This document shows positions 1-36,721 of a DNA stretch of 36,721 bases, piece by piece. The stretch's first letter is position 1. Every line of letters begins with the position of its first letter. The position numbers and the translations under genes are program-made. This stretch comes from Cytophagaceae bacterium (GTDB lineage Bacteria > Bacteroidota > Bacteroidia > Cytophagales > Flexibacteraceae): positions 1-36,721 of the forward strand of contig JAIYDB010000052.1 of assembly GCA_027487695.1 (NCBI GenBank), read 5' to 3'. The notes under the pieces were generated by a model. The model searched no databases, had not been told where the DNA came from, and saw nothing but the letters and a program-made list of their open reading frames with translations.

Positions 1-1497
1 AGGAAGGCCATTGAGGCAGGTACGCAAGCCCTTTTTATCCTTCCTGAAATTGCCCTTACTACACAAATTCTTTCTCGTATAAAAAGTGTTTTGGGCAATA
101 ATGTAGCCCTTTACCACAGCCGTATGTCTGATGCGGAACGGGCGGAACTTTACATTAACGTACTAGAAGGAAAAGTTCCTTTAGTAGTTGGCGTACGTTC
201 AGCCTTATTCTTGCCCTTTCAGAATTTAAGTTTGATTGTTGTAGATGAAGAACATGAACCTAGCTACAAGCAAAACGATCCCGCCCCTCGCTATCACGGC
301 AGGGATGTAGCCATAGTGTTAGCTAAGTACTTAGGTGCCAAGGTTTTGCTCGGCAGTGCTACCCCATCGTTTGAGGCGTATTACCAAACTCAAATTGGTA
401 AATGGACCTTGGTAGAAATGAATGAACGCTATGCTGATGCCCAATTACCAGAAGTTGAAGTAATTGACATCCGTCCCTTCAGAGAAAACAAGGAACTAAA
501 AGGTAACTTCTCCCCTCCTCTACTCGATTTGTTAGCTGAAACTAAGAAACGAGGCTTTCAAAGTATTCTATTTCAAAACCGCCGTGGCTATTCGCCTTAT
601 GTAATGTGTAATGCTTGTGGAGAAATACCCAAGTGCATTAACTGCGATGTAAGTCTTACCCAACACCTAAAGCAGCACGTGTTAAGGTGCCACTATTGCG
701 GTTATACTGAACCTGCTCTGAAAGCTTGTAAGGTTTGTGGTTCCGTAGAAATAAACTCGGTAGGCTTTGGTACTGAGCGCATTGAAGATGAGTTGAGTTT
801 GCTTTTGCCTAATCTTACCATCCAGAGGATGGATTTAGATACTACCCGTAACAAGGGTAAGCTTGAAAGCATCATTGAATCAGTAGAAAATGGTGAAACT
901 GATGTCCTTGTCGGTACCCAAATGGTTACCAAGGGCTTTGATTTTGCCAAAATGATTACGGTAGGTATTTTCGATATTGACCGAATGATTCACCTTCCCG
1001 ATTTCAGGGCTGCCGAGCGTTGCTTCCAAGTCGTGATGCAGGTAGCAGGCAGAGCAGGCAGACGGCAAGAACAAGGTAAATTACTTATCCAAACCAATAA
1101 TCCCAACCAGCCTATCATTCAGCAAATTGTAGCTTCAAACTATGTAGATTTTTACAATGAAGAGCTAAAAGAACGCGAGCGTTTTCATTATCCACCATTC
1201 ACAAGGATTATAGAAATATCGGTAAGGCATGAAGATTTAATGGTTGCTAAGGATGCTGCTACAAGTTTTGGCAAAACCTTACGTTTAAATTTAGGAGCCG
1301 ATAAGGTTCTTGGACCAGAAGCACCTTCTGTTGGAAGGATAAGAAATAAGTTCCATTTCCATATTTTACTCAAATTGGAGCCTTCTGCAATCAATTTTAC
1401 CAAAGTGAAGTTATTGATTAAAGAAACTGCAAAGCAACTGATTACAGAAAAAACACACAAAAAACTACAAATAGTACTAAATGTGGACCCACTGTAA
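1..1497 (+). CDS. priA: Primosomal replication restart helicase PriA, 5'-truncated by the window edge
   Basis: PriA is the 3'-5' helicase that reloads the replisome at stalled forks. The frame is open from base 1, so the N-terminal DNA-binding domain and Walker A motif lie outside the window; about 498 codons remain of a protein usually 730-830 aa long. The Walker B/DEAH-type box DEEH is at window residues 82-85, followed by a GSATPS motif. Eight cysteines in paired CxxC-type motifs (CNAC, CINC, CHYC, CKVC) form the two-zinc insertion diagnostic of PriA. Helicase motifs GTQMVTKGFDF and QVAGRAGR follow, and the protein ends in VDPL. A TTG at position 91 is only an internal codon, not the start. 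The next gene follows after 70 bp and has its own putative promoter. Identification is secure. Confidence 0.97.
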   Translation, partial: RKAIEAGTQALFILPEIALTTQILSRIKSVLGNNVALYHSRMSDAERAELYINVLEGKVPLVVGVRSALFLPFQNLSLIVVDEEHEPSYKQNDPAPRYHGRDVAIVLAKYLGAKVLLGSATPSFEAYYQTQIGKWTLVEMNERYADAQLPEVEVIDIRPFRENKELKGNFSPPLLDLLAETKKRGFQSILFQNRRGYSPYVMCNACGEIPKCINCDVSLTQHLKQHVLRCHYCGYTEPALKACKVCGSVEINSVGFGTERIEDELSLLLPNLTIQRMDLDTTRNKGKLESIIESVENGETDVLVGTQMVTKGFDFAKMITVGIFDIDRMIHLPDFRAAERCFQVVMQVAGRAGRRQEQGKLLIQTNNPNQPIIQQIVASNYVDFYNEELKERERFHYPPFTRIIEISVRHEDLMVAKDAATSFGKTLRLNLGADKVLGPEAPSVGRIRNKFHFHILLKLEPSAINFTKVKLLIKETAKQLITEKTHKKLQIVLNVDPL

Positions 1498-1507
1498 AAT
1501 TCATTGT

Positions 1508-1515
1508 TAGCTTTG
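1508..1515 (+). promoter_or_regulatory. Putative Bacteroidota -7 promoter box (TAGCTTTG) for the lipoprotein gene
   Basis: TAGCTTTG matches the Bacteroidota sigma-A -7 consensus TAnnTTTG and lies 53 bp before the ATG at 1568, in the short gap after priA. No clear -33 TTTG is visible upstream, so this is a partial match. Confidence 0.4.
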
Positions 1516-1567
1516 TAGTCCAAAAACCAAACAATCTCGAACTCTTTATAATTTAACTTAACGGAAA

Positions 1568-2458
1568 ATGAAACATATAATAGGTATAGTATTATTGGGT
1601 TTTATTACCCTATCTGGCTGCGGCGATAGTGAAAAGTGCGTAAAAATGGCGGCAGAAAATACCGAACTTAAGGAGCTAGCCAATTCAAAAGCCAAAGAAA
1701 TAGAAGCTATCACTAATACTTTAAATGAGGTAGAAGCCAATATTGCCAGCATTGAACTTGCTGAACAACAAATAGATTCTATTAATGCAGCTTCTGGAGG
1801 TAAACCTTCTGAAGATCAAAAAGTTAGAATTGAGCTAAGGGTTACTGCTATTAGAAACTACTTAGAAAACAATAAGTTAGCACTTGAAAAGCTACAGTCC
1901 CAATTGGCAAGGTCTCAGAACCAAGATAAGTTAAGAGGCTTACAAGCAATGCTTTCTAAAATGAAAGCCGATGCAGAAGTTAAGGAAACTGAAATTGTGG
2001 GCTTGAAAACTGCTATTGATAGTTTGAATAAGAAAGTAACTGATTTAGATCAATCTCTGGCGGCAACTTCAGGTGAACTAAACAAGAATGTGCTAGAATT
2101 AGAGCAACGTAAGAAGGATTTAGAAGCTAAAGAAGCTTTAATAAACTCTGTTTACGTTTACGTAGGCGATAAAAAAGACCTGGTGGCTAATGGAATTACT
2201 AAGCGCGAAGGAGGTGTATTCGGATTTGGAAAGAAAAGCGTCTTAAATGATAAACTTGAAACTGCTAAGTTTAAAAAGGTAAGTTTGAAAGATACCAAAG
2301 ACCTTGAACTTGGCGATGTGGATAAGACAGATTTCCTTACCAAGCACCCATCTGATAGCTATACCCTATTAATGGTTGAAAAGAAAGTGGTACTTAGAAT
2401 TACAAATCCAGAAAAATTCTGGTCGTTAAGTAAGTACTTGGTTATTGAAATTGACTAG
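1568..2458 (+). CDS. Coiled-coil lipoprotein of unknown function
   Basis: A 296-aa predicted lipoprotein. The signal peptide ends in a lipobox LSGC with Cys18, followed by GDSEK. The +2 Gly and acidic region recall lipoprotein surface-export signals of Bacteroidota, but this is not a firm match. Residues about 25-195 are rich in E, K, L and Q with heptad-like spacing and almost no proline or aromatics, so a long coiled coil is likely. Residues about 200-296 look like a small folded domain (VYVYVGDKKDLVANG, then KPSDSYTLL-like and IEID segments). It probably sits at the inner or outer membrane facing the periplasm. It is flanked by its own -7 box and a strong terminator, so it is probably monocistronic. 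I recognise no specific family. Confidence 0.85.
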   Translation: MKHIIGIVLLGFITLSGCGDSEKCVKMAAENTELKELANSKAKEIEAITNTLNEVEANIASIELAEQQIDSINAASGGKPSEDQKVRIELRVTAIRNYLENNKLALEKLQSQLARSQNQDKLRGLQAMLSKMKADAEVKETEIVGLKTAIDSLNKKVTDLDQSLAATSGELNKNVLELEQRKKDLEAKEALINSVYVYVGDKKDLVANGITKREGGVFGFGKKSVLNDKLETAKFKKVSLKDTKDLELGDVDKTDFLTKHPSDSYTLLMVEKKVVLRITNPEKFWSLSKYLVIEID

Positions 2459-2479
2459 TTCAGTTATAAACCTTAAAGT

Positions 2480-2514
2480 AAAAGGCAGCCTTATCATAAG
2501 GCTGCCTTTTGCAT
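2480..2514 (+). terminator. Intrinsic terminator after the coiled-coil lipoprotein gene
   Basis: A 14-bp perfect stem (2480-2493 pairing with 2497-2510) around a 3-nt loop TCA, with core GGCAGCC/GGCTGCC. It ends in a T run followed by the AT-rich GCATTTTATT. It lies 22 bp after the stop codon. The flanking A/T runs could also allow function on the other strand, but no minus-strand gene ends here. Confidence 0.9.
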
Positions 2515-2551
2515 TTTATTGGCTAGGCAGTAAATCAGATTAATTATTGCT

Positions 2552-2559
2552 TATTTTTG
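2552..2559 (+). promoter_or_regulatory. Putative -7 promoter box (TATTTTTG) for the epimerase gene
   Basis: TATTTTTG fits TAnnTTTG and lies about 40 bp upstream of the ATG at 2600, just after the preceding terminator. No convincing -33 element is seen at the expected distance. Confidence 0.4.
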
Positions 2560-2599
2560 CCCACCTAAAATTTACATTGAACTTGAGGCTAACCCTTCT

Positions 2600-3634
2600 A
2601 TGCCAATACATTTAATATCTGGAGCCTGTGGCTTTGTGGGTCGGAATATGACCAAGCGTTTATTAGCCACCACCAATGCGCATTTGGTTATTGTTGACGA
2701 CCTTTCAGTAGGTACTCATCCTTCAACTTGGTTAGCAGATTACAATGCTGTTGAAAAAGAAGGTTATACGCTTATTAACGACCGTATCTTCTATTTCCAG
2801 CACGATTTTAGAACTTTCCTTCGCAATGTTTCTGAAACGGAAAACTGGATTCAGAAAACTTTAGGTTTACAAAACGAAAAGTTCGACGATGTATTCCACT
2901 TTGCTGCCATTGTAGGTGGTAGGGCAAAAATTGATGGCGACCCTATGATGGTTGCCCTTGATTTAGCTATTGATGCAGAGTTCTTCTATTGGATTTGTAG
3001 GCACAAACCTGCTAGGGTTATGTACCCAAGTTCAAGTGCCGCATATCCTGTTTCTAAGCAAACAGTAACCGATGCTATTGCTTTAAGCGAAAGCGATATC
3101 GACTTCAACAATATGGGTCAGCCAGATATGACTTATGGTTGGAGTAAACTCACTGGCGAATACCTAGCTAAAATTGCTGCCCAATATTATGGCATCAGCA
3201 TAGCTTGTGTGCGTCCGTTCAGTGGCTATGGCGAAGACCAAGATTTATCTTATCCAATTCCTGCCATTGCAGCACGTGCTGCAGGCAAAGAAGACCCATT
3301 TGAAGTTTGGGGAACTGGAAAGCAAGGAAGAGATTTCGTACATATTGACGATTGCCTAGATTGCATTTTAATGGCAATGGATAATATCAAAGATGGCACG
3401 GCCATTAATATTGGTAGTGGCAGGTTAAGTTCATTCCTTGAAATAATAGACTTATTCACCGAATTTGCAGGTTACCAACCTACTATTAAACCCCTTACCG
3501 ATAAGCCAGTGGGTGTGCATAGCCGTTATTCTAATATGGACTATGTAAAAAATACCTTCGGCTGGGAACCAAAGATTTCGCTTCGTGAAGGTATGAAGCG
3601 AGTTTATGAAGCATCAGTAAAAAGACTTGGATAA
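2600..3634 (+). CDS. NAD-dependent epimerase/dehydratase (extended SDR, nucleotide-sugar type)
   Basis: A 344-aa extended short-chain dehydrogenase/reductase, predicted to modify a nucleotide sugar in the cytoplasm. The Rossmann glycine motif GACGFVGRN lies at residues 8-16, an FHFAAIVGG segment follows, the serine-rich active-site strand reads YPSSSAAYP, and the catalytic pair is YGWSK (Y and K four apart). The C-terminal half has the RPFSGYGED and GRDFVHIDDC motifs typical of UDP-glucose/GDP-fucose-type epimerases. The length is normal for the family. The substrate cannot be told from the sequence. It is flanked by terminators on both sides, so it is probably transcribed alone, without an adjacent sugar pathway operon. 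Confidence 0.92.
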   Translation: MPIHLISGACGFVGRNMTKRLLATTNAHLVIVDDLSVGTHPSTWLADYNAVEKEGYTLINDRIFYFQHDFRTFLRNVSETENWIQKTLGLQNEKFDDVFHFAAIVGGRAKIDGDPMMVALDLAIDAEFFYWICRHKPARVMYPSSSAAYPVSKQTVTDAIALSESDIDFNNMGQPDMTYGWSKLTGEYLAKIAAQYYGISIACVRPFSGYGEDQDLSYPIPAIAARAAGKEDPFEVWGTGKQGRDFVHIDDCLDCILMAMDNIKDGTAINIGSGRLSSFLEIIDLFTEFAGYQPTIKPLTDKPVGVHSRYSNMDYVKNTFGWEPKISLREGMKRVYEASVKRLG

Positions 3635-3641
3635 CAAAACC

Positions 3642-3677
3642 CTAAAACACCTTTACATAAAAGGTGTTTTAGTTTTT
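3642..3677 (+). terminator. Intrinsic terminator after the epimerase gene
   Basis: A 13-bp perfect stem (3642-3654 with 3660-3672, CTAAAACACCTTT/AAAGGTGTTTTAG) with a 5-nt loop, followed by TTTTT at 3673-3677. It begins 8 bp after the epimerase stop codon. Confidence 0.9.
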
Positions 3678-3699
3678 AGTACAACATTAAAATCCTTAA

Positions 3700-4764
3700 A
3701 TGGCTACCAATACACACCTTACCATACATAAAGTAGTTGCTGAAACTGCCGATACCATCAGCATTCATTTTCAACAACCTTGGCATAAAATGATAGACTA
3801 TAAGGCGGGGCAATACCTTACCCTTATAGCCACTATTGATGGTAAACAAGTTCGCAGACCGTATTCCTTATGTTCTTCTCCCCACGCCGATGCATTTCCT
3901 GCAGTGGCAGTGAAAAGAATTCCAGGTGGGCTAATGAGTAACTTCTTAGCCGATTGGGCTGAAGCTGGTAAAGGTTTGGAGATTTTGGAGCCTATGGGTA
4001 ACTTTTTCTATGAACCAGCTCCAGAAAAAAGAAGGCATTTAGTGCTTTTTGCTGCTGGTAGTGGAATTACCCCTATGTTCAGCATCATAAAGTCGGCTTT
4101 GAAAATGGAGCCGAACTCTGAAATTACCTTGGTGTATGGAAATAGAAATGTCGATAGCATTATATTCCATAAAGAACTTACTGAACTACAAGGAAATAAT
4201 AGTAACAGACTTCGTATTGTACATTGCCTAACCTCGCCACCAGAACAATGGTATGGTGCAACAGGCCGTATTTCGCCTGAAATGTTAGGCGAAATTTTAG
4301 ACCAAACTGCGCCAGTTTTACCTGTTGAAGATAGTTTGTACTTTATGTGCGGACCACAAGGTATGATGGATTCTGTGCAACAAGTACTTATAAGTCGTGG
4401 AGTACCAGCAACTAAAGTATTTCACGAAAGCTTCTTTAGCAGTGTAAGTGAAGAAGATAAAGAAGCTGCTATTCAAGAACAAGGCATTATTGAACGCACC
4501 GTAAAAGTAATTTACGATGGCGATGAGTTCGAGTTTACAGTTCCAGCACACAGCACCATTTTAGAAGCAGCACAAGATGCTGATGTAGATCTGCCTTATT
4601 CTTGTCAGAGTGGTCTATGCACTGCTTGTCGCGGTAAATGCCTAAGCGGTAAAATCCATATGGATGAAACTGAAGGCCTTAGCCAAAATGAATTAGAAAA
4701 CGGTTATATACTTACTTGCGTAGGTCACCCACTTACAGCTAACGTAGTTATTGAAATAGGATAA
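3700..4764 (+). CDS. PaaE/Hcr-like flavin- and [2Fe-2S]-containing ferredoxin reductase
   Basis: A 354-aa electron-transfer protein with domain order FAD-binding, NAD(P)H-binding, then C-terminal plant-type ferredoxin. The FAD motif RPYSLCSSP is at residues 53-61 and the nucleotide-binding motif AAGSGITPM at 118-126. The ferredoxin cysteines are C302, C307 and C310 (CX4CX2C), then C340. This architecture matches PaaE (reductase of phenylacetyl-CoA epoxidase) and NADH oxidoreductase Hcr. No paaABCD genes are nearby, so the PaaE pathway cannot be assumed; a general reductase for an oxygenase or desaturase is equally possible. It overlaps purE by one base (TAATG), which suggests translational coupling in a two-gene operon. 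The domain call is strong and the physiological role is open. Confidence 0.9.
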
Positions 4765-5288
4765 TGGAACAAACTACCGCACCTGCAATAGGCATAATTA
4801 TGGGCAGTAAAAGCGATTTGCCAGTAATGCAATCCGCTGCCGATTTTCTAAAAGATATTGGGATTCCTTACGAAATTACTGTAGTGAGTGCCCACCGTAC
4901 CCCTTTAAGGATGGTAGAATATGCTCAAAATGCCCGTTCACGTGGCATAAAAGTGATTATTGCAGGTGCAGGTGGTGCTGCCCACTTACCAGGGATGGTA
5001 GCTTCGCTTACTTCTTTACCTGTTATTGGGGTGCCAGTAAAGTCTAGCAACTCTATTGATGGCTGGGATAGCGTTTTAAGTATTTTGCAAATGCCAGGAG
5101 GAGTGCCAGTAGCTACCGTAGCTTTAAATGGAGCCTTAAACGCAGGTATTTTAGCAGCCCAAATTATTGGCAGCGCAAATAGTGAAATAGCCCAGAAGTT
5201 AGATGATTACAAGGAAAGCCTTCGCCTAAAGGTAGAAGAATCGGTAAAGGATATGGAAATTAAGCCTATCGGTTTTAAGGCTTACTAA
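4764..5288 (+). CDS. purE: N5-carboxyaminoimidazole ribonucleotide mutase PurE
   Basis: Converts N5-CAIR to CAIR in de novo purine synthesis, in the cytoplasm. The 174-aa length is typical. MGSKSD (13-18) and SAHRTP (42-47) are the phosphate/substrate-binding motifs with the catalytic His, and [10 protein letters not shown] (68-77) is the second conserved loop. The presence of purK at 19840-21045 indicates the class I route (PurK makes N5-CAIR, PurE isomerises it). The start codon shares a base with the stop of the upstream reductase. The last 14 bases overlap the 3' end of the convergent LysM protein gene. Confidence 0.97.
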
Positions 5289-6126
5289 AGCTCACTTCCA
5301 CAGGAAATTCTTTACTTCCTGCTTCTAAGGTATTGAATGCCTTACGGCTAATTTTCACAATAACCTTGCTGTTATCTCCAGTGTCTGGCAATTTGCCAAT
5401 CACACGCACGTACACAGAAAATCCGTTTACCTCATTCTTTACTTTCAGAATAGTGCCTACAGGTGCTGTTTTGTGAAGTGCAAGGTGTAATTTACTATTC
5501 TTCTGATCGTCAATTACTTCTGCAATACCTTTTTCAACTACTCGCTCAAATCCACTTTCGCCAAGGTCAATTTTTGCTTCGCCTTCTTTCGCTGGAGCAT
5601 CATTGGTTTCTGGCTTAATTACTTGTTCACCTCCTTTTTCAATTTGAACCGAGGCTACACCTTTAGCAGGTGCTTTTAGCTTTAGCACTTGCCCTTCCGA
5701 AAGGGAGCCTGTACCTAATCCGTTCCAAACTTTTAACTCGTTAGCTGATACCCCATAAAGTCGGGCAATGCTAAAAAGTGTTTCACCACTTTTTACCTTA
5801 TGACTTTCAGGATTATTAGATTTTGCCTTTGAAGTTGCTTTAGGAGCCGTGTTAGTAGCAGCTGCTTTTGCGGTTGTAGAAGGAACCTTAATCACTTCGC
5901 CCACCTTAAGTTCAGTTACTCCAGAATTAGCTGCCTGTAAAGCACTTACACTACATTTGTACTTACGGGCAACGCTATAAAAGGTTTCTTTAGGGTCAAC
6001 TTTGTGAAGAATAAATACCTTCCCATCTTTTTTTTCCACACCAACACTATCGGTTGGGTGGTAGTTAGCAAAAGCATTCTGAACTAACAAAAACAGTAAA
6101 ATAACGAGTATGGAATGTAACTTCAT
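5275..6126 (-). CDS. Secreted protein with two LysM domains and a C-terminal RlpA-like barrel
   Basis: A predicted periplasmic peptidoglycan-binding protein. I place the start at 6126 ([16 protein letters not shown], a clean signal peptide ending NAFA). The frame remains open to an ATG at 6195, but that longer form would begin upstream of the -7 box at 6162-6169. Two LysM modules follow: [19 protein letters not shown] and [20 protein letters not shown] low-complexity linker leads to a C-terminal domain with [12 protein letters not shown] and [13 protein letters not shown], characteristic of the double-psi beta-barrel RlpA-like family common in Bacteroidota. It probably binds septal or lateral wall glycan; lytic activity is uncertain. 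Its 3' end overlaps purE by 14 bp, tail to tail. Confidence 0.9.
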
Positions 6127-6161
6127 TGGAGAGATTGATGCGTGCATAAGCAAGAAACTAA

Positions 6162-6169
6162 CAAATATA
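6162..6169 (-). promoter_or_regulatory. Putative -7 promoter box (TATATTTG, minus strand) for the LysM protein gene
   Basis: On the minus strand the sequence reads TATATTTG, a perfect TAnnTTTG match, 36 bp upstream of the ATG at 6126. A TTG lies 23 nt further upstream, slightly longer than the usual 19-21 nt spacing. The position favours the ATG at 6126 over 6195 as the true start. Confidence 0.45.
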
Positions 6170-6203
6170 AAGCCATTATGAGTATAGCTTAACAAGCATT
6201 GCT

Positions 6204-6211
6204 TAATTTTG
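6204..6211 (+). promoter_or_regulatory. Putative -7 promoter box (TAATTTTG) for gatB
   Basis: TAATTTTG fits TAnnTTTG and lies 39 bp before the gatB ATG at 6251, within the divergent intergenic region shared with the LysM gene. No clear -33 box is seen. Confidence 0.4.
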
Positions 6212-6250
6212 AACTTTAAATATCGGTAATTATTGTATTAATATAGCTAA

Positions 6251-7711
6251 ATGTCGGTTTCAGAAGAACTTAGAAGTAAATACCAATTGGTTGTAGGGTT
6301 AGAAGTTCACGCCCAATTGCTCACCAATAGCAAAGCCTATTCATCAGATGCCAATGAATATGGCGATTTACCTAATACCCATATATCGGTAGTTACACTT
6401 GCCCACCCTGGTACCTTACCAGTGCACAATACCAAAGTTGTTGAGTATGGTGCAAAAATGGGCTTGGCTACAAACTGTTCTATTACTAGATATAACTATT
6501 TCGATCGTAAAAATTATTTCTATCCAGATTTACCGAAGGGCTATCAGATTACCCAAGATAAAACGCCCATTTGTAGAAGTGGATTTTTAGATATTAAGTT
6601 AAAGGAAGGTGTAAAACGCATCGGTATTACCCGTATTCACATGGAAGAAGATGCCGGCAAAAGCATCCACATTGCAGGTGAAGAAGAATCGCTTATTGAT
6701 TTGAACCGTGCTGGTGTACCATTAGTTGAAATTGTTTCTGAACCTGATATCAGAACCACTGAAGAAGCATACGCCTATCTTTCTGAAATAAAGCGATTAG
6801 TGCGTTACCTAGAAATTTGTGATGGTAATATGGAAGAGGGTTCTCTCCGTTGTGATGCCAATATTTCCGTAATGCTTAAAGGTGCTACTGAATATGGAAG
6901 AAGGGTGGAAGTTAAAAACATGAACAGCTTCCGCAATGTGGTAAGGGCTATTGATTTTGAAATGGACCGCCAAATTGAACTGATTGAAGCTGGTAAAGAA
7001 GTAAGCGGCGAAACCCGTATGTTCGATGCTACAACTGGCGAAACGTATAGCCTACGTTCAAAGGAAAACTTGAACGATTACCGTTATTTTCCAGAACCTG
7101 ATTTACAGCCTTTTGTAGTTACCGATGAATGGTTAGCTGGTGTTACTTCTTCAATGCCGCCTTTGCCGCAAGCACTTTATAAAAAGTTTACTGAAACTTA
7201 TCTATTGCCTGAATACGATGCAAACGTATTGGTTGATAACAAAGAAACTGCCTTGTTCTTTGAATCGGTAGCACAGCATTCTACGCATTACAAGGCAATA
7301 TCAAACTGGATTATTGGTCCAGTAAAAGGATATTTGAATGAGCTAACTCTTTCATTAGACCAATTCCCTATTTCCTCTGAAAGACTAGCTGAGTTGGCTA
7401 ATTTCGTTGAATCAGGAAAAGTTAGCTTTGCTGCGGCTAGTCAGAAGATTTTCCCTGTGATGTTGAAAAACCAAACTGCCTCACCAGAAGTTATTGCCAA
7501 AGAACTTGATATTATCCAAGAAGGCGATGAAACTACCTTGTTACCCATTATTGACGAGGTACTTACCAAATTTGCCGATAAGGTTCAGCAATATAAAAAT
7601 GGTAAAACAGGCTTATTAGGTCTGTTTGTAGGCGAAGTAATGAAAGTTACCAAAGGCAAAGCCGATCCTAAGCTCACTAATAAATTGGTTATCCAACAAC
7701 TTGAAAAGTAA
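6251..7711 (+). CDS. gatB: Aspartyl/glutamyl-tRNA(Asn/Gln) amidotransferase subunit B
   Basis: GatB is the kinase subunit of GatCAB, which amidates Glu-tRNA(Gln) or Asp-tRNA(Asn) so that the cell can make Gln- or Asn-tRNA indirectly. The 486-aa length is typical. Hallmarks are VVGLEVHAQL near the N-terminus, DRKNYFYPDLPKGYQITQ, HMEEDAGKS, DLNRAGVPLVEIVSEPD, and a C-terminal helical YqeY-like tail (KVTKGKADPKLTNKL). gatA and gatC are not in this window, which is common because gat genes are often dispersed. It is followed after 18 bp by a metallo-beta-lactamase-fold hydrolase gene, probably co-transcribed. Confidence 0.98.
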   Translation: MSVSEELRSKYQLVVGLEVHAQLLTNSKAYSSDANEYGDLPNTHISVVTLAHPGTLPVHNTKVVEYGAKMGLATNCSITRYNYFDRKNYFYPDLPKGYQITQDKTPICRSGFLDIKLKEGVKRIGITRIHMEEDAGKSIHIAGEEESLIDLNRAGVPLVEIVSEPDIRTTEEAYAYLSEIKRLVRYLEICDGNMEEGSLRCDANISVMLKGATEYGRRVEVKNMNSFRNVVRAIDFEMDRQIELIEAGKEVSGETRMFDATTGETYSLRSKENLNDYRYFPEPDLQPFVVTDEWLAGVTSSMPPLPQALYKKFTETYLLPEYDANVLVDNKETALFFESVAQHSTHYKAISNWIIGPVKGYLNELTLSLDQFPISSERLAELANFVESGKVSFAAASQKIFPVMLKNQTASPEVIAKELDIIQEGDETTLLPIIDEVLTKFADKVQQYKNGKTGLLGLFVGEVMKVTKGKADPKLTNKLVIQQLEK

Positions 7712-7729
7712 TACAACACGTTTACCTAT

Positions 7730-8413
7730 ATGAAAATCACCTTCTATGGTCATTCTACCTTTTTAGTAGATACTGGCAGTCATAAAATTATCTTCGATCC
7801 ATTTATTACGCCTAATCCTGCTGCAGCTGGTATTGATGCTAGTAAAATAAAGGTCGATTTTGTTTTGCTTTCTCATGCTCATTTCGATCACGTAATTGAT
7901 GTGGAATTGTTGATGGAGCATAATCCTGAAGCCACCATCATAGCTAATGCTGAAATTGCAGGTTACTATCAAACCAAGGGCGTAAAGAATACCCATGGAA
8001 TGAACTCAGGTGGTAAATTCAATTTCCCTTTTGGTGAAGTTAGAATGACACAGGCAGTACATAGCAGTACTTTCCCAGATGGTACAAGTGGAGGTCACCC
8101 GAACGGCTTTATTATTACCACCCCAGAAAAGAAATTTTACTATTCCGGAGATACTGCACTTTTTGCCGATATGAAATTATTAGGCGAACTGTACGCTCCA
8201 GAAGTAGCATTCCTTTGCATAGGAGATAACTACACCATGGGACCAACAGAAGGGGCCATTGCTGCACAGTATTTAGGTCTTACAAAGGCAATTGGTATGC
8301 ACTTTGATACTATGCCTAGCATTGCAATAGATCATACTCAAGCTAAAGCCCTTTTCGATGGAAAAGGTGTTGCTTTACATTTGCCAACTTTAGGCGAAAC
8401 CTTCGATATTTAG
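7730..8413 (+). CDS. UPF0173-type metal-dependent hydrolase (metallo-beta-lactamase fold)
   Basis: A 227-aa protein of the UPF0173/YtkL family. It begins MKITFYGHSTFLVDTG and carries the metal-binding motif SHAHFDHV, then a TQAVHSSTF histidine, YYSGDTALF with the bridging Asp, and a terminal GMHFDTMPS histidine. These are the expected ligands of a dinuclear zinc hydrolase. The physiological substrate of this family is not established. It lies 18 bp downstream of gatB, and a strong terminator follows, so the pair probably forms one transcript. Confidence 0.93.
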   Translation: MKITFYGHSTFLVDTGSHKIIFDPFITPNPAAAGIDASKIKVDFVLLSHAHFDHVIDVELLMEHNPEATIIANAEIAGYYQTKGVKNTHGMNSGGKFNFPFGEVRMTQAVHSSTFPDGTSGGHPNGFIITTPEKKFYYSGDTALFADMKLLGELYAPEVAFLCIGDNYTMGPTEGAIAAQYLGLTKAIGMHFDTMPSIAIDHTQAKALFDGKGVALHLPTLGETFDI

Positions 8414-8444
8414 CCTTAAGCCAATAAATTTTTGGCTAATTACT

Positions 8445-8492
8445 TGCCTTCCAATACTGCATAATGCAAGTTTGGAAGGCATTTGTTTTTTT
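8445..8492 (+). terminator. Intrinsic terminator after the gatB-hydrolase unit
   Basis: Outer stem TGCCTTCCAA (8445-8454) pairs with TTGGAAGGCA (8472-8481). A small inner TGCA/TGCA stem lies within the loop. The stem is followed by TTTGTTTTTTT. It begins 32 bp after the hydrolase stop codon. Confidence 0.85.
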
Positions 8493-8517
8493 ACCTTTTT
8501 ATTGGTTTTCTTTTGCT

Positions 8518-8525
8518 TAAATTTG
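8518..8525 (+). promoter_or_regulatory. Putative -7 promoter box (TAAATTTG) for parAB
   Basis: TAAATTTG is a perfect TAnnTTTG match, 42 bp before the parA ATG at 8568 and downstream of the preceding terminator. A -33 TTTG at standard spacing is not obvious. Confidence 0.45.
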
Positions 8526-8567
8526 CTTTTCGCTAATGGGATATCCCCCCAGTGAGCGTAATCAGAT

Positions 8568-9350
8568 ATGGGTAAAATTATTGCAGTTGCTAACCAGAAA
8601 GGTGGAGTTGGTAAAACTACCACCGCTATTAATTTAGCGGCCTCTTTAGCAGCATACGAATATAAAACTTTAGTGGTAGATGCCGACTCACAAGCCAATA
8701 GTACCAGTGGCCTTGGGGTTGATACAAACCAAGTAGAATATAGTGTTTACGATAGTATGGTGAACGGAGTAAATCCGCACGAGCTTATTGTAAAAACAGA
8801 TATTGAATTCTTAGATTTACTTCCATCTCACATTAACCTAGTGGGTGCAGAAGTAGAAATGATAAACCTACCCGAACGTGAGGTTAAAATGAAAGAAGTG
8901 CTTTCTCATTTGAAAGATGAGTACCATTTCATCATTATCGATTGCTCACCTTCGCTAGGTTTAATTACAGTAAACGCCCTTACCGCTGCCGATAGTGTAA
9001 TTGTACCTGTTCAGTGTGAGTACTTTGCATTGGAAGGTTTAGGCAAGCTAATGAATACCATCAAAATTATTCAGAAGCGTTTAAATACCGCTCTAACAAT
9101 AGAGGGTATCTTGCTTACAATGTACGATGGAAGGTTACGTTTAAGTAATCAGGTTGTAGATGATGTTCGTAATCACTTCCAACACTTAGTATTTAATACC
9201 TTGATTCCTAGAAACGTAAAGCTGAGCGAATCGCCTAGTTTTGGTTTGCCTGCCATTGCACACGATGCAGAAGGTAAAGGAACCTTAAGCTATTTAAGCC
9301 TAGCCAAAGAAATTCTTGAAAAGAATGGCTTGGCACAAGCAGTAGCTTAG
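8568..9350 (+). CDS. parA: Chromosome-partitioning ATPase ParA (Soj)
   Basis: A Walker-type ATPase that positions ParB-parS complexes during chromosome segregation. The deviant Walker A motif KGGVGKTT occupies residues 11-18 in the N-terminal [10 protein letters not shown] context. DADSQANST and [10 protein letters not shown] are the Walker A' and B regions. The C-terminal half has the conserved TMYDGR and [11 protein letters not shown] segments typical of chromosomal Soj/ParA. The 260-aa length and the lack of an N-terminal helix-turn-helix mark it as the chromosomal rather than plasmid P1 type. parB follows after 50 bp. Together with parB this points to a chromosomal location. Confidence 0.97.
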
Positions 9351-9400
9351 TTATCAAGCATTTAATTTCATAGTTCAGAAAGAAAAATTCAGATATTATT

Positions 9401-10306
9401 TTGAGTAATCCAATAATTAAAAAGAAGGGTGGTTTAGGAAAAGGGCTTGGCGCTTTGCTAGGCAGTGAGGTGAACTATGCTACTGGTGAGGCTATAAATA
9501 CGCCTCTGCAGCAAGTGAACCATATTGCTGAAATTGCTATTGAGTATATCCAAACCAATCCCTTTCAACCACGTGAACATTTTGATGCAGAGGCTTTACA
9601 AGAGTTGGCTGAATCAATTAAGGTGCACGGGATTATTCAGCCTATTACTTTACGCAGGCTTTCTGAAAAAGAATATCAACTAATAAGTGGCGAACGCCGA
9701 TTCCAAGCGAGTAAACTTGCTGGTTTAGAATCTATTCCTGCTTACATCCGTACCGCTAACGACCAGCAGATGCTGGAAATGGCTCTTATTGAAAACATTC
9801 AACGAGAAAACTTAAACGCCATTGAAATTGCCCTTAGTTACCAGCGAATGCTATCCGAATTGGAAATGAAGCAAGAGGAACTAGGCGATAGAGTTGGTAA
9901 AAAGCGTACTACGGTCAACAACTATTTACGCTTACTGCGCTTGCCTCCTGAAATTCAGGTAGCTGTAAGAGATGGTAAGTTAAGTATGGGACATGCTCGT
10001 GCCTTGATTAGTATCGAAAATATAGCCGACCAGCTTTATGTATATAAGCAAGTGCTGATGAGCGATTTATCGGTTCGTGCTACAGAAGATTTGGTAAGGA
10101 GAACTATCCAACCAAAAACTAAGGAAGTTGAAACTAAGAAATCAGGTCAAGTAAACCCTGAAATTTTGCAGGTTCAAACCAAACTATCTCAGCAATTCGG
10201 AACTAAAATCAAGGTTAAAAATAGCGAAGGTTATAAGGGTGAAATTTCGATCCCTTACCATAACTTGGACGATTTGAACCGTATTTTAGAAATACTAGAA
10301 AAGTAA
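9401..10306 (+). CDS. parB: Chromosome-partitioning protein ParB (Spo0J), TTG start
   Basis: A CTP-dependent DNA clamp that loads at parS and stimulates ParA. The start is TTG at 9401. No ATG lies near, and the essential N-terminal motif GLGKGLGALLG begins only about 10 residues in, so the TTG is well supported. The ParB/Srx domain (IQTNPFQPREHFD, GERRFQASKLAG, ENIQRENLNAIEIA) holds the CTP-binding motifs. The helix-turn-helix follows (VGKKRTTVNNYLRLLRLP, GKLSMGHARAL), then a C-terminal dimerisation segment. 301 aa is normal. It is downstream of parA and 1 bp upstream of the DUF5683 gene, an order common in Bacteroidota. Confidence 0.96.
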   Translation: MSNPIIKKKGGLGKGLGALLGSEVNYATGEAINTPLQQVNHIAEIAIEYIQTNPFQPREHFDAEALQELAESIKVHGIIQPITLRRLSEKEYQLISGERRFQASKLAGLESIPAYIRTANDQQMLEMALIENIQRENLNAIEIALSYQRMLSELEMKQEELGDRVGKKRTTVNNYLRLLRLPPEIQVAVRDGKLSMGHARALISIENIADQLYVYKQVLMSDLSVRATEDLVRRTIQPKTKEVETKKSGQVNPEILQVQTKLSQQFGTKIKVKNSEGYKGEISIPYHNLDDLNRILEILEK

Positions 10307-10307
10307 T

Positions 10308-10952
10308 ATGAGGCGTAGTTTTTGGCTTTGTTTACTTCTTTGGGTTGGGATAAGTTCCTTATATACAGGAAAGGTTTATGCACAAATAGTAGTTGATAGT
10401 CTTCAAAAGAAGCCTATTATTTTACAAACTCCTGTTTCTCCCCTACCCGAGTCAGTCATTCCAAAATCTAAGCCCTTAGCCTTTAAACCATCACCTACCA
10501 AGGCAGCTTTATCTGCTTTGATTTTTCCAGGTGGTGGGCAATTATACAATAGAAAATGGTGGAAGGTTCCTATTGTTTATGCTGGTTTCGGCACTCTAGG
10601 GTACTTTATAGTTGATAACAATAACAAGTACAAACTTTACCGCGATGCCTATATAGAGCGTTATAAAGGCGATAAAACAGCGGCTAGCTTGTACGATAAG
10701 TTTCCTTTTATTGAGCAGTTAAGAATTAGACGTGAATTTTGGCGCAGGAATAGGGACTTTTCTATAATCCTTACTTCTTTGTTTTATGGTATCACTATTT
10801 TAGATGCCACGGTTGATGCCCACTTGTATAACTTCAACGTAACTGATGACCTAGACGGCGCAATTAAACCTACCCTAGGAATGACCTCCGATTTTTCAGG
10901 GCAAAAAAATAGCTTAACCCCTGGGCTAAGCTTAACTTTTTCTTTTAAATAA
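10308..10952 (+). CDS. DUF5683-type membrane protein downstream of parAB
   Basis: A 214-aa protein with an N-terminal signal peptide (cleavage likely after KVYA, residue 25), a short proline-rich linker, then LSALIFPGGGQLYNRKWWK and a hydrophobic segment. That segment pattern is characteristic of the DUF5683 family that commonly follows parB in Bacteroidota. Its molecular role is unknown; the genomic linkage suggests a tie to segregation or envelope biology, but that is inference. It starts 1 bp after the parB stop codon. A terminator-like hairpin lies in its last codons. It converges with the ABC ATPase gene, with 6 bp between stops. Confidence 0.85.
   Translation: MRRSFWLCLLLWVGISSLYTGKVYAQIVVDSLQKKPIILQTPVSPLPESVIPKSKPLAFKPSPTKAALSALIFPGGGQLYNRKWWKVPIVYAGFGTLGYFIVDNNNKYKLYRDAYIERYKGDKTAASLYDKFPFIEQLRIRREFWRRNRDFSIILTSLFYGITILDATVDAHLYNFNVTDDLDGAIKPTLGMTSDFSGQKNSLTPGLSLTFSFK
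10911..10946 (+). terminator. Possible intrinsic terminator embedded in the end of the DUF5683 gene
   Basis: AGCTTAACCC (10911-10920) pairs with GGGCTAAGCT (10923-10932) apart from one mismatch, and is followed by a T-rich stretch (CTTTTTCTTTT, 10936-10946). All of it lies within coding sequence, a compact arrangement that fits the 6-bp gap to the convergent gene. A second weak 7-bp hairpin (10951-10957 with 10966-10972) spans the two stop codons. Confidence 0.4.
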
Positions 10953-10958
10953 ACTGCT

Positions 10959-11690
10959 TTATTCCGCAGTTTGAGGGGCAAGTTTAGGAGCTCTTTTCGG
11001 ATTAGGGTTTATGGTATCACTCTCAATAAGTCCATCTCTAAGCCTGATTATGCGATGAGCATATAAAGCAATATCATCTTCATGGGTTACCATAATTATG
11101 GTATTACCCTTCTGATGAAGTTGGTCGAAAAGGTCCATAATTTCATAACTGGTTTTTGAATCTAAGTTCCCAGTTGGCTCATCTGCTAGTAAAATACTAG
11201 GGTTGTTTACCAATGCTCTTGCAATAGCTACCCTTTGACGTTGACCACCGCTTAGCTCATTAGGTTTGTGACCCGCACGGTTACCGAGACCAACATCGGT
11301 TAATGATTTAAGAGCTCTTGCACTTCGTTCGCTTTGTTTAACTCCAGAATAAACCAAGGGCAATGCTACATTATCCAACGATGTAGAACGAGGCAACAAG
11401 TTAAAGGTTTGGAACACGAAACCAATTTCCTTATTACGGATTTCAGCCAATTCGTTATCGTCCATATTACTTACATCTTTGCCATTTAAAATATAAGTAC
11501 CACCAGTGGGAGTATCTAAGGCACCAATAATATTCATCAGGGTACTTTTTCCAGAACCTGACGGACCCATAAAAGCTACATATTCCCCTTTGTTAATTGA
11601 AAAGGTAACTGATTTTAAGGCCTGAACTACTTCCTCACCCATTACATACTTACGGGCAATATTTTCAGTTTGAATGATAGGCTGTGCCAT
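10959..11690 (-). CDS. ABC transporter ATP-binding protein, MacB/LolD/FtsE type
   Basis: A 243-aa ABC ATPase. Walker A is GPSGSGKST (42-50), Q-loop Gln94, signature LSGGQ (146-150), Walker B ILLADE (166-171) and switch His203. The GALDTPTGG and [13 protein letters not shown] segments are typical of the MacB/LolD branch, which powers FtsX-like permeases for lipoprotein release, peptide export or cell-wall signalling. No permease gene is adjacent, so its partner must be elsewhere. The C-terminus carries a short proline-rich tail. It is transcribed from its own promoter-like element and converges with the DUF5683 gene. Confidence 0.95.
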
Positions 11691-11756
11691 AGGAGTTTAA
11701 ATATGATACAAGTTACCTTATTCAGATAACAAAGAAGGCATTAATTTTATAACTAG

Positions 11757-11764
11757 CAAAGGTA
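11757..11764 (-). promoter_or_regulatory. Putative -7 promoter box (TACCTTTG, minus strand) for the ABC ATPase gene
   Basis: The minus strand reads TACCTTTG, a perfect TAnnTTTG match, 67 bp upstream of the ABC ATPase ATG at 11690. It sits in the 86-bp gap behind the TPR protein gene. No standard -33 box is visible. Confidence 0.45.
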
Positions 11765-11776
11765 CTCCACCAAAGG

Positions 11777-14700
11777 TTATGGGGTGGTTTCTGTGGCTTG
11801 TTGGGCTTGAATTTGAATACCAATACTGTTTGCGAATATGGCATAATCGCCTTCAGGCATAATGTATCGTAATTGTTGTAAGGCAGTTTCGGCAAAGCCA
11901 TCAAACCCTAAGGCAGTAGCTTGCAAAATATAGGCTTTCTTAAGCTTAATAGAATATGGATTAAAGTCTAGTCCTTCCAAAAGCAAGTTGTACCCTTGCA
12001 TTCCTCTACCAATTGAGTTGAAGTAACTACTGCTTCTAAGTACAGTAAATTCGTCCATTGGACTGGCATTCAATGCCTGCAAATACAATTTTGATGCAGA
12101 GGCTGTATCTTTTTCTAGTTGCGCTAAACCTGCTTTAAATACCAAGTAATCCTTTTTGGCTACAGGACTATTTGCTGACTGACCGAGGAATGCTTTCAAA
12201 CCTTCCACATTGCCAGTTTGCATGAGCAATTGCATCATTTGCTTATCAAGGGCGGCAATAGCATTGATTTTTGCACCTTTTAATCTGCCTTCCTTTTCAT
12301 ATATAGATATAGCCAATTCATATTCTTTCCTTTCGGCTAAAAGGCTCATAAACCTTGCATTTAGCAGACTTTTCAAGTGTGGATCGGTAATATTTTCACG
12401 ATAGCTATTTACCAAATCTGTAGGAAGTTCGGCCATTCTGTAATACAAGGCAATAAACTGCTCATATTCAGGAGCATTAGGTATTACCCCTGCCCCAATT
12501 TGCAAGGCCTTCACAATTGTGGCCGCCATTCTGCCTAAAGTATCGGTTCTTGCAGCTGCTACCCGACTTAAATCGGTAATTACATTGCCTCTGAATTTTG
12601 GATATTCGGCATAGGCAAGGTTATAAAATAAGTAACTATCTGAAGTAATATCACGGTTGTATTTGCTAAACAAATCAACTGACTTCAAATATGCACCTTC
12701 TTTAAATTGTAGGCGCGCTAAGAAATTAGTGATATTGGCCTCAGTTCCGCCAAACTTATCGTCATTAAGTCCTAAGGTTCTAAAACCTTGGTAGGTATTG
12801 CCACCATAATACAAATTATAGCCAAGGCTTATACCTAAAAACTGGTCTAAGTCCTTATTAGCCTGATAGCTAAGTTGAGTTCTAATTTCCTTTGCAATAC
12901 TGGTATCGCCCCTTAAACTGGAATTTAAACCGTAGTTATAAAGGAACGCCATTTGCTCAGCTCCAAGACCAAGGGTGTCTTTTGTGTCGTGATCTTGCCA
13001 ATGGAACGTTGTATCACTTTCCCCTAGAAAGTTCTTGATAGCCAAAATATTGGTTTGTAGGGCAATTGAGGTTGGTTTAGTGGTTTCAACAATCTTCTTT
13101 AAGGCTGTTACATCACCATCTTTAACTGCTTTGTATAAGTTATTAGCAAGCAATAATTCATTGTTTGGGTACAATTGTTCCGCTTTTTGGGCAATTGCTT
13201 TAGCACTATCGGATATCGAACTTAGCTGAAACAAGTATGCCTTGTTTACAATTAAAGCCTCATTATCAGGATACTTACTGAGTCCTTCATTGGTGGTTAA
13301 GATAGAGATGGTTGGGTTATCCTTATCTAATTCTAAAGCTGATTTAAACAGGTAAACTTGAGGAATTGGCTGTCTTAGTATCGCATTGGCTAAATACTCC
13401 TTAGCAGAATCTGGCTGGTTTTCAGCTACATAAATAGTAGCTAAGCCAAAATTACTATGGTTATTTAAGAAGGCTTGGTACTTGGCATCCTTATAGAATT
13501 GCTTCGCTGCAGATGGCTTTCCTAGTTTCAAGTAACAATCGCCAATGATGTTCTGATAGCCCGCAAGTGTTTGGTTTACAGTTACCTTATGCGTAAAAAA
13601 GATGGCAGAAAACATTAACACTGTGGAAAACATATACACCGATTTAATTGGCATGAACTTAGGTTCATACATAATTTGGTGCAGCTTCCCATTACCTACA
13701 TTGGCATCGTAAAAGTTTACGATTACGTATAATGAAAAAGCAAACCCCATTGTAGCATAAGCTAGCGTAATAGCATCCTCAAATACCTCAATCATAGGGT
13801 CGTTACCTGACTTGAAAAGCCACGCTAAAGTGGCTAAGCTTATTACCATTAATATTGGATAGACCAAAGCACCTGACTGTTTGAACGGTATACTATCATC
13901 ATACATACTACCACGCTTATACCAACTGTATAAGCCTGCTATACAGCCAATTGGAAATAGCCAAAATGGATCTATATAAATGATATCCCAACGAACTTTA
14001 CCATTGTTATGAAACCATATTAAGGCAACATTAGTCACGTAGAAAAGACTAAAAATTCCGTAGTTAATCATTGCCGACTTTGATTTAACTTCTCTGCTAT
14101 CGGTAAGTACTTCGTAAACTAAAGCTGGTATATCAAACCCTGTTAAATAGATAAATATAATTGCGAGCCCTATTGGCAATACCATCCCATAATGGGCTGC
14201 TATGGTAGGTGCATCGCCCATTGACGATCCGAGTAGAGATATTCCACAAATACCCAATACTAATAGTACAAATACAAGCAGCCTTTTCCCGAACGATAAT
14301 TCACTTTTATAGGCAACAAAGTAATAGCTTATACCTGCTACCAAGGCAATAATTATTCCGAGAAACAACTGATTTGGTAGTCCGAAAGCCCCTAAAATAT
14401 CAGGACGCATCATTACTATACCTGCTACCAGCACTACCATAGTGATATAATACAATATCCTTGAAAAATAGGTAGTTAAGGTGAGCAATAGTGCTAATGC
14501 AACTATTGAAAGTCCATATAAAACCCAAACAAACCAAGTATCTGGACTAAGAATATCAGCCGAGTAATAGCCAGTGAGCATATAACTTTTGCCTTGAACT
14601 TCAATTGGGAAGCCCAGGTACTCAAAAGTTTCTAAAACGTGGTTAATAGGTTTAAGCGTGTAGTCTGTTTTGATAGGATACACTAAATCTGTACCAGTGT

Positions 14701-14815
14701 ACATAAAATAAAAGTATGCGATCAAAAGCAGCCCGCTTAATATAAGTAGGACTTCAAACAACCTACGCTGTATAGTAGGTAACGATTGCCAATATAACCA
14801 CCTGTTATTTGTCAT
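11777..14815 (-). CDS. Large polytopic membrane protein with C-terminal TPR-like region, function unknown
   Basis: A 1012-aa protein. Residues about 1-415 contain roughly eleven hydrophobic segments (for example LLILSGLLLIAYFYFMY, VLYGLSIVALALLLTL and TMVVLVAGIVMM). Residues about 420-1012 are soluble and resemble tandem TPR helices: NIIGDCYLKLGKPSAAKQFY, FGLATIYVAENQPDSAKEYL, and LVFKAGLAQLEKDTASASKLY near the end. It likely anchors a protein-interaction scaffold facing the periplasm or cytosol; topology is not resolved. It lies 23 bp after the LuxE-like gene and ends the apparent five-gene operon. No enzyme motif was found and I do not recognise a named family. PEP-CTERM/O-antigen-polymerase TPR proteins have a similar layout but are not a clear match. 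Confidence 0.85.
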   Translation of the reverse strand: MTNNRWLYWQSLPTIQRRLFEVLLILSGLLLIAYFYFMYTGTDLVYPIKTDYTLKPINHVLETFEYLGFPIEVQGKSYMLTGYYSADILSPDTWFVWVLYGLSIVALALLLTLTTYFSRILYYITMVVLVAGIVMMRPDILGAFGLPNQLFLGIIIALVAGISYYFVAYKSELSFGKRLLVFVLLVLGICGISLLGSSMGDAPTIAAHYGMVLPIGLAIIFIYLTGFDIPALVYEVLTDSREVKSKSAMINYGIFSLFYVTNVALIWFHNNGKVRWDIIYIDPFWLFPIGCIAGLYSWYKRGSMYDDSIPFKQSGALVYPILMVISLATLAWLFKSGNDPMIEVFEDAITLAYATMGFAFSLYVIVNFYDANVGNGKLHQIMYEPKFMPIKSVYMFSTVLMFSAIFFTHKVTVNQTLAGYQNIIGDCYLKLGKPSAAKQFYKDAKYQAFLNNHSNFGLATIYVAENQPDSAKEYLANAILRQPIPQVYLFKSALELDKDNPTISILTTNEGLSKYPDNEALIVNKAYLFQLSSISDSAKAIAQKAEQLYPNNELLLANNLYKAVKDGDVTALKKIVETTKPTSIALQTNILAIKNFLGESDTTFHWQDHDTKDTLGLGAEQMAFLYNYGLNSSLRGDTSIAKEIRTQLSYQANKDLDQFLGISLGYNLYYGGNTYQGFRTLGLNDDKFGGTEANITNFLARLQFKEGAYLKSVDLFSKYNRDITSDSYLFYNLAYAEYPKFRGNVITDLSRVAAARTDTLGRMAATIVKALQIGAGVIPNAPEYEQFIALYYRMAELPTDLVNSYRENITDPHLKSLLNARFMSLLAERKEYELAISIYEKEGRLKGAKINAIAALDKQMMQLLMQTGNVEGLKAFLGQSANSPVAKKDYLVFKAGLAQLEKDTASASKLYLQALNASPMDEFTVLRSSSYFNSIGRGMQGYNLLLEGLDFNPYSIKLKKAYILQATALGFDGFAETALQQLRYIMPEGDYAIFANSIGIQIQAQQATETTP

Positions 14816-14838
14816 TTGAATAGGTAAAGAGTTGATTA

Positions 14839-15852
14839 TTATAAATTGAGAGATAGCAAATTACAACCTCTAATATCGGTATTATCTAAACGTCCTTCTA
14901 CTGTAAAGCTTATATGGCCGTTATGTTTGCCTTGATCGGCCGTTGCAATAAAACAGCAACTATGTATGTTGGCTAGGTCTATCACATTTAAGGCCCCCTT
15001 TCCAGCTTTTCGGTTTACTTCAAAAGGATTATCAGGTTCACGCAATAGCACTTTCATAGTTTCAGATTCTGTAAACCATTCAGAACCATCGGTATAGCAT
15101 TGGCTATAAAGCTCGCTCATACCGTATTCAGAATAAATTTTCTCTAATCCTAAACCTGATTTCAGAATTTCGTGAAGTTCAGTTCTGATGAGCTCCTTAC
15201 CCATTCCCTTCATACCCCCAGTTTCAATTACAATGGTATTCGGTGGTAAGGAAAAGCCTTGTTTTACATATTCCAATAACGCAAACGTAACCCCGAAGAG
15301 TACAATTTTCTTTCCGGTACTAGGAGCTTCGTTTATATTGGTTTGTAAACTTTCTAAGTCATTTAGGTAGAAGTGCTCGCCATTGCCACTTTCCTCCATA
15401 AAGTGCTTTACCATGGCTACCAGCGAACTATTGGATCGTTCTAGGTAATGTGGTAATAAGGCAAAGAAAACGCAATTGGTTAGGGATCCTTGCCAGTTTT
15501 CGAAAATGCGGACGCAATTATATAGGTAATAGTCCTTTCTATAAACGTAATGGTTACTTAGTGCCATTCCCGTTGTTCCACTTGAAAAGAAAACAGTTTC
15601 AGGAATTAAGTCATTAACCAATACAGTATGGTTTTTGAATAACTCAATAGGTAAAAATGGTATTTGACTAACAGCAGTTACTTGGCTTGGATTGCAATTG
15701 AGTAACCTTAACCATTCTTTGTAAATAGGTACATTTTGAGCTTGAAATTGAAAAGCACTTAAAGCCAATTGCTCCCAAGGAAGATTTTCCTCAGCAATTC
15801 GCTCTTGCCATAACTCAATAAAATGTGCTATTTCTTTAGTGTTATTCACCAC
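14839..15852 (-). CDS. LuxE-like acyl-protein synthetase (acyltransferase)
   Basis: A 337-aa member of the ANL-like acyl-protein synthetase/LuxE family, which activates acids with ATP and passes the acyl group to a protein. The adenylate-binding loop FFSSGTTG (SSGTTG at 90-95) and a later YSEYGMSELYSQ motif with the conserved Glu are the key signatures. LuxE is best known in bioluminescent fatty-acid reductase complexes, but no luxCDAB genes are present, so the acceptor and acid are unknown. The start overlaps the thioesterase gene by 11 bp, implying translational coupling, and a TPR membrane protein gene follows after 23 bp. The family call is good; the role is open. Confidence 0.88.
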   Translation of the reverse strand: MVNNTKEIAHFIELWQERIAEENLPWEQLALSAFQFQAQNVPIYKEWLRLLNCNPSQVTAVSQIPFLPIELFKNHTVLVNDLIPETVFFSSGTTGMALSNHYVYRKDYYLYNCVRIFENWQGSLTNCVFFALLPHYLERSNSSLVAMVKHFMEESGNGEHFYLNDLESLQTNINEAPSTGKKIVLFGVTFALLEYVKQGFSLPPNTIVIETGGMKGMGKELIRTELHEILKSGLGLEKIYSEYGMSELYSQCYTDGSEWFTESETMKVLLREPDNPFEVNRKAGKGALNVIDLANIHSCCFIATADQGKHNGHISFTVEGRLDNTDIRGCNLLSLNL

Positions 15853-16330
15853 TTACCTTAAAATTCACCATTGCAGGCGTAAAGGCTTCCTTTTTACTAA
15901 CTACAGCCATGGTTAATCTGCTAATGCAGATATTCTTGCCATCGTCTGAAGTAATTTTGATTTCCCAAACTTGGGTTTTCTTACCAATATGAATTGGTGT
16001 TGCTTTTGCAAATACGTAGCCCTTAGTTGCACTACGCAAATGGTTGGCATTAATATCTAAGCCAACAGCATATTCCTTGTTTTCGTCAATTACACAATTA
16101 GCTGCTACTGAGCCTACGGTTTCTGCTAATGCAACAGATGCACCACCGTGAAGGATTCCCATCGGTTGAACAGTGCGCCTATCTACGGGCATTTTTGCAA
16201 TCAAATAATCGGGACCAATCTCGGTAAATTCAATACCGAGATGGTCGCCCATATTATTCAAACACATTTTATTAAGGCCTACAAGGGTTACCTCAGGTCT
16301 TATAATGCGTTTAGTTTCTAAATTAGTCAT
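15842..16330 (-). CDS. Hotdog-fold acyl-CoA thioesterase, PaaI/YdiI (MenI)-like
   Basis: A 162-aa hotdog thioesterase. The motif QPMGILHGGASVALAETVGS (residues about 55-74) holds HGG at 61-63 and the catalytic carboxylate Glu70, as in YdiI/MenI 1,4-dihydroxy-2-naphthoyl-CoA hydrolases of menaquinone synthesis and the PaaI group. No other men gene is in the window, so MenI is only a candidate. Its stop overlaps the start of the LuxE-like gene by 11 bp, which suggests the two enzymes act on the same acyl pool. It is preceded after 19 bp by an acidic protein gene. Confidence 0.9.
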   Translation of the reverse strand: MTNLETKRIIRPEVTLVGLNKMCLNNMGDHLGIEFTEIGPDYLIAKMPVDRRTVQPMGILHGGASVALAETVGSVAANCVIDENKEYAVGLDINANHLRSATKGYVFAKATPIHIGKKTQVWEIKITSDDGKNICISRLTMAVVSKKEAFTPAMVNFKVSGE

Positions 16331-16349
16331 TTAAAAGATTGGTGTTTTC

Positions 16350-16925
16350 TTAGTCGTCATCACCATCGTCTTCACTTTCATCATCATGCTGAAAGGTGTA
16401 CAAGGTAGGGTCTAACTTAAAATCGCCGCTGATATAACTAGTCACAAAATTGCCGATAATTTGTTCGGTAATTTCTTCCACGTTTAAAGCTACTTCTAAG
16501 CCAACACCATAATCCCAATCAGGGAACAATTCAATACTTTCAGAAACTTTTACGCTCTCTTCTTCTTCTAATTCAAGTAAGATGGTAGCCTTAAAGTCTT
16601 CAATATCTTCTTCTTTACCTTCTGGGTACTCCCCTACTTCATTACCTTCTTCGTCAATATCAAAAGGAATATAGCCTGGGAATTCTTTTGCAGCTTCTTG
16701 TTCTGCAATGGTAATAAGTTTATCGTTATGGATAAGCCTAAGCGTGTACATCACGCAATCGAAAATTACCTCTGTATTTTCATGATGGCCAACAAAGCTA
16801 AAATGCACAAACTGATCTGAGTTTGGCTCTTCTTCATTGATTAGGAAAGGCACGCCATTGGCTTGCATTTTTTGTTTTACTTCTGCAATTTCTGCGGGAT
16901 CAAATCCCAAGTTATCTGTGGCCAT
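16350..16925 (-). CDS. Acidic conserved-looking protein of unknown function
   Basis: A 191-aa cytoplasmic-looking protein with no signal peptide or membrane segment. It is strongly acidic throughout, with blocks such as DIDEEGNEVGEYPEGKEEDIED and a C-terminal Asp/Glu/Ser tail (HDDESEDDGDDD). The N-terminal 60 residues contain FVHFSFVGHHENTEVIFDCVMY, suggesting a folded alpha/beta core. It sits inside the operon, 27 bp after the GT4 glycosyltransferase gene and 19 bp before the thioesterase gene. I do not recognise a family. The acidic tail could mimic nucleic acid or bind basic partners, but that is speculation. Confidence 0.8.
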   Translation of the reverse strand: MATDNLGFDPAEIAEVKQKMQANGVPFLINEEEPNSDQFVHFSFVGHHENTEVIFDCVMYTLRLIHNDKLITIAEQEAAKEFPGYIPFDIDEEGNEVGEYPEGKEEDIEDFKATILLELEEEESVKVSESIELFPDWDYGVGLEVALNVEEITEQIIGNFVTSYISGDFKLDPTLYTFQHDDESEDDGDDD

Positions 16926-16952
16926 TGTTTTAAGTTCAGGCGTTACGGGTAT

Positions 16953-18230
16953 TTATTTTGTAAAGTTAAGAATAGTATTGGCGTAGTTATCCCAACTTAA
17001 TTCTTTAGCCATTAATTCTACGTTATCTCTTTCAATAGGATGGTCTAAAAACTGCTGCATAGCGCTTGCCATACTATCAGTATTTGCACCTTCAGCCAAA
17101 TAACCGTTCTTGCCAGGAATGATGGTTTCGGGAAAATGCCCTACAGCACTTGCTAAAACAGGCATTTTAAAGTTATTGGCCATACTTTCTACTCCACTTG
17201 GGGTAGCATATTCATAAAATAATAATATGCAATCGCTCACTTGAAAGTATTTATGTACCTCTTCATCGCCTACGAAATCGTTCACTACCACTGTTTTGTC
17301 TCTTATCCCGAAGGTATCGATCATAGCAAGTGGGTTATAATCTTTTTCGTCTGAATCAGATTTGAGTAATAGCTTTTTAGCGGTACCAAAAACAGCTTGC
17401 TTTACTTTGGTGCTAAACTTTTTATTATCAAGGGTTTGCCAGAAACTTTCACCTACAATGAGCAAACTAACATCGTCTCTATCCTTAGCAAACTTGGCAA
17501 ATGCCTCTATACAGAAGTGTAAGCCCTTGTATTTTCTAATGAAACCAAAGAAAAGGAAAACGTGCTTTTTAAGACCCAGTTTTCTTTTTTGCTCTTCAAT
17601 ATCAAAATCTGGGTTAATCTTAAACATATCATAAACTGGGTGAAACAGCTTTATGATATTGCCAGGCTTTTCAGGGTTTTGGAACCCGTTATCTAGCAGA
17701 TTGAATTTCTTATTTGGGTATAATTGCTCAAGTTCAGTTACTGTTTTGTAGGCGTGAACTACGTAAGCATCGGATTTTTTGAGGGCATATTTGGTAAATA
17801 GCCTATCAATTGCACTTTCCTCTTTCTGAATTACAAAGTGTAAATCGAAAACTACCTTTATAGAACAACCGAATAACTTTTGGGCAATGAAACCTAATGG
17901 TAAACCTTGAATAGCCACCGACCATTGAAATATAACCATTTCAGGATTAATATCTTTAATGGTTCTAACAGTTTCCAGCCACGTAAATGGGTTATTGTAG
18001 TTGGTTAAATACTGGATTGTAACAGGCAAGCCTCCTAATTTATCGGCCTTGGTCTTTCTATCAATAAAATCGCGAGGTACAATTGCAGGGTATTGTTGAG
18101 ACCAACTAATCAAGTGCACTTCTATATCGGGCATTTTTGCAAATGCCTTCGCTAGCGATGTTGTATAATTTGCCAAGCCTCCTTTAAACAAAGGACCTGG
18201 ACCAAAAACAACAATTTTCTTTTTAGACAT
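16953..18230 (-). CDS. GT4-family glycosyltransferase (GT-B fold)
   Basis: A 425-aa GT-B glycosyltransferase. The N-terminus KKKIVVFGPGPLFKGGLANYTTS is the acceptor-side Rossmann motif with the glycine-rich GG loop. The C-terminal domain has LFFGFIRKYKGLHFCIEAF and the donor-binding EX7E element within YEYATPSGVESMANNFK, both typical of family GT4. It is cytoplasmic and possibly peripheral on the membrane; the sugar and acceptor are unknown. It is the first gene of the five-gene minus-strand unit running to 11777. The hairpin just upstream (18272-18313) terminates the preceding anti-sigma transcript, so it probably has its own promoter, though no TAnnTTTG box is visible. Confidence 0.93.
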   Translation of the reverse strand: MSKKKIVVFGPGPLFKGGLANYTTSLAKAFAKMPDIEVHLISWSQQYPAIVPRDFIDRKTKADKLGGLPVTIQYLTNYNNPFTWLETVRTIKDINPEMVIFQWSVAIQGLPLGFIAQKLFGCSIKVVFDLHFVIQKEESAIDRLFTKYALKKSDAYVVHAYKTVTELEQLYPNKKFNLLDNGFQNPEKPGNIIKLFHPVYDMFKINPDFDIEEQKRKLGLKKHVFLFFGFIRKYKGLHFCIEAFAKFAKDRDDVSLLIVGESFWQTLDNKKFSTKVKQAVFGTAKKLLLKSDSDEKDYNPLAMIDTFGIRDKTVVVNDFVGDEEVHKYFQVSDCILLFYEYATPSGVESMANNFKMPVLASAVGHFPETIIPGKNGYLAEGANTDSMASAMQQFLDHPIERDNVELMAKELSWDNYANTILNFTK

Positions 18231-18271
18231 AACTACTGTTTAAAGTGTGAAATTACAGCTAATTACTTGGC

Positions 18272-18313
18272 AAAAAAAATTGGCTGCCCTATTTATAGGA
18301 GCAGCCAATTTTT
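18272..18313 (-). terminator. Intrinsic terminator of the sigma/anti-sigma operon
   Basis: A 13-bp perfect stem (AAAAATTGGCTGC at 18275-18287 with its complement at 18301-18313) with an extra CCT/AGG inner pairing. On the minus strand it is followed by a run of eight T. It begins 17 bp after the anti-sigma stop codon. The T runs on both sides could permit bidirectional function. Confidence 0.9.
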
Positions 18314-18330
18314 CGCTGGTTGGTTTTTGT

Positions 18331-19197
18331 TTATTTCCTTTTTCTAAGATTGGCTAGCTTTTTAATAGTAGCATCGTCAGTAAGAGGGCTAAGTGGTTTT
18401 ACTTCTGAACCTGTAGTAGGTAGCGCAAAGTAATTTCCGTTATGATACATATAGAAGGTAGTTCCGTTTTTACCATTGATTTCAATAACCTCATAAGTTT
18501 TTTCTGAGAAGTTACCGTATAGGGTTAAACGGGTATCGTTACGCTTGTAATGATAATTAAATGTAGGATTATCTGAAATGGTTTCGGCATTCAAAGTCTT
18601 AGGTCCGCTAGCCGATGTATTTGGAGTATTCATACCTTCAACCTCATCAGATTTTTTGCTTACACCATCTTCGTTATCAGATGCAGAAGCAATAGTTGGT
18701 TCCGCAGCTGCAGTAACATTGGCTTGCTTTGGTTTTTCAAGGTTAGCAACCACTTTAGGTTTGCTTGTACTTGCAACTGCCTCTTTTGGAGCTTTTTCGT
18801 TCTGAGGAGCCTCTGATTGAGTAATAACCTCAGTATTGGTTTCCTTTTCAGTAAATGTAGGAGCTGTTGAAATTACTTCCTCTTTAACAGGAACAGGTGC
18901 ATTTTTAGTAGGTAAGAGCAAGAATGCAATTAATACAAAAGCTAGCGCTCCTACTCCAAATCCTATCGTTTTAGGGTTTGAATACCAAGCTGCTTTTGGA
19001 ATTTCAATATTGTTAAGGCGTGCTTTTAGGGCAGCTCTTCGTGCAACCGCAATACCTTCAATAATATCTTTCTGCAGAATTGCTTCGTTTGCAAGTTTTG
19101 GGTCAGACTTTAGCAGCTCTTCAAAGCTGCTTACCTCTTCTGGGCTTAATTTGCCCATTAGGTAATTGTCTAACATTTCTTTAGCGTTGTTTGTCAT
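18331..19197 (-). CDS. Single-pass membrane anti-sigma factor-like protein
   Basis: A 288-aa protein encoded 11 bp downstream of the ECF sigma factor. The N-terminal cytoplasmic part (about 1-70; YLMGKLSPEEVSSFEELLKS, then helices around IIEGIAVARRAALKARL) matches the general layout of Bacteroidota anti-sigma domains, without the HxxxCxxC zinc motif. One membrane segment follows at about 73-92 (GFGVGALAFVLIAFLLLP). The periplasmic part starts with a long low-complexity P/E/T/K linker (about 95-190) and ends in a small domain with FYMYHNGNYFALP. By position and topology it should sequester the neighbouring sigma factor. No FecR-type TonB signalling domain is seen, so the trigger is unknown. 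Confidence 0.85.
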   Translation of the reverse strand: MTNNAKEMLDNYLMGKLSPEEVSSFEELLKSDPKLANEAILQKDIIEGIAVARRAALKARLNNIEIPKAAWYSNPKTIGFGVGALAFVLIAFLLLPTKNAPVPVKEEVISTAPTFTEKETNTEVITQSEAPQNEKAPKEAVASTSKPKVVANLEKPKQANVTAAAEPTIASASDNEDGVSKKSDEVEGMNTPNTSASGPKTLNAETISDNPTFNYHYKRNDTRLTLYGNFSEKTYEVIEINGKNGTTFYMYHNGNYFALPTTGSEVKPLSPLTDDATIKKLANLRKRK

Positions 19198-19208
19198 TTG
19201 TTTGTTTT

Positions 19209-19751
19209 CTAATCTAGGAAGTCGCCTGCCTGATAATGTAGTTTTATAGTTTTATCAAGCTCTTGCTTGCACTTATATTTCTTTGTTTTGGCGGTATCGG
19301 CATTAGACAAACCCATTAGTTCGGCTATTTCTCCCATACTCATTTTTTCAAAGTAGTATAAGGTTAAAATTTGCTGACAGCTTTCATTGAGCGAGTTAAT
19401 ACATTTTTGAATAATGTTCTCTCTTTCCTCTCGGTCATGATCAATAACCTCACTGTTTTCTACCATTTCGCCGGAGTTTCTGGTTTTGCGTTCCAGTTCT
19501 TTTCTCCACAAATTTTGGCAGATACTGTATAAATAGGTACTGAGCTTGGCCGAAAGCACAAATTCTGCTTCACCAGTTACTTTTTCCCAAAACACAATTA
19601 ATGCATCTTGAAAAATATCTTTTGCTTCGTCTTCAGAACCAGAGTTTTTTACCACCATATTCAGCATCATTTTGTAATGCTTTTTATAGAGGTATTCGAG
19701 CGCACGCTCGTCTCTCTTCTTTATTCGTTGCAGTATTTCTTGGTCCTCCAT
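19209..19751 (-). CDS. ECF RNA polymerase sigma factor (sigma-70 family)
   Basis: A 180-aa sigma factor with only regions 2 and 4. Region 2 shows LYKKHYKMMLNMVVKNSGSE then DEAKDIFQDALIVFWEK (region 2.2, core RNA polymerase contact). Region 4 shows CQQILTLYYFEKMSMGEIAELMGLS followed by KTKKYKCKQEL (the helix-turn-helix that reads the -35). The linker has KTRNSGEMVENSEVI. It is the first gene of a two-gene operon with the membrane anti-sigma protein and probably autoregulates, but no ECF-type promoter could be confidently picked in the 88-bp upstream region, which also contains the 3' end of the purK transcript. Confidence 0.95.
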   Translation of the reverse strand: MEDQEILQRIKKRDERALEYLYKKHYKMMLNMVVKNSGSEDEAKDIFQDALIVFWEKVTGEAEFVLSAKLSTYLYSICQNLWRKELERKTRNSGEMVENSEVIDHDREERENIIQKCINSLNESCQQILTLYYFEKMSMGEIAELMGLSNADTAKTKKYKCKQELDKTIKLHYQAGDFLD

Positions 19752-19839
19752 ACTTTCGGATTCAGATATAGATACTTCGAGCAGTGAAATGGTAACCCGC
19801 TATATCAATAAATTTTTTACTTAACTTAAAATAAGTGCT

Positions 19840-21045
19840 TTAGTCGGTTGTATTACTAATAACGCTAATCTTGTTTTTTAGCCTTTGTACCTTTGCAATA
19901 AGGCGGTCTCGGTCACTGTCAAGTATGGTGAAATGTCCCATCTTTCTGTATGGCCTTGTACTTGTTTTGCCGTATAAATGCAGGAATACATTCTTTTCTT
20001 CCAGTAATTCAGTTGCGCCAGCATACATTACAGGACCGTTAAAACCTTCTGCCCCTACCAAATTAACCATTGCAGCTTCTTGCTTCAAAGCAGGACTTCC
20101 TAAAGGAAAGCCCAAAATTGCGCGCCAGTGTTGTTCAAACTGTGATGTAATGCAGGCATCAATCGAATGATGACCGCTATTATGCGGACGTGGCGCTACC
20201 TCATTTACTAATAGCCTACCAGATTTTTCAAGGAATAATTCCACAGCTAGCAATCCTACAATGCCAAGTTTATTCGCTATTTCTTTTGCTATTTCTTGGG
20301 CATCCGCAGCTATCATTGCCGGAATATCGGCAGGAGCAATAAGGTAATCAACCATATTTTGCTCATGATAAACTAGTTCGACAGGGTCGTAGCAAATGCA
20401 TTCGCCGTTAACATTACGGGCTACAATTACACTTAGTTCTTTTTCAAGTTCAACAGCTTTTTCAAGTACACCAGGGGCATCAAAACCAAGGTTTATCTCA
20501 CTTGCAGTATTTATTTTTTGAACTCCTCTGCCGTCAAAACCACCCGTGGCTATTTTATTGAAGGCGGGTAAAAAATGTTCATTCTCTGCAATTTCAGCCA
20601 AGGAGTTCACTACCACAAAATCTGAAGTAGCAATATTATTGTCTAAGTAAAATTGCTTTTGCTTTCGCTTATCTTTAATTAACTCAATGATCTGAGGTTG
20701 CGGATATACTTTAACCCCCTCTTGTTCTAACTGAGCTAGTGCCTCTGTATTAACCCCTTCTATTTCTATAGTTACAAGGTTTACTTGCCTACCAAAGTTA
20801 AGTACTGTGTTATAATCTGAAAAGTTGCCTACTGTAAAGTTTGAGCAACTTTTAGAACAAGGTGCATTAGGATCTGGATCTAAAATATGGAGGTCTAAAT
20901 TCCAAGAAATGGCAGGCCTTAGGAGCATTTGCCCTAATTGCCCACCACCTAGTATTCCAATTTTGAAAGGTTGCTTAAAATAATCGTCTGTTGTTTGACT
21001 ACTCGAGCCACCTTCTGGTAAGGGTTGTGTATTATTCATTTTCAA
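19840..21045 (-). CDS. purK: 5-(carboxyamino)imidazole ribonucleotide synthase PurK
   Basis: ATP-grasp enzyme converting AIR, bicarbonate and ATP to N5-CAIR, the substrate of PurE (4764-5288). After a 27-residue N-terminal extension rich in Ser, Thr and Gln, the dinucleotide-like motif GILGGGQLGQM (30-40) begins the pre-ATP-grasp domain. KIATGGFDGRGVQK is the ATP-binding loop, VELFLEKSGRLLVNEVAPRPHNSGH holds the metal ligands, and ELLEEKNVFLHLYGK is the C-terminal domain. Its first 14 bases overlap the upstream gene, so it is the last gene of the amidoligase transcript. purE is about 15 kb away. Confidence 0.96.
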   Translation of the reverse strand: MKMNNTQPLPEGGSSSQTTDDYFKQPFKIGILGGGQLGQMLLRPAISWNLDLHILDPDPNAPCSKSCSNFTVGNFSDYNTVLNFGRQVNLVTIEIEGVNTEALAQLEQEGVKVYPQPQIIELIKDKRKQKQFYLDNNIATSDFVVVNSLAEIAENEHFLPAFNKIATGGFDGRGVQKINTASEINLGFDAPGVLEKAVELEKELSVIVARNVNGECICYDPVELVYHEQNMVDYLIAPADIPAMIAADAQEIAKEIANKLGIVGLLAVELFLEKSGRLLVNEVAPRPHNSGHHSIDACITSQFEQHWRAILGFPLGSPALKQEAAMVNLVGAEGFNGPVMYAGATELLEEKNVFLHLYGKTSTRPYRKMGHFTILDSDRDRLIAKVQRLKNKISVISNTTD

Positions 21046-22228
21046 AATAGGCCATTGAACCGCCTACCCAATCTTTATCTTTGTTATAACGGACTCCTAT
21101 CATTTCGCCTTTACTTAACCTAACTAATGAGTTGATAAGCATAGGGTTACTTGCTTCATCAGGCCAAATAAATAGCAATCTAATTTCTGCTTTAACTGGT
21201 TCGTGGTGTACATCGTAAAATGCAGGGGCATACTTTACCTTCTTCATCAAGATGTAATTCCAACGATCTTCAATATCGTTAATATCGTCTTTGGTTACAT
21301 TAATTTTTACACCAGTACCTGCAAAAGAGAACAATGGTTTCAATACATAGTTCTCCAAATCGGTAGGAGGGGTATCAATTTCATTCAAGAAAGAAGTAGC
21401 TGGTACATACTTGCTTTTCAGATATGGTAAGGTGTACTTACTAATTCTAAAGAACCAATTTGGGTGACCTGCCCATTCAACATCCACAGCTTCTGTAAGG
21501 TTCCATTGAAGCTTTAAATCGGTACGCTGATGTAATTCATCGAAAATAACACGATTATAAATACGTTTGATATGGGTCTTAACCCCATCGCGCATATAAT
21601 AGAGCTTGTTTTCTTCTCTGATTATTTCAGTGACACAAACCGATTTTATGTTGATTGCCGCCTCTGTGCAGTAGAAATCGATTTGTGTTTTTTGCTTGAA
21701 AGGTTCAATTTCCAATAGCACCACATTTTCATCTGGGTGCCCGTTGGTAATTACATCCTTTAAAATTTTATGGTAATTAGGTTTATCTAATCCATAAAAA
21801 TAAGATTGCCACTTTTCTGGAATACCGTAATGTTTCCTGCCTTTTTCAGCAATAAGCTCTTGAAAGAAATAAAGTGATGGAAAACCTTGTAATTCAATTA
21901 GTTGTGGTTCGAATTCACCAGTTGCATCCTGACAAACTGCAAAATCAATGGCTAGGAAATTGGTATGCCCATTTTCATTTGGTACTTGGCAATTTCTAGG
22001 AACAGCGTTTTTTGTAATATCCTTATAATCAGACCTTTTTAGTACGTTAATAATATCGTCGCAAGCTCTAATGAGCTTTTTACGAAAATACTTCGGTACA
22101 AAAAGGGGCGATTCAGCCACCCTAAATTCAATCTGGTAATTGTATTCCTTGTCTAAATCGGCAAGGAATGCCTTGTACTTTTCATCAGTAAAATTACTGT
22201 TGAACCATTGGCGCATTTCCTGGTGCAT
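21032..22228 (-). CDS. Putative circularly permuted ATP-grasp protein
   Basis: A 398-aa cytoplasmic protein without recognisable named family. AIDF (93-96) and PQLIELQGFPS (109-119, Glu112) resemble the metal-binding strand of ATP-grasp enzymes. A later ENYVLKPLFSFAGTGV (about 292-307, Lys297 and a Gly-rich loop) resembles the ATP-binding lysine and loop. In standard ATP-grasp enzymes the loop comes first; the reversed order here matches the circularly permuted ATP-grasp fold (as in glutathionylspermidine synthetase). The C-terminus contains AEIRLLFIWPDEASNP and ends in SMAYFENE. It starts 17 bp after the M29-like gene and overlaps purK by 14 bp. Ligase activity is an inference. Confidence 0.6.
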   Translation of the reverse strand: MHQEMRQWFNSNFTDEKYKAFLADLDKEYNYQIEFRVAESPLFVPKYFRKKLIRACDDIINVLKRSDYKDITKNAVPRNCQVPNENGHTNFLAIDFAVCQDATGEFEPQLIELQGFPSLYFFQELIAEKGRKHYGIPEKWQSYFYGLDKPNYHKILKDVITNGHPDENVVLLEIEPFKQKTQIDFYCTEAAINIKSVCVTEIIREENKLYYMRDGVKTHIKRIYNRVIFDELHQRTDLKLQWNLTEAVDVEWAGHPNWFFRISKYTLPYLKSKYVPATSFLNEIDTPPTDLENYVLKPLFSFAGTGVKINVTKDDINDIEDRWNYILMKKVKYAPAFYDVHHEPVKAEIRLLFIWPDEASNPMLINSLVRLSKGEMIGVRYNKDKDWVGGSMAYFENE

Positions 22229-22245
22229 AGGGTATTAGGCTTAGA

Positions 22246-23265
22246 TTAGAAAATGAACTTACCTTCTTTTAGAACTTGTTGTTGGTCTAGCCAAATATCT
22301 ACTGTAGAAGAAACACAATCAATATGCGTTTTACTTATCCAATTAGCACCTGTATGTTCTGCATATGGATGTCCGTAAGCAATATGAACACCTGGAATTT
22401 TTTCGTCTTGTAGAATGTGACCAATAATTTTGGTTACAGCTATATTAGTTCCAATGGCAAACTCCCCTGCTCTATCGCTGTTTTCGTCAGTATGGGTATA
22501 GAGGTTAAATTCTTCCAATAGCTCCTTATTATCGCAACGCATTGCCATAATGCGGCTGTTTTCCATTTCAACAGTTAATGGAGTATCTACCAAATTACCA
22601 TACTTTTCACATAGGTAATCGCCCACTACGCCATCAATTACGAAAACACCATCCACTCGCATAGGTGATGTAAATATTTCGCCGCCTGGTAGGTTACCCC
22701 ACTTATCAGGAGAAATGATGCCACTGGTTTTTAACCATTTTAGGTCCGGCGAAAACTGAGCAACCATATCGGTACCAATTTTACTCTTAACAGTACAAGT
22801 GGTAGCTGCTCTAGCAATGGTTACTAATTGCTGACTTAGAGCATCTACAGCCAAGAAATCGGCACGCATACCTTCAAGCATTATTTGCTTGTTGATATTT
22901 ACCATGTGGCCATGGCGGATGCGTTTACGGTTAACTACGCTGCTCATTTGCATTCTAGAACCTAACTCGCCAGTTTTTGCTCTAGCGCAGAAAATGGATA
23001 CTTGAGCAGTTTCTAATTCATCTAATACTTGCTGAGGCATGTTTACCATAGGCCTCGGGGTTAAATCTTCTAAAACAAAGAAAACACAAGGACTACCAAT
23101 TTTCTTGATTTCAGCATCAAGGGAAGCAGCTATTTCTAGGCATTCATTATCGGTAATGATTACTATTTTTTCTTCTGGTTTTAAACGCAAGCATACGTTT
23201 ATGGCATTATATGCACCAGGCGAAAGTTCCTTATCGAAGGCTATATTGGTTAGCTCTGTTCTCAT
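22246..23265 (-). CDS. M29-like metalloaminopeptidase, short form
   Basis: A 339-aa protein resembling the M29 (AmpS/AmpT) aminopeptidases, which use two metal ions. Candidate ligands appear in family order: Glu196 in PGGEIFTSP, Glu268 in GEFAIGTN, His294 and Tyr301 in HIAYGHPY, and His314 with Asp316 in THIDC. The H-to-Y spacing of 7 matches the family. Classical M29 enzymes are about 400-415 aa; here the N-terminal region is shorter and the Y-to-H spacing is 13 rather than about 26, so it is a divergent short form. It lies between a YbdK/GCS2 ligase gene and a CP-ATP-grasp-like gene, and a strong hairpin lies just upstream. It may trim or hydrolyse the cluster's peptide product. Confidence 0.8.
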   Translation of the reverse strand: MRTELTNIAFDKELSPGAYNAINVCLRLKPEEKIVIITDNECLEIAASLDAEIKKIGSPCVFFVLEDLTPRPMVNMPQQVLDELETAQVSIFCARAKTGELGSRMQMSSVVNRKRIRHGHMVNINKQIMLEGMRADFLAVDALSQQLVTIARAATTCTVKSKIGTDMVAQFSPDLKWLKTSGIISPDKWGNLPGGEIFTSPMRVDGVFVIDGVVGDYLCEKYGNLVDTPLTVEMENSRIMAMRCDNKELLEEFNLYTHTDENSDRAGEFAIGTNIAVTKIIGHILQDEKIPGVHIAYGHPYAEHTGANWISKTHIDCVSSTVDIWLDQQQVLKEGKFIF

Positions 23266-23278
23266 AGGTAATAATTTT

Positions 23279-23310
23279 CCCCACCCAAACTGTTTAAAAT
23301 TTGGGTGGGG
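23279..23310 (-). promoter_or_regulatory. Strong intercistronic hairpin between the GCS2-type ligase and M29-like genes
   Basis: An 11-bp perfect GC-rich stem (CCCCACCCAAA, 23279-23289, with its complement 23300-23310) and a 10-nt loop, placed 13 bp before the M29-like ATG at 23265. On the minus strand the stem is followed by AAAATTATTACC rather than a T run, so it is not a canonical terminator. It could act as an mRNA processing or stability element, or block the ribosome-binding region of the M29-like gene. A smaller 6-bp hairpin (23338-23351) directly follows the GCS2-type stop codon. Confidence 0.6.
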
Positions 23311-23351
23311 TTGGTGAATTTAAGTTTTTATAAATATGTACTGTTCAGTAC

Positions 23352-24488
23352 TTAAGGCTTTGGTAATTGTAAACTAGAATTTTGGTATGCACCTAAGCCT
23401 TGATATGTTTCTGCTATTATATGGTCAACCACTGCCTGCAAGCTACCAGTTTCACGGAATACTTTCAACTGCCTATCGGCACCAGTTCCGTTCTCCATCA
23501 TTTTATAAATGTAGTTTACTTCGTGGCGGCTGCCAAGTTCATCAACCACATCGTCAATAAACTCCATAAGCTCATGAATAAGCATACGGGTATCTACTTC
23601 CTCTTGCTTACCGAAGTCAATGAGCTTACCGTCTAAACCATAGCGACAAGCACGCCATTTGTTTTCGTTAATTAATGCTCTAGAATATAAACGGAAGTTC
23701 AGGTTAGCCTTCATCAGTTTATAAACCTTGGCAACAATTGCCTGCATAACTGCAGCAAGAGCTATGGTTTCATCAATGCGCATAGGCACATCACAAACCC
23801 TGAATTCTACCGTCTGAAAGTATGGGTGTAACCTTATATCCCACCATATTTTCTTAGCATTATCCATACAATTTGTTTTAACCAGCAAATTGATGTAGCT
23901 ATCTAAATCGGCAACCGAACCGAAATAATCAGGAATACCTGTTCTTGGGAATTTATCAAAAACCTTGGTTCTGAACGATTTAAAACCAGTGTTTCTTCCT
24001 TCCCAGAATGGCGAGTTAGTGCTAAGGGCAAAAATATGTGGCAAGAAATACCTTGCCGCATTCATTATTTGCAAACCTTCCTCCCTGCTTGGAATGCCAA
24101 CGTGTACGTGTAAACCAAAAATAAGGTTAGCACGTGCAGCATCTTGCATTTCTTCTACAATAGCCTCGTAGCGAGGGTGGTCAGTAATGGCTTGGTTTTG
24201 CCATAAACTGAAAGGGTGGGTTCCAGCTGCAGCAATTTTTAGGTTACTTCTATCGGCCAAATCGGCAATAACTCTGCGTAGGAAAGTTACTTCCCTTCTG
24301 GCTTCATCTATGTTATTACAAATATTTGTACCTACTTCCACCATACTCTGGTGCATTTCGGCCTTTATTTGTTCTTTAAGCAATATGGTGCCACCTTCCA
24401 CTATCTGCTGCATATGCGAACGCAGCTCTCGGGTTACGGGGTCAATTACTTGAAACTCTTCTTCAATACCTAGCGTAAATTGTGGCAT
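23352..24488 (-). CDS. YbdK-type carboxylate-amine ligase (GCS2 family)
   Basis: A 378-aa ATP-dependent carboxylate-amine ligase of the glutamate-cysteine ligase 2 family. The N-terminal GIEEEFQVID (7-16) is the family signature with the metal-binding glutamates. Further hallmarks are EMHQSMVEVGTNIC, AAAGTHPFSLW, GLHVHVGIPS with the paired histidines, and KIWWDIRLHPYFQTVEFRVCD. E. coli YbdK has weak glutamate-cysteine ligase activity in vitro, but family substrates are mostly unknown. Full length. It is the second gene after the ATP-grasp gene (49 bp gap) in the amidoligase cluster, so I infer it forms one amide bond of the product. Confidence 0.93.
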   Translation of the reverse strand: MPQFTLGIEEEFQVIDPVTRELRSHMQQIVEGGTILLKEQIKAEMHQSMVEVGTNICNNIDEARREVTFLRRVIADLADRSNLKIAAAGTHPFSLWQNQAITDHPRYEAIVEEMQDAARANLIFGLHVHVGIPSREEGLQIMNAARYFLPHIFALSTNSPFWEGRNTGFKSFRTKVFDKFPRTGIPDYFGSVADLDSYINLLVKTNCMDNAKKIWWDIRLHPYFQTVEFRVCDVPMRIDETIALAAVMQAIVAKVYKLMKANLNFRLYSRALINENKWRACRYGLDGKLIDFGKQEEVDTRMLIHELMEFIDDVVDELGSRHEVNYIYKMMENGTGADRQLKVFRETGSLQAVVDHIIAETYQGLGAYQNSSLQLPKP

Positions 24489-24537
24489 AAATTAAGCCTT
24501 TAGTTTCTTTGTGGTGTTTATTTCTGGAAAGCAACTA

Positions 24538-25521
24538 TTACTTGGCTGTGTTATCGGCATCAGGATTCAAAACAGGCATGTTTAAAGTTGCTTGTTTTGT
24601 AAAGTCGCCCCAAGTAAGGTTTGGTTTGCCTGGCTTATACAGCTTGGCTCTGGCAATGGCCATTTTGGCAACAGCTTCAACTACCCATTCAAAGTTTTCT
24701 TGGCCTACAGAAGCTAAATCCGCATCTGGTGCAGGATTACAGAAATCAATGGCTAATGGTACTCCATTTCGTACAGCAAATTCTACTGTATTAATATCGT
24801 AGCCTAAGCCTTTATTTAACCGTAGTACATAGTCTTTAATGGTAGTCATTAGCTTTTTGCTTTGCTTACCACCTTCAACCACGTAACGTAAATGATGTGG
24901 GTTGCGTGGCTCGTACTGCATAATGCGTACATCTTTACCACCAATAGAATAGCAACGATAGTATTCTTCAAATACTACTTCTTCTTGAAGCATCATTACG
25001 AATTGCTCGGTTTCTGCATAAGCATTAAAAAACTGCTCAATAGTTTCAAGCTTATACACGTTTTTCCAGCCGCCACCATCGAATGGCTTAAAATAGGCTG
25101 GGAAACCTACATATTCAAATATACCTTCCCAGTCTAAAGGGAATTTAAGGTTTGAAAACGATTTTGCCGTGGTATCTGGCGGCATTTGATGACTAGGTAA
25201 TAGCACAGTTCTAGGAACTGGCACCCCTAATCTAATAGCCAATGCATTGTTAAAGAACTTCTCATCGGCACTCCACCAAAATGGGTTGTTCATTACTGCG
25301 GTACCTGCTAAGGCTGCATTTTTTAAGAAGCCTCTATAGAAGGGAACGTTATGCGAAATTCTATCTATGATAGCGGCATAATCAGGGCCTTCAGATTGGA
25401 TTACTTTGTCTATTAGTACAGGTTCGGCGGTAATGTTAGTGCCCTCCTTTTCATTAATTCTTTGGATAACTGCTTCGGGAAACGAGCGTTCTTGACCGAA
25501 TAAAATTCCTATTTTTTTCAT
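24538..25521 (-). CDS. ATP-grasp carboxylate-amine ligase
   Basis: A 327-aa ATP-grasp enzyme. The N-terminal preATP-grasp part begins MKKIGILFGQERSF. The ATP-binding segment is GFPAYFKPFDGGGWKNV (139-155) with Lys145 and a glycine loop. EEYYRCYSIGGKDVRI (185-200) is the following strand-turn. The metal-binding signature VEFAVRNGVPLAIDFCNPAP has Glu247, Asp259 and Asn262. RimK- and D-Ala-D-Ala ligase-like members share this plan and join a carboxylate to an amine via an acyl phosphate. The substrate is unknown. It has the best promoter in the window just upstream and is followed by the GCS2-type gene. Confidence 0.9.
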   Translation of the reverse strand: MKKIGILFGQERSFPEAVIQRINEKEGTNITAEPVLIDKVIQSEGPDYAAIIDRISHNVPFYRGFLKNAALAGTAVMNNPFWWSADEKFFNNALAIRLGVPVPRTVLLPSHQMPPDTTAKSFSNLKFPLDWEGIFEYVGFPAYFKPFDGGGWKNVYKLETIEQFFNAYAETEQFVMMLQEEVVFEEYYRCYSIGGKDVRIMQYEPRNPHHLRYVVEGGKQSKKLMTTIKDYVLRLNKGLGYDINTVEFAVRNGVPLAIDFCNPAPDADLASVGQENFEWVVEAVAKMAIARAKLYKPGKPNLTWGDFTKQATLNMPVLNPDADNTAK

Positions 25522-25570
25522 TTAGGCAATATTTAAGTTGGTGTTTTCAGGATAAGACAGAAATTCTGCT

Positions 25571-25600
25571 CAAAAGTAATAAGTACCAGCGAAGCTACAA
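25571..25600 (-). promoter_or_regulatory. Bacteroidota-type promoter (CTTG-19-TACTTTTG) for the ATP-grasp-to-purK unit
   Basis: On the minus strand the -7 box TACTTTTG (25578-25571) is preceded by a -33-like CTTG with 19-nt spacing, which matches the Bacteroidota sigma-A promoter architecture. It is 50 bp upstream of the ATP-grasp ATG at 25521, in the 80-bp gap after the esterase gene. It suggests that the ligases and peptidase can be transcribed separately from the esterase. Confidence 0.55.
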
Positions 25601-25601
25601 G

Positions 25602-26324
25602 TTATTTCCCAAGCTTATTTAACATTTCAGCAATATAATCTGGGAACATATCGCGCCAAACTGGCCAATCGTGTATGCCTCCTTGTCTAATATCAAGCCA
25701 ATGGTAAATACCTTTCATTCCCAAAATTCTTGAAAGTTGAAGGTTAGAATCCAAACAAAAATCGTGTTCGCCAATGCCTAAAATAATACCCATTTGTTCT
25801 AAATGAGGATTTTTGAGGTCGGCTAAAAAGTCCATTGGGTTATTGAAGTAGGTGTTTTCGTCATAATAGCCATCCATCTGATTTCGTATATCATAGGCTG
25901 CTCCCATATTTATTAGAAATCCGGTAACATCTGGATGTTTGAAAGCAAAATTAGTAGCATGATACCCACCAAAGCTGCAACCGCCTACTGCTATTTTTTC
26001 TGAATTTGTTTCTTCTTGAATAAGTGGAACAATTTCATCACGGATATAACGATCGTAAGTGATATGATTCTTTACTCTATCTGCTGGGTGTATCTCTTTG
26101 TTATACCAGCTATGGCTATCAATACTATCTACACAATAAATTTTAATTAGACCTTTTTCTACAAACCATTGAACAGAATCTATAAGTTTAAAATCTTTAT
26201 TCTGATAATACTTACCCATTGATGTAGGAAATAGCAATACAGGGTAACCCGAATCGCCAAATACTAACATTTCAGTTTCTATGCCCAAAATTGGGGAAAG
26301 CCATTTTTTGTATTGTTCTGTCAT
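25602..26324 (-). CDS. Esterase-D-like alpha/beta hydrolase
   Basis: A 240-aa cytoplasmic alpha/beta hydrolase without a signal peptide. The nucleophile elbow GGCSFGG places the catalytic serine at Ser117. Asp188 in GEHDFC and His218 in GGIHDWP complete a plausible triad. Segment DSIDSHSWYNKE resembles the putative esterase (esterase D/Fes-like) family often seen with peptide- or siderophore-like metabolites. The length is normal for the family. It lies 80 bp upstream of the ATP-grasp gene and 74 bp after the porP/sprF-like gene. I infer it belongs to the amidoligase cluster, perhaps hydrolysing or transferring an ester or thioester; substrate unknown. Confidence 0.88.
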   Translation of the reverse strand: MTEQYKKWLSPILGIETEMLVFGDSGYPVLLFPTSMGKYYQNKDFKLIDSVQWFVEKGLIKIYCVDSIDSHSWYNKEIHPADRVKNHITYDRYIRDEIVPLIQEETNSEKIAVGGCSFGGYHATNFAFKHPDVTGFLINMGAAYDIRNQMDGYYDENTYFNNPMDFLADLKNPHLEQMGIILGIGEHDFCLDSNLQLSRILGMKGIYHWLDIRQGGIHDWPVWRDMFPDYIAEMLNKLGK

Positions 26325-26377
26325 TTGTATTTGCTAATGTGTTTAGGTTACAGCGGTAAATTCTATAACTCAATTCA

Positions 26378-26385
26378 CAAATACA
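26378..26385 (-). promoter_or_regulatory. Possible -7 box (TGTATTTG, minus strand) upstream of the esterase gene
   Basis: The minus strand reads TGTATTTG, one base off the TAnnTTTG consensus, 54 bp before the esterase ATG at 26324. No -33 element is seen at normal spacing, so this is a weak call. Confidence 0.25.
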
Positions 26386-26398
26386 ACAGTTCTAAAAA

Positions 26399-27445
26399 TT
26401 AAATTTTCGGACAAGGTATTGGAGCATAACGCTTAGGCTTATTCTTAGGGAAAGTTTGCCAGCTAAGAATTAAGCTTATCTCGTGCGATCCGTTACTTAA
26501 ACCAATCAATTGATTAAGGTGATAATCATAACTATACCCAAAGGTGAAGTTATTAACAACGGCTCCTAACATTATAATAGCGGCATCTTGAGAGAATACC
26601 CCGGTGTTTCCTGCAGACGATAAAGGATGACTTCTGTGGTAAATGCCAGCCAATAAATAATTGTGCTGAAGGCTTAAACCCAAATTCATTTGATGAAAAT
26701 CGCGCTGAACTTTAAATAAGGCGTTTGGAGTGAGGTAGGTTTCGTTTACCTTATCGGTTACATTCCTTTTTTTTGGGGATAGCCTAATTTTATACCCAGT
26801 ATTAAAAGTATATCTGATGGGTAAGCGTTCTGCTGAACTAAATCCCTTTAGGTTGTTTTGCGACGGACGGTTTAAATGTGCCACTGCTAAACCTACATAC
26901 CAACTTTTGGTATAATAAGAAGTTCCTAAAGATAAATCTGGATACACAACAGAACCGTTAGCAGCATTTCTATTTTCACCCGATGGGGTTACTTGACCAT
27001 CAGTTAATAGCTGGTCTTCAAAAGTGAACTTGAAAAAATCAACACTTCTTTGATAAACTCCTGCGGATGCGCCAACTGATAGCCTTTGCGTTTTGCTAAG
27101 AGGTAAGTGATAGGCATAGCTAGCAACTAAACCAGTATTCCGTAAACCGTTACTGCTGATGTAATCGTTAAAAATGCTTACCCCAATACCGCTATTGTTA
27201 TTAGGCAAAAATCCATCAAAACTTGCAGCTGATGTTACCATACCACCAGTAACTTGTGGCCACTGGTTCCTTGTGTTCAAAATTACTCTGCTTTGCTGCG
27301 ATGCACCAGTATAGGCAGGATTAAGGTATAGCGGCGCAGCATAAAACTGACTAAAGTGCGCATCTTGTCCCAAGACCTTATTTCCAAGTCCTGAAAATGC
27401 GATAGCAAAGGCAGCAAAAATAAAAATTAGCTTACTTTTTTCCAC
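26399..27445 (-). CDS. PorP/SprF-family type IX secretion outer-membrane protein
   Basis: A 348-aa outer-membrane beta-barrel protein of the PorP/SprF family. The signal peptide ends near VLG, giving the mature N-terminus QDAHFSQFYAAPLYLNPAYTG, the family hallmark. The body alternates amphipathic strands with SLGTSYYTKSWYVGLAVAHL and HQMNLGLSLQHNYLLAGIYHRS segments, and the end carries the CP motif (IPCPKI). Family members help secrete or anchor T9SS substrates such as SprB adhesin. Its start overlaps the end of gldD by 19 bp, so the two are a coupled operon. Whether it is core PorP or a paralogue tied to a specific adhesin cannot be decided here. Confidence 0.94.
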   Translation of the reverse strand: MEKSKLIFIFAAFAIAFSGLGNKVLGQDAHFSQFYAAPLYLNPAYTGASQQSRVILNTRNQWPQVTGGMVTSAASFDGFLPNNNSGIGVSIFNDYISSNGLRNTGLVASYAYHLPLSKTQRLSVGASAGVYQRSVDFFKFTFEDQLLTDGQVTPSGENRNAANGSVVYPDLSLGTSYYTKSWYVGLAVAHLNRPSQNNLKGFSSAERLPIRYTFNTGYKIRLSPKKRNVTDKVNETYLTPNALFKVQRDFHQMNLGLSLQHNYLLAGIYHRSHPLSSAGNTGVFSQDAAIIMLGAVVNNFTFGYSYDYHLNQLIGLSNGSHEISLILSWQTFPKNKPKRYAPIPCPKI

Positions 27446-28020
27446 TTTAATGTTTTAAGCAAATGCTTCATATCATTTGCAATGTACTTAATAACGGGTG
27501 CAAGGCTATCGTTCTTGCTTGCAGTTTTGAAATATAAAGCACCTCTCATAAAATGATTGGCACTATCGGTAGTATAAAACTGAAACTGAGATGGTACTTC
27601 GCCCTGTAATTCAAATAGATATGCATAATTACCATTATCTAACAATAGTCTCCCTTCTTCAATACCTGATGCCTTAACTTGGTGCTTATTTACTAAGTTT
27701 CTGCTATCAACAATAAGCTTAGTAAGGTTATTAACTTTGTTGGTTAAAGGCTTATAGGTAATTTGAACATCAGCATCAAATTGAGGGTAATTCACATTCA
27801 CCCAAAATTCTTCTGCATACTTAGTAGTATCTGGTTTTACAGTTGCTATACCGTTAGCTTCAAAGCTGTATGGGTATTCTTTATCAAAAGCTAAGTACTG
27901 GGGTAGTGGTAAATCAATTCTATGAAAACCTCTTTTCTTAGGTAAATAAGTTTCTGAACAGGCTGAAAGTAAGCCTATTAACACTATTCCTAAAACCAGT
28001 AACCGATTAAATTTATTCAT
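27427..28020 (-). CDS. gldD: Gliding motility/T9SS lipoprotein GldD
   Basis: A 197-aa lipoprotein. The signal peptide ends in lipobox LSAC with Cys21, then SETYLPKKRGFHRIDLPLPQY, matching the GldD-type N-terminus (PKxxGxxRIDLP). The body has VNVNYPQFDADVQITYKPL and a C-terminal KYIANDMKHLLKTLKW helix, both typical. GldD is an essential gliding component of Flavobacterium and is required for type IX secretion. It sits directly upstream of the porP/sprF-like gene, overlapping by 19 bp. The gene is divergent from pdxA across a 93-bp gap. Confidence 0.93.
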   Translation of the reverse strand: MNKFNRLLVLGIVLIGLLSACSETYLPKKRGFHRIDLPLPQYLAFDKEYPYSFEANGIATVKPDTTKYAEEFWVNVNYPQFDADVQITYKPLTNKVNNLTKLIVDSRNLVNKHQVKASGIEEGRLLLDNGNYAYLFELQGEVPSQFQFYTTDSANHFMRGALYFKTASKNDSLAPVIKYIANDMKHLLKTLKWKKVS

Positions 28021-28060
28021 ATGAACTGCAAATTAAGCAATATCTGCTGAGAGGTTTACC

Positions 28061-28093
28061 TGTATTTGCTGCATATTTGCTTTTCGAAAGCAA
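28061..28093 (+). promoter_or_regulatory. Divergent gldD/pdxA control region: near-consensus -7 box and small leader hairpin
   Basis: TGTATTTG at 28061-28068 is one base off TAnnTTTG and lies 46 bp before the pdxA ATG. A 7-bp hairpin TTGCTTT/AAAGCAA (28077-28083 with 28087-28093) would sit in the pdxA leader. No exact -7 box is found for gldD. Low confidence. Confidence 0.25.
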
Positions 28094-28113
28094 TAAAGCT
28101 GCCAATTTTGTAA

Positions 28114-29163
28114 ATGGAAGAAAGAAACGAACCCAAGCAAGCCCCTGTTCTGCGTACCGATTTGCCTACTATAGGTATCACTTTGGGCGATTTCAATGGC
28201 ATTGGACCTGAAGTTATCCTTAAAACGCTTTCAGACCCAAGGATGTCTAAAATGGCTAGGTTTGTAGTGTATGGTAACCACCATATTTTTAACAAATACA
28301 GAAAAATTCTTGGCTTAGACGATTTTACTTTCAACATAGTACAAGGTGGTAGTCCGCCTACTTTTAAAAAGCCTAACCTGATTAACTGTTGGGAAGACGA
28401 TTTTGAGGTTAACCCTGGCAAAATTGATGAAGTGGCTGGTAAGGCCGCTGCTATTTCGCTTATTGAGGCAACTAAAGATCTAAAGGCTAAGCTATTGCAC
28501 GGTGTAGTGACTGCACCTATTAATAAAGCTAACATGCCAGTCGATCTATTCCCCTACCCTGGTCATACGGAATTCTTTGGCGAAGCCTTTGGTGTAAAGA
28601 AGCCGTTAATGTTCTTGGTTTCAGATAAATTGAAAGTTGCTGTAGCTAGCGGTCATATTCCTTTAACTACCATTAATAAGGCTATATCTAAAGAAACTAT
28701 TCTTGAAAAAATTGCTGCTTTAACACAAAGTTTAAAGCATGATTTTCTGGTGAATAAGCCCAGAATTGCTGTTTTAGGCCTTAATCCTCATGCAGGTGAT
28801 AACGGCAAAATAGGTAGTGAAGAGTTAGAACTGATTACGCCATTGGTGGAAGAGCTAAAGGCTAAAGGTCAGTTAGTTTATGGTCCTTTCCCAGCTGATG
28901 GTTTCTTTGCTTCTGGTCAATTTAAGCAGTTTGATGCTGTTTTAGCTATGTATCACGACCAAGGCTTAATACCTTTCAAAATGTACGCATTCGAAGATGG
29001 TGTTAATTTTACTGCAGGTTTACCAGTGGTACGCACCTCCCCTGATCACGGAACTGCATTTGATATTGCAGGTAAAAACCAGGCAGATGAAAGTTCGTTC
29101 AGGGCAAGTATTTTTACTGCAATAGATATTATTAAAAACAGAGCGATTGATTCTGGTAAATAG
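28114..29163 (+). CDS. pdxA: 4-hydroxythreonine-4-phosphate dehydrogenase PdxA
   Basis: Oxidises 4-phosphohydroxythreonine in the DXP-dependent vitamin B6 (pyridoxal phosphate) pathway. The N-terminus IGITLGDFNGIGPEVILK is the family signature. Metal-binding histidines occur in YPGHTEFFGE, LNPHAGDNG and MYHDQGLIPFK, and the end has RTSPDHGTAFDIAGK. Length 349 aa matches. No other pdx gene is in the window. It is divergent from gldD, and a plus-strand run of 10 T (29182-29191) follows shortly after its stop without an obvious hairpin. Confidence 0.97.
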   Translation: MEERNEPKQAPVLRTDLPTIGITLGDFNGIGPEVILKTLSDPRMSKMARFVVYGNHHIFNKYRKILGLDDFTFNIVQGGSPPTFKKPNLINCWEDDFEVNPGKIDEVAGKAAAISLIEATKDLKAKLLHGVVTAPINKANMPVDLFPYPGHTEFFGEAFGVKKPLMFLVSDKLKVAVASGHIPLTTINKAISKETILEKIAALTQSLKHDFLVNKPRIAVLGLNPHAGDNGKIGSEELELITPLVEELKAKGQLVYGPFPADGFFASGQFKQFDAVLAMYHDQGLIPFKMYAFEDGVNFTAGLPVVRTSPDHGTAFDIAGKNQADESSFRASIFTAIDIIKNRAIDSGK

Positions 29164-29266
29164 AAATAGTGCAATTTTATGTTTTTTTTTTGGTGGTAAA
29201 TGAAGGTTTACTCTGAGAATAGTGATAGTTCATAGTAAATTAACATTAAAAAATTTCGCTGTAGCC

Positions 29267-29274
29267 TACCTTTG
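29267..29274 (+). promoter_or_regulatory. Putative -7 promoter box (TACCTTTG) for the flippase gene
   Basis: TACCTTTG is a perfect TAnnTTTG match, 43 bp before the ATG at 29318. This 154-bp gap (29164-29317) is the longest in the window and otherwise shows only a T10 tract at 29182-29191 and AT-rich sequence. Confidence 0.5.
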
Positions 29275-29317
29275 TGTTTACTAAAGAATTAAACTTTAAG
29301 CTAGATGTTAAAAATTG

Positions 29318-30724
29318 ATGGTTAAGAATTTTGTTAAAAACGTCTTAGGAGTTTCAATCTATAGATATGGTTATCAGGCTGTAATTTTGTTATCTTCTAT
29401 AGCAACCTCCCGATTACTTACTCCTGTAGAGTATGGTACAGTTGCCCTTATAACAGTAATTACAGGTTTTATAAATGCATTTAACGATTCTGGAATTAGT
29501 TTACTTGTAATAAGGTCAGATTATGGTGAGCGGTTTTATAAGTTGCTTTATAATTTGAGCGTTTTAATGGGTTTTATTTTATCAGGAGTAGTTGTTTTGT
29601 TGGCATTTCCTATTGCCGCTTTTAATAATAACGACAAGCTAATTATACCAACGCTAGTTTCTGCCTTAGTTATTCTAATTCAAACACTTTCTGTGGTACC
29701 AATGGCAGTACTGAGAAAAAGGGAGCAGTTTATTACAAGAGCAAAAATAGATTTTTGGGCATTTTCAAGCTCCACAATCGTTACGATAGCATTAGCATAT
29801 TTCAACTTTTCGTATTGGAGTCTAATAATTTCACAGCTTTACGCTGCTCTTGTTCAACTCATTTGGTCAAATAGTATTGTAGGGGTTAACCTCTGGCAAT
29901 ACTCATTTAAAAAAAGTATGTTATCTTATAAAATGAGTAAAAAGACGCTACTTAGTTTATCTGGTGGTACCGTGTTTACTTATTGGAGTTCAAATACTGG
30001 TAATTTTGTTATTGGTAAGTTTTTTGGTGAAGCACTTTTAGGGATTTACAATAGAGCAAATTCATTAAGCTCAATGGTTGTAAACTTAATAGGTGGCGTT
30101 TTACATTCTATTTTGTTACCTACTTTAAAATCAGTTGAAAAGTCTAAGGATTTTTTGACATTCGTAAGAACCATTTCAATAGCCGTTTTGGCAGTATGTG
30201 CAGTTATTAATATTGTAGTGGTCTTATACGGGGCAGAGATTATTACTTTTATTTGGTCATCTACTTGGGTTTCTGTTGCAGAGTATCTTCCGTATTTGTT
30301 GTTTACATCATACGCAGTTATCTCTAATATACTTTCTATGAATGTATTTTACTTGAAAAAGCAGGAGTCTTTGTTTACTAGAGTGAGTGCAATATCTTCT
30401 GTAGTTCAAATTGCTGTTTTTTTACTAGCCTTTTATTTTCCATTGAAGGATGTTCTTTTAGCTAGTACTCTAATCAATTTATTGGTTCTAGGCCCTGTGC
30501 TTTGGGTGTTAATGCCATTTAAAGTGCTTCCTGAAATTGGTAAATTACATATTACACTAATGATTGGCTTTTTCGTTACTTCTGCAGCAGTAGTAGTAGG
30601 GTATCATTACCAGTTAGGTATGGTTTTAAATACACTTTTATTGATTTATGGTGTGTTGCATATTGGCGCATTAATACCAAGCGCCTTATTCATAATAAAT
30701 AGAAGAAAACAAACTACTGCTTAA
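29318..30724 (+). CDS. Wzx-like polysaccharide flippase (MATE/MVF superfamily)
   Basis: A 468-aa polytopic inner-membrane protein with about 12-14 hydrophobic helices. It begins MVKNFVKNVLGVSIYRYGYQ, and TSRLLTPVEYGTVALI is the classic N-terminal motif of O-antigen/teichoic-type flippases, where lipid-linked glycans are turned across the membrane. I use ATG at 29318; a TTG one codon earlier is open but less likely. A 60-bp sample (29521-29580) has only about 17 G/C, against about 25 of 60 in a gatB sample, so this gene is more AT-rich than the core. Its 3' end overlaps the convergent S8 protease gene by 11 bp. It could be laterally variable surface-glycan machinery. Confidence 0.92.
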   Translation: MVKNFVKNVLGVSIYRYGYQAVILLSSIATSRLLTPVEYGTVALITVITGFINAFNDSGISLLVIRSDYGERFYKLLYNLSVLMGFILSGVVVLLAFPIAAFNNNDKLIIPTLVSALVILIQTLSVVPMAVLRKREQFITRAKIDFWAFSSSTIVTIALAYFNFSYWSLIISQLYAALVQLIWSNSIVGVNLWQYSFKKSMLSYKMSKKTLLSLSGGTVFTYWSSNTGNFVIGKFFGEALLGIYNRANSLSSMVVNLIGGVLHSILLPTLKSVEKSKDFLTFVRTISIAVLAVCAVINIVVVLYGAEIITFIWSSTWVSVAEYLPYLLFTSYAVISNILSMNVFYLKKQESLFTRVSAISSVVQIAVFLLAFYFPLKDVLLASTLINLLVLGPVLWVLMPFKVLPEIGKLHITLMIGFFVTSAAVVVGYHYQLGMVLNTLLLIYGVLHIGALIPSALFIINRRKQTTA

Positions 30725-32825
30725 TAAACGAAACCAATCTGTTTTCAGTTTTAGTGGTCAACTTTAAAAAATAGTAACCGCCTTTTAATTGAGGCACTTG
30801 CAAGCTAAGTTGTTCTATAAAATAACCATTGTAGTTACCTACCTTTCTGCCTAAAGCATCGGTTATTTCTAATGTTATGAGTTCGCTATCCTTTGAAATT
30901 GATCTTATTTCAAGGGTTTCACCAACAGGATTAGGGTATATAAAGTACTTGCTCCTTTGTTTTGAAAGCAGACTATCCTTTTCATAGGCCTTAAGTACAG
31001 TGTTAAGCACATTAAGCCTGCCCCACCCATAGTTATTATTCCCTTTTTCGCCTGTAAATTCATCGGAATCAGCAGCTTCTCTCAAAATTTGCTTTACAAT
31101 TCCCGGGGTTAGATTAGGATTATTTTGCAGAATTAAGGCAATAGCACCTGTAACCATTGGGCAAGCCATACTCGTCCCGCTATAAGCTTGGTAGCTGTAC
31201 TTTCTTTCTTCAAAACGGAACGTGTCTTGAACAGAACTGAAATTCACAAAACCATCAAATGAGCTTACTGAACTAAAAATTGAGCCACCAGGAGCTACTA
31301 AATCAGGCTTAATTCTTCCATCATAAGTAGGACCTCGACTACTAAAATTCGAAATTTTACTCACGTTGTTATTTCCAACCCAAATGATTTCGCCATTCAA
31401 ATTTTGAAAGCTATCTCTAACTTCGAACGATCCTACAGAAATCACTAGTTTAGCACTTGCAGGTGTTCTTAATGAAGATGTATTTGTTCCATCGCTAAAT
31501 TTTGGACCACCATCTGATAGTCCTACGAATGGAGCATTTAAAATATAGATACCATCGTTTTCAGGAATTAATCTTACCACAGGATTTGAAAGTATGCCTT
31601 TGTTTGAACTATAAATAAGAACCCTTGGGCATTTATTGGTTTCATAGCTTGGGTAAATATAAACTTGAAATGTATCAACGGACCTACCGAAACTAACTGC
31701 GAAACTATCCGTTTGAAAGCCATTCCTTGTATTGAATAGGGTAACTGATTCAGCTCCTCCCTTATTTAAGTCTTTAAATTCAAGTAATACTTTAAAATGT
31801 TTACCTCTTTCTCCCCAAATATCAATCACAGGTGTTATTCCAAATTGCCTATTTGGTACTAACCAAACTGTGCTTAATGTATCATTTGCCTTTAATTTCT
31901 TTCTAATAGTAGTTCTGTTGGTTCCTTCGTTCCCCATTGCCACCACAACAATTTTACCAGGACCTACTAATCCATCTACGGCTTGGTCTAGCAAACTTGT
32001 CCCATCTAAAGGTTCTGCCCAACCACCAAAAGAATAATTAACTACAGCAGGTTTGTTTTGAGCACTAGCGTTATCAAATATCCATTTGGTGCCATCAATG
32101 ATTTGGCTTTCAGAAAGGTCAGAACCTACGTACCATAAATCGGCTTTTGGGGCTATGCCTTTGTATTTATCATTCGATAAAAATCCTGTACCTACTGCGA
32201 TACCAGAAACGTGACAACCATGCGATTCATTTGGGAAGGCATCGGTTTTGGCTTCAAAAAATTGGGCTTCTGTGCGTAATTCAGCTCCATAATTATAGCC
32301 TTTTGGCGGAGTACCCGCTTTGCTATTCATGCTCCAAGCACCCGCAATTCTAATTTTTCCGTTTTCGTCTCTAAAAGTTGGGTGGGTATAATCCATCCCC
32401 CTATCCACTACACCAACAATAACCCCTTCCCCATTGAGAGGCAAGGGAATACCAATACCCTTTTGGACTTCCGTAGCCTTAATGGCCTTTCGTGCTTCGA
32501 ATAGCGTTGGACTTAGTTTTTTATTTAATTCTAATAATCTGATTTCTTTATGCTCAAGTAAGCTATCAATTGCCCAAGGTTCCACTTCAATGAAGGCAAC
32601 GTTTCCTACTCTACTTCTGATTTTAATCCCTTTAGAAGGCTGTAAGTTATTATTAACTAAAGCTTTAACTATGATTGGCTCAAGTGCTCTTTGTCTAGTG
32701 ATGGAACTGTTATAGGCTCTTTTTTTATTGGTTAGAAAAGTTTTTAGCCCTGGACCATATTGCGGCTTTTGTGCCAAAGCACTAAGCGCAAAACACAAAA
32801 GCAAACAATAGAGCAATACTTTCAA
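30714..32825 (-). CDS. Secreted S8 (subtilisin-like) serine protease with T9SS C-terminal sorting domain
   Basis: A 703-aa exported protease. Signal peptide MKVLLYCLLLCFALSALA precedes Gln19. Residues about 25-120 form a propeptide-like region. The catalytic triad is visible as Asp141 (VVDRGMDYTHP), His202 (SHGCHVSG) and Ser552 (SGTSMACPMVTG). An insertion of about 200 residues lies between His and Ser and includes a beta-rich segment. The C-terminal 75 or so residues (about 627-703, starting YFIYPNPVG and ending SFIKQ) form the Por-secretion type A sorting domain, so the protein should cross the outer membrane by the type IX system represented here by gldD and porP/sprF. It overlaps the flippase gene by 11 bp and diverges from murF. 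Confidence 0.95.
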   Translation of the reverse strand: MKVLLYCLLLCFALSALAQKPQYGPGLKTFLTNKKRAYNSSITRQRALEPIIVKALVNNNLQPSKGIKIRSRVGNVAFIEVEPWAIDSLLEHKEIRLLELNKKLSPTLFEARKAIKATEVQKGIGIPLPLNGEGVIVGVVDRGMDYTHPTFRDENGKIRIAGAWSMNSKAGTPPKGYNYGAELRTEAQFFEAKTDAFPNESHGCHVSGIAVGTGFLSNDKYKGIAPKADLWYVGSDLSESQIIDGTKWIFDNASAQNKPAVVNYSFGGWAEPLDGTSLLDQAVDGLVGPGKIVVVAMGNEGTNRTTIRKKLKANDTLSTVWLVPNRQFGITPVIDIWGERGKHFKVLLEFKDLNKGGAESVTLFNTRNGFQTDSFAVSFGRSVDTFQVYIYPSYETNKCPRVLIYSSNKGILSNPVVRLIPENDGIYILNAPFVGLSDGGPKFSDGTNTSSLRTPASAKLVISVGSFEVRDSFQNLNGEIIWVGNNNVSKISNFSSRGPTYDGRIKPDLVAPGGSIFSSVSSFDGFVNFSSVQDTFRFEERKYSYQAYSGTSMACPMVTGAIALILQNNPNLTPGIVKQILREAADSDEFTGEKGNNNYGWGRLNVLNTVLKAYEKDSLLSKQRSKYFIYPNPVGETLEIRSISKDSELITLEITDALGRKVGNYNGYFIEQLSLQVPQLKGGYYFLKLTTKTENRLVSFIKQ

Positions 32826-32847
32826 AATATAAACCGTTTTAGTTCCT

Positions 32848-32855
32848 TAAATTTG
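32848..32855 (+). promoter_or_regulatory. Putative -7 promoter box (TAAATTTG) for murF
   Basis: TAAATTTG is a perfect TAnnTTTG match 29 bp before the murF ATG at 32885, in the 59-bp divergent gap with the S8 protease gene. No clear -33 box; no exact -7 box is seen for the protease gene. Confidence 0.45.
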
Positions 32856-32884
32856 ATGCTAATATTAAGCAATATATCAAATCA

Positions 32885-34174
32885 ATGATTGCTATTCAAA
32901 CCTTATACCAATACTTCCTAAACAGCACTGGTGTTTCAACCGATACCAGAAAAATAAAGGAAGGCAGTTTATATTTCGCCCTAAAGGGTCCAAATTTTAA
33001 CGGAAATAAGTTTGCTTCAGAGGCCTTAAGTAAGGGTGCTCAATTCGCAATTGTTGATGAGGAAGAGTACGCTGATAGTCATCATACGCTTTACTTTCCT
33101 GATGCCTTAAAGGCATTACAAGAATTGGCCGCCTACCATAGAAAGCAGTTAGATATCCCTGTTATTGGGATTGGTGGTAGTAATGGTAAAACCACTACTA
33201 AAGAATTGGTAGCTATTACTTTAAGTGCCAAGTATAAAACCTACGCTACTGAAGGTAATTTGAATAACCATATTGGTGTGCCTTTAACCTTGTTAAGGCT
33301 TACAAAGGATCACCAAATGGCTGTGGTTGAACTTGGTGCTACAGAAGAAGGGGAAATAGCCCTCCTTTGTGAAATTGCACAGCCTACTCATGGTATAATC
33401 ACCAACATTGGCAAAGATCATATTGAAGGTTTTGGAAGTATTGAAGGGGTAGCTAGAGCTAATAGCGAACTTTACTTATATCTTTTGAAGAATAAGGGGA
33501 TAACTTTCCTCAACACCAACGAAGAAATGCTGGTTTCTATGGCTAGCCGTCTTTCAGATGTGGTAACTTATCCTAATGCAAACGATACCTACTCTTGTCA
33601 AATAGCTATAAATAAGGGCTTTTTCCTTTCAGTAAAAGATAAGAATGGAAGTATAATCAACACGAAGTTGGTAGGCGAATATAACTTTGCCAATGTAGCT
33701 ACTGCATTAACTATTGGTAACTTTTTCAATGTAAAAGGGGCTGATATGCAGGCCGCTATTGAAGCTTACCGACCAGGGAATATGCGCAGTCAGTGGGTTG
33801 AAACTGCCAATAACCAAATCATTTTGGATGCCTATAATGCTAATCCAAGCAGCATGCACGCTGCTTTAGATACTTTTGAGCGCTTTAAGCATCCTAAAAA
33901 GGGCGTAATTTTTGGCGATATGGCAGAACTAGGTCACGTTACTGAAGAAGAACACATCAGCCTACTTGAGCGTGTTGCTAAACAAGGATTTGCTAAGGTT
34001 ATATTAGTAGGTCCTGAAATGACAAAAGCAAGCCATTTAGTAAAAGATGCTGACGTTTTCCAAACGCCTGAACAAGCAATTAATTATCTTAAAACGGCAA
34101 ATCTGAAAGAATATCTATTCCTTTTGAAGGGTAGTAGAAGTGCTAAGATTGAAACTTTGCAACAAGCTTTGTAA
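32885..34174 (+). CDS. murF: UDP-N-acetylmuramoyl-tripeptide--D-alanyl-D-alanine ligase MurF
   Basis: Adds D-Ala-D-Ala to the UDP-MurNAc-tripeptide in cytoplasmic peptidoglycan synthesis. The N-terminal domain has GVSTDTRKIKEGSLYFALKG. The P-loop is GGSNGKTT (97-104), followed by KELVAITL. AVVELGATEEGEIALL and NIGKDHIEGFGS hold further ATP/Mg-binding residues, and DAYNANPSSMHAAL is the C-terminal Mur ligase motif specific to MurF. Length 429 aa is normal. Other mur genes are absent nearby, so it is outside a dcw cluster here, unlike many bacteria. It converges on the GT2 gene with 5 bp between stops. Confidence 0.97.
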   Translation: MIAIQTLYQYFLNSTGVSTDTRKIKEGSLYFALKGPNFNGNKFASEALSKGAQFAIVDEEEYADSHHTLYFPDALKALQELAAYHRKQLDIPVIGIGGSNGKTTTKELVAITLSAKYKTYATEGNLNNHIGVPLTLLRLTKDHQMAVVELGATEEGEIALLCEIAQPTHGIITNIGKDHIEGFGSIEGVARANSELYLYLLKNKGITFLNTNEEMLVSMASRLSDVVTYPNANDTYSCQIAINKGFFLSVKDKNGSIINTKLVGEYNFANVATALTIGNFFNVKGADMQAAIEAYRPGNMRSQWVETANNQIILDAYNANPSSMHAALDTFERFKHPKKGVIFGDMAELGHVTEEEHISLLERVAKQGFAKVILVGPEMTKASHLVKDADVFQTPEQAINYLKTANLKEYLFLLKGSRSAKIETLQQAL

Positions 34175-34179
34175 AGGAT

Positions 34180-34965
34180 TTATTTCTGTTTTCTTGCCTT
34201 AAACTTTTGAAAGCCTTTCTCTCCGAGAAGGGCTTTTAAAATCTTATCTTTCAATTGCTTACGTCGTGCTGCTTTAAGTAGATTTCTTCTGTTTTTGTTC
34301 GCGTAATCACCTCCTAAGATTGAGGTTTGCACCTCAAAAATCTCGTCATACACTTTCAAGCTATCACTGGCACCGCCTTGCTGCATATAGGCAATTGGCT
34401 GGTTTAAATGAACTAATGTATCAGGCTCAATTTTAGATGTTTGCAGCAATAGCTTATAGTCGGCTACCCATTTTAGGGTACTATCATACGGATTTGCCCT
34501 ATGCCAATCACCTTTAAAGAAGGAGGTTCTATGGTCAACAGTACATCTAATAACCAGTTGGTTATGATCAGATACAATTTCAGAGGTTTGTAACGGCTCT
34601 AACTGCCAAACCTTTAATGTATTACCATAGATTACTTTAGCTTCAGGATGCTGTTCTGCAAAATTTTGAAAAGCCATTAATGCTCCATCAACAAACCAAT
34701 CCCCAGCATTTTTGAATTGTACCCAATCACCAGTTGTAAGGGCCAAGCCTTTGTTCATAGCATCGTAAATGCCTTTATCAGGTTCTGATACTAGCTTATG
34801 AATGCGTGACTTGTACTTTTCTAAAATGGCTAAAGTGCCATCAGTACTACCTCCGTCAATTACGATATATTCAATATCAACCCCTTGTTGATTGATGATT
34901 GATTTAATGGTGCGTTCAATATCGTTTACTGCATTATAAACAACTGTAACTATACTTATTTTCAT
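34180..34965 (-). CDS. GT2-family glycosyltransferase (WcaA-like)
   Basis: A 261-aa GT-A glycosyltransferase. The N-terminus KISIVTVVYNAVNDIERTI is the nucleotide-sugar Rossmann start, DGGSTDGT is the family motif, and VQFKNAGDWF replaces the usual DxD-type NSDD by NAGD, as in several WcaA-type colanic acid enzymes. The C-terminus is basic (AARRKQLKDK, KFKARKQK), perhaps membrane-associating. It is the last gene of a three-gene unit; its start shares 4 bp with the stop of the GT9 gene, so the two are translationally coupled. The glycan target is unknown. Confidence 0.92.
   Translation of the reverse strand: MKISIVTVVYNAVNDIERTIKSIINQQGVDIEYIVIDGGSTDGTLAILEKYKSRIHKLVSEPDKGIYDAMNKGLALTTGDWVQFKNAGDWFVDGALMAFQNFAEQHPEAKVIYGNTLKVWQLEPLQTSEIVSDHNQLVIRCTVDHRTSFFKGDWHRANPYDSTLKWVADYKLLLQTSKIEPDTLVHLNQPIAYMQQGGASDSLKVYDEIFEVQTSILGGDYANKNRRNLLKAARRKQLKDKILKALLGEKGFQKFKARKQK
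34205..34241. terminator. Long hairpin inside the 3' end of the GT2 gene, a possible shared terminator with murF
   Basis: A 17-bp stem (34205-34221 with 34225-34241) with a 3-nt loop and only two G-U pairs; its core is GAAAGCC/GGCTTTT. It is inside GT2 coding sequence and 31 bp past the murF stop codon. On the plus strand it is followed by a T-rich stretch, so it may end the murF transcript; on the minus strand it lies before the GT2 stop. Confidence 0.5.
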
Positions 34966-36140
34966 TGGGTTACGGTTATTTGCTTCAATAGAGTACTACT
35001 CGCTTCTTTAGCTTGTTCTAAACTAATGCCTTGAACTGGGAAGTTAGCCTGCATTTTCTGTAAGTGCTCCCAATTTTCTTCCTTATAATCAGCGCTTTGG
35101 TTGGCTGCTGTTAAAGTAATTAGATTTTTTCTGAGCATTTTAGGATAAGGAACAAAATACCCAATATGATGCGTTCCTGCCAAGCATACTGTGGGAATAT
35201 CCATCCCAATGGCGGCGTGCACAAATCCTGTTTCGTTCCCAAATACCAATTGTGCTTTACCAATTAAACTCGCGGTTTCCACCAAATTGGTTTTGCCTGC
35301 AATGTTGTGAACCTTTGACTGATGCTCAGTACTGATTTTATTCAAAATTTCTTGACACATGGCAGCATCTGCTTCAGCACCAGGAAGTACAATCTCAAAG
35401 CCATGGTCAATAAACCATTCAGCTATCTCGGCATACCTAGCCACAGGCCATTTCCGCATTTCCGCTCCTGCCCCACAAAAGATTACTATGTAATGAGGTG
35501 GTAAATTAACCTTCAGCTTTTTCTCTAGCTTTGGAAACTGATAGTGCAAAATGCAAGGTGTACCTAAAATACCCTCCGTAAACTCTGCTCCACGCAAAAA
35601 CTCGTGCTTAATAACAGGATCTGCATAGCTGATTTTGGTATGCCATTCCGCACTTTTAGCAAGTTCTTGCAAGGTCATATTTAGGTTACCACCGCTGCTT
35701 GCATAGCTATTCTTGGGCTGCAATACCTTAGAAATACTATCAATCCAAAATAACCTGTGGTAACTTGTATGAACAACCGTTTCGTATCGCTCATGCAGCA
35801 TTGATTCAAAGATATTTTCTCTATAGGCTGGCTTGCGTGTGAAATCTAATCTGTTGATATAGGTTACCTTATCAAACAAATGGGCATCTAATTCTTCACA
35901 AATGCCTTTCCAAATCTGATTTCCAAGCAAGTGAACTTCTTTGCCTTGTTGCTTAAAGTGGTTTACAAGAAACGGCAGGTATTGTCTGAATAAAATATAA
36001 TCGCCAATGGCATCCAGCTTTACAATAAGCACAGTATCGTTAAAACGATGGCTCGCCTTATTAGCCATTTTCTTATCTACAGCTGGCAAGGCAATTCTAT
36101 CTAACCACTGTTGTTTCCAGTATAAATAAGTATCCTTCAT
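34962..36140 (-). CDS. GT9-family heptosyltransferase-like glycosyltransferase
   Basis: A 392-aa GT-B glycosyltransferase of family 9 (ADP-heptose:LPS heptosyltransferase type). The N-terminal VLIVKLDAIGDYILFRQYLP is the acceptor-domain motif. In the C-terminal donor domain, FCGAGAEMRKWP and FGNETGFVHAAIGMDIPTV are the GT9 signatures. The sugar donor is uncertain, as GT9 enzymes in Bacteroidota are used for several surface glycans. It starts 2 bp after the Nudix stop codon and overlaps the GT2 start by 4 bp, so all three form one operon. Confidence 0.93.
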   Translation of the reverse strand: MKDTYLYWKQQWLDRIALPAVDKKMANKASHRFNDTVLIVKLDAIGDYILFRQYLPFLVNHFKQQGKEVHLLGNQIWKGICEELDAHLFDKVTYINRLDFTRKPAYRENIFESMLHERYETVVHTSYHRLFWIDSISKVLQPKNSYASSGGNLNMTLQELAKSAEWHTKISYADPVIKHEFLRGAEFTEGILGTPCILHYQFPKLEKKLKVNLPPHYIVIFCGAGAEMRKWPVARYAEIAEWFIDHGFEIVLPGAEADAAMCQEILNKISTEHQSKVHNIAGKTNLVETASLIGKAQLVFGNETGFVHAAIGMDIPTVCLAGTHHIGYFVPYPKMLRKNLITLTAANQSADYKEENWEHLQKMQANFPVQGISLEQAKEASSTLLKQITVTQ

Positions 36141-36142
36141 CG

Positions 36143-36658
36143 TTAAAACGTGCTATTGTTCAAGGCGTGTGTAAGCTCAAAAATACCTTCTAAATGAGTA
36201 ACTCTCTCAAACATCCTATGAAATGCTTGCGGTGGTCCTGCCTTTATTTCTTCCCAAGTAACAAATTTTACTTCTTCAATCATTTGATAATCAGCAGATA
36301 CTTCAGGGTCAAACCCCTTTTCTAAAGTTCCTTCAACAGTAACTTCAAAGAAAAATTCAACCGCATGCAATGGTGGTTTTATAAACTCATCAACAAATAA
36401 GAGCTTACCAACCTTAGCTTCTAACCCGCTTTCTTCTTGTATTTCTCTTTTTAAAACCTCGGTAACAGATTCCCCAAACTCAACTCCCCCACCCGGTGGT
36501 GACCATAAATAGCCTAGACTTCCTATGCCTTTATGCTTCACCAATAAAATGCTATTATCTACAATACAAATACCGCAACTACGTAATCTAACTCTATTGC
36601 CGTAGGTATTGGTGATGATTTCTTGAAGGATTTTGTCTTTTTCTGCCTTTGCCGACAT
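36143..36658 (-). CDS. Nudix hydrolase
   Basis: A Nudix pyrophosphohydrolase. The Nudix box GGVEFGESVTEVLKREIQEE continues into SGL, fitting Gx5Ex7REUxEExGU with all catalytic glutamates. Upstream GNRVRLRSCGICIVDN and PPGGG are typical. I use ATG at 36658 (MSAKAEKDKIL); the frame also opens at an ATG at 36703, but those 15 extra residues are hydrophobic and look like untranslated leader. The substrate is not predictable (nucleotide sugar, oxidised dNTP or other). It heads the three-gene glycosyltransferase unit and its stop lies 2 bp from the GT9 start, which suggests a housecleaning or precursor-limiting role in that pathway. Confidence 0.9.
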   Translation of the reverse strand: MSAKAEKDKILQEIITNTYGNRVRLRSCGICIVDNSILLVKHKGIGSLGYLWSPPGGGVEFGESVTEVLKREIQEESGLEAKVGKLLFVDEFIKPPLHAVEFFFEVTVEGTLEKGFDPEVSADYQMIEEVKFVTWEEIKAGPPQAFHRMFERVTHLEGIFELTHALNNSTF

Positions 36659-36721
36659 AAATAGTTTTTTAAACAGCGAAATATGCAAAACTTTGCAGTT
36701 CAATGAATAGAATATTATTAC

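Follow-up and report, generated by a model that had tools for sequence, protein, structure and literature searches.

Do five adjacent genes for unrelated amide ligases and hydrolases constitute one functional unit, and what might such a unit make? This question is raised by a locus in a 36,721-nucleotide contig of a Cytophagaceae bacterium (the whole of this stretch is referred to below as the window), for which an earlier reading of the DNA alone (the sequence-only reading) had proposed a single pathway. In the present work, we have examined the five genes, their conservation in related genomes, and the enzymes that occupy the fourth position of the set, which we refer to as slot 4 or X.

A co-conserved module of five genes

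The five consecutive minus-strand genes between positions 21032 and 26324 have intact ORFs with the coordinates, order, and strand that had been claimed for them (Table 1), and the intergenic gaps of 80, 49, 86, and 17 bp were found at the same values in our ORF check. The reported overlap of the last gene with purK amounts to 14 bp if purK starts at the TTG at position 21045, but it hinges on the chosen start, because the conserved domain of purK begins only at about residue 28 of the ORF opened by this codon. The gaps of the five-gene set contain no terminator-like sites, all four minus-strand sites falling within genes; the terminator scan yielded more sites than shuffled sequences (12 vs. 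7.0) and the promoter scan fewer (14 vs. a shuffle mean of 24.7).

Table 1. Location and assignment of the genes of the module in the window
Gene	Position	Strand	Description
EST	25602..26324	-	240 aa; alpha/beta hydrolase, PF00756 esterase; S117, D188, H218 invariant in alignment (n=13)
ATPG	24538..25521	-	327 aa; ATP-grasp-like amide ligase, weakly RimK/R2K-like
GCS2	23352..24488	-	378 aa; YbdK-family carboxylate-amine ligase (NF010039)
M29	22246..23265	-	339 aa; short M29-family metallopeptidase, slot mostly occupied by GAT in relatives
CPG	21032..22228	-	398 aa; GspS/YgiC-like circularly permuted ATP-grasp ligase, divergent

Presence within the order was recorded for 194 genomes (taken to be G000–G193). 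CPG and ATPG have identical presence sets, both being found in the same 68 of these genomes (the p values of such co-occurrences ignore shared ancestry), and their co-presence holds even where they lie on separate contigs (e.g., in G002). Among the 68 genomes, EST (E<1e-60) is present in 62, GCS2 in 55, and GAT, a class-I glutamine-amidotransferase-like protein that is the usual occupant of slot 4, in 65. The genomes with CPG and ATPG that lack GAT are G000 and G001, both of which carry M29, and G148 (89% complete), and GAT is found without CPG in four genomes. The 13 genomes in which the GCS2 of the module is missing all belong to one family (f4); a substitute GCS2 was sought with PF04107 in five of its genomes and rejected, since in four of them the profile matched only weakly, within frames of 656–682 aa (one of which was inspected), and in the fifth it did not match.

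The order EST-ATPG-GCS2-X-CPG is kept in many relatives, and EST-ATPG-GCS2-GAT-CPG is collinear in 20 of the 65 named loci whose upstream sequence exceeds 6 kb. Outside the window's class, 7 of 20 CPG loci have the arrangement ATPG-GCS2-CPG with no slot gene nearby, six of them together with EST; in 10 of the 20, CPG occurs without other module genes at the locus, and M29 was found in the slot in none of the 20. Operons in family f36 have no slot gene in their vicinity. The sequence-only reading had named two outcomes that would overturn its proposal, rare co-occurrence of homologues and unrelated folds for the M29-like and 398-aa proteins; co-occurrence proved strong, M29 is firmly assigned, and the permuted ATP-grasp assignment of the 398-aa protein (CPG) is supported at the level of its sequence only. 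The version of the module with M29, however, is a minority form, GAT being the usual fourth gene.

In the window and in two relatives (G004 and G007), the genes purK, porP, and gldD also flank the set as a block, and for this reason adjacency alone is no proof that genes belong together. The five genes might on this ground be viewed as a chance neighborhood of unrelated metabolic genes, an explanation of very low probability, which was rejected in view of the identical presence sets (68/68) and of an order that is conserved across families, orders, and classes. The genes purK, porP, and gldD were rejected as members: the whole synteny of the window recurs in 2 of 60 relative loci compared for their gene arrangement (L035 and L036), and single porP or gldD matches occur in three further loci. 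The five genes are thus a genuine module, in which at least two unrelated amide ligases and hydrolases are co-conserved, as is characteristic of amidoligase clusters. Gene clusters of this kind, independent of NRPS and containing ATP-grasp enzymes, COOH-NH2 ligases, and peptidases, were reportedly surveyed by Iyer et al. in 2009 (cited in PMC4431377), and they share with the module multiple unrelated amide ligases and hydrolases in a single conserved neighborhood. The cluster is recognized in none of the matches listed by our literature search, a comparison outside which that survey lies.

The ligases and the esterase

The assignment of GCS2 to the GCS2/YbdK fold is borne out by its matches to PF04107 (5e-66) and to NF010039 (554.3 bits vs. 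a cut-off of 371), the latter placing it above the cut-off of the YbdK/PRK13515 carboxylate-amine ligase test. EST matches PF00756 (3.7e-9 in the profile search), and the esterase fold claimed for it therefore stands, but its description as esterase-D-like is loose (fghA_ester_D, 0.015; enterochelin esterase, 0.0012). The residues S117, D188, and H218, from an alignment that includes the window sequence, form a putative catalytic triad.

An ATP-grasp fold had been proposed for ATPG, and its sequence is indeed ATP-grasp-like, though weakly (RimK family, 1e-5, far under the model cut-off); homology to RimK/GshB by hhalign was unsupported (probability 0.2%). In 29 aligned sequences, K145, G149-G151, E180, D259, and N262 are invariant and K153 is kept in at least 90%. 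Membership of the R2K clade was judged by a match to PF18299 or PF14243 and a second Lys in the loop between strands 2 and 3. R2K_2 (PF18299) matches 16 of the 29 members at E<=0.1 (best 5.9e-5), and 7 of 10 members examined singly match it, every one under its cut-off. ATPG retains the Gly-rich stretch G149-G151, unlike the R2K enzymes, which lack the usual loop motif according to PMC4431377.

The second ATP-grasp with permuted motif order, CPG, is supported as a candidate at the level of its sequence. The window CPG alone has no credible family match in a Pfam profile search, and PF03738 (GSP_synth) is touched by 15 of 56 family members at E<=0.1 (best 9.4e-4). An acidic E112-x-Q114 block, which precedes the predicted ATP-binding lysine K297, is invariant in all 56 aligned sequences. 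The sole match in a PDB search was YgiC (E 0.068), and comparison of CPG with YgiC by hhalign gave a p of 3.2e-4 and a probability of 39%, against 0.1% for the RimK/GshB control. When CPG was compared with an alignment of the E. coli peptide-spermidine ligases YgiC and YjfC and the C-terminal part of the glutathionylspermidine amidase/synthetase Gss, their motif blocks were collinear and had the permuted order in common; however, the similarity is weak, and the E. coli proteins have E-x-N (E115, N117) where CPG has E-x-Q (Q114 in 56/56). In Gss, a synthetase is paired by annotation with an amidase, and CPG likewise has a hydrolase as its neighbor, but this hydrolase is GATase-like or M29.

It is known that RimK-like ligases add residues to proteins and that partner peptidases take them off. 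The module also pairs ligase with hydrolase, and by analogy ATPG or CPG might add residues to a protein from which GAT or M29 would remove them. The weak resemblance of ATPG to R2K ATP-grasps, for which protein modification is proposed in PMC4431377, is consistent with such tagging. However, no substrate-like protein was found among the recurrent neighbors (ORFs of at least 80 aa), and three different ligases together with esterases would look more like stepwise synthesis of a small molecule, so that we consider this explanation quite unlikely.

Alternating putative hydrolases in the fourth slot

The divergent and short M29-like protein noted in the window is firmly assigned: it matches PF02073 over residues 156–306 of 339 (1.6e-13; 50.7 bits vs. 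a cut-off of 27), and 11 of 11 M29 sequences match at E<=0.001. E196, E268, H294, H314, and D316, which we take to be the five metal ligands, are invariant in 11/11 aligned sequences; the first three align with E, E, and H of the M29 aminopeptidase AmpS (1zjc), while the counterpart of H314 and D316 is an H-x-D motif in the NicX chain. The window protein is therefore a predicted metallopeptidase with an apparently complete set of metal ligands. A NicX-like 2,5-dihydroxypyridine dioxygenase was considered and rejected because M29 keeps the Glu ligands, E196 aligning with F in NicX (7cn3). The slot proteins differ from AmpS in their length (~340 vs. 418 aa), in that the best match is only partial, and in their location within a ligase operon.

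M29 occupies the slot in the window and in one family relative, and it does so too in seven genomes from other classes and in one Ignavibacteria MAG. The order GCS2-M29-CPG is seen in the window, in L120, and in 7 of the 8 other-class genomes, and in G001 M29 lies ~0.8 kb before CPG while GCS2 is on a different contig. GAT was found in none of the 10 M29-bearing genomes searched (positive controls 2/2), M29 in none of the 69 genomes of the order that carry GAT, and the two together in none of 80 named loci. GAT and close M29 are thus mutually exclusive in the genomes searched; a distant M29 relative (28–30% identity) is present elsewhere in the GAT genomes G517 and G525. A joint tree of the shared genes shows two lineages in which the slot alternates between GAT and M29: the M29 genomes G000 and G001 fall among GAT-bearing relatives, G001 pairing with G004 and not with G000, and the GAT genomes G517 and G525 adjoin the M29 genome G680. 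A tree of ATPG fails to set the window's family apart from the other classes. GAT and M29 appear to have replaced each other, and their alternation in slot 4 is a new point. The presence of either of two unrelated cutting enzymes hints at the same job for both, although mutual exclusion does not in itself prove the same reaction and their functional equivalence is only suggested. Homology between the two was unsupported (comparison probability 0.3%).

All 34 GAT members match the class-I GATase family (PF00117) at E<=0.1, and C106, H209, and E211, corresponding to a Cys-His-Glu triad, are invariant in 34/34. Peptidase_C26, the family of the gamma-glutamyl hydrolases, is not among the family matches of the 34 members. 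These observations would also suit GAT as an ammonia donor for a ligase, in which case M29 would have a different role and the exclusion would reflect two variants with different products. We regard this alternative as unlikely, for the order of ATPG, GCS2, and CPG is constant while the slot varies, and an M29 enzyme would not be expected to yield ammonia from glutamine.

In four relatives, an HNH/AP2 endonuclease-like gene is located at the slot 4 junction.

A predicted amide-building pathway

We consider it about evenly balanced whether the five genes represent one amide-building pathway with an exchangeable hydrolase in slot 4 and the reactions predicted here. The three ATP-dependent ligases, ATPG, GCS2, and CPG, would form amide bonds one after another, independently of the ribosome and of NRPS, and X would hydrolyze a bond in the resulting amide. 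CPG would probably attach an amine to a carboxylate as a cap; YgiC, a distant relative, uses spermidine in this way. The slot 4 hydrolase, either the Cys-His-Glu GATase-like protein or, in the window, the metal-dependent M29 peptidase, would take off or trim a single group, which is probably either a glutamyl residue or the N-terminal one, and EST would cut an ester or amide within the same pathway. The product may be a small peptide; like the reactions, the substrates and product are predictions. A comparable logic is known from PuuA and PuuD, by which putrescine is glutamylated and then deglutamylated, PuuD having a GATase fold. In both cases a ligase would protect an amine and a hydrolase free it, but the ligase folds differ and the GAT of the module has no Peptidase_C26 match.

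The same genes might instead serve thiol metabolism, with GCS2 and ATPG making a glutathione-like peptide, CPG adding an amine, DinB-type proteins as users, GAT or M29 in degradation, and EST acting as an S-formylglutathione-hydrolase-like enzyme. GCS2 does lie within the glutamate-cysteine ligase family, and a DinB/YfiT-like gene is found within the unit in some relatives. However, DinB matches occur in just 5 of 80 named loci, the matches of EST to the enterochelin esterase and S-formylglutathione hydrolase models are each weak, and none of the evidence is specific for cysteine, making this version very improbable.

A broader form of the amide-building pathway, which we put forward tentatively and hold to be less probable than its negation, is a phylum-wide route to peptide-amine conjugates in which GATase-fold and M29 enzymes are interchangeable and slot 4 has been exchanged repeatedly by gene transfer, perhaps with the aid of the HNH/AP2 endonuclease-like gene at its junction. 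If the two are interchangeable, the GATase-like protein would be a peptidase or amidase, and the slot exchange cautions against reading its gene as an ammonia donor. The exchange also provides a direct genetic handle on function and thereby on the bond that the pathway cuts. The enzyme set represented by the module is widespread in the phylum, occurring in many of its members: CPG is present in 183 of the 390 genomes of the order in which it was searched and in 49 of 148 genomes of the phylum, which suggests that the pathway probably makes something useful.

The five-gene set and its co-inheritance

The five-gene set represents a real, widespread and co-inherited enzyme module. In the window it consists of five consecutive minus-strand open reading frames (26324-21032, followed by purK) with gaps of 80, 49, 86 and 17 bp, as the sequence-only reading had described, which encode in order an esterase (EST), an ATP-grasp-like ligase (ATPG), a YbdK-type ligase (GCS2), a metallopeptidase (M29) and a permuted ATP-grasp-like ligase (CPG). 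Profile scans of the window proteins place EST in PF00756 and confirm the proposed YbdK/GCS2 ligase (PF04107, and NF010039 at 554 bits, the cut-off being 371) and M29-like peptidase (PF02073). No credible Pfam match was obtained for the window ATPG or CPG scanned as single proteins. Among 29 ATPG proteins, the relatives being scanned singly, 16 touched R2K_2 (best 5.9e-5) and 8 touched R2K_3, with scores below the cut-off wherever seen. Gliding/type IX secretion genes (PorP/SprF family and GldD) sit immediately upstream of EST in the window (26399-28020), as they do in G004 and G007, two other genomes.

CPG and ATPG have identical presence sets, both being found in the same 68 of the 194 genomes examined in the order (for CPG, 390 genomes were searched and the 194 were taken to be the first 194 handles), and in some of these genomes the two genes lie on separate contigs. 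EST (E<1e-60), this GCS2 and the class-I GATase-like gene (GAT) that usually occupies the fourth position in relatives are present in 62, 55 and 65 of the 68 genomes, respectively. GAT occurs without CPG in four genomes (G009, G033, G048 and G185), and a GCS2 match occurs without CPG in two (G025, where it is weak, and G169); co-occurrence p values over the 194 genomes ignore common ancestry. The GAT homologues of G033 and G048 (loci L068 and L069; 49% identity) have no module neighbours, and these genomes also lack ATPG. One family of 13 genomes is without this GCS2, and four of the five examined from it have just a weak GCS2 match in a much longer frame. Phylum-wide, CPG is found in 49 of 148 genomes. 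The co-conservation of neighbourhoods expected for such a set was observed, as homologues co-occur (ATPG in all 68 CPG genomes among the 194) and recur in order. This kind of module is already known. Such clusters were reportedly surveyed by Iyer and colleagues in 2009, and the five-gene cluster itself may have been described previously.

CPG as a candidate permuted ATP-grasp

The best reading of CPG is that of a divergent permuted ATP-grasp, because its acidic block (E112-x-Q114) precedes its lysine block (K297), both blocks are collinear in alignment with the E. coli proteins YgiC, YjfC and Gss, and comparison with the standard ATP-grasps RimK and GshB yields nothing; the same features favour the second ATP-grasp with permuted motifs claimed earlier. 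CPG differs from its relatives in having Q at a position where they have N. Among 56 CPG proteins, the relatives being scanned singly, 15 touched PF03738 (GSP_synth), the best at 9.4e-4, and other permuted ATP-grasp families were touched by a few. YgiC and YjfC are labelled peptide-spermidine ligases in the E. coli K-12 annotation, and a passage of PMC12568646, which cites Pederick 2023, names them peptidylpolyamine synthetases.

Contents and history of the slot between GCS2 and CPG

A search of genome contigs with a CPG profile identified at least 581 confirmed relatives, and the best 80 of these were analysed as named loci. Their titles indicate mostly Bacteroidetes groups (viz. Cytophagales, Chitinophagales, Flavobacteriia, and Lewinella), together with one Ignavibacteria MAG, a separate phylum in NCBI taxonomy, and one MAG labelled Williamsia. 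Of these best 80 loci, 62 contain GAT, and in 61 it is the next same-strand module gene upstream of CPG; 55 of the 61 have the two genes no more than 200 bp apart. Of the 65 that extend more than 6 kb upstream, 20 contain the full order EST-ATPG-GCS2-GAT-CPG, 22 GAT-CPG alone and 12 CPG by itself.

The slot is occupied by M29 in the window. Some M29 relative is found in 119 of 395 genomes of the phylum; besides the window genome, eight genomes from other classes have the close form (57-70% identity). Among the 194 genomes of the order the close form is restricted to G000 and G001, with three others matching weakly. ATPG-GCS2-M29-CPG is collinear in six of the eight other-class genomes and in the named Ignavibacteria MAG (locus L120), GCS2-M29-CPG stands at a contig end in the seventh, and M29 is without neighbours from the set in the eighth (G588). 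Small open reading frames separate M29 from CPG at loci L202 and L204, and in G001 M29 lies ~0.8 kb before CPG, with GCS2 and ATPG elsewhere. GAT was found in none of the 10 M29 genomes searched (that of L120 not among them), both positive controls being recovered. Conversely, M29 was not found in any of the order's 69 genomes that have GAT. Outside the class, G517 and G525 combine GAT with a distant M29 relative (28-30% identity) located elsewhere.

Another 20 CPG loci were taken from genomes of the phylum that belong to other classes; GAT lies between GCS2 and CPG in three, and M29, looked for at the locus, is found in none. Seven of the 20 have ATPG-GCS2-CPG without a nearby slot gene (six of the seven carry EST, all six from family f36), and ten have CPG alone at the locus. 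These loci weigh against the proposed reading, as do the family without this GCS2 and the Q of CPG at the N position of its relatives. At L229-L231 (family f44), CPG homologues without other module genes adjoin a frame that by eye resembles an amidohydrolase.

Slot contents alternate in the joint ATPG, GCS2 and CPG tree. G000 and G001 fall among family members with GAT somewhere (G002, G003, G004 and G006), G001 pairing with G004 (98/84) and the placement of G000 being unsure, and within family f54 the GAT genomes G517 and G525 stand beside the M29 genome G680 (SH-aLRT/bootstrap 84/90 and 81/93). The simplest reading is two or more exchanges between GAT and M29; the ancestral presence of both genes, followed by different losses, is a conceivable alternative. 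In the M29 tree the G000 and G001 genes are paired (98/99) amid sequences from other classes. With rows of other families not counted, the window's family is separated from other-class rows in the GCS2 tree (100/98) and less firmly in the CPG tree (84/92); it is not separated from them in the ATPG tree. The GAT/M29 exchange is the part of the module worth an experiment. Four of the window's relatives within its family carry an HNH/AP2 endonuclease-like gene at the slot junction (table below); no match to it was found in the window.

Possible logic of the module and its additional genes

C106, H209 and E211 are kept in 34/34 GAT proteins, and E196, E268, H294, H314 and D316 in 11/11 M29 proteins; E196, E268 and H294 align with AmpS, whereas NicX lacks E196. 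Amide hydrolysis would be the common ground between a metal-dependent peptidase and a GATase fold with a Cys triad. Acyl transfer by GAT is also possible, because 10 of 34 members resemble homoserine O-succinyltransferase. Since three amide ligases adjoin the slot enzymes, the likeliest logic is that the ligases would build a product which the slot enzyme would then trim or deprotect. Analogous pairs are PuuA/PuuD and glutathionylspermidine synthetase/amidase.

Family f18 (L073, L074, and L100) has a second unit beside the core module, as do Arenibacter, Gelidibacter, and Arcticiflavibacter. A second esterase, EST2, is found in 21 of the 80 named loci (best 80 of at least 581), usually divergent from EST, and its longer forms (507-550 aa) have a putative DinB-like part, judged by eye.

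Coordinates of additional features at loci of relatives
Feature	Locus and coordinates	Position	Remark
HNH/AP2 endonuclease-like frame	L033:8538-9047	right before M29	domain call on L033 copy
HNH/AP2 endonuclease-like frame	L065:9101-9616	right after GCS2	domain call on L033 copy only
HNH/AP2 endonuclease-like frame	L066:10950-11462	right after GCS2	domain call on L033 copy only
HNH/AP2 endonuclease-like frame	L067:8750-9259	right after GCS2	domain call on L033 copy only
Second unit	L073:480-5751; L125, L141, L145		another ATP-grasp, M17 leucyl aminopeptidase, relative of second esterase
EST2 (second esterase)	L045:3848-4792		
EST2 (second esterase)	L051:14987-16510		
EST2 (second esterase)	L073:4099-5751
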